A stretch of DNA of 45,813 nt, from contig MGMF01000013.1 of NCBI GenBank assembly GCA_001796335.1, positions 1 to 45,813 of the forward strand, written 5' to 3'. The stretch is from Chloroflexi bacterium GWB2_49_20. Its GTDB lineage: Bacteria; Chloroflexota; Anaerolineae; Anaerolineales; Villigracilaceae. The position numbers and the translations under genes were made by a program. The notes under the pieces were generated by a model that was not told the origin of the DNA, ran no database searches, and saw only the letters and a list, made by a program, of their open reading frames with translations. This document shows positions 1 to 45,813 of the stretch, in pieces (the stretch's first letter is position 1; every line of letters starts with the position of its first letter).

Positions 1-1057
1 CCTCGGTCATATCACGTGCAATGTTGTCACGAAACTGCTTGGGGGGAGTCTTCATAAAATAGGATGAGGGTGCGATCAATGGGCCAGACATACCACGGTC
101 CAGGGCCAGCTTGGCACAGCGCACTGCGTCGATCACTACTCCGGCTGAATTGGGAGAATCCCATACTTCCAGCTTGGTTTCCAGGTTGAGGGGTACATCT
201 CCAAATGTGGTCCCTTCCATGCGGATGTGGCACCACTTGCGATCGGTCAACCACGGCACATAATCACTCGGGCCTACGTGTACGTTGGTGGGATCCAGTG
301 TATATGGCAGCATGGATGTGACTGCACCGGTCTTGGAGATCTTTTTGGATTCCAGGCGCTCACGTTCAAGCATGTTCATGAAATCGGTGTTGCCTCCAAA
401 ATTAAGTTGATAGGTTCGGTCAAGGCGCACACCTCGATCCACGAACAAGCTGGTCAGCACCCTGTGCAGGATGGTCGCCCCCAATTGGGATTTGATATCA
501 TCACCGATGATAGGCAGGCCTTTCTGGCGAAAACGATCAGCCCAATAATCTGAAGATGAAATAAAAACCGGAATTGCATTCACAAAAGCACACCCAGCTT
601 CCAATACTTGTTCCACATACCACTTGGTAGCCATCTCGGAACCAACCGGGAGGTATGAAACCACCACATCGGTCTTGGTTTCTTTCAGCAGGTGGATGAT
701 ATCTGCGGTTGGGCCAGGAGCTTTTGTCAGGATTTGTGACAGATATTTGCCCAGTCCATCGTGAGTCATGCCTCTCACCACAGGCACATTCATCTTGGGG
801 ACATCGTAAAATTTGTAGGTGTTATTGGGATAAGCATAAATTGCTTCTCCCAGATCTTTGCCAACCTTGGTGTCCACTACATCAATGCCCAGGGTAAATT
901 CAATATCGCGCACATGGTAACCACCCAGATTGACATGCATCAACCCAGGGACAGTGGCGTCATCCGGCGTATCCTTGTAAAAGTGCACTCCCTGCACCAA
1001 CGAAGAGGCGCAGTTACCCACGCCGATGATTGCCACTCGTACTTTCTTATTATCCAT
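1..1057 (-). CDS. ino1: Inositol-3-phosphate synthase (C-terminus cut by window edge)
   Basis: Converts glucose 6-phosphate to 1L-myo-inositol 3-phosphate with NAD+, the first step to inositol phospholipids or inositol solutes. About 352 codons are visible and no stop is reached, so the C-terminus lies outside the window. The N-terminus carries a Rossmann GxGNCAS motif (about residues 12-18). Further in are the GGNTDF motif, and the [15 protein letters not shown] and LALDRGMSG blocks typical of archaeal/actinobacterial-type synthases (family knowledge). The ATG is supported by an AGGAGA ribosome site (1065-1070 on the plus strand, read in reverse). The gene diverges from the PfkB/M20 unit across about 230 bases. 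Identification is firm; the product's use in this organism is not shown. Confidence 0.93.
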
Positions 1058-1189
1058 ATAATATTCTCCTCATGTCGTGATTTAGTATCTTTTCAATAAT
1101 ATCGGGGATAGGTTGGGGTGATGTGTATAAATATCATCCGTTATATTGACACCCTGCCCTGTATGATTAAATGATAAAGTAATTGCTTA

Positions 1190-1198
1190 TGCTATAAT
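1190..1198 (+). promoter_or_regulatory. Extended -10 promoter of the PfkB/M20 unit
   Basis: TGCTATAAT matches the extended -10 consensus TGnTATAAT exactly and lies about 90 bases before the ATG. No good -35 box stands 17 bases upstream, which fits an extended -10 promoter. This is the only strong promoter motif in the divergent gap. Confidence 0.5.
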
Positions 1199-1287
1199 CC
1201 TGCTGCCATTGGTTTGATCACATCAACCCTGACATTATAAGGCATTCGGGGCAGTTGTGACTTTAGAGATTTATTATAGTTGTGTTA

Positions 1288-2292
1288 ATGGAACCCACTT
1301 ATATTCTTGCAGGAAAATTACAACGTAATATTTTACTACCTGCCTTTGGTCAGCCTCTGATCGATGTGCCTGGAGGGGATGTATTATACGCGGCAGCTGG
1401 TCTATTGGTCTGGGATAAAGAAGTGGGTTTGCTGGCGCGTGCGGGTGAAGACTACCCGATTGAGTGGCTGCATACCTTCGAACAATATGGACTGGATACG
1501 CAAGGCATCCGCATTCTACCCGAGCAAATGGATTTAAGGAATTTTCTGGCTTATACCGATCAATTCGTGCGGCAGCAGAACAACCCGGTGGCACACTTTG
1601 CCCGCCTGGGAATACCCTTTCCAAAGATCCTGTTGGGATACCAGCCACCCATCCAGCCCGGGAAAAGCCCGGAGGAAGTGGCTGTAGCTTCGCCACGCCC
1701 GGCTGAGATTCCTCCCGACTACTTGGATACACGCCAGGTACATCTATGCGGATTGGAATATCCAACCGCCAGCCGCCTGATCTCTGTTTTTCGTGAGTCC
1801 CAGGTGACCGCCCTGACAGTGGATCCCCAAGCAAGCTGGATGCAGCCAACCAGTTGGATTGAGGTCAGCCTGCTTCTTAATGGGTTAACAGCCTTTCTCC
1901 CATCCGAGGAAGAACTGCGCTCCCTGTTCTGGGGCAGAAGCACCGACCTGGTTGAGATGGTACAGGCAATTGCATCCCAGAATTGTGAGCTGGTGGTGGT
2001 TAAATGTGGTTCCCAAGGTCAATTGCTTTATGATGGTGCCTCCCATAAATGCTGGCAGATCCCGGCTTATCCGGTCGAGTTAAGAGACCCAACCGGCGCG
2101 GGTGCTTCTTTTTGCGGTGGGTTTCTGGCAGGTTATCATCTAACGAATGATCCATTGCAGGCTGTCTTGCATGGAAATATTTCCGCTTCTCTTACCATTG
2201 AGGGAAGCGGTGCTTTTCACATCCTGGGTTGCCATGCTGGGCTGGCTCAGGCACGCCTGAATTCAATGCTGGATAGTGTTCGGGAGATATGA
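1288..2292 (+). CDS. PfkB-family carbohydrate kinase-like protein, catalytic Asp replaced
   Basis: A ribokinase/PfkB-fold protein of 334 residues, normal length for the family. The N-terminal half has the GGDVLYAAAGL glycine-rich motif that contacts substrate. The C-terminal signature reads DPTGAGASF, where active kinases have D-x-x-GAGD; the catalytic-base aspartate is therefore alanine. The codons (GGC GCG GGT GCT TCT) show no frameshift. The ATG is preferred to the in-frame GTG six bases earlier; neither has a clear ribosome site. The stop overlaps the start of the M20 peptidase (ATGA), so the two are translationally coupled. It may be an inactive, ligand-binding relative, or a kinase using another base. 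Substrate is unknown. Confidence 0.8.
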   Translation: MEPTYILAGKLQRNILLPAFGQPLIDVPGGDVLYAAAGLLVWDKEVGLLARAGEDYPIEWLHTFEQYGLDTQGIRILPEQMDLRNFLAYTDQFVRQQNNPVAHFARLGIPFPKILLGYQPPIQPGKSPEEVAVASPRPAEIPPDYLDTRQVHLCGLEYPTASRLISVFRESQVTALTVDPQASWMQPTSWIEVSLLLNGLTAFLPSEEELRSLFWGRSTDLVEMVQAIASQNCELVVVKCGSQGQLLYDGASHKCWQIPAYPVELRDPTGAGASFCGGFLAGYHLTNDPLQAVLHGNISASLTIEGSGAFHILGCHAGLAQARLNSMLDSVREI

Positions 2293-3386
2293 TGGATCCA
2301 TTCGTGGAACGCTTGCTAGACCTGGCTATTGAGATTCAACAGATTCCCGCACCAACGTTTCATGAGGCTGATCGGGCTGATTTTGTTCGGGAGTGCTTCC
2401 AATTGGAAAAAAGGGTGACGGTGGAGATGGATGCAGCCGGGAACGTGCTGGCCTGCCTGCCGGGGTATGGAAGCTCAGCGCCTGTCCTGGTCAGTGCCCA
2501 TCTGGACACGGTTTTTCCCATAGATACCAATTTGCGGTTTACCCGTGAAAGCGACCGGGTTTTTGGCGCCGGGATTGGCGATAATGCCCTGGGTGTGGCT
2601 GGGTTGTTCGGCCTGCTCTGGTTGCTTTTCGAACGCAAAATTCAGCTGCCCGGTGATCTCTGGCTGACGGCCAATGTGTGTGAGGAAGGGCTGGGTGACC
2701 TGAAGGGAATGCGTGCCCTGGTCGACCGCTTTGGCGATCTTCCGAAGGCTTACCTCATTTTGGAAGGGATGTCACTAGGGCATGTTTACAACCGCGGTCT
2801 GGGAGTGCGCCGCTACCGTATTACCATAAACACAACCGGCGGACATTCGTGGACGGATTACGGTCAACCTTCCGCTGTGCATGAGTTGGCGAGTCTGGCA
2901 ACCAAATTGACAGCCCTGGTCATGCCAGCCAAACCTCGCACCACCCTGAATGTCGGTAAAATTTCAGGCGGCACCTCGGTCAATACCATTGCCGCAGAAG
3001 CCAGCCTGGAGCTGGATCTACGCTCGGAAGGGTTGGATGCACTCCAGGCAGTTGTTCAAAAAGTAGAGGAAACTGCCGCTTCCCTGGACAGTCCGGATGT
3101 ACGCGTTCAATTGGAATTGATCGGTCAACGCCCGGTTGGGGAAATTTCCGATAATCACCCGCTCGTCTTGCAAGCCCAAAGCTGTTTAAAGGAGCAAGGC
3201 TTCCAACCGGTATTAAACATTGGCTCCACGGATGCCAACTTGCCACTCAGCCGCGGTTTCCCGGCGGTGACCATCGGCTTGACCCATGGCGCCAGTGCGC
3301 ATACTGTGCATGAATATATTGTCACCGGGCCACTTCAAAAGGGGATTGAACAGCTGGTTCAACTGGTTCAAAAAATCGGGAGTTAA
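2289..3386 (+). CDS. M20-family metallopeptidase / deacylase
   Basis: Two-zinc hydrolase of the M20 family, which includes aminoacylases, peptidase T and acetylornithine/succinyl-diaminopimelate deacylases. The 365-residue protein has the metal motif HLDT (His71, Asp73), bridging Asp98 in GIGDNA, the catalytic Glu-Glu pair in CEEGLGD (132-133), the dimerisation-domain GGHSW and NVGKISGG motifs, and a late metal-binding His in HTVHEY. All expected ligands are present, so it should be active. No signal peptide, hence cytoplasmic. It overlaps the PfkB-like gene by four bases. The exact substrate (dipeptide or N-acyl amino acid) cannot be read from sequence. Confidence 0.85.
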   Translation: MMDPFVERLLDLAIEIQQIPAPTFHEADRADFVRECFQLEKRVTVEMDAAGNVLACLPGYGSSAPVLVSAHLDTVFPIDTNLRFTRESDRVFGAGIGDNALGVAGLFGLLWLLFERKIQLPGDLWLTANVCEEGLGDLKGMRALVDRFGDLPKAYLILEGMSLGHVYNRGLGVRRYRITINTTGGHSWTDYGQPSAVHELASLATKLTALVMPAKPRTTLNVGKISGGTSVNTIAAEASLELDLRSEGLDALQAVVQKVEETAASLDSPDVRVQLELIGQRPVGEISDNHPLVLQAQSCLKEQGFQPVLNIGSTDANLPLSRGFPAVTIGLTHGASAHTVHEYIVTGPLQKGIEQLVQLVQKIGS

Positions 3387-3479
3387 TAAGCGTATAGATT
3401 CAAGCCTGTGAAATGAGATTCTACAACTATCCGGAGAGGGAAGGGTCGCCGAAGGCGGGGGGGAGTACGGGAAAAACGA

Positions 3480-3690
3480 TTATTCTTTTAACCCAATCAC
3501 CTCGAAGACTTTCACCGGTTCGGATCTTCCCTTGACTTGAAGATGCAGGGGGCATAAGTACGCACCTCCACCTTATCTTTTACTTTCCATAGGCTTCCAG
3601 TGAGATCAGGATCTGCTCTTTGGCGGCATTTTCTTGTTTGCGTTTGGTGGTATTTACGCCATCCCAACCTATCGAGAAGATACAAATTTT
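3480..3690 (-). pseudogene. C-terminal remnant of a class III adenylate/guanylate cyclase, frameshifted
   Basis: On the minus strand three reading frames read in order give a recognisable cyclase tail. First comes IGWDGVNTT...ENAAKEQILIS-LEAYGK, ended by TAA. Next, in a second frame, is VKDKVEVRTYAP. Finally, in a third frame, PLHLQVKGRSEPVKVFEVIG-LKE stops at 3480. These correspond to the family blocks GDxVNTAARLQ, PGQILIS, VKGKSEPVxVYEV. There is no room for the rest of the catalytic domain. The remnant overlaps the last codons of the TgpA-like gene, so that gene's final residues may derive from it. Family assignment is from recognised motifs, not a search. Confidence 0.55.
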
Positions 3691-6035
3691 GCCCTGATCC
3701 TTTTGAGCCAATTGTAAAGCACAGCACGGTTTGTTTGTTGCCGGATAACCAGGCTGGCGCGGCGTGCCAGTCCGGCATCTTCTGGCTGCTGGCTGAACAT
3801 GAATTTTTGATATTCATCCAGCAGGAAAGTGATCTCAGCCGAAGCTGCTGGCAGGCACTCGATAAGGATCGTGCTGGCAACCAGCGGGGTATCTGCCGGG
3901 CGGGCAGTTTTTCCCAGCCGCCTGAGACTATGATGGATGACATTGAAAGCGCGTTGGGTGGGGGCTTCGGCAGCCCTGGCTGCCCAGCGCTGCAGCCAAC
4001 CCGGGACTTTGACAGAGTTCCGTTCGAGAGTATTTTTCAAGCGGATCGGCAGGGGGGTGGGAATGGAACGCTGACGTTGATGACCACGCCAGAACAGGAA
4101 TCCGCTCAGCCCAATGATAATGAATCCAAAGAGAACATACACAAACGCAGGGGCGCTGGTTTCATCCCCACTGCCAGGCGGCAATGTGTCTTCTCCAGGT
4201 ACAAGTGTAGGATTGAGCGGCTGCCGGGTGGGTTCTCCACCATCCAAATCGGGGATGATGTTGGCAGCCGGGGTGGGGTTGCCGATAAATGTAGGGGTGA
4301 TACCGGTGGGACGGGTGATCACCGGTTGAGAAGTAGTGGGTTCAAACACCACCCACCCAATCCCCGGGAAATACACCTCCGGCCAGGCATGTGCATCCTT
4401 TTGTTTTACAACCAACCTATCGGCCTGTCCGGGAACCTTCTCCCCCTGGGCAAAACCGACCACCATGCGGGCAGGAATGCCCACCGCTCGCAGCAGGATC
4501 ACCTCGGCAGTGGCGTAATAATTGCAGTAGCCCTGCTTGTAATCCAGCAGGAACCATTCCAAAATATCCGCCCCAAATGGCGGGCGTGAAACCATCTTAC
4601 TGTAAGTGATCTCACGGCGCAGGTAGTTGGTGATGGCTGTAGCTTTATCGTAGGGGGTATCCAGGTCGGAAGTCAAGCGGGCAGCCAGGGTGCTTACCTC
4701 GCTGGAGAGGTTTCCGGGTATCTGCAAGTAGTGGCGCTGCACCCAGTCGGGATATTCTTCTCCGGCCTGGCGAAGTTCCAATATGGTGGGATTGGACTCG
4801 ATGGCCTGCAAGCGATACGATTCTCCGGCGTGAATGGCAGCATCGGCTCTCAGAAGGAGCGGATCGACCGATCCAGCCTCCGCCTGGAAGAGTGACACTT
4901 CTGCCGGGCGGCTGATCCACACGGTTTGAGCAGGTGTGAACAGGTTGATAATGCGCCCCTGGGATATTGTGAAGGTGAATTCGGAGAGGGTATTCAAATC
5001 TGAATTGGGCAGCTGCAAAGCAGGCATTTCAGGCCCAAACATCTGGCTGCTGTGGGTAGCGTTGTTCCACTGACCCTTGTTATATTGATCGTAAACGCGT
5101 ACCCGCCAGTAAAAGCGAATGGAGACTGGATCTGGTGGTGTTGTTACAGTAAAGATGGTGGCATTCCCGGTGATGGCTCTTTGCCCCAATTGCAGCAGGT
5201 CGCTGTTGTAATAATCGTAAGTTGAACTGGAGGAGGCGCCTTCAAGCCCGGCTACGGCGTTACCCAGGTCTTTGCGGGTGGACTGCCAGGGCGCGCTGAT
5301 GCGATCCCACACATATTCTGCAATTAATACCGGCCGGTTGGGGGTCGGAATGACCCAGGCCAGGAGGAGGATGGCGGAGGTGAATATGACCAGCGCCAGG
5401 TTCATCTCCTTGCTGGATTCTGTCGAATAACGGATACGGTTCTCTTTCCAGAAACGTCTTTTTTGTAAAATAAACCTGCGCCCCAGCAGCAGCAGGGAAA
5501 AGAACATGCATAAGATCAGAAAAATAATGCGATTGTAGCGAATATTATCGTAAACCTGGATAACCACCAGGATCACCCAGGTAGGCAGCAAAGCCCCCAA
5601 TATATTTTCGTGGCGTGACCACAGGTAGCCTGCCAACAGGCTGATGACCCAGTAGATCAGCGCGGCCAGAACAATGAACAGCAGCGTATCTTCCACGGGC
5701 TTCTTCTGCGAGAAAAGATCCAGCGAGATACCCAAACGCCCAAAGATGCTGGACATGCGCTCGAGCCAGGGGATCTGTTCGTAAACTACGGCGCCAATCG
5801 TCCAGGGCAGGAGTACCAGGCTGTATCCCAAAGCCAGCAAACTGGCGGTTAAGGGACGAAAACGACTGGCACCCAGAGCCAGGCCGATGGGAACGCCGAA
5901 AAATGTCAGCATTAAGGCTGTGTCAAGTCCGGAGGTCCAGTGGGTGGCGATCAAACGCAGTGCTGAGAGCAGCAAGACTAAAAACAGGGTAACAGCTGCC
6001 GGGAAATCCCAATGCCTGGCGGGTATGCTTTTCAC
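3669..6035 (-). CDS. TgpA-like transglutaminase-domain membrane protein
   Basis: About 788 residues. Several membrane segments lie in residues 10-235. A large extracytoplasmic region follows, with a transglutaminase core: Cys504 in QGYCNYYATA, His549 in DAHAWPEVYF, and GWVVFEPT, where Glu stands in the third-residue position, as is usual in TgpA relatives. A Pro/Thr-rich linker and another TM (about 645-665) precede a cytoplasmic DUF4129-like tail. Such proteins are often encoded next to MoxR ATPase/DUF58 genes, absent here. The open frame extends upstream into the divergent PAP2 gene, so the real start is likely the GTG used here or the TTG at 6050; neither has a good ribosome site. Function is probably cell-envelope peptide processing. 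Confidence 0.8.
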   Translation of the reverse strand: MKSIPARHWDFPAAVTLFLVLLLSALRLIATHWTSGLDTALMLTFFGVPIGLALGASRFRPLTASLLALGYSLVLLPWTIGAVVYEQIPWLERMSSIFGRLGISLDLFSQKKPVEDTLLFIVLAALIYWVISLLAGYLWSRHENILGALLPTWVILVVIQVYDNIRYNRIIFLILCMFFSLLLLGRRFILQKRRFWKENRIRYSTESSKEMNLALVIFTSAILLLAWVIPTPNRPVLIAEYVWDRISAPWQSTRKDLGNAVAGLEGASSSSTYDYYNSDLLQLGQRAITGNATIFTVTTPPDPVSIRFYWRVRVYDQYNKGQWNNATHSSQMFGPEMPALQLPNSDLNTLSEFTFTISQGRIINLFTPAQTVWISRPAEVSLFQAEAGSVDPLLLRADAAIHAGESYRLQAIESNPTILELRQAGEEYPDWVQRHYLQIPGNLSSEVSTLAARLTSDLDTPYDKATAITNYLRREITYSKMVSRPPFGADILEWFLLDYKQGYCNYYATAEVILLRAVGIPARMVVGFAQGEKVPGQADRLVVKQKDAHAWPEVYFPGIGWVVFEPTTSQPVITRPTGITPTFIGNPTPAANIIPDLDGGEPTRQPLNPTLVPGEDTLPPGSGDETSAPAFVYVLFGFIIIGLSGFLFWRGHQRQRSIPTPLPIRLKNTLERNSVKVPGWLQRWAARAAEAPTQRAFNVIHHSLRRLGKTARPADTPLVASTILIECLPAASAEITFLLDEYQKFMFSQQPEDAGLARRASLVIRQQTNRAVLYNWLKRIRAKFVSSR

Positions 6036-6080
6036 ACTTTGAGTGTACAATGAGACCAATCGACCTGTCAATAATCCCCT

Positions 6081-6086
6081 GGAGGT
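6081..6086 (+). promoter_or_regulatory. Ribosome binding site fixing the PAP2 start
   Basis: GGAGGT stands four bases before ATG 6091. It selects this start over upstream in-frame starts that would overlap the divergent TgpA-like gene. Confidence 0.6.
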
Positions 6087-6090
6087 GTTT

Positions 6091-7086
6091 ATGGAGACAC
6101 TTTTGAACGGTGGCATCAACTGGATAGTCGTCCTGCAAGGACTGGGAACCTGGTTGACCCTGCCGATGAAGGCTTTCAGCTTTTTGGGTTCGGAAGATTT
6201 CTTTATGCTGGTTCTACCGGCGCTGTATTGGAGCGTGGACGCAGCCCTGGGCTTGCGCGTCGGGTTCATTCTGCTGGTCGGCAGCAGCTTGAATGATGCC
6301 TTAAAGCTGGCTTTTCATGCGCCGCGCCCCTATTGGGTTAGCACGAAAGTTCATGCCTTTGCATCCGAACCTTCCTTTGGGCTGACTTCGGGTCACTCCA
6401 ATTCGGCGGTTGGCGTGTGGGGCATGCTGGCCTCACAGATCAGAAAACGCTGGGCCTGGATCATTGCCATTCTGCTCATGTTCCTGATCGGGCTCTCACG
6501 CATGTACCTGGGGGTGCACTTCCCCACAGATGTGTTCGCGGGCTGGCTGGCGGGAGCCGTGATCCTGTGGCTGGTGTTGCGCCTGTGGGAGCCCGTGGCA
6601 GACTGGTTAAAACAGCGCAGCCTGGGGGGGCAGGTTTTGGCGGCTTTTGCTTTTTCGCTGCTGCTGATCTCGCTGAGCCTGATCCCTTATTTCTGGCTGC
6701 AATCCTCTGGCTGGCAACTTCCTGCCACCTGGCTGCAAAATGCAGCCCAGGCTTTCCCGGACGGGGAACTTCCCAACCCCACCTCCCTGGCGGGTGTGTT
6801 CTCCGCCACCGGCACGATTTTTGGCCTGGCAGGCGGGCTGGCCTGGTTGAACACCCGGGGCGGCTTCCATACGCGCGGCAACTGGTGGACGCGCAGCTTG
6901 CGTTATGTCGTGGGTGTGATCGGAGTGCTGGTCATCCGTTACGGCCTGAAAGCCATCTTCCCGCAGGGTGAAACCTGGCTGGCTCTCTTCTTTCAATATG
7001 TGCGCTATGCCGCCATCGGCGCCTGGGTCTCGGCCGGGGCGCCCTTGTTGTTCTTTGCGTTAAAGCTGGCGCAGAGGCATAGATAA
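6091..7086 (+). CDS. PAP2-family phosphatase, integral membrane
   Basis: Phosphatidic acid phosphatase type 2 superfamily, 331 residues. All three motifs are present: K72...R79-P80 (KLAFHAPRP), S100-G-H102 (TSGHSNSA) and S136-R...H143...D147 (SRMYLGVHFPTD). This gives a complete phosphohistidine active site. The substrate is likely a lipid phosphate or undecaprenyl diphosphate (family knowledge). The C-terminal 150 residues add further hydrophobic segments beyond the usual six-TM core, so the protein is longer than typical. Alone on its strand and ended by a strong terminator about 65 bases downstream. Confidence 0.88.
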   Translation: METLLNGGINWIVVLQGLGTWLTLPMKAFSFLGSEDFFMLVLPALYWSVDAALGLRVGFILLVGSSLNDALKLAFHAPRPYWVSTKVHAFASEPSFGLTSGHSNSAVGVWGMLASQIRKRWAWIIAILLMFLIGLSRMYLGVHFPTDVFAGWLAGAVILWLVLRLWEPVADWLKQRSLGGQVLAAFAFSLLLISLSLIPYFWLQSSGWQLPATWLQNAAQAFPDGELPNPTSLAGVFSATGTIFGLAGGLAWLNTRGGFHTRGNWWTRSLRYVVGVIGVLVIRYGLKAIFPQGETWLALFFQYVRYAAIGAWVSAGAPLLFFALKLAQRHR

Positions 7087-7421
7087 AAAACCAAGTGGAT
7101 CAATTAATGATATTTTTTATAAACACATGAACAGAGGGTGAGTTTGGTCAGGTTGGCTTGGGAAGACCCCAAGCCAACCTTTTTTATATTATCATCAGGG
7201 TGTTATTTCGAATTTAAAAAACTAAAATCCTTATGGATTGTTTGTTGAGGGCTTTCTCTGAATGTAAGTGGTGTCATCTGACTTCATTATTCTTGCTCAT
7301 CAAGTCAGAGGGGTGTTTTTACGAAAGTCCTGAGGAAGCCAAAATTGCCAATTGCTTTTTGGATTAATTAATGATACGATGTTTTATCTATAGAAACTAA
7401 ATTTGATTCAGTGAAACTTTG
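7087..7421. other. Gap between PAP2 and the IclR gene
   Basis: Besides the terminator at 7150 it holds an 8-bp inverted repeat, TCTGACTT/AAGTCAGA (7277-7284 and 7302-7309), followed by GGGGTGTTTTT, a weaker terminator-like structure. An imperfect palindrome CCAAAA-N11-TTTTTGG near 7339-7362 is a possible autoregulatory site for the IclR gene. No coding signal was seen. Confidence 0.4.
7150..7185 (+). terminator. Rho-independent terminator after the PAP2 gene
   Basis: A perfect 13-bp stem (7150-7162 with 7168-7180), five-base loop, followed directly by TTTTT. Confidence 0.9.
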
Positions 7422-8204
7422 ATGATCCCTACCACGCGATATAAAATCGATGCATTGGCGCACGGATTGGAGATCCTGTCTTTATTTAATACCGATAGAC
7501 CGTCCATGAACTTTTCTGAAGTGGTATCAGCCAGCAATCTAAGCAAGAGCAAAACTTTTCGAATACTTTCTACTCTTGAAGCACTTGGATACCTCGAGCG
7601 CAATCTGTCAACCCGTACTTACCGCCCGGGATTAAAGGTTTTGCAGTTGGGGTTTACAGCCCTTAATAGTTTGGAAATTGCTCAAAAAGCCCAGCCGTAT
7701 TTAAAATCTTTATCAGATGAAACCGGTGAAACGACCAACATGGCGATCCGTGATGGCGCAGAGATCATCTATATTGCGCGGATTGTTACTGAAAAAATCA
7801 TCAGCGTCAACTTGTACCGTGGTTCTCGTTTACCTGTTCACTGTACTTCCATGGGTAAAGCATTACTTATCGATCTTTCTCCTGAAGAACTTGAAAATTT
7901 GCTGGGGAGTGGCCCATATTTCAGAAATACACCCAATACAATTACGTGTATAAATGACTTGTTAACCGAATTGGAAAGGATTCGAAGACGGGGTTTTTCA
8001 ATTAATAATGAAGAACTGGCCTTTGGATTATTTTCGGTTGCGGCACCAATTCGAAACCATGCTGGAAAAATCATCGCGGCCATTAATGTTTCGGTACCCG
8101 GCTCACACATGTCGCAACGGGAACTGGAACGGAATATTGCGCCGAAAGTTGTTAATGTCGCAGAGTTGATATCTTCATCCCTGGGTGCCACCCATCTGGA
8201 CTGA
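7422..8204 (+). CDS. IclR-family transcriptional regulator
   Basis: 260 residues, standard family length. The N-terminal winged helix-turn-helix covers about residues 10-75 (recognition region SASNLSKSKTFRILSTLEALGYLERN). The C-terminal effector-binding domain shows the usual blocks: MAIRDGAEIIYIARI, LPVHCTSMGKALL and GFSINNEELAFGLFSVAAPI. ATG follows an in-frame TTG; no clear ribosome site. It heads the importer/amidohydrolase cluster on the same strand, separated from the binding-protein gene by 254 bases, and most probably controls it in response to the imported compound or a breakdown product. IclR regulators can repress or activate; which applies here is not visible. Confidence 0.92.
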   Translation: MIPTTRYKIDALAHGLEILSLFNTDRPSMNFSEVVSASNLSKSKTFRILSTLEALGYLERNLSTRTYRPGLKVLQLGFTALNSLEIAQKAQPYLKSLSDETGETTNMAIRDGAEIIYIARIVTEKIISVNLYRGSRLPVHCTSMGKALLIDLSPEELENLLGSGPYFRNTPNTITCINDLLTELERIRRRGFSINNEELAFGLFSVAAPIRNHAGKIIAAINVSVPGSHMSQRELERNIAPKVVNVAELISSSLGATHLD

Positions 8205-8458
8205 TAAAAATTGGCAAATGGTAGACAATATTTTTGCATTCTTAATGACGATTGATGACAACACACCCAGATGATGCCTCTGTATCCCAAGGATTATTAA
8301 TTGGATGAACAAAAATACTCATGTTGATCATTTTCTCTGGTTGTCCTGGATAAACAAATACAGATAACCTCGAAAGGAGGCAAAGAGAAACAAATCCAAT
8401 ACAAGTTCTCAATTCTGACCATTAACAACCGTAAATAAAAACCCAAAGGAGAAAAGAA

Positions 8459-9778
8459 ATGTTTAAAATGGCACGAGTTGTAATTCCAACCCTGGTTATC
8501 CTGGTTCTGGCATTATCTGCCTGTCAACCTCAAACTCCAGTAGATGAACCTACTGAAGAAGTCCCAACCCAGGCAGCTACTGAAGCACCCACACAAGCGG
8601 CCACTCTTCCGCCAGAAGCGGATGTTATCCGTATTGGCGGATTTGGTCCATTATCGGCTCCAGGCGCTTACCGCTCCGGCATAGAGATGCAACAAGCAGC
8701 CAAAATGGCTGCGGATGAGATCAATGCAGCCGGGGGTGTGCTGGGTAAGCAGGTGGAATTGATATTTGGTGATACTGAAGGCCTGCCCGAGCGTGGCACT
8801 GCTGTTACTGAGCGGTTGATCACCCAGAACAAGGTAGTAGGCCTGATCGGCGAATACCACAGTGGTGTGGCTTTGACCGAGATGGAAGTGGCTCACAAGT
8901 ACGGTATCCCGGTTGTTTTTTCAGAACCCTGGTCGGATGATGTCACCGGAAGCGGTTATCCTGAAATTTTCCGCATCTCACCCTCGATTGACTATTATTC
9001 GAGCATTGCTTCAAAATACTATGCAGAGGCTGGCTTTAATAAAATTGTATTCATCCAAGAAGACACAGATTACGGTCATTCATCCGGAGATTCCATTACT
9101 GCACAACTAGCAGGTTACGGCATTACCGATGTGCAGAATTTCTATGCTGACCCAGCGACCGAAGATTTTACACCCATTTTGCAACGTATTATGCAGGATC
9201 CTCCGGATCTGCTGGCAAGCGGTGTAACTGGTATGGGCACCTACCGTATGGTTCGCCAGGCCTGTGAGCTTGGCCTGGCACCGACCGCCACTACTGCCAT
9301 ATATGCTGCAGATGCCCAGCTTCCTGAATATTGGGAAAATGTAGGTGATTGCGGACAATATGCTTTATTCACATACGTTGGACTTCCTCCATCACTCTAT
9401 AATGACAAGACACGGGCATTCCTGGACAACTTTGAGGCGCAATATGAAATACGCCCCGGGGCACATGCCATGGAGGCCTATGACTCAATGTACTTGATGG
9501 TGGAAGCGATTCGCACGGCTGGCTCCACTGACCCGGCAGCCATCATCGCAGCCCTGGAAGCCATTGAATACGATGGCGTGTTGGGCAAGATCTGGTTCGA
9601 ATACGGTTCCCAGAACCCCGTTCCCAGTGATGTGCCAGCCTGGATGTGGCACCAGTTCCCAACCCCGAGTGTGTATCTCATGCAGTACACCGAGGTGAAC
9701 CAACCCTTCGAAGAGGCCATTGTTGTCTTCCCGCGTGAAGTCTCAACCGGGCCTCTCTACACAGGTCCACAACCATAG
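8459..9778 (+). CDS. livK: ABC substrate-binding lipoprotein, branched-chain amino acid/amide type
   Basis: Periplasmic-binding-protein family 6 (LivK/AmiC-like), 439 residues. A lipoprotein signal ends in LSAC (Cys21). A Thr/Glu/Pro/Ala-rich tether (to about residue 52) precedes the ligand domain beginning IRIGGFGPLSAPG and containing EMQQAAKMAADEINAAGGVLGKQVELIFGD. AAGG following the helix is typical of this family. AAAGGAG lies close upstream. First gene of the transporter set, followed by a strong hairpin before the permeases, which may let it be made in excess. The family binds amino acids, amides, urea and aromatic compounds, so the ligand is open. Confidence 0.9.
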   Translation: MFKMARVVIPTLVILVLALSACQPQTPVDEPTEEVPTQAATEAPTQAATLPPEADVIRIGGFGPLSAPGAYRSGIEMQQAAKMAADEINAAGGVLGKQVELIFGDTEGLPERGTAVTERLITQNKVVGLIGEYHSGVALTEMEVAHKYGIPVVFSEPWSDDVTGSGYPEIFRISPSIDYYSSIASKYYAEAGFNKIVFIQEDTDYGHSSGDSITAQLAGYGITDVQNFYADPATEDFTPILQRIMQDPPDLLASGVTGMGTYRMVRQACELGLAPTATTAIYAADAQLPEYWENVGDCGQYALFTYVGLPPSLYNDKTRAFLDNFEAQYEIRPGAHAMEAYDSMYLMVEAIRTAGSTDPAAIIAALEAIEYDGVLGKIWFEYGSQNPVPSDVPAWMWHQFPTPSVYLMQYTEVNQPFEEAIVVFPREVSTGPLYTGPQP

Positions 9779-9794
9779 TTTGATAAGAAACATT

Positions 9795-9827
9795 GGGTCT
9801 CCTCGCTCAATCAGAGTGGGGAGACCC
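9795..9827 (+). terminator. Intercistronic hairpin after the binding-protein gene
   Basis: GGGTCTCC (9795-9802) pairs with GGAGACCC (9820-9827), and the inner CGCTC/GAGTG extends the stem. There is no immediate U-tract, so it is more likely an mRNA-stabilising or partial-termination element than a full terminator. Confidence 0.6.
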
Positions 9828-9862
9828 TCAACTCCCATTTTTTGTTATATGGAGAATACAAC

Positions 9863-10756
9863 ATGCAGTATTTTCTCTCCTTGTGCGTAACCGGTTTGGT
9901 TATGGGGGTTATCTATGCATTGATGGCGCTGGGTCTGACCTTGATTTTTTCTATCCTTAAAGTGGTAAATTTCGCCCACGGTGAATTCTACATGCTGGGT
10001 GGTTACACCTCCTATTTCTTGCTCAGTGCTTTTACAGGTCTCCATCCTATATTGGCTGTACTCCTTTCAGGACTGATCGTTGGAGTGATCGGCCTTATAT
10101 TCGAACTTGTCTTTCTGCGTCCGATCCACAAGGGGAAAATTGAACGGCCTTCTGAATATGCTGTCCTGGTCACGGTCGGGTTATCTTTCTTTTTGATATA
10201 CCTCTCACTGGCGCTCGCCGGACCAGTCCCCCATCGCCCAGCCTCCTTTTTAACCGGGACAGTCTCCCTGGGGACGGTGAATGTCAGTGCGGAACGTCTC
10301 ATTGCAGGCGTATTTTCGCTCGTCCTGCTTGGACTGCTCCTATTGGTTATCAATAAAACCTGGGTTGGCAAGGCACTCAGGGCAGTCAGCCAGGATAAAG
10401 ATGCGGCCAGTATTGTTGGCATCAATCCCCTGGCAATGAATTCAATCGCCTTTGCAGTTGGAGCCGGACTGGCAGCCATAGCCGGGGCGCTTCTGGCTCC
10501 CATTTTTTCGGTGACTCCCGATATAGGTGCCGCACCTTCCATACGCTCTTATATAATCATCGTTCTGGGCGGGATGGGTTCAATTCAAGGCAGCATCCTG
10601 GGGGCAGTCTTGATCGGGCTGGTTGAAAGCCTGGGCACTGGTTACTTTCCCGACCCTTCCCGAGCGCTCAATTATAAGATGGTTTTCGGGCTTATTATTT
10701 TTGCATTTGTTCTACTCTTCAGGCCAAGAGGGTTTTTCGGGAGGAAGGAAACATGA
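9863..10756 (+). CDS. livH: ABC permease, LivH type
   Basis: Inner-membrane permease of the hydrophobic amino acid transporter family, 297 residues with about eight hydrophobic segments. It has the characteristic GLTLIFSILKVVNFAHGEFYMLGGY block near the N-terminus and GIN-containing coupling region VSQDKDAASIVGIN that contacts the ATPases. ATG chosen because GGAG lies eight bases before it. Its stop overlaps the livM start. With livM, livG and livF it forms the translocation machinery for the preceding lipoprotein. Confidence 0.92.
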   Translation: MQYFLSLCVTGLVMGVIYALMALGLTLIFSILKVVNFAHGEFYMLGGYTSYFLLSAFTGLHPILAVLLSGLIVGVIGLIFELVFLRPIHKGKIERPSEYAVLVTVGLSFFLIYLSLALAGPVPHRPASFLTGTVSLGTVNVSAERLIAGVFSLVLLGLLLLVINKTWVGKALRAVSQDKDAASIVGINPLAMNSIAFAVGAGLAAIAGALLAPIFSVTPDIGAAPSIRSYIIIVLGGMGSIQGSILGAVLIGLVESLGTGYFPDPSRALNYKMVFGLIIFAFVLLFRPRGFFGRKET

Positions 10757-11751
10757 CATCCACCCTTGCACATCTTTTCCACAACCGTATAAAGTGGTTG
10801 GTTATTCTGGTGACGCTGGCAGCCACCATCGCAATTCCCTTCTATTTACAAAAAGTTTCACCCTACTGGCTGCATGTGTTGATCGTTGCCTATTTTTATG
10901 CTCTCCTGGCTTCCAGTTGGTCGTTACTGGCTGGAATCGCAGGTCAATTTTCCTTCGGGCACATGGCATTCATGGCAATCGGTGGTTACACTTCCGGTTT
11001 GCTTGGAAAATACCTGGATTTTCCCCCGCTGCTTGGCATACCCCTGGGGACCCTGGCAGCCGGCCTGGCGGGCCTGGCAATTGGGGCTCTGTGCCTGCGA
11101 TTCAAAGCTTCCTACCTAGCATTGTTCACAATTGCCTTTTCCGAAATCATGCGCATATTGATACGCGGGGAATACGATATCACGCGTGGGGACCAGGGTT
11201 TGCACCTCGAACCGCTGTTTGGTGAAACCATATCCAAACTTCCTTATTACTTTACCATGCTGGCTGTCCTTGTACTAGGATTACTTTTTATGTACTGGTT
11301 GTCTAATTCCCGCATTGGGTTATTCCTGAGAGCCCTTCGTGAGGACGAAGAAGCCGCGGCTGCCAGGGGTGTCGATGTAGTGCGCTATAAGACTATGGCT
11401 TTTGTGATAACCAGCCTGCTGGCCGGGCTGGCGGGTGGATTCTTTGCACATTATATTGGGATCATTACCCCTAATATTTTTGTCCTACCACAAATGGGAC
11501 TGGTTATTGCCATGGCGATTATCGGGGGAGTGGAAAGCCTGATAGCCGCTGCAATCGGCGGAATAATCATACAAGTCAGTCTGGAGGCATTGCGCGATTT
11601 TGGAGCCTGGCGTATGGTGATCTTTGGAGCGCTGCTGATTATCACATTGCGCTTCACACGGAATGGACTGATCGCTCCCATCTTTCAGCGCATACTCGGC
11701 CAGGGGCCTCGAGCGGAGCGGCGAAAGGAGGGGACCACCGATGGAGTTTGA
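10753..11751 (+). CDS. livM: ABC permease, LivM type
   Basis: Second permease, 332 residues, multiple hydrophobic segments, with SLLAGIAGQFSFGHMAFMAIGGY near the N-terminus and coupling region LREDEEAAAARGVDVVRYKT. Starts in a four-base ATGA overlap with livH and overlaps livG by 11 bases, so the set is translationally coupled. The tail after about residue 310 is basic and cytoplasmic. Complete, with no irregularity. Confidence 0.92.
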   Translation: MTSTLAHLFHNRIKWLVILVTLAATIAIPFYLQKVSPYWLHVLIVAYFYALLASSWSLLAGIAGQFSFGHMAFMAIGGYTSGLLGKYLDFPPLLGIPLGTLAAGLAGLAIGALCLRFKASYLALFTIAFSEIMRILIRGEYDITRGDQGLHLEPLFGETISKLPYYFTMLAVLVLGLLFMYWLSNSRIGLFLRALREDEEAAAARGVDVVRYKTMAFVITSLLAGLAGGFFAHYIGIITPNIFVLPQMGLVIAMAIIGGVESLIAAAIGGIIIQVSLEALRDFGAWRMVIFGALLIITLRFTRNGLIAPIFQRILGQGPRAERRKEGTTDGV

Positions 11752-12469
11752 AATTTCAAACTTAAAGAAACACTTTGGTGGTATTCAAGCCCTGGACGGT
11801 GTATCATTAAATTTCAGCGGGAATCTAATCATTGGCTTAATTGGCCCGAATGGTTCAGGAAAATCAACGCTGGTGAATACCATCGGCGGAATCTATGAGC
11901 CGGACGGAGGTACGATCACATTCAACGGTAAAAGAATAGATCACCTCAAACCAAACCAGGTGGTTCAGCATGGGATTGGCCGTACATTCCAGGTGACGCG
12001 TGCATTTCGACGGATGACCGTGATGGAAAACCTGCTGGTGCCAGCGTTGGCACTTTACCCCGAAAAAGGTCGCAAGACCTGGGAAGCACGCTCCCGCGAG
12101 GTTCTCGATTTTTTGACCATGGATCATTTGCGCAACGATTATGCCCGTAGTTTATCAGGCGGTCAGCAGAAATTGCTCGAATTGGGGCAATTGATGATGA
12201 CGGATACCCAACTTCTCTTGTTGGATGAGCCTTTTGCAGGTGTACACCCAAAATTGATGGAATCAATATTTGAATACATCCAGACTCTTTACGCCCAAGG
12301 CAAATCATTTCTCATCATCAGTCATGACATGAATTCAATTTTTACACTCAGCCACCGCCTGATCGTACTCAATTATGGCAAACTTATCGCTGATGGGGAT
12401 CCACAAGTGGTAAAGTATGATGAGAAGGTCATCGAGGCCTATCTGGGAGAGGAGTTGCAGGATGCTTGA
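11741..12469 (+). CDS. livG: ABC ATPase, LivG type
   Basis: Energises the LivHM permease. 242 residues with Walker A GPNGSGKST (about 34-42), signature LSGGQQKLLELG, Walker B LLLLDEPFAG and the switch His in ISHDM. The LivG-specific insertion and C-terminal EAYLGEE motif are present. A good AAGGAGG site sits inside the end of livM. Overlaps livF by eight bases. Confidence 0.93.
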   Translation: MEFEISNLKKHFGGIQALDGVSLNFSGNLIIGLIGPNGSGKSTLVNTIGGIYEPDGGTITFNGKRIDHLKPNQVVQHGIGRTFQVTRAFRRMTVMENLLVPALALYPEKGRKTWEARSREVLDFLTMDHLRNDYARSLSGGQQKLLELGQLMMTDTQLLLLDEPFAGVHPKLMESIFEYIQTLYAQGKSFLIISHDMNSIFTLSHRLIVLNYGKLIADGDPQVVKYDEKVIEAYLGEELQDA

Positions 12470-13160
12470 GATCCAGGATCTGCACGTAGGGTATTACCGG
12501 GATTTGAACATCTTGCAGGGTGTTTCTTTACATGCCCGCAAGGGACAGATCACGGCTGTGTTGGGCCCCAATGGGGTTGGTAAATCCACTCTACTGAAGA
12601 CTGTTTTTGGATTTATCAAACCGCAACGGGGTGTAATCTCCTTCGCCGGGCAAGATATCGCGGGTACTCCATCACACAATCTTGTCCAACTGGGAATTTC
12701 ATATATTCCCCAGCGCCAGAGTGTATTCCCGCAAATGACCGTTGAAGAGAATCTGGAACTGGGCGCCTGGTCATTTCGCAGTGACAAAGCTCGTATCCAG
12801 GAACGCATCGAAGCCAATTACAAACGTTTTCCGGTCCTGCGGGATCGGCGGCGTTCCCCGGCCGGTGAGTTATCCGGGGGGACCCAACGCATGGTGGAAA
12901 TCGGGCGTATCTTAATGGCAGATCCCAAACTGATCCTGGTGGATGAGCCCACTGCTGGTCTGGCGATCCGTCTTGAGAAGGAAATATATGATTTACTCGT
13001 CCAACTTAAAGAAGAAGGCGTTACCCTCCTGCTCGTAGATCAGAATATTCGTCAGGCAATTAACATTGCAGACTATGTTTATGTTCTGGAATTGGGTCGC
13101 AACCGGTTGGACGGCCCACGCAACCAGTTTGAGGATTTTAAAAAAGCCCTGTGGTTGTGA
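12462..13160 (+). CDS. livF: ABC ATPase, LivF type
   Basis: Second ATPase of the importer, 232 residues. Walker A GPNGVGKST, signature LSGGTQRMVEIG, Walker B LILVDEPTAG; the usual switch-histidine position reads VDQNI, with Gln, normal for LivF proteins. Start MLEIQDLHVGYY was chosen from family alignment and from AGGAG seven bases upstream; a longer in-frame version would run back through livG. Last gene of the transporter set. Confidence 0.93.
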   Translation: MLEIQDLHVGYYRDLNILQGVSLHARKGQITAVLGPNGVGKSTLLKTVFGFIKPQRGVISFAGQDIAGTPSHNLVQLGISYIPQRQSVFPQMTVEENLELGAWSFRSDKARIQERIEANYKRFPVLRDRRRSPAGELSGGTQRMVEIGRILMADPKLILVDEPTAGLAIRLEKEIYDLLVQLKEEGVTLLLVDQNIRQAINIADYVYVLELGRNRLDGPRNQFEDFKKALWL

Positions 13161-13300
13161 CAATAAATACCTGCAATTGATAAGATCAATGGATTGGGTG
13201 TGATTGTTAAGAGTGAATACTTATTAATAGTACACATCTTCCCATTTTTATTGCTTATTAAAGAGGTTCTTTGGGAATTAGCGTGGTGAGGTAGGAAACA

Positions 13301-13337
13301 GGGGGTGTTGGGCGGGCTTTGCCCGCCCAACACCCCC
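13301..13337. repeat. Perfect 17-bp inverted repeat, GC-rich
   Basis: A 17-base arm beginning GGGGGTGTTGGG (13301-13317) is followed by TTT and its exact complement (13321-13337). No U-tract follows, so it is not a classical terminator. It sits in the 258-base gap between the importer and the hydrolase genes and could be an RNA-processing or dispersed palindromic element. Confidence 0.7.
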
Positions 13338-13418
13338 ATATCTTCACGTATTTCACGGAGATTTCCAAAGACCCATAAAAGATCATAATATCATTCTGAG
13401 AAATTTCAGGAGACTATA

Positions 13419-15032
13419 ATGAATGTTGATATGATTTTATGGAACGGTCAAATTTTCACCGTTGACCCATCATTACCATGGGCTGAAGCAATTGCCTGTG
13501 GTAATGGACGGATCATGGCTGTTGGTAAATTTGAAGAGCTAAAAATGCTGGCGGGGCCGGATACAAAATTCATCAATGCCAACGGCCGTTTAGTTTTGCC
13601 TGGTTTAATCGATGCCCATATTCATTTCTTATGGTATGTCCTCCGACAACATAACAATCAGATAGATCTTTATGAAGTAAGTGATGTTGATGAAATTAGG
13701 CAGCGGATTGGACAGGCAGTTCAACATTATGGGAAACAGCAATGGTTGCACGGATGGGGCTGGGACGAAACGCATTGGAAGGAAAAACCCTCTTTAAATT
13801 TATTGGATGATATCTCACCTCATACACCCCTTATTCTTCACCGGGCAGATCTGCATACCGTTTGGGTCAACACCGCTGCATTGAAAATAGCTGGCATCAC
13901 TAACGATACCCCCGACCCGGATGGAGGCCGTTTTGGCCGCGATAAAATGGGCAGGCTGACCGGTGTGCTGCACGAATGGGCTGCCATTGAAAAGGTTGAG
14001 CAACATATTCCCGGATATGATGCTCAAACCCTTCAGGACTGGTTGAAGGATGCGATTGCCAATGCAAATAAACTAGGCTTAACCAGTATTCACGATATAC
14101 GCTTACAGCGGGAGGGACCTCAAAGTTTGCGCTTGTTCAATGATCTAAACCAACAAGGTGAGCTAAATCTACGCACCCATATGAACGTTGCTGCCGAATT
14201 CTTGAAAGAGGCCGTCGAGCTAGGGATTAGCCCGGGTTTCGGTGATGAGCGTTTATGGATCGGCCAGGTAAAAGTGTTTGCAGATGGTTCCATGGGAGGC
14301 AAAACTGCCCATATGTTGGAATCATTTGAGAATGAATCGGACAAATTTGGCATACCGGTCACATCGCCCGAATCCATGCTGGAATTGGGGATGATAGCCA
14401 GGCGGGCTGGTTTCTCTCTTTCAGTTCATGCAATCGGCGACCGCGCTGTAAGGACTGTGATTGATGTTCTGAATGAAATCCCTCCACATGAAGCCTCCAA
14501 TGTTGCAGCATTACCACACAGGATTGAGCATGTGCAATTGATCCACCCGGATGACCTGCCTCGTCTGAGCCAGAACAATATAATTGCATCCGTTCAGCCT
14601 GTGCATATCATGTCAGATTGGAAAACGGCCGATCGAGTCTGGGGATCCAGAGCGCGGCATGCATATGCATTCCGCTCCATGCTGAATCATCATACAGTCT
14701 TGGCTTTTGGATCAGATGCTCCCTTTGCGGCTTTAAACCCGATGCTGGGAATTTATGCTGCAGTAACCCGCTGCGATGATCGCAGGGAACCAGAAGGCGG
14801 GTGGGTTCCAGAAGAAAAATTGAGTGTGGAAGAAACGATTCATGGTTATACCATGGGTGCAGCCTGCGCGTCGGGAAAGCAATCCTTGCAGGGTTCGATC
14901 AGCCCGGGAAAATGGGCTGATTTTATAGTTCTGGATAGAAATATCTTTGAGATCGATCCAATGGAGATCCCGGAAACCAAAGTCCTGATGACGGTTTTAG
15001 ATGGCCAGGTGGTTTTCGAATCCGCAGTCTGA
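13419..15032 (+). CDS. YtcJ-like metal-dependent amidohydrolase (copy 1)
   Basis: Amidohydrolase_3 family, 537 residues, cytoplasmic. Metal ligands can be placed: H67-x-H69 in LPGLIDAHIHF, Lys285 in VKVFADGSMGG (carboxylated lysine position), His337 in SVHAIGDRA, His371 in PHRIEHVQ and Asp433 in FGSDAPFAALNP. The family includes N-substituted formamide deformylase and other hydrolases of exocyclic C-N bonds; the substrate here is unknown. AGGAG lies six bases before the ATG. It shares family and gene order with a second amidohydrolase further on, with a CE4 protein between them. Probably acts on the compound brought in by the upstream importer. Confidence 0.88.
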   Translation: MNVDMILWNGQIFTVDPSLPWAEAIACGNGRIMAVGKFEELKMLAGPDTKFINANGRLVLPGLIDAHIHFLWYVLRQHNNQIDLYEVSDVDEIRQRIGQAVQHYGKQQWLHGWGWDETHWKEKPSLNLLDDISPHTPLILHRADLHTVWVNTAALKIAGITNDTPDPDGGRFGRDKMGRLTGVLHEWAAIEKVEQHIPGYDAQTLQDWLKDAIANANKLGLTSIHDIRLQREGPQSLRLFNDLNQQGELNLRTHMNVAAEFLKEAVELGISPGFGDERLWIGQVKVFADGSMGGKTAHMLESFENESDKFGIPVTSPESMLELGMIARRAGFSLSVHAIGDRAVRTVIDVLNEIPPHEASNVAALPHRIEHVQLIHPDDLPRLSQNNIIASVQPVHIMSDWKTADRVWGSRARHAYAFRSMLNHHTVLAFGSDAPFAALNPMLGIYAAVTRCDDRREPEGGWVPEEKLSVEETIHGYTMGAACASGKQSLQGSISPGKWADFIVLDRNIFEIDPMEIPETKVLMTVLDGQVVFESAV

Positions 15033-15116
15033 GTAGCTGATCCCATCTAGCCTGTTCATGGATTGGTTTCTTTTCCGTGTTTTACTGATATGCTCTAAAA
15101 ATATATTCATGGGAGA

Positions 15117-15992
15117 ATGGTAGCATGGTGTACCTTCATGCAACCTAAGCCACAAAACATGACTTATGCTGTCTGCCTGACATTTGATTTTGATGCCTTG
15201 AGTGTTTGGTTGAGTAGTGATATTCAAGTCACCCCGGCGCGGCTTTCACGGGGGGAATATGGCGCGAACGTGGGTGTGCCCCGGATCCTTGAATTACTGC
15301 GCAGCTACCAGATCAAGAGCACTTTTTTTGTTCCCGGCCATTCTGCAGAATCCTTTCCGAAGTGTGTGGAAGATATATTAAATGATGGACACGAAATAGC
15401 TAATCATGGTTACGCTCATGAAGACGTCAGTATGCAATCACCTGATGAAGAACGACGGAGCCTGGAAAAAGGACAGGAAATATTAAGAAAATTCATCGGG
15501 ACACATCCAACCGGATATCGATCACCGTCCTGGGATTATTCGGATGTGACCCTTCCCCTGTTGCTGGAATTTGGGTTTCAGTATGATTCAAGCCTGTTTG
15601 CCGGTGATTACCATCCATATCACCCGCGAATGGGTGACCAGGTAAGTAAAGAAGAACCTCTGAAACCTGGTTTGGAAACTGGTCTCTGGGAATTCCCCGT
15701 AGATTTTGGCCTGGATGATTGGCCGCATTTCACTTTCGATTTTTCAAGACCCAGATCGGGCTTATCTGCCCCGTCTAAAGTATTGGAAATTTGGAAAGGC
15801 GATTTTGATTACCTGCTTAAAAATGAAAAGAGTGGAGTGTTCACACTTACCATGCATCCTCAAGTTATCGGGCGTGGTCATCGCATGACAATGCTCGAGC
15901 AATTTATTCAATATGTCACCTCCACCGGTTTGGCGCACTTTGCACGAATGGGTGATATTACCAACCAATTATTGGCTGGTACAATTTATTAG
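15117..15992 (+). CDS. CE4 polysaccharide deacetylase-like hydrolase, HpPgdA/imidase-like group
   Basis: NodB-fold hydrolase of about 291 residues without signal peptide or TM, so likely cytoplasmic. Motif 1 is TFDFDA (catalytic Asp then metal Asp, in the D-x-D form of the HpPgdA/PuuE-like branch), motif 2 is NHGYAHE with metal histidines H-x3-H. SRGEYGANVGVPRIL, a block seen in this branch, precedes STFFVPGH. Cytoplasmic members of this branch act on small amides or cyclic imides rather than glycans (family knowledge), which suits its position between two amidohydrolases. The start is uncertain: ATG 15117, 15138 or 15159; the last gives MTYAVCLTFDFD, closest to the family. Confidence 0.82.
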   Translation: MVAWCTFMQPKPQNMTYAVCLTFDFDALSVWLSSDIQVTPARLSRGEYGANVGVPRILELLRSYQIKSTFFVPGHSAESFPKCVEDILNDGHEIANHGYAHEDVSMQSPDEERRSLEKGQEILRKFIGTHPTGYRSPSWDYSDVTLPLLLEFGFQYDSSLFAGDYHPYHPRMGDQVSKEEPLKPGLETGLWEFPVDFGLDDWPHFTFDFSRPRSGLSAPSKVLEIWKGDFDYLLKNEKSGVFTLTMHPQVIGRGHRMTMLEQFIQYVTSTGLAHFARMGDITNQLLAGTIY

Positions 15993-16012
15993 AAAAGGAA
16001 AATAAAAAACTT

Positions 16013-17614
16013 ATGCCCGCTAAAATTCTCTATAATGGCAAGATCCACACACAAGACCCACATCTTCCCCATGCCACTGCGGTTGCGATACAAGGCAAGC
16101 GTATCCTGGCCGTTGGAAGTGACCAGGATGTGCGCGCCCTTGCAAGCTCGAAGACTGTTGAGATGAACCTGGGTGGTCGCCTGGTTTTGCCAGGATTGAC
16201 TGATTCCCACTTTCATTTCATAGACTGGGTGCATTCACTTCAGCAATTGGAACTATCCGGAGCCGCCTCACTGGAAGATGTCCGAGAACAAGTCGCCGGG
16301 GCGGTTAAAAAAATGCCTGCCGAAAAATGGATTCGTGGTTATTCGTGGAATGAGATCCGTTGGCCTGAACCACGCCTGATGACGCGAGCTGACCTAGATG
16401 ACCTTTCTCCTGCTCACCCTGTTATCCTTTGGAGGAGCGATAAACACCTGGCTGTAGTTAATTCCCTTGCATTAAAAATGGCAAATATCTCCTCTGAAAC
16501 GCCGGATCCTGAGCGGGGTGTTATTGATAGAGATGCTTATGGGCAACCGACAGGGATTCTTAGGGAACTGGCAATGAAACTGGTGCGGGATGTTATTCCT
16601 CCCTTCACTGAGGCAGAAAATCGGGCAGCTGTCAGGGATGCCCTGCCTCGTTTACACCGCCTGGGTTTGACCGGCGTGCATGATTTTCGCATGATGGCTG
16701 AAGAAACAGCCCCGGTTCTTCGTGCATATCATCAATTGCAGGAGGAAGGTGATTTTGCCATCCGGATGTGGATGCTCTTACCCGGAGAAAAACTGGAGCA
16801 AGCTATTTCCATGGGGTTACGCACAGGTTTTGGTAATGACAGCCTGCGCATTGGGCATGTGAAATATTTTTCGGATGGAGGTCAGGGGGCACGCACTGCC
16901 TGGATGCTGGAGGGATATGAAGATACCCACACCTTTGGCATGCCGATTACAACGATGGAAGAACTTGCTGCAGTCATCCAGCGTGCTCATGCTGCTGGAT
17001 TGGCAGTCGCTGTTCACGCCATAGGAGACCGGGCAAATCGTGAGTTGATAACTGTTTTTGAGAAAGTGAAAACACAGAAAAATGAATTTTCACCGATTGC
17101 CCCCCACCGCATTGAGCATGTCCAAAATATTCGCCCTGAGGATGTAAAACGCCTGGCAAAGCTTGGGGTGGTTGCTTCTGTCCAGCCTCTTCATGTACCT
17201 GATGATTATCCGATGGTAGATACATCTGTTGGGCCACGCGCCCGATTTGCCTATCCATTCCGGGATATGCTGGATGCCCGTGTACCCATCGCATGTGGTT
17301 CTGATTGTCCGGTGGCAAACCCGAATCCATTATGGGGCATCCACGCTGCGGTTACACGCCAGATGCGTAATGGCACTCCAGTAAGTGGATGGTATCCTGA
17401 TCAGTGTATCAGCGTTGCTGAAGTGGTCAGGGGTTATACAATGGGGGCTGCTGAAGCTACCGGGCGCCAGGCAGATCTTGGCAGCATCTCCGAGGCAAAA
17501 CTGGCAGACCTGGTGGTATTGGACCGTGACATTTATTCAATTGATCCTGCGGAAATTGCTGAAGTTCAGGTAGATATTACATTCTTAGATGGAGATATTA
17601 TCTACCAAAAATAG
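16013..17614 (+). CDS. YtcJ-like metal-dependent amidohydrolase (copy 2)
   Basis: Paralogue of the upstream amidohydrolase, 533 residues, same domain plan. Ligands visible: H66-x-H68 in LTDSHFHF, Lys in VKYFSDGGQGAR, His in AVHAIGDRA, His in PHRIEHVQ and Asp in CGSDCPVANPNP. The two copies diverge through much of their length, so this is an old duplication with possibly different substrates, for instance consecutive steps of one pathway. AAGGAAA lies about 14 bases before the ATG. Only 20 bases after the CE4 gene and 59 before acsA, consistent with one transcript. Confidence 0.88.
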   Translation: MPAKILYNGKIHTQDPHLPHATAVAIQGKRILAVGSDQDVRALASSKTVEMNLGGRLVLPGLTDSHFHFIDWVHSLQQLELSGAASLEDVREQVAGAVKKMPAEKWIRGYSWNEIRWPEPRLMTRADLDDLSPAHPVILWRSDKHLAVVNSLALKMANISSETPDPERGVIDRDAYGQPTGILRELAMKLVRDVIPPFTEAENRAAVRDALPRLHRLGLTGVHDFRMMAEETAPVLRAYHQLQEEGDFAIRMWMLLPGEKLEQAISMGLRTGFGNDSLRIGHVKYFSDGGQGARTAWMLEGYEDTHTFGMPITTMEELAAVIQRAHAAGLAVAVHAIGDRANRELITVFEKVKTQKNEFSPIAPHRIEHVQNIRPEDVKRLAKLGVVASVQPLHVPDDYPMVDTSVGPRARFAYPFRDMLDARVPIACGSDCPVANPNPLWGIHAAVTRQMRNGTPVSGWYPDQCISVAEVVRGYTMGAAEATGRQADLGSISEAKLADLVVLDRDIYSIDPAEIAEVQVDITFLDGDIIYQK

Positions 17615-17673
17615 CGCATCCCCAGGCAGGATAGGGGTGTTTTAACCATATAACTAATTCCAGGAGGTACATC

Positions 17674-19578
17674 ATGAGCCAGAGGAAATCATCTGAAATG
17701 GAAGGGGAAGTTTTTTACCCCTCGCAGAGCGTCATTGACCAAGCTATTGTCAAGGATTGGGACTCTCTCGCCCTTAAGGCCAGCCAGGACCTGGCTGGTT
17801 TTTGGGAGGAACAGGCTGAAGAATTGGATTGGTTTCAAAAGTGGGAAACCGTTTTGGATGATTCAAACAAGCCTTTTTACAAATGGTTCAGCGGAGCCAG
17901 GGTCAATATCGTGCATAACTGTATTGACCGCCATCTGAAGACTTTCCGTAAGAACAAGCTGGCGCTCATCTGGGAAAGTGAGGATGGCAAGCTGGAACGC
18001 ACTTTTTCTTATTTTTCCATCAACCGGGAAGTCTCCCGCATGGCCAATATCATCAAGGCTATGGGAGTGGTCAAAGGAGATCGGGTCACCATTTACATGG
18101 GCCGCATCCCCGAGATCGTTTTTGCCATGCTGGCCTGTGCCAAGATCGGCGCCATCCATTCGGTGGTATTTGGTGGCTTTTCGATGGACGCCCTGCAGGG
18201 ACGCATTGAGGACAGCCAGTCCAAGCTGATCATCACCTGTGATGGCAGCTACCAGAATGGCAAGGTGGTTGAACTGAAGCGTATTGTGGACGAAGCCATG
18301 AAAGGCTGCCCCAGTGCGGAGAATGTTATCGTGGTGCGGCGGGTTGGCCAGGATGTGCCCATGGAAGCCGGCCGCGATCATTGGTACCATGACCTGTGCT
18401 CTTTGCCCATCGCCAATGGCAAATGCCCAACAGAAGCCATGGACTCGGAAGATCCGCTTTTCATTCTCTATACGTCCGGTTCCACCGGTAAACCCAAGGC
18501 CATCTTGCACACACACGGCGGCTACATGGTGGGCACATACACCACCCTGAAGTATGTATTTGACCTGAAGGATGATGACCGCTGGTGGTGCGCTGCAGAC
18601 CCGGGCTGGATCACCGGTCACTCTTACATTGTATACGGCCCCATGCTGAACGGTGCCACCACCTTCCTGTTTGAAGGCGGGCCGACCTATCCATATCCCA
18701 ACCGCTGGTGGCAGTGCATTGAACGCTATGGCATTTCGGTGTTCTACACTGCACCCACGGCCATACGCGGCCTGATGCGCTTTGGAGAAGCCTGGCCGAA
18801 CAAACATGACCTCTCCTCCCTGCGCCTGCTCGGTTCCGTGGGTGAACCCATCAACCCCGAAGCCTGGAGATGGTATTACCGCGTCATCGGCAAGGACCAC
18901 TGCCCGATCATGGACACCTGGTGGCAGACCGAGACTGGCATGTTCATGATCACACCCACCCCCACTGTTCCGCTTAAGCCGGGTTCAGGCACGCGCCCGT
19001 TCTTTGGCCAGGAGGCCGAGATCCTGAATGACGAGGGTGAACAGGTGGCGGATGGCGAGGAGGGTTACCTGGTACTTTTAAATCCCTGGCCTGCCATGTT
19101 GCGCGGCATCTATGGTGACCCGGACCGGTATGTCAAACAATACTGGAGCAAATATCCCGGCAAATACATGACCGGTGACTCAGCCAAACGCGATAAGGAC
19201 GGCTATTTCTGGATCATCGGGCGGGTGGATGATGTCATCAAGGTCTCCGGGCATCGTTTGGGGACAGCGGAAGTTGAGTCAGCCCTGGTCAGTCATGAAG
19301 CTGTAGCTGAGGCGGCTGCCATTGGTTTGCCGCATGAGATCAAGGGGCAGGCTATTCATGTCTTCTGCCTGTTGCGCAAAGGCTTCAGCCCTTCCGCTGA
19401 ACTGGCTGAGACCTTGCGCCAGCATGTGGCCACCCACATGGGCCCGATCGCCCGCCCAGAGGAGGTAACCTTTGTGGATAAGCTCCCCAAGACGCGCTCA
19501 GGCAAGATCATGCGGCGCGTATTAAAGGCACGTGCCCAGGGCCTGCCGGAAGGGGATATATCTACATTGGAGGAATAA
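17674..19578 (+). CDS. acsA: Acetate-CoA ligase (AMP-forming)
   Basis: Makes acetyl-CoA from acetate, ATP and CoA. 634 residues, typical length. Visible motifs: P-loop YTSGSTGKPKAI, the acetate-site tryptophan region DPGWITGHSYIVYGP, DTWWQTETG, the hinge TGDSAKRDKDGYFWIIGRVDDVIKVSGHR, and the acetylation/catalytic Lys in KTRSGKIMRR. AGGAGGT lies six bases before the ATG. Higher GC and codon bias than its upstream neighbours suggest a well-expressed housekeeping gene. Its place after two amidohydrolases and a deacetylase fits capture of released acetate, though it may serve general acetate use. Confidence 0.95.
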   Translation: MSQRKSSEMEGEVFYPSQSVIDQAIVKDWDSLALKASQDLAGFWEEQAEELDWFQKWETVLDDSNKPFYKWFSGARVNIVHNCIDRHLKTFRKNKLALIWESEDGKLERTFSYFSINREVSRMANIIKAMGVVKGDRVTIYMGRIPEIVFAMLACAKIGAIHSVVFGGFSMDALQGRIEDSQSKLIITCDGSYQNGKVVELKRIVDEAMKGCPSAENVIVVRRVGQDVPMEAGRDHWYHDLCSLPIANGKCPTEAMDSEDPLFILYTSGSTGKPKAILHTHGGYMVGTYTTLKYVFDLKDDDRWWCAADPGWITGHSYIVYGPMLNGATTFLFEGGPTYPYPNRWWQCIERYGISVFYTAPTAIRGLMRFGEAWPNKHDLSSLRLLGSVGEPINPEAWRWYYRVIGKDHCPIMDTWWQTETGMFMITPTPTVPLKPGSGTRPFFGQEAEILNDEGEQVADGEEGYLVLLNPWPAMLRGIYGDPDRYVKQYWSKYPGKYMTGDSAKRDKDGYFWIIGRVDDVIKVSGHRLGTAEVESALVSHEAVAEAAAIGLPHEIKGQAIHVFCLLRKGFSPSAELAETLRQHVATHMGPIARPEEVTFVDKLPKTRSGKIMRRVLKARAQGLPEGDISTLEE

Positions 19579-19656
19579 GACCATAAGATTTTTAGAATCA
19601 ACTCAAAATATGGAGTGTGGGGTATTTTGGCTGGCCTGATCTGGCTGTATATGCCT

Positions 19657-20052
19657 TTATGCGCGCACTTCACTCATCAGCGCCAGCAGGTTAGAATCAG
19701 GATCGCGGAAGAAAGCCATCCACAGTTCGTAATCCGGGAATTTTGCGACCAGTTTCGGTTTCTCTTCAAATTCCACACCCCGGGCTGTCAATTTTTCGAA
19801 GGCAGCCTGAAGATCGGGGACCGTGTAATAGATGATGGAACTGTAGCTTTTGCCCTGGGCTTCAGCTGCAGCATCCAGCAATAAGCGAACGCCGTCACAG
19901 TCAAAAAACCCAAGTCCCGGAGGCGCTTTGAAAAGAAAACGCATCCCCAAAATATCACGGTAAAAAGCAATGGCACGATCGACATCCCGCACCGGAACGG
20001 CAATCTGGCCAATTTTTGACAATCCGAAATTATCCTTACCAGGGTCACTCAT
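19657..20052 (-). CDS. VOC-family (glyoxalase/bleomycin-resistance fold) protein
   Basis: 131 residues. Starts the fold with KIGQIAVPVRDVDRAIAFYRDILGM and ends with AFFRDPDSNLLALMSE, the two signature beta-alpha-beta units of a vicinal-oxygen-chelate protein. The usual metal His in the first strand is Gln (GQIAV), but Glu or other ligands may remain, so activity is uncertain. AGGAG precedes the start. It lies 29 bases beyond the OsmC-like gene, same strand, and converges with acsA. Function not assignable. Confidence 0.82.
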   Translation of the reverse strand: MSDPGKDNFGLSKIGQIAVPVRDVDRAIAFYRDILGMRFLFKAPPGLGFFDCDGVRLLLDAAAEAQGKSYSSIIYYTVPDLQAAFEKLTARGVEFEEKPKLVAKFPDYELWMAFFRDPDSNLLALMSEVRA

Positions 20053-20081
20053 ACTGGGCTCCTATCATAAAAACCTGGCAG

Positions 20082-20498
20082 TTAAACAGCTTCAACGATG
20101 CGGTAGACCAATTCGATGTTCACCGCCTTGTTGATCATGTTTTGAGCGGGGCAATATTTTTGGGATGACAATTGCATGGCACGTTCAACCGCTTGTGGAT
20201 CGATATTCCTGCCGGTGACCACATACTCGATCTGGACCCACTCCCACACCTGGGGGTGAGATTCAGCATTCCTGGCATGCACAAATACCTCAAAATCCAC
20301 TACATCCTGTTTCTTTTTCATTAATATGGAGATCACATCCATAGCGGTGCAACCCGCCATTCCAACTCCCAGCAGTTCCATGGGCCGGAATCCTGCCTGG
20401 CCTTCATCCGAATTAGGTGCCAGGTGTACCTGGATACCAGTTCCGGCAGTGCCATCAAATTCCAACCCCTTATGATTCCAACTGACTTTTGCTTCCAT
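20082..20498 (-). CDS. OsmC/Ohr-family peroxide-reducing protein
   Basis: 138 residues with the two family cysteines: one in GVGMAGCTAMD, one in SSQKYCPAQNMI. OsmC/Ohr proteins use this pair to reduce organic hydroperoxides. The YhfA/OsmC-like subgroup is the likely home, judged from RPMELLGVGMAGCTAMDV. GGAG precedes the ATG by about five bases. Sits with the VOC gene downstream of an NnrS-like gene in an apparent stress-response group on the minus strand. Confidence 0.87.
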   Translation of the reverse strand: MEAKVSWNHKGLEFDGTAGTGIQVHLAPNSDEGQAGFRPMELLGVGMAGCTAMDVISILMKKKQDVVDFEVFVHARNAESHPQVWEWVQIEYVVTGRNIDPQAVERAMQLSSQKYCPAQNMINKAVNIELVYRIVEAV

Positions 20499-20622
20499 TG
20501 TGTCTCCATGTCACCATTGAATTTTTTCACCAGGCGCAATCAGATACGAACTGCGAACCAATGATACTATGTAATCTAAAAAATATGCATGCGTGCAATT
20601 GGGTTGATCCCCCGGAAAGTGA

Positions 20623-20647
20623 CTTGCTTGCATCGGCAGCAAGCAAG
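20623..20647. repeat. Hairpin between the NnrS-like and OsmC-like genes
   Basis: CTTGCTTGC and GCAAGCAAG form a perfect 9-bp stem with a seven-base loop. No U-tract on either strand, so termination is doubtful. Confidence 0.4.
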
Positions 20648-20656
20648 CAGCGGACT

Positions 20657-21724
20657 TTATCTCTTCAACCCTTTCCAGATGGAATAACCTGTCATCCCCA
20701 AAAAGAGCAAAATCGCCACTTCATTGAATAAGCCACCCCACTGCCGCACGGATTGCAGAGATGCCAGATCCCCGATAATTCTAACCAGTAGTGACACATG
20801 TAACAGAATGAGATGAATGTAAAATGCTGGTTGAAAGTTGATTTGAACTTGAAAGATGGCGGGGAAAATAATGGGAGCGTGACCGAAGATCATCGACATA
20901 ACGAACCCAACGAATATGATATGCAGCACAGCGTCATAAAATGGTCCGGCATACTGTGCGCCAATTGCAAGCATCAAGCCACCCCCAACGATTAACCACA
21001 AGAAACCTGCAAACAGGCTGTGAGCTATATAACGGGTCAGGGGAGCTGGATGGCGCAGGTTACGCCGTGCAATGTCGTTTGCGAGGAACCACGATCCAAG
21101 CCCCAAAAGTCCTGCTCCACTCAAGCGGGTACCAATGTCCAGGTTTAATATGGCAGCACTCTCCCCGATCAGGATGAGTGCAACAAAAAGCCCAAATATG
21201 CCCACCTGCATGGTTGAAGGTCGCAAGACACGGCTGAGCTCGAGCCGCTCCCCGGCAATGGTCAACACGAGGAATCCCATCCAGAAGAAAACCATTTGAA
21301 AGATCGGCATCCCCATCATCCACAGGATGTTGCCCACGATCCAGGAGAATCCACCTGCTGCCATAACCAGAGTGTGGGTTTTCGGTTCACGGATTATCAT
21401 GAACAACAGGATGGCAAATGTAACCAGGCTGCCCAACGTAAAAAGAATCGCTCCCAGAAAACCGGGCCTTGCCAGTAAAAACACCCAGCCAGTGGCTGTC
21501 AGGGCAGGCGCAGTAAACATCCATTTTTTGCGGATGGCTACTGCCCGTTCCAGCGGGATCAGTGTGCCCAGGAAGCCACATACCATCAATGGACCATGTG
21601 CATTGGCCAGGTTTGGATAGGGTGGCAACGACCAACCCATACGCAGCAAGCCCGCCCACATAGCAGCCAACAACGCCAAAAGAGAAAAAACCACAAAAGG
21701 AAAATAACGCTTCTGAATTTTCAT
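20657..21724 (-). CDS. NnrS-like multi-pass membrane protein
   Basis: 355 residues with about ten to twelve hydrophobic segments. Family hallmarks of NnrS: the HGPLMVCGFLGTLIPLERAVA block near residue 43 and HIIFVGFVMSMIFGHAPIIFPAI in the C-terminal half, with conserved histidines that could bind haem or copper. NnrS proteins are membrane metalloproteins associated with nitric oxide tolerance in denitrifiers (established knowledge). It is divergent from a Crp/Fnr regulator, beyond which lies a copper nitrite reductase; this context supports a role against NO. Assignment rests on motif recognition. Confidence 0.72.
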   Translation of the reverse strand: MKIQKRYFPFVVFSLLALLAAMWAGLLRMGWSLPPYPNLANAHGPLMVCGFLGTLIPLERAVAIRKKWMFTAPALTATGWVFLLARPGFLGAILFTLGSLVTFAILLFMIIREPKTHTLVMAAGGFSWIVGNILWMMGMPIFQMVFFWMGFLVLTIAGERLELSRVLRPSTMQVGIFGLFVALILIGESAAILNLDIGTRLSGAGLLGLGSWFLANDIARRNLRHPAPLTRYIAHSLFAGFLWLIVGGGLMLAIGAQYAGPFYDAVLHIIFVGFVMSMIFGHAPIIFPAIFQVQINFQPAFYIHLILLHVSLLVRIIGDLASLQSVRQWGGLFNEVAILLFLGMTGYSIWKGLKR

Positions 21725-21800
21725 ACTTTAATCTTATCCTCAATCGGGCAGATTGACTTTGCGTTGGAGCAAGGTGAGTAGATTTTTCGCCAGGCCAGGG

Positions 21801-21815
21801 TTTGGGATTCCCAAA
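21801..21815. promoter_or_regulatory. Palindrome between nnrS-like and crp/fnr genes, possible operator
   Basis: TTTGGGA-T-TCCCAAA is a perfect 15-base palindrome in the divergent promoter region. Its centre lies about 55 bases upstream of the -10 box at 21864, a spacing that would suit activation by a Crp/Fnr protein. It does not match the classical FNR site TTGAT-N4-ATCAA. Confidence 0.4.
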
Positions 21816-21863
21816 ATTTTATCCTGGGGCGGGAGGCTGTGAAATTACAGGCTGATAATTATA

Positions 21864-21869
21864 TATAAT
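21864..21869 (+). promoter_or_regulatory. -10 box for the Crp/Fnr gene
   Basis: Exact TATAAT in an AT-rich stretch 34 bases before the ATG. A poor -35 (GTGAAA) stands 19 bases upstream, as expected for an activator-dependent promoter. Confidence 0.4.
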
Positions 21870-21902
21870 ATATATTCCATCATATTGGGGTAAAATCCAG
21901 TT

Positions 21903-22607
21903 ATGGATGGAAAAATGCAGGAACTTATCCGCCAATCCAGCTTATTCAAAGATGTTGGTTCAGACGTCTTTGCCCAAGTGTTGGAGACATGTATACCACG
22001 TTCCGTGGAAGAGGATGGCTTTTTCTTTATGCAGGGAGACGCCGCCAGCCATGCTTTTGTATTGCTGGAGGGGCGCGTAAAAATGCTCCAGATCACACCC
22101 AACGGGCAGCAAATCACCCTGCGCATTCTGACGCCCGGGCAGACTTATGGCGGCATTGCAATACTCAATCCCCTGGAAGGCTATCCGGCCACCGCGCAGG
22201 CCATGGAAAACAGCACAGCCCTGGCCTGGGATACAGCCCATTTGCGTAAATTGGCAGAAATGGAACCTTCCATTTCACTTAATGCCATGCAATTAATGCA
22301 CGCCTACATCACCGAATTACAAGAACGCCAAAAAGCACTGGTTACAGATCGGGTGGAGCAACGCATTGCCCGCATCCTGATGAAGCTAGCATCTCAATAT
22401 GGCAAAAAGGTGGAAGAGGGTGTGTTGATCAATTTTCCACTAACCCGGAAGGATATTGCAGAAATGAGCGGAACGACGCTCTTTACGGTCAGCCGTACAT
22501 TAAAAGAGTGGGAAAGGCAGGGGATGGTAAAAATTGGGAGGGAAAAGGTGTGTATTTGCAAACCGCATGGATTGGTAAGCCTGGCGGACGATCTCGTTCG
22601 AAGATAA
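21903..22607 (+). CDS. Crp/Fnr-family transcriptional regulator
   Basis: 234 residues: N-terminal cyclic-nucleotide-binding-like beta barrel (about 10-125, with LLEGRVKMLQITPNGQQITLRILTPGQTYG), a long dimerisation helix, and a C-terminal winged helix with recognition segment LTRKDIAEMSGTTLFTVSRTLKEWE. It has no N-terminal cysteine cluster of the FNR kind (only Cys30 in that half), so it is not an oxygen-sensing Fe-S FNR; a DNR/NnrR-like NO- or redox-responsive role fits the neighbours. Ends in a strong terminator. Likely targets are the divergent NnrS-like gene and nirK. Confidence 0.9.
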   Translation: MDGKMQELIRQSSLFKDVGSDVFAQVLETCIPRSVEEDGFFFMQGDAASHAFVLLEGRVKMLQITPNGQQITLRILTPGQTYGGIAILNPLEGYPATAQAMENSTALAWDTAHLRKLAEMEPSISLNAMQLMHAYITELQERQKALVTDRVEQRIARILMKLASQYGKKVEEGVLINFPLTRKDIAEMSGTTLFTVSRTLKEWERQGMVKIGREKVCICKPHGLVSLADDLVRR

Positions 22608-22623
22608 CCATTCGCCCGTTACA

Positions 22624-22660
22624 AGCCCGGGTAGATCATGCTACGCCGGGCTGTTTTTTT
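22624..22660 (+). terminator. Rho-independent terminator after crp/fnr
   Basis: AGCCCGG-GTAG pairs with CTAC-(G bulge)-CCGGGCT around ATCATG, followed by GTTTTTTT. Separates the regulator from nirK, which therefore needs its own promoter. Confidence 0.85.
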
Positions 22661-22768
22661 AACTTGCGCCAGCGCAAAGACAAAATCCTACCTTTTAAGA
22701 TAAGCTATATCCAATAGGTATGTGTCCCTTCTTTCCAGTATATCTAATAATCCTTTCAGGAGCAGATC

Positions 22769-24595
22769 ATGAGAATTTTCAAATCATTAATCAGCGCGTT
22801 GGTGCTCGGAGTCTTACTGGTTTCCTGCGCCCCTGTTGATGCGCCAGTCGTCAATACAGAATATATACTCACCACCGATATGCGGGATGGCAAGTTCGTG
22901 TTTGTCGGTGTCAATGAAGACATCAATGGAACAGTCAACCCGTCCCTGCATGCAAAACCGGGAGAAAAGATCAGTGTCATGCTTATCAATGGTGGCTATG
23001 GGGAGCATGACATTGTTTTTCCAGAACTCAACATACATTCTGATGTGATCCACCAGAAAGGGGAAACAACCAAGATCACATTCTCTGTGCCGGAACAAGA
23101 TGTGGTGTTGACATACCAAGATTCTTCCCATGCCAAACTGGGTATGAGTGGTGTTTTGCTGGTTGGTGCGGTGATCGCCTCACAGCCTGAGAGCTCCGCA
23201 AGCACTCAGGATGCGATGGGCATGGACACGCAAGCCGCTGGAAAAACGGTGGAATATACGCTTGAGTCAGCCCTGGCAGATGGCAAAATGATCTATATCG
23301 GAAAAGGGAGTGACCTGGATGGAAAAACCAACCCGGATCTAACCGCAAATCCCGGCGATCTGGTGAGAGTGACCCTTTTCAGCGGCGAAGGCGCGACCCA
23401 TAACATTTTCTTTGATGGATTTAATGCAAAATCTGAGGATGTTGCCGGTAAAGGGAACAGCGTGGTGGTTGAATTCACCCCGGATAAGGAAGGTACGTTT
23501 GCTTATTATTGCACTATTCTGGGGCACCGCCAGGCAGGCATGCAGGGCAAGTTCATCGTTGGCTCGGGAACTTCATCAGAGACCGCTGGCACTGGCACAA
23601 ATAACACCGGTACCGGGATGCCTGCGGATACTTCCCTGGAAGCAGGACCGGCAGATCCCAACGCCGTGGACATTGTTCGTGACCCAACAGACATTCCCAC
23701 CCCGATTGGGAAGCGGGGACCTGAAGCCGTACGCGTTGATCTGGAAACCGTTGAAGTAACCGGTCAATTGGCGGATGGCATTACCTTCAAATATTGGACC
23801 TTTAACGGGAAAGTTCCCGGCCCTTTCATCCGTGTACGCGTGGGTGACACAGTGGAGGTGCATCTCAAAAATTTACCGGATAGCAGCATGGCACACTCGG
23901 TGGACTTTCATGCTGTTACAGGACCCGGGGGCGGCGCTGTGGCCACTCAGACTCAGCCCGGCGGAGAAACCATGTTTACTTTCAAGGCGCTCAACCCCGG
24001 CCTGTTTGTCTATCACTGTGCCACACCGATGGTCGCACAGCATATTTCCAACGGCATGTATGGCCTGATCCTGGTGGAACCCGCCGGCGGTTTGCCTGCG
24101 GTGGATCGTGAATTCTATGTCATGCAGGGTGAAATCTATACAGCCCAGCCCTTCGACACAACCGGTGCAGTCACCGCTGACGCTGTCAAATTATTGAACG
24201 AAAACCCCGAGTATTTCGTGTTCAACGGCTCAGCCCTGGCCCTGGCAAGCGATACGCATGCATTGAGAGCCAACGTCGGCGAAACGGTACGCATTTTCTT
24301 TGGGGTGGGAGGCCCGAACTTCATATCCTCCTTCCATGTGATCGGCGAAATTTTCGACCGCGTTTATGATCAAGCCTCATTGACTGCTCCTCCGCTGACC
24401 GATGTACAGACCACGCTTGTGCCCCCGGGCGGCGCAACAATGGTGGAGTTCAAGCTGGAAGTGCCCGGGCGCTATATTCTTGTGGACCATGCCCTGGCAA
24501 GGATGGAACGCGGCCTGGCTGGATACCTGTACGTGGAAGGTGATCCAAACCCGGATATATTCAATGGAACCGTGACCCCGGGCAGCGGTCATTAA
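22769..24595 (+). CDS. nirK: Copper nitrite reductase with two extra N-terminal cupredoxin domains
   Basis: Reduces nitrite to nitric oxide outside the cytoplasmic membrane. 608 residues against about 340-380 for ordinary NirK. A lipoprotein signal ends at Cys20 (LVSC). Cupredoxin A (about 30-132) has His80, His121 and Met126, but Gln117 replaces the copper cysteine. Cupredoxin B (about 160-265) has the full type 1 set His211, Cys248, His253, Met258. A Gly/Thr-rich linker leads to the NirK core (320-590): type 1 ligands His376, Cys417, His425, Met430; type 2 ligands His381, His416, His574; catalytic Asp379 and His523. All active-site residues are present. A and B share a sequence pattern and look like an internal duplication. 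AGGAG precedes the ATG. Domain B probably feeds electrons to the core. Confidence 0.9.
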   Translation: MRIFKSLISALVLGVLLVSCAPVDAPVVNTEYILTTDMRDGKFVFVGVNEDINGTVNPSLHAKPGEKISVMLINGGYGEHDIVFPELNIHSDVIHQKGETTKITFSVPEQDVVLTYQDSSHAKLGMSGVLLVGAVIASQPESSASTQDAMGMDTQAAGKTVEYTLESALADGKMIYIGKGSDLDGKTNPDLTANPGDLVRVTLFSGEGATHNIFFDGFNAKSEDVAGKGNSVVVEFTPDKEGTFAYYCTILGHRQAGMQGKFIVGSGTSSETAGTGTNNTGTGMPADTSLEAGPADPNAVDIVRDPTDIPTPIGKRGPEAVRVDLETVEVTGQLADGITFKYWTFNGKVPGPFIRVRVGDTVEVHLKNLPDSSMAHSVDFHAVTGPGGGAVATQTQPGGETMFTFKALNPGLFVYHCATPMVAQHISNGMYGLILVEPAGGLPAVDREFYVMQGEIYTAQPFDTTGAVTADAVKLLNENPEYFVFNGSALALASDTHALRANVGETVRIFFGVGGPNFISSFHVIGEIFDRVYDQASLTAPPLTDVQTTLVPPGGATMVEFKLEVPGRYILVDHALARMERGLAGYLYVEGDPNPDIFNGTVTPGSGH

Positions 24596-24626
24596 CTTGA
24601 CCCTGTAAGAGATCCATGGACATCCG

Positions 24627-24833
24627 ATGCTATCTCCCCATACCCCTGTAGCCGAATTGCTGGATGGCTCGCCGCTGGCAGCGATCCTACTGATCGACAT
24701 GCATGTGGAGTGCACCGGATGTTCCATGAGCCGGTTTTGTTCACTTGAAGATGTGTGCAGCCAGTATAAGCTGGACCTGGAGAAGGTGATCTCACAAATT
24801 CAAGAAAAGCTGGGGAAGATCATGCAAGATTGA
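24627..24833 (+). CDS. Small four-cysteine DUF1858/ScdA-N-like protein
   Basis: 68 residues. Pattern VAELLDGSPLAAILLIDMHVECTGC followed by CSLEDVC matches the DUF1858 domain found alone or fused to ScdA/Ric-type iron-sulfur repair and hybrid-cluster proteins. Cysteines at 29, 32, 38 and 44 could bind a cluster or metal. It begins 31 bases after nirK, same strand, weak ribosome site, likely co-transcribed. A role in nitrosative stress or metal handling is inferred from context only. Confidence 0.7.
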   Translation: MLSPHTPVAELLDGSPLAAILLIDMHVECTGCSMSRFCSLEDVCSQYKLDLEKVISQIQEKLGKIMQD

Positions 24834-24936
24834 TCGGATTGCTTTCGTTCTTTCATTAGCAATTATTTAAGGGTTCACCTCAATAAATCGGGGGGTGTAG
24901 AAAAGGATTTCGTTGCTGGTGCAATTAACCAAAATG

Positions 24937-24950
24937 GCGCGATAATAAGA
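24937..24950 (+). promoter_or_regulatory. Repeated 14-mer GCGCGATAATAAGA, possible promoter element (copy 1)
   Basis: Identical to 27211-27224. Contains GATAAT as a possible -10 box and lies upstream of the first small membrane protein gene, as the other copy lies upstream of the GNAT gene. Confidence 0.3.
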
Positions 24951-25022
24951 AAGGAATCTCGCCTCCATCGCGGAAGCCATGCCATAAACCCTCGCATTGA
25001 ATATTCAGAAAGGAATATCCTT

Positions 25023-25190
25023 ATGCCACTAACATTCTTTATCCCCCTGGGGCTGATCGTGGTGGCAGCTGGCGTTACCCTGCTCTTTACCAGGAAATAC
25101 AAAACTATTGGTATTGTGATGACAGGTCTTGGTCTGGCCGTCACCCTCTTTACCATCGGCGTGATCGTACTGGCGGTCGGTTCGATGTAG
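25023..25190 (+). CDS. Small two-TM membrane protein
   Basis: 55 residues: MPLTFFIPLGLIVVAAGVT, a basic loop TRKYKT, then a second hydrophobic helix to the end. AAGGAA lies about seven bases before the ATG. Two hydrophobic helices joined by a positive loop make a hairpin with both ends outside. It stands 20 bases before another small membrane-anchored protein and shares its strand. No family recognised; the gene is short, but the ribosome site and TM pattern support it. Confidence 0.55.
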   Translation: MPLTFFIPLGLIVVAAGVTLLFTRKYKTIGIVMTGLGLAVTLFTIGVIVLAVGSM

Positions 25191-25210
25191 GTCACCCGGG
25201 AAGAACCAAA

Positions 25211-25597
25211 ATGAGCAAAACAAAAGGAATTATCACAGGTCTCCTGCTCCTTACACTGGTTATTTGCCTTGCAGTAATTGCGGTTGAAGCGCGCACAAAA
25301 ATCGTCAGGCGGCTTTACGACAATTTCGTTTATGACAATTGGAACCACTATTTGCCATGCAAAGCGTTGCCAGCAGAAGCACAAGTAAGCGCGATCGTTC
25401 AGCAACACCGGGATATCGTCCGGGAAATTGAACAGGTGAATCCGGGATTGGTTGGAGTGGATATGGACTCATCCACCTGCCCTGGCAAAGCTGACCTGGT
25501 GATATGGTACGCCTCGCATCAAAATCGCCTGGAAATTGAGAATATCCTCGGTGGCGATTCTTTTTTCGGCGTGCCAACCCGGCTGCAGAACCGTTAG
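25211..25597 (+). CDS. Membrane-anchored protein of unknown function
   Basis: 128 residues. One N-terminal TM helix (about 7-27), then an extracytoplasmic soluble part with two cysteines (Cys50 in YLPCKALP and Cys90 in SSTCPGKADLVI) that could form a disulfide. The ending suggests a small alpha/beta domain. GGGAAG precedes the ATG. No family recognised. Same strand and 20 bases after the small two-TM protein; the pair may work together at the membrane. Confidence 0.6.
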   Translation: MSKTKGIITGLLLLTLVICLAVIAVEARTKIVRRLYDNFVYDNWNHYLPCKALPAEAQVSAIVQQHRDIVREIEQVNPGLVGVDMDSSTCPGKADLVIWYASHQNRLEIENILGGDSFFGVPTRLQNR

Positions 25598-25658
25598 ATC
25601 CTGGCCTGATATATTTACAACAGCATGCACAGCCAGGGATGTGGAGACAGAAAGGGAT

Positions 25659-25683
25659 GGTTGATTTCAAGTGGAAATCAGCC
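25659..25683. promoter_or_regulatory. Inverted repeat in the fumC leader
   Basis: GGTTGATTTC and GAAATCAGCC pair over ten bases (one G-T) around AAGTG, 45 bases before the fumC start. Could be an operator or a leader hairpin; no U-tract follows. Confidence 0.3.
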
Positions 25684-25727
25684 TATACTACACATATATA
25701 TCCCAAGAATCACAGGTCGTAAAAAAA

Positions 25728-27131
25728 ATGAAAGAAAATTATAGTGAGTTCCGCACTGAAACAGACTCTTTTGGCCCGATCCAGGTTCCGGCTGACAAAT
25801 ACTGGGGCGCCCAGACACAACGCTCCCTGGCTAATTTCAAGATCGGCACTGAACGCCTGCCTCGAGCCATGATCCGGGCGCTGGGAATCATCAAACGCTG
25901 CGCGGCACTAACCAATATTGCCATGAACAACCTGGATGAAAGGATCGGCGGCGCAATTGTGGAGGCTGCCCGGGATGTCATTGATGGCAGGCTGGACGAT
26001 AATTTTCCCCTGGTTGTCTGGCAAACCGGTTCCGGCACCCAGTCAAACATGAACGCCAACGAGGTAATCTCCAACCTGGCCATCGAACGCCTGGGTGGCA
26101 GCAAAGGCTCCAAAACGCCAGTCCACCCGAACGATCACTGCAACCGCAGCCAGTCTTCAAATGATGTCTTCCCGACAGCCATGCACATCGCCACGGTTGA
26201 ACAGCTGCAACATTTATTGATCCCGTCGTTGCAGCACTTGCACGCAGCTCTCCTGGAGAAATCCCAGGCCTGGAATGACATCATCAAGATCGGGCGAACC
26301 CATTTGCAGGACGCCACACCGCTCACGCTGGGACAGGAGTTTTCGGGTTATGCCGCCCAGATCAAACTGGGGATCGATCGGGTCAATGACAGTCTCAAAC
26401 GACTTTATCCCCTGGCACAAGGCGGCACGGCCGTGGGCACGGGTTTGAACTCAAAGCCGGGTTTTGGGGAAATGTTTGCAGAGGAAGTTGCCCGGTTCAC
26501 TGGTCTGCCTTTCAGCTCTGCCCCAAACAAGTTTGAAGCGCTGGCGTCGCATGATGCGATGGTGGAGATCTCCGGGGTGTTGAACACCCTGGCGGTCAGC
26601 CTGAATAAAATTGCCAATGACATCCGCCTTCTGGGGTCCGGGCCGCGCTCCGGGATCGGGGAGCTCTCCCTGCCTGAAAACGAGCCGGGTTCTTCCATCA
26701 TGCCTGGAAAAGTGAACCCGACCCAGTGTGAAGCCATGACAATGGTATGCGCCCAGGTGATGGGTAATCACACCACGGTCACTTTTGCAGGAGCACAGGG
26801 ACAGCTTGAACTCAACGTTTTCAAACCGGTCATCGCTTACAACGTACTCCAATCCATCCGGCTGCTCGGAGATGCCGTCATAAGCTTCAGCGATAATTGT
26901 ATTGTGGGGACCGAGCCCAACCTTGAGCGCATTTCTGAATTTTTGGAAAAATCGCTGATGCTGGTAACCGCTTTGATCCCTCACATCGGATACGATAAGG
27001 CTGCCCGGATCGCCCAATTAGCTCTAAAAAATGGCAGTACACTCAGGGAAGAGGCCATCGCGAGTGGTTTTGTCAGCGAAGTTGAATTCGACAAATATGT
27101 CCGTCCGGAAGACATGCTTTCGCCTCACTAA
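25728..27131 (+). CDS. fumC: Class II fumarate hydratase
   Basis: TCA-cycle enzyme interconverting fumarate and malate; cytoplasmic homotetramer. 467 residues, the usual length. Motifs: [29 protein letters not shown], the catalytic-base region [10 protein letters not shown] and the superfamily signature [15 protein letters not shown]. The longer in-frame start 57 bases upstream adds residues with no family counterpart, so [16 protein letters not shown] is taken as the N-terminus. Monocistronic as far as can be seen. Confidence 0.96.
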
Positions 27132-27210
27132 GAAAAAGAACCAGTCATGGATTTCTGCATTGACCCATTACAGATCACAGCCTTGAAGATGGTACTTTTT
27201 TTCACAAATA

Positions 27211-27224
27211 GCGCGATAATAAGA
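27211..27224 (+). promoter_or_regulatory. Repeated 14-mer GCGCGATAATAAGA, possible promoter element (copy 2)
   Basis: Same 14 bases as 24937-24950; contains GATAAT and lies 76 bases before the GNAT start. Confidence 0.3.
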
Positions 27225-27299
27225 GATGTGCAACCTCATCAAGCATCCTGTTGATGTTCGATATTTTTCAAAATCCGATATGGTTGCGGAGGTTTACTG

Positions 27300-28118
27300 A
27301 TGAGCGACATCCTGCAGGATCTATCACCTGCCAAACTTACAATTGCCATCGAAGAAAACTTGTTTGCCTGGATTCCCGTTTTCGGAAGGATGGGACGGGC
27401 GCATATGAGTGTTCGAGCTGGATTTAAGAAATCGATCACCCATGAACCTTTCGCATTGTTCAACAGCGTCATGGACGCCCGGCTGGCACCCGAACAGGTG
27501 GAAGCGGCCATCCAGTCCGTTATCTCTGACGCCAGCTTGCACAAGGTCCCTATGCTTTGGTGGACAGGCCCATCCACCCAACCGGCAGACCTGGGAAAGC
27601 GCCTGGAAGAACACGGCTTTAGCCTGCGTGATGAAGACCCCGGCATGGCGGTTGACCTGGCGTATCTGAATGAGAATTTACAAGCATTGCCAGGTCTATC
27701 CATCCAATTGGCGCAGGACGAGGCAGGTTGGCGGCAATGGAGCCGTATCATGGCACAGGGATTTGAGACTTCCACTCCCCATGATCCCCTTGTGGATGCC
27801 TGGTACAATCTTTTACGCCACACAGACCCGGAAACCACGCTGGCTTATATAGGCTGGTTGAATGACAAACCTGTGGCGACATCCCTCCTTTTCCTGGCCG
27901 CGGGAGTGGCTGGGATTTATGCTGTTTGCACCATCCCTGAAGCACGTCAGAGCGGGATAGGTGCATGGTTGACCCTGCATTCCCTGCTTCAAGCCCGTGA
28001 AAAGGAATATAAAGCAGGCATCCTGCAAGCCTCCAAGATGGGCATCAATGTTTACCGCTCACTGGGATTTCAGGAATATTGCACGATAAGTTCGTACCTG
28101 TGGAGACCAAAAATATAG
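27300..28118 (+). CDS. GNAT-family acetyltransferase
   Basis: 272 residues. The C-terminal half carries the GNAT fold: VATSLLFLAAGVAGIYAVCTIPEARQSGIGAWLTLHSL, with acetyl-CoA-binding motif A (xxQ-x-G-x-G/A as RQSGIGAWL), then a late NVYRSLGFQEY strand-turn. The N-terminal 130 residues form a second, weaker domain of the kind seen in double-GNAT proteins. GGAGG lies a few bases before the ATG. Acceptor substrate unknown. Confidence 0.82.
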   Translation: MSDILQDLSPAKLTIAIEENLFAWIPVFGRMGRAHMSVRAGFKKSITHEPFALFNSVMDARLAPEQVEAAIQSVISDASLHKVPMLWWTGPSTQPADLGKRLEEHGFSLRDEDPGMAVDLAYLNENLQALPGLSIQLAQDEAGWRQWSRIMAQGFETSTPHDPLVDAWYNLLRHTDPETTLAYIGWLNDKPVATSLLFLAAGVAGIYAVCTIPEARQSGIGAWLTLHSLLQAREKEYKAGILQASKMGINVYRSLGFQEYCTISSYLWRPKI

Positions 28119-28291
28119 CCAGCGCCGGCAAACCTTTTGGATGAAATTTTGGGGGTATGTTTTCTGATCTGACCTGAAATAATGAGACGCCATTTAAATT
28201 AGGCACAAATTCTGACACAGTACACGCTGCCCGATCAGAATTCCCTGGCGCCATCCATACAGCCCCATCCAAACGTGCTAAAATAACAACC

Positions 28292-28756
28292 ATGAGCCAA
28301 AAGTACACCTTCCATGCCACTATTGAAAACGCCGGCGGGGGCGGAGCCTTCGCGCGCATCCCCTTTGACGTGGAGCTGGCATTTGGGAAAAAGCGCGTGC
28401 CGGTGAATGCAAGCATTGATGGGCAGCCCTACCGTGGCACATTGGTACGCATGGGTGAACCCTGCCACATCCTCGGCATTCTCAAAGAGATCCGCCTTGC
28501 CGTCGGTAAGAGTTTTGGCGACATGGTGGAGATCATCCTGGAGGAAGATACCCAGCCACGCAGTGTGGAACTGCCGGCAGATTTCCAACAGGCATTAGAA
28601 AAAGAGCCGCTGGCCAAAGCAGCCTTCGAGAAGCTGGCTTACACTCACCAAAAGGAGCATGTGCGCGCCATCCTGGAGGCCAAACGCGAGGAAACCCGCC
28701 GCAGCCGCATTATAAAAGCCATTGAGATGTTGAAGCAACCACGGAAGGGCGCGTGA
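28292..28756 (+). CDS. YdeI/OmpD-associated-family protein with DUF1905 domain
   Basis: 154 residues. The N-terminal DUF1905 beta-barrel-like domain (about 1-95) shows PFDVELAFGKKRVPVNASIDG and a GILKEIRLAVGKSFGD block. The C-terminal YdeI-like helical tail has LPADFQQALEKEP and YTHQKEHVRAILEAKREETRRSRI. Molecular role not established for the family. The stop overlaps the start of the Nudix gene, so the two are coupled. Confidence 0.82.
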   Translation: MSQKYTFHATIENAGGGGAFARIPFDVELAFGKKRVPVNASIDGQPYRGTLVRMGEPCHILGILKEIRLAVGKSFGDMVEIILEEDTQPRSVELPADFQQALEKEPLAKAAFEKLAYTHQKEHVRAILEAKREETRRSRIIKAIEMLKQPRKGA

Positions 28757-29379
28757 TGGGAGAACAGGTCCCCGATTTGCTGCGCTGGGCACGCCAGCTT
28801 TTTACCATCAGCCAGGCTGGATTGACTTATTGCAAGAACGAATTTGACCTGGAACGCTACCAGCAACTTAAGGAGATGGCTGCCGAAATGCTGGCCAGCC
28901 ACTCCAGCGAATCAAAAGAGGCTGTGCTGCAAAGTTTTTCCATGCAGGCCGGTTATGCCACACCCAAGATCGATGTACGCGGCGCAATTATCCGGGACGG
29001 GAAGATACTCCTGATCCAGGAACAATCAGACGGGCGCTGGGCCATGCCCGGCGGTTGGGCTGACATCGGTGACTTTCCAGCTGAAACGGTGACCCGCGAA
29101 GTCTGGGAGGAGAGCGGCTTTAAGGTGCATGTGGATAAAGTAATTGCCGTTTACGATGCCAACCATGTCGCCCCGCTGGAGTTTTACCACGCCTACAAGC
29201 TCATCTTCCAATGCAGCATCACAGGGGGTCAGCCCCAGACCAGCAACGAAACCCTGGCAGTTGGTTTTTTTAATCTGAACGAACTGCCGCCCCTTTCCAG
29301 GACCCGTACGGACCAGGTCATGCTGGAAGAAGTCTTTGCGCATTACCAGGATCCCAAGCGCCCAACCGCTTTTAATTAA
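28756..29379 (+). CDS. Nudix hydrolase with N-terminal Nudix_N domain
   Basis: 207 residues. The N-terminal helical part (about 1-65) resembles Nudix_N; the catalytic domain starts at KIDVRGAIIRDGKILLIQE. The Nudix box reads GGWADIGDFPAETVTREVWEESG, with Asp replacing the first Glu of the consensus but the catalytic REVWEE intact. The GGWAD form is typical of nucleoside-diphosphate-sugar pyrophosphatases. ATG overlaps the previous stop (TGATG); pyrD begins four bases after its stop, so all three may share a transcript. Confidence 0.9.
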   Translation: MGEQVPDLLRWARQLFTISQAGLTYCKNEFDLERYQQLKEMAAEMLASHSSESKEAVLQSFSMQAGYATPKIDVRGAIIRDGKILLIQEQSDGRWAMPGGWADIGDFPAETVTREVWEESGFKVHVDKVIAVYDANHVAPLEFYHAYKLIFQCSITGGQPQTSNETLAVGFFNLNELPPLSRTRTDQVMLEEVFAHYQDPKRPTAFN

Positions 29380-29383
29380 TAGA

Positions 29384-30388
29384 ATGTATAAATATTTACG
29401 CCCCGTATTGTTCCGCCTTGACCCCGAAAACGCCCATAGCCTGACCCTTAACCTGGTGCGGCTGGCAGGCATTTTTCCCCTGGCGCGCTGGCTGTTACAG
29501 GCAAGGTACGCCGCTCCGGATAATCCGGTCAGCGCCTTTGGGCTGACCTTCAAAAATCCTATCGGACTGGCAGCCGGATATGACAAGGATGGGGTGGCTG
29601 TGCGCGGATTGGCTGCACTGGGGTTCGGTCACATCGAGGTAGGCACGGTCACACCACGTCCGCAACCGGGCAACCCCCGGCCGCGCATCTTCCGCCTGGT
29701 GGAAGACCAGGCGGTCATCAACCGCATGGGCTTTCCGGGGCGCGGTGCAGATTTTGTGACCCGGCAGCTGGCTGCCATCCAACGTCCTTCGTCCATTGTC
29801 CTGGGGGTTAATCTGGGCAAGAACAAAGATACTCCCCTGGAAGAAGCGGCCGGGGATTACATCGGCTTGATGCACATCTTTGCCCCACTGGCTGATTACC
29901 TGACCATTAACATCAGCTCACCCAACACAGTTGGGCTGCGCCGCCTGCAGGGGCGCCAGATGTTGAATGAGCTGCTGGGAGCCATTGCACGTGAACGGAT
30001 TTCGTTACCCTGCAATATACCGGTGCTGGTCAAGCTGGCTCCCGACCTGGAGAAGAATGAGCTCGAGGATGCCCTGGAAGTGATCCTGGCCACAGGCATG
30101 GATGGAATCGTTGCCACCAACACCACGTTGTCGCGTCCCGATTTAAAATCAACCAGGGCTGTTGAAAGCGGCGGGCTGAGCGGAACGCCGCTCCAGGCTC
30201 TCAGCCTGAAAATGCTGGAGAAAATCGTTCGAAACGTGGGTGGGCGCATCCCGGTGGTCAGCGTGGGCGGAGTGATGACACCCGCCGATGCCGATAGACG
30301 CTTGCAGGCCGGGGCGACCCTGGTCCAGGTTTACACCGGACTGATCTTTGCCGGGCCGGGATTAATCAAAAAAATCCTTACAGGTTGA
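29384..30388 (+). CDS. pyrD: Dihydroorotate dehydrogenase, class 2 (quinone-linked)
   Basis: Fourth step of pyrimidine synthesis; membrane-associated FMN enzyme passing electrons to quinone. 334 residues. The N-terminal helical extension (MYKYLRPVLFRLDPENAHSL) is the class 2 quinone tunnel domain. Then AAGYDKDG, the catalytic serine region NISSPNTVGLRRLQ, VKLAPDL, ATNTTLSR, GGLSGTPLQ and the phosphate-binding SVGGVMTPADA. The usual NRMGFNN motif reads NRMGFPGRG, a variation in the FMN/substrate loop. Start chosen at the class 2 N-terminus; an earlier in-frame ATG would overlap the Nudix gene. Confidence 0.95.
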   Translation: MYKYLRPVLFRLDPENAHSLTLNLVRLAGIFPLARWLLQARYAAPDNPVSAFGLTFKNPIGLAAGYDKDGVAVRGLAALGFGHIEVGTVTPRPQPGNPRPRIFRLVEDQAVINRMGFPGRGADFVTRQLAAIQRPSSIVLGVNLGKNKDTPLEEAAGDYIGLMHIFAPLADYLTINISSPNTVGLRRLQGRQMLNELLGAIARERISLPCNIPVLVKLAPDLEKNELEDALEVILATGMDGIVATNTTLSRPDLKSTRAVESGGLSGTPLQALSLKMLEKIVRNVGGRIPVVSVGGVMTPADADRRLQAGATLVQVYTGLIFAGPGLIKKILTG

Positions 30389-30436
30389 GCCTGCCTGTCA
30401 AGGCCGGCAGACAGCCAAATATTCTCAAAATCGCGA

Positions 30437-30442
30437 TATAAT
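30437..30442 (+). promoter_or_regulatory. -10 box for the tRNA gene
   Basis: Exact TATAAT 12 bases before the tRNA 5' end, correct for a transcript starting near the mature end. No clear -35. Confidence 0.45.
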
Positions 30443-30454
30443 CTTCTTCACCTC

Positions 30455-30528
30455 GCCCCAGTAGCTCAAATGGACAGAGTAGGGCACTCCTAAGGCCAAG
30501 GTTGTGGGTTCAATTCCCGCCTGGGGCA
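30455..30528 (+). tRNA. tRNA-Arg (CCU anticodon)
   Basis: 74-base cloverleaf: acceptor GCCCCAG/CTGGGGC, D stem GCTC/GAGT, anticodon loop CTCCTAA with anticodon CCT, T stem GTGGG/CCCGC (one T-G) with loop TTCAATT, discriminator A. CCA is not encoded. The anticodon stem GGGCA/GGCCA pairs only at its three central positions; both end pairs are G-A/A-G mismatches, which is unusual. Everything else is canonical, so the gene is probably functional. Confidence 0.85.
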
Positions 30529-30537
30529 CAGATATAT

Positions 30538-30572
30538 AAGACCCGAAGGGTTTTGGAAACCCTTCGGGTCTT
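30538..30572 (+). terminator. Strong hairpin terminator after tRNA-Arg
   Basis: A perfect 16-bp stem (arms 30538-30553 and 30557-30572, core GACCCGAAGGGTTT) with loop TGG, starting ten bases after the tRNA. The U-tract is short, but stem strength is high. Confidence 0.75.
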
Positions 30573-30724
30573 CCATCGTTTAGAGAAATTTCTGGCTGGT
30601 TTACGTTTTGAGCAGCGGGGAAGATTGTAGTACTACCAATTAAATATTGACTGAATGTCTTATCTGTTGAGATAAGTTTTAGCCCATCCCTTACTTTTCC
30701 GGAAATTTCCCCTTTTTTATACTT

Positions 30725-30887
30725 CGTAGATTCAAGTAGCAAGTGCAACTAAAGAGGTCGAAAAATATGATTTTCCCGTAATTCGGTGTCTGGTTGACGT
30801 TATGCTGTAGACTATGATAAATTAAGTAAATAATTTCTTAAAATTCACCCTAAAAAAAGAACAAACGGATTCTGTTCTATCATTCAG
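30725..30887 (+). repeat. 163-bp direct repeat beginning with an IS30-like end (copy 1)
   Basis: Nearly identical to 32921-33082, differing by one substitution in CCCGTAATTC/CCCGTCATTC and small changes around CACCCT-AAAAAAAGAAC. It opens with CGTAGATTCAAG and GTGCAACT, which resembles IS30-family terminal inverted repeats (TGTAGATTCAA...GCAACA). No transposase fragment was found inside. The flanks of the two copies differ. Confidence 0.8.
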
Positions 30888-30922
30888 TCATTGATAAAGG
30901 ATTTCGTATCTAAAAATTAACC

Positions 30923-31012
30923 ATGCACCCGAACCGCTTCCTTCCCCTACTTCTGTTGATCGCCGCAGCTTTGCTCCTACCAGCCTCCGGCGACCCGCCG
31001 CTCGGAAGGTAA
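30923..31012 (+). pseudogene. Signal-peptide fragment of a lost exported protein
   Basis: A 29-codon ORF MHPNRFLPLLLLIAAALLLP followed by ASGDPPLGR and TAA is a textbook Sec signal with no mature protein behind it. No ribosome site of note. Read as the 5' remnant of an exported protein; a short peptide gene is less likely. Confidence 0.4.
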
Positions 31013-31436
31013 GCGGCATGACGATGAAACGATGGGTTTCGCCATAGGTTCGAGGGTCAGTATCAACTCCAAGCCTGGAAAAAATTAAGTCGCCAAAGGC
31101 GCTTCCTTATTTGCTCTGAGGCCACCGGAGAGGTCCAGGAGAAACCGGTGGCCGCACGTGGAGGCGGCGAAGACGCCGAAGCAAAGAGGCTGAGACAGAC
31201 AGGCTGGTTTAAAAATGAAAACAAGGCTAAGGTAAAGGAAAATAAGTAATCAACCCCCGATCGTGATACCTCTAAACCTTCTATTGATTAATCATTAATA
31301 TATGTTTAAAATGTAGAGAGCAATGACTCGTTCGTGTTTCTCTGCTGAATTTCATCCCCTGCGATCAAGTATTTAAAGCCTTGAGGAATTTTCGGGTTTC
31401 CAAATTCAGAAGTATATTATTAAACACTACACGACA

Positions 31437-32891
31437 ATGATAAGAAGAATATTTCCGCTTTTGATTTGCGCCTTGTTTATTTTGTCATGTTCGCTCCCTA
31501 CTCGTGGAATCCTGCCTACAAATGATGTGACGATTTCTCCGAGCCAGATCCCTTCAACAGCGCTGGCTGCCCAACCGACTTATTATCCGGGCGAGTTGGT
31601 GGATTATTTGGCTCAACCGGGTGATACTCTACCTTCACTTGCGGTACATTTCAATACCACGGAAACAGAGATCAGGGCAGCCAACCCTAATATCCCGCAG
31701 GATGCTACGACTCTGCCTCCGGGTATGCCTATGAAAATCCCGATCTATTATTTGCCAATATGGGGTACGTCTTATCAGATTGTGCCGGATAATATTTTTA
31801 TTAATGGTCCTCTTTCAGTAAAATTCAAAACGAGCGAATTTGTTGCGCTTCATCCAGGCTGGATCAAAGATTACCTTGCTTATGCTGGAGGCTTGACCCG
31901 TTCCGGAGCGGATATCGTTGATCTGGTGGCATTAAATTTCAGCATCAGCCCGCAAATGCTGCTGACTTTACTTGAGTACCAGACCCATGCTTTAACAGAT
32001 CCACAACCTCCTGAAACGAAGTATATGCTTGGATACAATGATATTGAACATGAGGGTTTATATTTGCAGTTGGTATGGGCGGCAAATATACTTAACAATG
32101 GTTTTTATAACTGGAGAAGCGGCCATATAAAAACATTTGAACATCCGGATGGCAAGCTTGAACGACCCGATCCCTGGCAAAACGCTGCCACTGTAGCCAT
32201 ACAGGCATATTTTTTGGAAAAACCGGAAAGTGAATATGCTTTTGCAACTGGACCAGATGGGTTGGCCAAAACATTCAAAGATTTGTTCGGGAATCCCTGG
32301 GAAGTGCTGGAGGCGCATATTCCAGCAAGTTTACAGCAACCTCTTTTTCTCTTCCCTTTCCATGCGGGCGAAACCTGGAGCTTAACAGGAGGTCCTCATT
32401 CGGGTTGGGGAACCCTTGAGCCTTATGCGGCGATCGATTTTGCACCTCCCAAAAACGTGGGCGTATGTGAACCATCCGACCTTTGGGCAACTGCATTAGC
32501 AGATGGTGTCATCGCTCGATCTGAAACCGGTATTGTTGTTCTTGATTTGGATGGCGATGGGGATGAAAGAACAGGATGGAACATAATTTACCTGCATATC
32601 GCTACCGATGGCCGTGTAGGGGTTGGAATCCAAGTAAACGCTGGAGACTCACTTGGACACCCATCCTGTGAGGGGAGGGGTATGACGGCGACTGGGACGC
32701 ATGTTCACATTGCCCGCAAATATAACGGCGAATGGATCCCGGCAGATGGCACCCTTGCTTTTAATTTGGAAGGTTGGGTCGCTCACGATGGGAGAAAACA
32801 ATATTTGGGTACACTTACACGCGGTAGCGAAACTATAACAGCTTGTATGGGTTGCACTAATTTCGCCAGCAAAGTTACCGCAGGACAATAA
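31437..32891 (+). CDS. LysM-M23 peptidase-like lipoprotein
   Basis: 484 residues. Lipoprotein signal MIRRIFPLLICALFILSC (Cys18). A LysM domain (about 56-105, AQPGDTLPSLAVHFNTTETEIRAANP) binds peptidoglycan. A middle region of about 200 residues is unrecognised and followed by an M23-like domain (about 305-450): GGPHSGWGTLEPYAAIDFAPP (first His and Asp), IIYLHIA and GTHVHIA (His-x-His). The metal set of a LytM/M23 endopeptidase is therefore present, though the first motif is longer than usual. Probably trims the cell wall from outside. Flanked on both sides by the 163-bp direct repeat; no ribosome site stands out before the ATG. Confidence 0.78.
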   Translation: MIRRIFPLLICALFILSCSLPTRGILPTNDVTISPSQIPSTALAAQPTYYPGELVDYLAQPGDTLPSLAVHFNTTETEIRAANPNIPQDATTLPPGMPMKIPIYYLPIWGTSYQIVPDNIFINGPLSVKFKTSEFVALHPGWIKDYLAYAGGLTRSGADIVDLVALNFSISPQMLLTLLEYQTHALTDPQPPETKYMLGYNDIEHEGLYLQLVWAANILNNGFYNWRSGHIKTFEHPDGKLERPDPWQNAATVAIQAYFLEKPESEYAFATGPDGLAKTFKDLFGNPWEVLEAHIPASLQQPLFLFPFHAGETWSLTGGPHSGWGTLEPYAAIDFAPPKNVGVCEPSDLWATALADGVIARSETGIVVLDLDGDGDERTGWNIIYLHIATDGRVGVGIQVNAGDSLGHPSCEGRGMTATGTHVHIARKYNGEWIPADGTLAFNLEGWVAHDGRKQYLGTLTRGSETITACMGCTNFASKVTAGQ

Positions 32892-32920
32892 TATTACCAG
32901 AATATCGGTTTGATTAATCC

Positions 32921-33082
32921 CGTAGATTCAAGTAGCAAGTGCAACTAAAGAGGTCGAAAAATATGATTTTCCCGTCATTCGGTGTCTGGTTGACGTTATG
33001 CTGTAGACTATGATAAATTAAGTAAATAATTTCTTAAAATTCACTCCTAAAAAAAACAAACGGATTCTGTTCTATCATTCAG
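32921..33082 (+). repeat. 163-bp direct repeat beginning with an IS30-like end (copy 2)
   Basis: Second copy, same orientation as 30725-30887, 30 bases after the lipoprotein stop. Starts CGTAGATTCAAGTAGCAAGT and ends TCTATCATTCAG. The two copies bound a 2.03-kb segment containing the LysM-M23 gene. Confidence 0.8.
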
Positions 33083-33447
33083 GGGGTTGCGGTTCATTAG
33101 AAAACCCTCCCGTCAGTGAAAATATCGTTTAGGGCTTATACCTCCCACATTAAATATCCGCATATCTTCCAAGTTGGAGAAACCATAATTTTTCATTATC
33201 GTTTTTCCAAAATTGATATTTTTGTATTACAATTATCGTATCTTGTAGACAATTGTAGTGTTACAATCTTGAAATAAAGAAAGTATTTGCGAAATTTTCA
33301 CCCTCCCCTCTCTGAAAGGAGAAATTTCATATTGCAATATAAAAATATTTAGAGTTTGAATTTTAAGTTTTCCATCGGAAGATAATTTGATTCCGCTCAC
33401 GGACTTTCGAATTTCTATATGTATTTTATGGAGGAAGACCTGACATT
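33083..33447. promoter_or_regulatory. AT-rich control region of the peptide/creatininase cluster
   Basis: 365 bases without a gene, strikingly AT-rich. It holds the TTGTA/TACAA palindrome cluster (33222-33267) and a GGAGGAAG ribosome site before ATG 33448. The promoter itself could not be fixed: TACAAT at 33262 is a plausible -10 without a good -35. Confidence 0.5.
33222..33267. promoter_or_regulatory. Cluster of three TTGTA/TACAA palindromes, candidate operators
   Basis: Within 46 bases: TTGTA-T-TACAA (33222-33232), TTGT-AG-ACAA (33243-33252) and ATTGTA-GTGT-TACAAT (33252-33267). The half-site TTGTA with varied spacers resembles operators of GntR-type (FadR/FCD) regulators. The cluster stands about 180 bases before the first gene. 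No regulator gene is present in this cluster. Confidence 0.5.
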
Positions 33448-34302
33448 ATGACGAAAAAAACCATCTATAGTCAACTTACATGGCCAGAGACTAAAGAGGC
33501 CATTGCAGAGGAACGAGTGGTATTGCTACCTACGGGCAGCATTGAGGGTCACGGTCCTCATTGTCCATTAGATACAGATACGGTGATTGCCGAGGGAGTT
33601 TGTAAGCGCGTTGCCGAATTAATTCCGGATCAAGTTCTTGTACTTCCACCATTGTCCATTGGTCTGGCGAACAACCATATGGATTTCCCTGGTACACTAA
33701 CATTTACTGAAATTACATATATCAATATGGTGAGTGAGATTTGTTTGGGTCTCGGACACCATGGGTTTAAACGTATATTGATAATAAACGGGCATGGGGG
33801 TAATCAACCAGCTTTGGATGTTGCTGCCCGCATTGTCAATAACCGCAACCCGGGTGTACTTTGCGGGGTCATGACCTATTACTCTACGCCAAAAGCCATG
33901 AAAATTGATGCAGAGTACGCAAAAGCTCAAGGTCTAACAGGTTCGCAGGATCATGGTGGTTTCGGTGAAACCTCATGCTATTTGGCGTTTAACCCTGATC
34001 CGGTAGATATGAGTAAGGCCCAGAAAGCCGAAATCCCATATAGTTCAGCGTTTGGATTCGGTGCAGAAGATGCTCCAGTCATTTTGATGCCATATTGGAG
34101 CACGGTTACTCCTCTTGGAATGATGGGAGATCCGCGGAAGGCTAATGCTGAAGATGGCAATACCTATTTAAATGTTGTTGTTGAAGAAATTACTCAAATC
34201 GTACGGGATTTCAAGAAGATGAACCTGTCTTCTCGGAATGACCAGCACGACCCCCCTGCCCCGGCATGGGGAACTCACTTCTTTGCCAAAGGAGACAAAT
34301 AA
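33448..34302 (+). CDS. Creatininase-family metal-dependent amidohydrolase
   Basis: 284 residues, cytoplasmic. The metal motif LPTGSIEGHGPHCPLDTDT gives Glu33, His35 and Asp44; further motifs are INGHGGNQPALD and DHGGFGETS with the last Glu ligand. The family includes creatininase, the FAPy hydrolase ArfB and the mycofactocin peptidase MftE, all cleaving amide bonds in small or cyclic compounds. GGAGGAAG precedes the ATG. First gene of the cluster; its stop touches the start of the binding-protein gene (TAA directly followed by ATG), so they are coupled. The substrate is probably what the importer delivers; creatinine itself is not implied. Confidence 0.88.
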   Translation: MTKKTIYSQLTWPETKEAIAEERVVLLPTGSIEGHGPHCPLDTDTVIAEGVCKRVAELIPDQVLVLPPLSIGLANNHMDFPGTLTFTEITYINMVSEICLGLGHHGFKRILIINGHGGNQPALDVAARIVNNRNPGVLCGVMTYYSTPKAMKIDAEYAKAQGLTGSQDHGGFGETSCYLAFNPDPVDMSKAQKAEIPYSSAFGFGAEDAPVILMPYWSTVTPLGMMGDPRKANAEDGNTYLNVVVEEITQIVRDFKKMNLSSRNDQHDPPAPAWGTHFFAKGDK

Positions 34303-35970
34303 ATGAACACAACCAAACCGTTTTACAAGATCACCATTCTCTGTGTTTTGCTCGTTATGGTGATAACCGCATGTTCTCCAAAAACCACTGCAACGCCTAC
34401 GACTACGGGTTCACAACCAACAAGCTCAGAAATTCAGCCCACCGTTGCTCCAACAGAACCACCTGTTCAATATCTCGATACATTCATTTTTGCAACCAGC
34501 CAGGAGCCTACTCTGGTGGATCCAGCCATTATTTATGATGGTTCAGATCGAATTACCCGCTTGGTTTATGAATCCTTACTCAATTACAAGGGTTCCTCGG
34601 CTAGCGAATTGGAACCTGCGCTGGCAACAGGATATACTGTCTCGACGGATGGTTTGACTTATACGTTTCCATTACGCCAAGATGTTACTTTCCAAGATGG
34701 CACTCCCTTTAATGCAGAAGCGGTCAAATTTTCATTCGACCGCATGGTTACCATTGGTAAGGGTTTCGCCTGGGCTTTTTGGATGCTGAAAGAAGTCAAT
34801 GTTGTGGATGAATTCACAGTGGATTTTGTACTCACCCAACAATTCCCCTTTTTTCCCACCCTGATCGCCAACCGCTACGGTTCTCCAATCGTCTCGCCAA
34901 GTGTCATGCAGCATGAGGTGGATGGTGACATGGCTCAAACCTGGTTGCAGGATCATGCGATCGGAACTGGGCCATATATGCTGACCAAGTGGGATCGTCA
35001 GCAAGTTGTTGTTCTGGATTACTATCCGGAATACTGGAGAGGCTGGACAGAAAAGAATATCAAGCATGTCATCGCTGAAATCATCCCCGAATCCTCCACA
35101 ATGCGGCAGATGCTCGAACGCGGTGAAATCATGTCTGCCAATTACCCGGGCGTTGACGATACCATAACACTGATGACCAACCCCGAGATCACAGTAGTGC
35201 AAGCTCCAAAAAATACAAGCAACTTCAACTGGTTTATTCTCTTCAATACCAAAAAAGGGATTTTCCAAGATAATAAGGTGCGCGAGGCAATCTCCTGGGC
35301 TTTCCCTTATGAAAACATAGTCAATGTCGCCTTCGAAGGACAAGCCAGCCAATCATTCGGTCCTCTACCGGATGGCGAACCAGGATTTGCATCCGACTTA
35401 TTCCAGTACCACCAGGACATGGATAAGGCACGTCAATTGCTGACAGATGCCGGCATTAAAACAGGCACACCCATCAAGATCACTCACGGAAGTCATGATT
35501 GGGGCACCAAACTGCTCGATGCTCTCACAGTCACTCTCACCGACCTTGGTTTTACTGTTACATCAGAACCTCTCGGGTGGAGTGCAATGACGGAAAATAT
35601 GTCCAACCAGGAAACAGCTCCGGACCTCGTGATCGCAGACTGGTGGGACGATTATCCGGATGGTGTTGGTTACATTACAGGTGTAGCAGGTCAATTCTGG
35701 TGGGGTGGTGGCAGGGAAGAAAAGGATTACTTTTACTACAACCAACAAGTTTTCGATCTTCTCACCCAGGCGGATGCTGAAGTGGATATGACGAAACGAT
35801 ATGAAATATTACACCAGGCTCAGGAGTTGATCGTCGCAGATAATGCTGCCATCTGGGCTTTTGACTATTATGCAGCCATTCCATTTCGCAATAATGTAAA
35901 GGGCTACGTCTTCAATTCGCACTACATCTACACATTCAATATGTATGATATGTGGATTGAAAAACCATAG
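34303..35970 (+). CDS. ABC substrate-binding lipoprotein, peptide/nickel family 5
   Basis: 555 residues. Lipoprotein signal with Cys24 (MVITAC), a Thr/Pro tether, then a family 5 solute-binding domain: DTFIFATSQEPTLVDPAIIYD, LVYESLLNYKG, TYTFPLRQDVTFQDGTPFNAEAVKFSFDRM and GTGPYMLTKWDR. Typical ligands are oligopeptides, glycosides or opines. AAAGGAG lies at the end of the creatininase gene. It is followed by a strong hairpin and then the permease genes; the matching ATPases come last in the cluster. Confidence 0.92.
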   Translation: MNTTKPFYKITILCVLLVMVITACSPKTTATPTTTGSQPTSSEIQPTVAPTEPPVQYLDTFIFATSQEPTLVDPAIIYDGSDRITRLVYESLLNYKGSSASELEPALATGYTVSTDGLTYTFPLRQDVTFQDGTPFNAEAVKFSFDRMVTIGKGFAWAFWMLKEVNVVDEFTVDFVLTQQFPFFPTLIANRYGSPIVSPSVMQHEVDGDMAQTWLQDHAIGTGPYMLTKWDRQQVVVLDYYPEYWRGWTEKNIKHVIAEIIPESSTMRQMLERGEIMSANYPGVDDTITLMTNPEITVVQAPKNTSNFNWFILFNTKKGIFQDNKVREAISWAFPYENIVNVAFEGQASQSFGPLPDGEPGFASDLFQYHQDMDKARQLLTDAGIKTGTPIKITHGSHDWGTKLLDALTVTLTDLGFTVTSEPLGWSAMTENMSNQETAPDLVIADWWDDYPDGVGYITGVAGQFWWGGGREEKDYFYYNQQVFDLLTQADAEVDMTKRYEILHQAQELIVADNAAIWAFDYYAAIPFRNNVKGYVFNSHYIYTFNMYDMWIEKP

Positions 35971-36037
35971 CCTAAAAGCATTGACTTGATTGCGCTGATC
36001 AAGTTAAGGTTCTTCGTTTCGTAAATTATTGCCTACG

Positions 36038-36065
36038 GGTCTCACCTGGGGCACCAGGTGAGACC
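36038..36065 (+). terminator. Intercistronic hairpin after the peptide-binding-protein gene
   Basis: GGTCTCACCTGG and CCAGGTGAGACC form a perfect 12-bp stem with a GGCA loop. No U-tract, so transcription probably continues; it is placed exactly as the GGGTCTCC hairpin that follows the other binding-protein gene. Confidence 0.6.
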
Positions 36066-36175
36066 TATTCAGTAGCTAAGCGTCCTATTGGTTTTCAACC
36101 AGTCTGGTGTCCACATAAAGAAAGGCCAGAGTTTTTCTTTACCTCTAATCAAAAATTACGATAAGGAGGCATCTC

Positions 36176-37192
36176 TTGGCAGGGTACCTTGCACGAAGGT
36201 TAGCCTATACCATTCTTATGGTATTCATCGTAACAACAATCACCTTCTTCTTATCGAGGGTCATACCGGGAAATCCCGCTCGTAAAGCGGCCGGTCCGCA
36301 TGCGACAGTAGAACAAATCATTGCTATTGAAAAAGAGATGGGGCTGGATTTACCTCTCCACATTCAATACTTTCGTTACTTTAACCAGTTATTACATGGG
36401 GATCTAGGAACATCTCTCGAGACTCACCGTCCAGTCCTGGTAGACATAAAAGAATATTTCACGGCCACAATGGAACTTGCAACAGTATCGATGATCATTA
36501 CGGTTATCTTTGGCATCCCATTAGGCGTGATTTCAGCTATAAAACAAAATAGCCTGGTTGATCACATAACCCGACTGGTTTCTCTGGCGGGTGTATCAAT
36601 CCCGGTCTTCTTATTAGCGTTGCTGTTTCAAATGGCTGTAATAAAGAATCCAGACATCCCAATTGCTGGCCGAGTGTCGACAATCATCTCAATCACTAAC
36701 CCTTTAAAACCAATTACAGGGTTGTACCTGGTTGACTCGTTCCTGACGTTCAACTGGCCATTTTTTAAGAGTGCCTTAGTGCATATCGCCCTGCCTGCCA
36801 TAACCTTAGCATGTCCAACCCTCGTTATCATTGTCCGAATGATGCGGGCAAATATGATTGAAATCCTTCAGCTTGACTATATTCGAGCAGCACGCGCTCG
36901 AGGAATTCCAGAAAGGCGTGTGGTATACAAACATGCGATCAGGAACAGCTTATTGTCCACGATCACTGTGATCGGATTAACCTACGGCTATACACTTGGT
37001 GGCACTTTTCTTATTGATGCTCTCTTTGCCTGGCCTGGATTAGGTCGGTATGCAGTAAATGCAGCACAGGAGGCAAATTACCCGGCCATTATGGGTGTCA
37101 CGCTTTTAATCGCCCTGGTTTATAACATTGTAAATTTTATCGTCGATGTCAGCTATGGTTTCCTTGATCCCAGGATTCGTTTGGATAGGTGA
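36176..37192 (+). CDS. dppB: ABC permease, DppB/OppB type (TTG start)
   Basis: 338 residues. N-terminal GYLARRLAYTILMVFIVTTITFFLSRVIPGNPA is diagnostic of DppB, with the EAA loop region DYIRAARARGIPERRVVYKHAIRNS. The start is TTG, chosen because AAGGAGG stands six bases before it and because the family N-terminus begins exactly there. Four bases separate it from the DppC gene. Confidence 0.92.
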   Translation: MAGYLARRLAYTILMVFIVTTITFFLSRVIPGNPARKAAGPHATVEQIIAIEKEMGLDLPLHIQYFRYFNQLLHGDLGTSLETHRPVLVDIKEYFTATMELATVSMIITVIFGIPLGVISAIKQNSLVDHITRLVSLAGVSIPVFLLALLFQMAVIKNPDIPIAGRVSTIISITNPLKPITGLYLVDSFLTFNWPFFKSALVHIALPAITLACPTLVIIVRMMRANMIEILQLDYIRAARARGIPERRVVYKHAIRNSLLSTITVIGLTYGYTLGGTFLIDALFAWPGLGRYAVNAAQEANYPAIMGVTLLIALVYNIVNFIVDVSYGFLDPRIRLDR

Positions 37193-37196
37193 TTTT

Positions 37197-38108
37197 ATGA
37201 TTACAAGTGACCTCAAAGAAATACCTGTAAGTGAAATAGCGATTCCTGTCCAAAAGAATGCGCTTCGGCTTCTTGTCCGCCGGTTTATTAAGAACCCTTT
37301 ATCTGCGTCCGGTTTCTTACTTGTCCTGATCCTAGTACTGATCGCTTTAACGGCAAAATATTGGGTGCCCTACCCAGAGGATATCTTGACAGCCAGGAGG
37401 ATGGATGAGAATTTACAACCTCCCAGCGAGAAGTATTGGATGGGTACGGACTCTCTTGGTCGTGATATTTTCAGTCGCGTGATGGTTGGCACGGGTCTAT
37501 CATTACAAGTTGGTGTGACTGTTGTATTACTGGCCGCCATACTCGGCACCTTCATCGGCGGGATCGCGGGTTATTATGGGGGATGGATCGATCAGGTTAC
37601 CATGCGGATTACCGATGGTTTTCTTGCCTTTCCATCCCTTGTGCTGGCGCTTGGGGTTGCCGCAGCACTTGGCCCCAGCCTTATGAATGCCCTCCTGTCG
37701 ATCACGATCGCCTGGTGGCCCTGGTACGCACGCCTTGTGCGCGCCCAGGCGTTATCTGTCTCTAACCAGGAATTTATAGAAGCAGCCCGTGCTTTAGGTT
37801 CCAGTAAATTTCGAATATTGTTAAAACACATTTTACCGAATGTTATGGTTCCAGTAATCGTTCAAGCCTCCCTGGATTTTGGTTATGTGGTATTAACCGC
37901 AACCAGCCTTAGCTTTTTGGGGTTGGGTGCACAAAGACCCTTTCCAGAATGGGGATTGATGGTAAGTGAAGGGAGGACTGTCTTTCCAGCTTCCTGGTGG
38001 GTTTCGATTTTCCCCGGTTTGGCAATTTTTATTACCGTGGTCGCTTTCAATTTAATAGGTGATGGCATCCGGGAGATGCTCGATCCCCGTTTGAGAAACC
38101 GGATTTAG
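37197..38108 (+). CDS. dppC: ABC permease, DppC/OppC type
   Basis: 303 residues. DppC features: LVRRFIKNPLSASGFLLVLILVLIALTA first TM, GTDSLGRDIFSRVMVGTGLSL, and EAA loop FIEAARALGSSKFRILLKHILPN. Partner of the preceding DppB in the membrane complex. The ATG was chosen over an earlier in-frame start that overlaps dppB by 47 bases. Confidence 0.92.
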   Translation: MITSDLKEIPVSEIAIPVQKNALRLLVRRFIKNPLSASGFLLVLILVLIALTAKYWVPYPEDILTARRMDENLQPPSEKYWMGTDSLGRDIFSRVMVGTGLSLQVGVTVVLLAAILGTFIGGIAGYYGGWIDQVTMRITDGFLAFPSLVLALGVAAALGPSLMNALLSITIAWWPWYARLVRAQALSVSNQEFIEAARALGSSKFRILLKHILPNVMVPVIVQASLDFGYVVLTATSLSFLGLGAQRPFPEWGLMVSEGRTVFPASWWVSIFPGLAIFITVVAFNLIGDGIREMLDPRLRNRI

Positions 38109-38201
38109 TCCCAGCCAATCATATATTCAAAACCACTTTTCTGTGGAAAATATCAATACCGAGAAATAATCAGCAGTCTCTTTTAGAAAGGGTTATCACT
38201 T

Positions 38202-39362
38202 ATGGCACAAACCATCTTATGCGGTCTGCTGATTGACGGTGAACATGAAGAGCCCGTCAAAGGAGCCTGGCTTACGATTTCCGATGGTCTGATAGAATCA
38301 TTAAGCGATAGTAAACCTGCTGGAAGTGGTGATTACTTTGATCTAAGCCGATATACTGTGCTTCCAGGGTTCATTGACTGTCACGATCACGTCTGCCTTG
38401 ATCCGGGTGATGAAATCGCACAAGCTCAAGAGCCTCTGGCCTGGCTCGCAATAAGAGGTGCAGCTAATGTAAGAATGATTGTTGAATCCGGCGTGACAAC
38501 CCTACGTAATGCCGGAGAGCATGAACGGATTGACCTATCCTTAAAAAAAGCCATCGACGCTGGAATGATCCCAGGACCTCACTTGTTGACTGCCGGTTTA
38601 TGGATTTGTCGAACTGGAGGAGCCGGGTATTGGGACGAGAAAGAGGTGGATGGTCCATGGGAGATTCGAAAGGCGATCCGTGAAGAAGTCAAGCATGGGG
38701 CAGATTGGATCAAGATCATGGTCACAGGCGATTTTACATCCCCCAATTCTGATGCCACAACATCCGACTTTACCAGGGAAGAAGTATTCGTCGCTGTGGA
38801 TGAAGCCCACCGCCTGGGGAAAAAAATCTCCGCCCATGCACATGGAGGTCCGGGGGTGGATTATTTGATCGAAGCTGGAGTGGATTCGATCGAGCATGGT
38901 TTTTACCTGACCCAATCCCAGCTTCATGAGATGGCTAAAAAAGGTATTTTCCTGTGCAGTACCTATGGGATCATTGCTGCCATTATTGCTGAACCAACCA
39001 GCCCGGATTATTCCCGTGAAGGTTGTATAAAGTACATTGAAAACATCCCCCGGGTATTGACAAAGGCCATCCACGAAAATGTTCCCATTGTCGTTGGGAC
39101 GGATGGCAACCATGGGAAAATGGCGATCGAGCTGGAAGCCCTTATCAAATCGGGTTATACCCACTCACAGGCGATCAAGTCATTAACGTCCCAGGCGGCT
39201 CGCTTTCTTGGTTTGGAAAGCCAGACAGGATCCATAAAAAAAGGTTTTAAAGCAGATCTTGTAATCATTGATGGCGATCCACTCAACGATATTTATGCAA
39301 TCGAAAACATTAAGTTAGTCATGAAGGATGGAAATATTACCTTCCAGAATATACTTGTTTAG
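38202..39362 (+). CDS. Metal-dependent amidohydrolase, imidazolonepropionase/prolidase-like (copy A)
   Basis: 386 residues, cytoplasmic. Ligands: H61-x-H63 in LPGFIDCHDHVC, Lys171 in DWIKIMVTGD (carboxylated lysine position), His212 in SAHAHG, His232 in DSIEHG and Asp301 in VVGTDGNHG. The family covers Xaa-Pro dipeptidases and imidazolonepropionase-like hydrolases. Close paralogue of the next gene, equal length, with long stretches of near-identical DNA. Copy A has D176 where copy B and most relatives have Gly (MVTGG). Likely a cytoplasmic hydrolase for imported peptides or a cyclised or N-acyl derivative. Confidence 0.86.
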   Translation: MAQTILCGLLIDGEHEEPVKGAWLTISDGLIESLSDSKPAGSGDYFDLSRYTVLPGFIDCHDHVCLDPGDEIAQAQEPLAWLAIRGAANVRMIVESGVTTLRNAGEHERIDLSLKKAIDAGMIPGPHLLTAGLWICRTGGAGYWDEKEVDGPWEIRKAIREEVKHGADWIKIMVTGDFTSPNSDATTSDFTREEVFVAVDEAHRLGKKISAHAHGGPGVDYLIEAGVDSIEHGFYLTQSQLHEMAKKGIFLCSTYGIIAAIIAEPTSPDYSREGCIKYIENIPRVLTKAIHENVPIVVGTDGNHGKMAIELEALIKSGYTHSQAIKSLTSQAARFLGLESQTGSIKKGFKADLVIIDGDPLNDIYAIENIKLVMKDGNITFQNILV

Positions 39363-39445
39363 CCTCCACACCCCTTATTATACAAGAGAGTAGCTGCCCG
39401 AAAATACAGCCTGAATAATATTTTTCCTCGAAAAGGTAATCACTT

Positions 39446-40606
39446 ATGTCACAAAATATCTTGTGCGGTACGTTGATTGACGGTGAAAACGAAGAACCCT
39501 TCAAAGGGGTCTGGCTTACAATTTCCGATGGTTTGATCAAATCGATAAGTGACAGCAAACCTGTTGGATCCGAAGAATTTCTTGATCTCAGCCGGTTCAC
39601 CATTCTTCCAGGATTCATTGACTGTCACGATCACGTCTGCCTTGATCCGGGCGATGAATTTGCTCAGGCTCAAGAACCTCTAGGCTGGCTTGCAGTGAGA
39701 GGCGCAGCAAGAGTTAGGACGATTATTGAAGCCGGCGTAACAACTCTCCGCAATGCCGGAGAACATGAGCGCCTTGACCTGTCCTTGAAAAGAGCCATCG
39801 AAGCTGGCATGATCCCTGGTCCTCGTTTGCTGACCGCTGGCATATGGATTTGTCGCACCGGCGGACATGGCTGGTACGATGAAATTGAGGCAGACGGACC
39901 TTGGGAAATTCGCAAGGCGATCCGTGAAGAAGTCAAGCATGGAGCAGACTGGATCAAGATCATGGTCACAGGTGGAATTTCTACGCCAAATTCTGATGCG
40001 AACATGTCCGACTTTACCAGGGAAGAAATATTCGTCGCTGTGGATGAAGCCCACCGCCTGGGAAAGAAAATCTCCGCCCATGCACATGGAGGTCCGGGGG
40101 TGGATTCCTTAATTGAGGCCGGAGTGGATTCAATCGAGCACGGTTTTTACCTGACCCAATCCCAGCTTCATGAGATGGCCAAAAAAGGAATTTATCTGTG
40201 CAGTACCTATGGGATCATTGCTGCCATTATTGATGAGCCGAGCAGCCCGGATTTTTCCCGTGAAGGCTGTATAAAGGTCGCTAAAATCATCCATCAAATG
40301 TTGATAAAAGCCATTCAGGAAAATGTCCCCATCGTCGTCGGGACAGATGGCAACCACGGGAAAATGGCGGTCGAACTCGAAGCCTTGATCAAATCCGGCT
40401 ATAGCCATTCGCAGGCGATCAAGGCATTAACGTCCCAGGCGGCTCGCTTTCTTGGATTGGAAAGCCAGACAGGATCCATAAAAAAAGGTTTTAAAGCGGA
40501 TCTTGTAATCATTGATGGCGATCCACTCAGTGATATTTATGCAATCGAAAACATTAAGTTAGTCATGAAGGATGGAAATATTATCTTCCGGAATTTTCCT
40601 ATTTAG
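39446..40606 (+). CDS. Metal-dependent amidohydrolase, imidazolonepropionase/prolidase-like (copy B)
   Basis: 386 residues, tandem paralogue of copy A. It retains all ligands: H61-x-H63, Lys171 (MVTGG, the common form), His212, His232, Asp301. The 3' ends of copies A and B are almost identical over about 160 bases and the middle over about 90, while other parts differ at most third positions. It has its own AAAAGGT leader. The duplication appears retained for two slightly different substrates. Confidence 0.86.
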   Translation: MSQNILCGTLIDGENEEPFKGVWLTISDGLIKSISDSKPVGSEEFLDLSRFTILPGFIDCHDHVCLDPGDEFAQAQEPLGWLAVRGAARVRTIIEAGVTTLRNAGEHERLDLSLKRAIEAGMIPGPRLLTAGIWICRTGGHGWYDEIEADGPWEIRKAIREEVKHGADWIKIMVTGGISTPNSDANMSDFTREEIFVAVDEAHRLGKKISAHAHGGPGVDSLIEAGVDSIEHGFYLTQSQLHEMAKKGIYLCSTYGIIAAIIDEPSSPDFSREGCIKVAKIIHQMLIKAIQENVPIVVGTDGNHGKMAVELEALIKSGYSHSQAIKALTSQAARFLGLESQTGSIKKGFKADLVIIDGDPLSDIYAIENIKLVMKDGNIIFRNFPI

Positions 40607-40690
40607 AATCTAATGAGCATAGAATAACCTTTATCATATCAAACGACCAACAATTATCATTTCTCCGAAAAGTAAAGGAGCAGGCGAACT

Positions 40691-42202
40691 ATGAACGAAA
40701 TGGAAGCGCAAAAGCTAATTAAACACATGGATGGCGAACTTGAAACCTTCAGCCAGGCATATGAGGAAGGGCGTTGGTTAAAGAATCAAGGACTTTTATC
40801 AGCATCCGATCAGTTTGACCTGGAAGTTCGCCGGACAAATATTCTATTGAATAAAGAAATTCAGGATATTGTCAACGAGTTTTTAAATACCGCTGAAAAT
40901 CCTGTATTCCGTCGAGTATTGTTGGTATTGGATAGGTTGATCAAGGATGCCAGGGTTGAATCCAATCCATCCGTTTACAAATTACGCTCAAAGATCGAAC
41001 AAGCAATTGTAAATTATCCAATTACCATCGCCGGTAGGAAAGCTTCCAGAACTGATATTCGACAGATTCTTCGAACGGAGAAGGATATCGAGCTTCGGCA
41101 GGAGGCATTCCATTGTTTTGATAAGCTATCCGAGCTGGTTGAAAAAGATGTGAAAGAGTTGGTCCACCGTCGAAATCATATCGCTCAAGAAATGGGATAT
41201 GCCCACTTCGGGGATCTGGGACTGATGCTGCAGGGTTTAAGCCGAACACAATTAAATGAGTGGTTTGGTTCCATTATCCAGAAAACAGATTCCACTTATC
41301 AATCATTTTTAAGCGAATCCGCTGAAAGACTACACCAATCCAACCTTTATCCCCAGGATTTGTTGTTTGCAGTAACCCAGTTTAAATCTTTACCCGATGA
41401 ATATTTTACAACCACTAAATTAACAAAATCAATTCAATGGTTGGCTGACCGAATTAAGCTCACTGAAGCGTTAGCTCGTGTGCGCATTGATTTTGTGGAT
41501 ATCCCCTTCCAGGGGATATGTGTAACTATCCACGTACCCGATGATATTCGCATTTTGATCAATCCGAGCAACGGGCAATCTTATTATTCCACTTTCTTCC
41601 ATGAGATTGGCCATGCCATGCATTCATCCTTTATCACTCAACCATACCATCTCTTCCGCGACGAGCCGGGACCTTTCTGTGAAGGCATGGCTGAGACTAT
41701 GGCTCGTTTTGTTGATGACCCGGAGTGGCTATTAAACTCGGCTAATTTACCAGAAGAAATAGCAAAACAGAACAAATCGATTTGGAGAACCAGCACGGTT
41801 GTTCATATGCGAACCCTGATCAGCCAGGCAGAATTTGAATGGCGGATGTATGCGGAGCCTGAAGCCGATTTTCTTAATGTATTTCAAACCATCAAAGCAG
41901 ATTATTTGAAAATGCCTTCCGATGCAACACTCGCCTGGGCAGACAATTCCTATTGGACTTCCTATCCTTTTTATGTCCAGAATTATGTAGTAGCCGAAAT
42001 GATAGCCAGTCAGACACATCTTGCTCTTCGAAAGTTTTTAGGCCACACAATAACAGCGGAAAGTGGTGCCTGGTTGGCGCAGAATTATTGGAATTCTGGT
42101 GGCTCTATTGAATGGAGTGAGAAAATTCTTCGATCGACGGGTGCAATTCTCTCTCCTGATGAGCTGATCCTGGAATTGACCAAAGGCTATCCTCCCGAAT
42201 AA
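40691..42202 (+). CDS. M3-family oligoendopeptidase (PepF-like)
   Basis: 503 residues, cytoplasmic zinc peptidase for short peptides. The zinc motif FFHEIGHAMHSSF gives His304, Glu305, His308; the third ligand is the Glu in CEGMAETMARF about 27 residues on. The N-terminal half is the long helical lid (WLKNQGLLSASDQFDLEVRR), and AHFGDLGLMLQGLSR is a substrate-cleft element. Shorter than the roughly 600 residues of classical PepF, within the range of smaller M3 members. AAAGGAG precedes the ATG. Between the amidohydrolases and the ATPase genes, it implies that the imported compound is a peptide. Confidence 0.9.
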   Translation: MNEMEAQKLIKHMDGELETFSQAYEEGRWLKNQGLLSASDQFDLEVRRTNILLNKEIQDIVNEFLNTAENPVFRRVLLVLDRLIKDARVESNPSVYKLRSKIEQAIVNYPITIAGRKASRTDIRQILRTEKDIELRQEAFHCFDKLSELVEKDVKELVHRRNHIAQEMGYAHFGDLGLMLQGLSRTQLNEWFGSIIQKTDSTYQSFLSESAERLHQSNLYPQDLLFAVTQFKSLPDEYFTTTKLTKSIQWLADRIKLTEALARVRIDFVDIPFQGICVTIHVPDDIRILINPSNGQSYYSTFFHEIGHAMHSSFITQPYHLFRDEPGPFCEGMAETMARFVDDPEWLLNSANLPEEIAKQNKSIWRTSTVVHMRTLISQAEFEWRMYAEPEADFLNVFQTIKADYLKMPSDATLAWADNSYWTSYPFYVQNYVVAEMIASQTHLALRKFLGHTITAESGAWLAQNYWNSGGSIEWSEKILRSTGAILSPDELILELTKGYPPE

Positions 42203-42258
42203 TATATCTTCGAATGATGAATCAATATCATGAATGAAAATTTCAACGCGGAGTCACT

Positions 42259-43284
42259 ATGTCAGAAAACAAGCAATCCCCTCTATTAGATATAAGAAAT
42301 CTGAAGACTTATTTTCATACTGAAGAGGGTATTGTCAACGCTGTTGATGGGTTGGATCTTCAAGTCTATCCTGGAGAAGTTCTTGGTTTGGTTGGTGAGT
42401 CGGGTTGTGGCAAAAGCGTAACTTCTCTCTCGATCCTCAGGCTGATCTCTCATCCTGGAAAAATTGAATCAGGAGAAATCTGGTTCGACGGGAAGGATTT
42501 GTTGAAATTGGCCGAGAGCGAGATGGTTAACATCCGAGGCGATCGCATTTCGATGATCTTTCAACAACCCCAGACCAGTTTGAATCCCGTTTTTACTGCT
42601 GGAGATCATATTGCAGAAATCCTTCAGATTCATAAGCATATGATGAAGAAAGAAACTTGGACTCAGGCAATCGATTTATTAAAGTTAGTCGGTATACCGG
42701 ATTCCGAAAGACGCGCCAAATCATACCCCCATGAACTATCTGGAGGGCAGGCTCAGCGGGTAATGATCGCGATGGCGCTTGCTCTAAGACCCGAATTGTT
42801 GATTGCCGATGAACCAACCACCGCATTGGATGTGACTATCCAGGCTCAGATATTGGATTTGATGCGAAACCTTCAGGCAAAATTTGGTACAACTGTTATC
42901 CTGATCACACACGACCTGGGAGTGATAGCTGAAATGGCTGACCGAGTAGCAGTCATGTATGCAGGAGTGATTGTCGAGCAAACAGGCGTAGAACCATTAT
43001 TTGACCATCCTCTTCATCCTTATACACAAGGTTTGATCCACTCAATCCCATTATTAGGGAATATTAAGGATCGATTGGATGTAATCCCAGGCCAAGTTCC
43101 CAATCTTGTCGACCTTCCGAAAGGATGCCGTTTTGCTCCACGTTGCCGGGCTCGTAAAGAATATGGATTAATCATTTGTACCAATAGGGAGCCTGATTTA
43201 ATTGAAATTTCATCAGGGCAATCTGTGCGCTGCTGGCTATATCAAAATAATGATGACAATCAAGCCCCTCTTGGTGCTTCATGA
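42259..43284 (+). CDS. oppD: ABC ATPase, OppD/DppD type
   Basis: 341 residues. Walker [10 protein letters not shown], signature [15 protein letters not shown], Walker [13 protein letters not shown], switch ITHDL. The C-terminal oligopeptide domain has [17 protein letters not shown] and the cysteine motif [19 protein letters not shown]. Energises DppBC with the following OppF. GGAG precedes the ATG. Confidence 0.94.
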
Positions 43285-43300
43285 GTAAATAAGTGGAGTG

Positions 43301-44314
43301 ATGACAGTGAATAACTCAATTAATTTCCCAACTCCAATCAATCCCCTAATCGATGTAAAGAATCTTGTAAAATACTTCCCGGTCAAAACCGGGCTATTTC
43401 AACGCACTTCTGCCTGGGTTCAGGCTGTTGACAATGTAAGCTTTTCGGTCTCCGCAGGAGAAACTTTGGGACTGGTTGGAGAATCTGGATGTGGAAAGAC
43501 AACTGTCGGCCGGAGTATATTGAGGTTAATTGAACCGACTTCCGGATCTGTGTCATATAATGGCAAGGATGTTTTGAAATTGCGGGGAAATGAATTAAAA
43601 CACATTCGGCGGGATATGCAACTAATATTCCAAGATCCTTATTCTTCCCTTGATCCGCGTGTTCCGATTGGCGAATCGATCATTGAAGGTCTTATTATCC
43701 ACAAAATTGGCTCACCAAAAGAGCGTAATGAAATTATGATTGAAACATTGAAGAAGGTTGGTTTAGAATACTACCACGCCCGGCGCTATCCGCATGAATT
43801 TTCTGGTGGCCAACGTCAACGAATAGGAATTGCCCGAGCTTTGGCTTTAAAAGCCAAATTCATCGTATGCGATGAGCCGGTATCTGCATTGGATGTGTCC
43901 ATCCAATCTCAAGTATTGAACATCTTAAAAGAACTTCAAAAAGAGTTCAATCTTACCTACCTATTCATCGCCCATAACCTGAGTGTAGTGGAACATATTT
44001 CTGACCGTGTTGCAGTTATGTATCTTGGAAAAATTGTTGAGATAACCTCCCGAGCCGACCTTTACCAAATGCCATTGCACCCTTATACAATTGCTTTAAT
44101 GTCAGCCATTCCAATAGCCGATCCTCACCTTAAAAGGGAACGTATACTATTGAAAGGTGACGTACCCAGCCCGTTGAATCCACCCAAGGGTTGCCGATTC
44201 CATCCTCGTTGCCCAATCGCCAAAGATAATTGTTCAGTCGAAGAACCTGTTTTAAGAGAATTGAGCTCTGATCATCAGGTTTCATGCCATTATGCTGAGC
44301 AGTTCCTGAAATAA
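43301..44314 (+). CDS. oppF: ABC ATPase, OppF/DppF type
   Basis: 337 residues. Walker [10 protein letters not shown], signature [17 protein letters not shown], Walker [13 protein letters not shown], switch IAHNL. The C-terminal domain has [12 protein letters not shown] and [15 protein letters not shown]. The start could be ATG as given or GTG at 43307: the GGAG at 43294 is only three bases before the ATG but nine before the GTG. 16 bases after oppD. Last gene of the cluster. Confidence 0.93.
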
Positions 44315-44691
44315 ACAGGACTTTCTCTTGTTGTGCATCCCCGTAATGGCATGGAATGTCCTCAGATACCGACAATGATGGGTTTCTTCCGATACCTGGT
44401 TATTCCAATTCAAATTGAGTTTAGGATTATGATACCTTCACGTACGATCAAAGACATATTCAAAGACAATTTTTGAAAACAAATGTTATACTAAATTACT
44501 TATTCATCACTACCGCAGGCACGAAGGTACCTATATTCCCCTGATTTTAGGGAAGGGTATGGTTCAGAACAGATTCCGCTTGTCCCCCTGCGGGGATGCT
44601 GCGCGAGGGACAAGCTTAAATCAATGAACCGCTTACCGTTTCAATCACCATAAGGTGGTTGTTTTTTAAAAGAATTTGGGAGACTTGATCT
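44315..44691. other. Gap after the oppF gene
   Basis: 377 bases without a gene. It holds an inverted repeat GCTTGTCCC/GGGACAAGC (44578-44586 and 44607-44615) enclosing a smaller CCCC-TGC-GGGG hairpin, then the terminator-like hairpin at 44643. Nothing coding was seen. Confidence 0.5.
44643..44667 (+). terminator. Terminator-like hairpin with T tract
   Basis: AATCACC pairs with GGTGGTT (one G-T) around ATAA, then G and six Ts. It lies 25 bases before the next gene's start, so it may end the oppF transcript or attenuate the next one. Confidence 0.55.
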
Positions 44692-45117
44692 ATGAGCCTT
44701 GATAACTATCTACAAGAAACAGGAGCGCTTGCCACTCTGGCAGGCATTTTGGCGGGTTTTGCAATTTCGGCAGTGATCCAGCTTCTTTCCACAGACAAAC
44801 CAGGAAAATTATCCACTGTGACCATTGTTGTATTCTCCGGGTCAACTGTCATGTTCGTGTATTCTCTACTGGTATTTGTGTTATTGTTTGCATCTGCGGC
44901 GGAGAGCAATGCCATTCCCACTGCATTGGAAAATTTTGGCAATTTTGCTTTGCTCATCATCTTCGGGGCAATAAACGTCTTCCTGGCTGGGATCGGGTTG
45001 GTAGGTTGGACCCGCTCAAAAACAGCGGGAATCGCGACCACCATTCTGGCTTTAATCACCATGTGCCTGACCAGCTTTGCGATCATCTCAGTGGTTACAA
45101 CCATGTCTTCTATATAG
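44692..45117 (+). CDS. Small four-TM membrane protein of unknown function
   Basis: 141 residues with four hydrophobic segments (about 10-30, 45-68, 80-103, 112-136), short charged loops (STDKPGKLS, TRSKTAG), no signal peptide. GGGAG lies about ten bases before the ATG. No family recognised. It stands alone between terminators. Confidence 0.65.
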   Translation: MSLDNYLQETGALATLAGILAGFAISAVIQLLSTDKPGKLSTVTIVVFSGSTVMFVYSLLVFVLLFASAAESNAIPTALENFGNFALLIIFGAINVFLAGIGLVGWTRSKTAGIATTILALITMCLTSFAIISVVTTMSSI

Positions 45118-45191
45118 AAGAAGTTTGGAGAAACCGAATAGCATCCTACGTCCCCATTTCTTCGGTCAACCCAATCTTATTCAGCTAACAC

Positions 45192-45228
45192 AAAAAACCC
45201 GTCAGCAAAATGCTGGCCGGGTTTTTTT
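45192..45228. terminator. Bidirectional Rho-independent terminator
   Basis: AAAAAACCCG-CAGCA and TGCTG-CGGGTTTTTTT pair around AAA with small internal mismatches. The A-run before and T-run after let it work on both strands, between the four-TM gene and the transposase. Confidence 0.85.
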
Positions 45229-45352
45229 AAATTAAAAAGAAAAGTCTCTTGGCAATGACTTGCCATAATCCCCCTGTATGCTACGCTGGCAGTTGGCATG
45301 TTTATTCCACTGCTTTATTTTGTTCTTTAGCAAAAAGATGAGATTGTAAGAA

Positions 45353-45376
45353 ACAAAAACTCCCCCGAAGGGGAGT
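45353..45376 (-). terminator. Terminator for the minus-strand transposase
   Basis: Read on the minus strand: ACTCCCC-TTCG-GGGGAGT followed by TTTTTG. A UUCG tetraloop closes the stem. Confidence 0.65.
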
Positions 45377-45549
45377 GGGATGAAGAGATAGCAGAGGGTG
45401 TTTAAGAAATCCAAAAAAATCAGCAAACTAGTGACAAAAGGCGGAATTTTTGAGATAGTTTCAGATCATTTAGCACAATATCCTCCAAAAACAGGGTAAA
45501 TATTGCCCGAATGGGAGTAACCTGGTCAATATCGACAATCCTGCCCGGG
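45377..45549. other. Non-coding stretch at the end of the insertion sequence
   Basis: The 173 bases after the transposase stop, including TTTAGCACAATATCCTCC. The insertion-sequence terminus should lie here, but without the other end it cannot be fixed. Confidence 0.3.
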
Positions 45550-45813
45550 TCATTCACTTGCATAGGCGCGTGCCTTGAAATTAACCCCGGTCAACAATTT
45601 AACCATGCGCTTGAGATTGAGAATAATGGCAGTGAGAAAAGCCTGCGCTGCAAAGCCCAGCCTGCCCAGGTAGCGACAACGACCTAAACCATGCCCTTGC
45701 TTGGCTTCACCGAATTTACGCTCGATCTTGTAGCGTTCTTTCAAACCTGCATAATACTGAGGCGTCTGTAACAGATCCAACCAGGGCTGTTTGTTGTCAT
45801 CCTTCTTGGTGGA
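45550..45813 (-). mobile_element. C-terminal part of an IS1182/IS5-type transposase
   Basis: 87 codons are open to the window edge; the N-terminus lies outside. The sequence YAGLKERYKIERKFGEAKQG followed by HGLGRCRYLGRLGFAAQAFL is the C-terminal catalytic-Glu region of DDE transposases of the IS1182/IS5 group, with E in KIERKFGE as the probable acidic residue. Whether the element is intact cannot be seen. Confidence 0.85.

Follow-up and report, generated by a model that had tools for sequence, protein, structure and literature searches.

The nirK gene of Chloroflexi bacterium GWB2_49_20 encodes a predicted lipoprotein in which two tandem cupredoxin domains precede the copper nitrite reductase core, and the first of these (domain A) carries an aspartate at the position of the type 1 copper cysteine. 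By sequence comparison, domain A is a lineage-specific module that stands first on both the NirK and the NirS nitrite reductases of the order Anaerolineales. The gene lies in the window, i.e., the whole 45,813-nucleotide stretch that was analyzed (contig MGMF01000013.1).

The open reading frame (positions 22769 to 24595, forward strand, 608 amino acids) follows a Shine-Dalgarno-like AGGAG, read directly at 22758 to 22762 on the same strand, 6 bases 5' of the ATG. It begins with a signal peptide and a lipobox (LVSC) at 22769 to 22828 that predicts a lipidated Cys20. Domain A (residues about 26 to 135; 22844 to 23173), domain B (residues about 158 to 267; 23240 to 23569), a Gly/Ser/Thr-rich linker, and the NirK catalytic core (residues 301 to 604; 23669 to 24580) follow, all on the forward strand. 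The core scored 340.3 bits against TIGR02376, above the curated cutoff of 296.3 bits, which places it in NirK, and its best PDB matches are 6tfd and 2dv6. It retains His376, Cys417, His425, and Met430 as the type 1 set, His381, His416, and His574 as the type 2 set, and the catalytic Asp379 and His523, roles that we take to follow from the CuNIR numbering. These nine residues are conserved in all 39 NirK cores that carry domain A. Domain B matched Pfam Copper-bind with 48.1 bits and holds a full type 1 set (His211, Cys248, His253, and Met258), exactly as a preliminary description of the gene had listed it. That description had also reported two cupredoxins ahead of the core, a core with every metal and catalytic residue, and a lipoprotein; the first two were recovered here and the third is predicted, with a lipobox ahead of domain A in 54 of the 55 A proteins (the exception, L108, is cut by the contig end). 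A model of the full-length protein was weak (pLDDT 63, pTM 0.42), and the domains could not be placed relative to one another from it.

Domain B and the core align with the nitrite reductase of Hyphomicrobium denitrificans (HdNIR; PDB 2dv6, 6tfd, and 6tfo), with 554 bits in two stretches for 6tfd and 545 bits for 2dv6, and domain B pairs with the HdNIR N-terminal cupredoxin. As in the HdNIR type, a cupredoxin with the type 1 set stands beside the core. HdNIR has a single N-terminal cupredoxin with type 1 copper, whereas the window protein adds a preceding one with Asp and is a predicted lipoprotein. The alignments thus describe a putatively lipid-anchored form of the Hyphomicrobium three-domain NirK type (B plus core) with domain A as an extra N-terminal domain.

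Domain A is 32% identical to domain B (BLASTP E value, 9e-21). The preliminary description had called it a cupredoxin, and this was upheld by profiles (A1 and A2) and structure comparison, although its Pfam scores in the window are below gathering (Cupredoxin_1, 15.0 against 27 bits; Copper-bind, 14.4 against 21.2 bits). The A profile found the N-terminal domain of HdNIR with 79 bits. An AF2 model of domain A from 15 sequences reached pLDDT 92 and pTM 0.84 (66.5 to 73.8 in the other four models), and VIA-align superposed it on the HdNIR N-terminal cupredoxin (2dv6, residues 24 to 132) with Z 17.8 (rmsd 1.8, 107 residues); nitrosocyanin, at Z 12.5, ranked next among different proteins. Domain A is therefore a predicted cupredoxin fold that has lost its type 1 Cys.

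The residue that took the place of the Cys had been named as Gln117. This was ruled out by the BLASTP alignment of A with B, the A profile on HdNIR, and a MAFFT alignment of 128 domains: Gln117 pairs with Tyr247 of domain B, the residue before the Cys, and Asp118 (23120 to 23122, forward strand) occupies the Cys position itself. The pairing needs no gap in L008, where the A loop FAYMDSVPGHAEAGM has the same length as the B loop of the same protein, FAYYCSIPGHRQAGM; L008 and L009 share a longer A loop that pairs with B loops without a gap. In the Cys column, Asp is found in 55 of 55 distinct A domains from 52 genomes (codons GAC in 41 and GAT in 14). Of the 73 distinct B domains compared, 72 have Cys there and one (L141) has Gly. 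The residue preceding the Asp column varies among A domains (Tyr, His, Met, Phe, Gln, Arg, Glu, Ile, or Trp). A share of at least 93% for one residue in A, with less than 35% of it in B, is reached at three columns only, namely Thr35, an inserted Pro108, and Asp118.

Domain A was sought by profile in 152 genomes of the family and in drawn samples of 400 genomes of the order, 396 of the class, and 400 of the phylum, with overlap among the sets. The 52 genomes with A-classed domains comprise 48 of the family and two each from two other families of the order; among the fetched matches of the class and phylum searches, none from outside the order was classed as A. A separate peptide-pattern scan of the genome collection returned 14 loci, with titles naming Anaerolineae/Anaerolineales, Anaerolinea, or Chloroflexi. 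The 55 distinct A domains divide into 21 A-C1-NirK, 18 A-B-NirK, 14 A-C1-NirS, and 2 A-C1 proteins (L095 and L096), C1 being a cytochrome domain. The last pair does not make a fourth architecture, since L095 runs into a contig end and the reading frame of L096 overlaps a separate NirS open reading frame that comes after it, i.e., a split or shifted gene. Domain A is the first domain, behind the lipid anchor, of A-B-NirK, A-cytochrome-NirK, and A-cytochrome-NirS alike, and five genomes encode two A proteins of different kinds. One example of each core was checked against curated models, giving 432.7 bits for Cytochrom_D1 in L035 and 323 bits for TIGR02376 in L011. The CxxCH heme motif is kept in 37 of 37 C1 domains, and the Cys in the B domains of all 18 A-B-NirK proteins, L141 being the only B row without it. 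The window protein has no C1 match; domain B occupies that place. B-NirK proteins without A are also present in the family and order, and seven weaker matches of the order search, fetched after the counts and outside the 73 B rows, were all B-NirK with Cys (7/7). NirK and NirS are two unrelated NO-forming nitrite reductases, and an invariant Asp in a domain that both carry suggests a functional part in common use and not a copy in decay. The suggestion of a degenerate copy private to this gene fails on the same A-cytochrome-NirK and A-cytochrome-NirS proteins. An assembly artifact was rejected as well, given the 18 distinct A-B-NirK and 21 distinct A-C1-NirK sequences.

Related fusions have been described. 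Schwartz et al. 2022 reported cupredoxin-C1-NirK and cupredoxin-C1-C2-NirS open reading frames in Chloroflexi and considered the former a possible assembly artifact (PMC8756737); the 21 distinct A-C1-NirK sequences found here disfavor that doubt. From its position and taxon, the cupredoxin of those fusions is most likely domain A. The sections of that paper that were consulted mention neither A-B-NirK nor the Cys-to-Asp change. The four-domain heme-CuNIR of Bradyrhizobium sp. ORS 375 is described with a cytochrome c and a cupredoxin N-terminal to the NirK core (PMC8301774 and PMC7775769), the same domain kinds as the A-C1-NirK relatives, a likeness of description and not of sequence. It has a cytochrome where the window protein has a second cupredoxin, and the latter, with no C1 domain, falls outside that class.

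A second cupredoxin-cupredoxin-NirK was observed in L141 (G781:C32), a single record from another family of the class, truncated on the contig side. The first of its two cupredoxins has Gly for the Cys and Tyr for the second His. As this domain groups with the B domains of its own lineage, the arrangement seems to have arisen twice. Tandem cupredoxin-NirK was also considered in plasmid records. Two Deinococcus nirK genes matched by A plus B proved to be ordinary B-NirK with Cys, and the third match (L163, a Haloferax larsenii plasmid) encodes, directly after nirK, a separate two-domain halocyanin-type protein with both Cys present. For L011 (A-C1-NirK), none of 400 plasmid records gave a match covering 80% of the protein.

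We favor, at somewhat better than even confidence, a role of domain A as a membrane-side docking or assembly module and not as a type 1 electron carrier. The preliminary description had already suggested docking or trimer contacts, and this is still the likeliest reading. The second domain, which is redox competent (B in the window protein and the cytochrome c domain in its relatives), would pass electrons to the core. Domain A would lie next to the membrane and present either enzyme (NirK or NirS) to one common partner or oligomer, and in it Asp118 would replace the thiolate and hold the emptied site together. Wherever both ends of an A protein are known, a lipid anchor is followed by A, then by a redox-competent carrier (B or C1), and last by the nitrite reductase. 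As the anchor and A are constant and the carrier and reductase are exchanged, a common membrane-side task, such as docking to the same donor or holding an oligomer, would best explain the arrangement. Against this reading, related B-NirK genes do without domain A, which is thus not needed for the reaction as such. In HdNIR, the N-terminal cupredoxins form a head-to-head hexamer contact between trimers, about 24 Å from the core copper, and pulse radiolysis suggests that electrons arrive first at the N-terminal copper and move on from there (PMC7201279), so an N-terminal cupredoxin need not be merely structural. A NirK with a mutated N-terminal type 1 copper is reported to be more active than the wild type, and the N-terminal cupredoxin is described in a survey of NirK sequences as having no known function (PMC4770552). 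Also against the docking or assembly reading, 39 of the 55 A domains have all four ligand positions filled, and A is most loosely constrained in the NirS proteins (dN/dS, 0.318).

Those ligand positions bear on an unlikely alternative, that domain A is a natural Cys-to-Asp copper center (His80, Asp118, His121, and Met126) that passes donor electrons to the B or cytochrome domain. His80 (23006 to 23008) at the first His position is matched by His in 52 of 55 A domains, His121 (23129 to 23131) at the second in 39, and Met126 (23144 to 23146) at the axial position by Met in 54 and Leu in one (all on the forward strand), and every one of the 39 domains with the second His keeps all the other ligands beside the invariant Asp. 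The D-x2-H-x4-M spacing of the window domain is that of a plastocyanin-type ligand loop, which also favors a metal site. Against it, the second His is missing in 16 of 55 A domains, across all architectures and with 8 changes on the A tree, and L095, L097, and L098 have lost both His residues and still keep the Asp. These patterns indicate that metal binding is not the sole reason for the Asp. Loss of the first His or the Met was seen in 0 of 39 domains with the second His and in 4 of 16 without it (Fisher P = 0.005, uncorrected for kinship), an association that is weak because three of the four are close relatives, which makes about two events; it may point to a functional metal site in most A domains. 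We read the Asp as probably needed in all A domains to keep the emptied site folded, and most of them, including that of the window, may bind metal.

Copper sites with Asp are known among cupredoxin folds, both engineered and natural. Low-reorganization type zero azurin variants also have their axial Met altered to a hydrophobic residue, and domain A, which has Asp at the type 1 Cys position in place of the Cys ligand, keeps Met in 54 of 55 sequences and as Met126 in the window. Azurin C112D variants carry Asp at the same position as domain A, by engineering and not naturally as in A, and they bind copper; their reorganization energy lies well above that of the wild type (PMC8915257), which, with the axial Met retained here, counts against this alternative. 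FtrB (Cup-II) offers a natural cupredoxin fold with an Asp-x2-His pair (D118 and H121), as in D118-S-S-H121 of the window domain, a likeness of motif only. It binds Cu(II) with micromolar affinity, and its D118A mutant does not bind (PMC11966278). The same source makes the case mixed, as the H121A mutant binds copper like the wild type, the crystal contains no visible copper, one FtrB cluster frequently has Gly for the Asp, and no copper binding was found for an FtrB of cluster II; FtrB also belongs to iron uptake and is described as lacking a conserved His/His/Cys set (PMC11966278). It was not among the 50 structures listed as matches of the A model. We consider it distinctly unlikely that domain A would be a natural Cys-to-Asp electron transfer center with these four ligands, the counterpart of the engineered C112D and type zero azurins, through which electrons would enter both of these unrelated nitrite reductases.

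Under another, improbable reading, domain A would be a duplicate of B made inside the A-B-NirK gene, its Cys lost by drift, and now a dispensable remnant. The preliminary description had likewise suggested an internal duplication, and the trees leave this part of it neither shown nor rejected. Because the A profile was built from only 11 sequences, all with Asp, and A and B were assigned by profile score, the A/B split was checked again by masking the Cys column and building a tree (124 rows, excluding the long-branch B rows L002, L121, L123, and L144, which the midpoint-rooted tree includes), and the same two sides were obtained. All 55 A rows lie on one side of a branch with a bootstrap value of 100 and SH-aLRT of 96, separate from the B domains encoded with them. 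A topology forcing A together with the B domains of the same genes was unrejected (AU P = 0.446); with about 110 columns, deep forks in such trees are poorly resolved. The 32% identity of A and B is also in keeping with a duplication, as are L008 and L009, the most B-like A loops, which occur in A-B-NirK genes and branch first within A on the midpoint-rooted tree, and L141 illustrates that a cupredoxin can be duplicated in tandem and the outer copy lose its Cys. The duplication half of this reading may be true.

Its remnant half is not supported. The Asp is invariant and not drifting, and NirS genes acquired domain A and have retained it. The A tree requires five changes of the NirK/NirS label, two of them forced by well-supported branches (taking both A-C1 rows as NirS), and four of the carrier label; the former changes imply that A was exchanged between the enzymes. 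The B domains of the A-B-NirK genes form one group (100/94), so this fusion probably had a single origin. Median dN/dS values within A-B-NirK were 0.224 for A (39 of 171 pairs usable), 0.209 for B (43 of 171), and 0.108 for NirK (72 of 171), by simple pair counting over pairs with dS of 0.1 to 1.5 that share sequences. The median for A was 0.131 in A-C1-NirK (96 of 210 pairs) and 0.318, the loosest, in A-C1-NirS (29 of 91). Domain A is under purifying selection, which in A-B-NirK is about as strong as that on B. Decay of A, as implied when the domain was first called degenerate, is ruled out by these values together with the Asp in 55 of 55 domains.

The haem d1 core of NirS requires no copper. 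A role of domain A as a store or chaperone that loads the copper sites of NirK is highly improbable, as the same domain sits on NirS proteins with a haem d1 core (the Cytochrom_D1 match of L035) and 16 of 55 A domains lack a His ligand, even though most keep their metal-ligand side chains.

Directly upstream of nirK lies a gene for a Crp/Fnr-family regulator (21903 to 22607, forward strand; Pfam cNMP_binding and HTH_Crp_2). Relatives of it were found by tblastn upstream in 11 of the 14 named loci (45 to 74% identity), three of which are A-cytochrome-NirS loci, and not in L038, L042, or L043. The gap between the two genes contains, at 22624 to 22661, a GC-rich inverted repeat followed by a T run, noted by eye and not listed by a scan limited to short loops, which suggests separate transcripts for the regulator and nirK. 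Further upstream, 20657 to 21724 on the reverse strand encodes a 355-amino-acid hydrophobic, probably membrane, protein with no Pfam or NCBIfam match; its relatives occur in L032 with A-B-NirK (77%) and in L041 with A-C1-NirS (64%). Elsewhere in the window, two Amidohydro_3 proteins (13419 to 15032 and 16013 to 17614) flank a polysaccharide deacetylase gene. The genome of the organism (99.43% complete) gave one Cytochrom_D1 match, below the cutoff (22.1 against 25.5 bits), and no COX1-family match, which 8 of 14 control genomes have. With the one model used for NosZ, neither this genome nor any of the 14 control genomes passed the cutoff. Three open reading frames of the genome (G000:C21:358754-360797 and 337290-337553) have a cupredoxin resembling the C-terminal part of NosZ.

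The literature surveyed (titles, beginnings of abstracts, and passages, outside subscription papers) names no cupredoxin-cupredoxin-NirK, and its titles, abstract beginnings, and passages name no natural Cys-to-Asp type 1 site apart from FtrB. As far as that survey shows, the tandem A-B-NirK, the invariant Cys-to-Asp change, the evidence for domain A as one module of NirK and NirS, and the reality of A-C1-NirK in Chloroflexota are new. NirK Clade 1e, which contains Hyphomicrobium and many Chloroflexi sequences, is reported to be abundant in wastewater plants (PMC10999283), and from their likeness to HdNIR the present genes would belong to this clade. With the invariant Cys-to-Asp change, it could be tested cleanly whether electron transfer in nature uses a counterpart of the engineered Asp copper site. 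The same first domain is carried by two unrelated reductases, and its binding target would reveal how electrons are delivered at the membrane to either of them.
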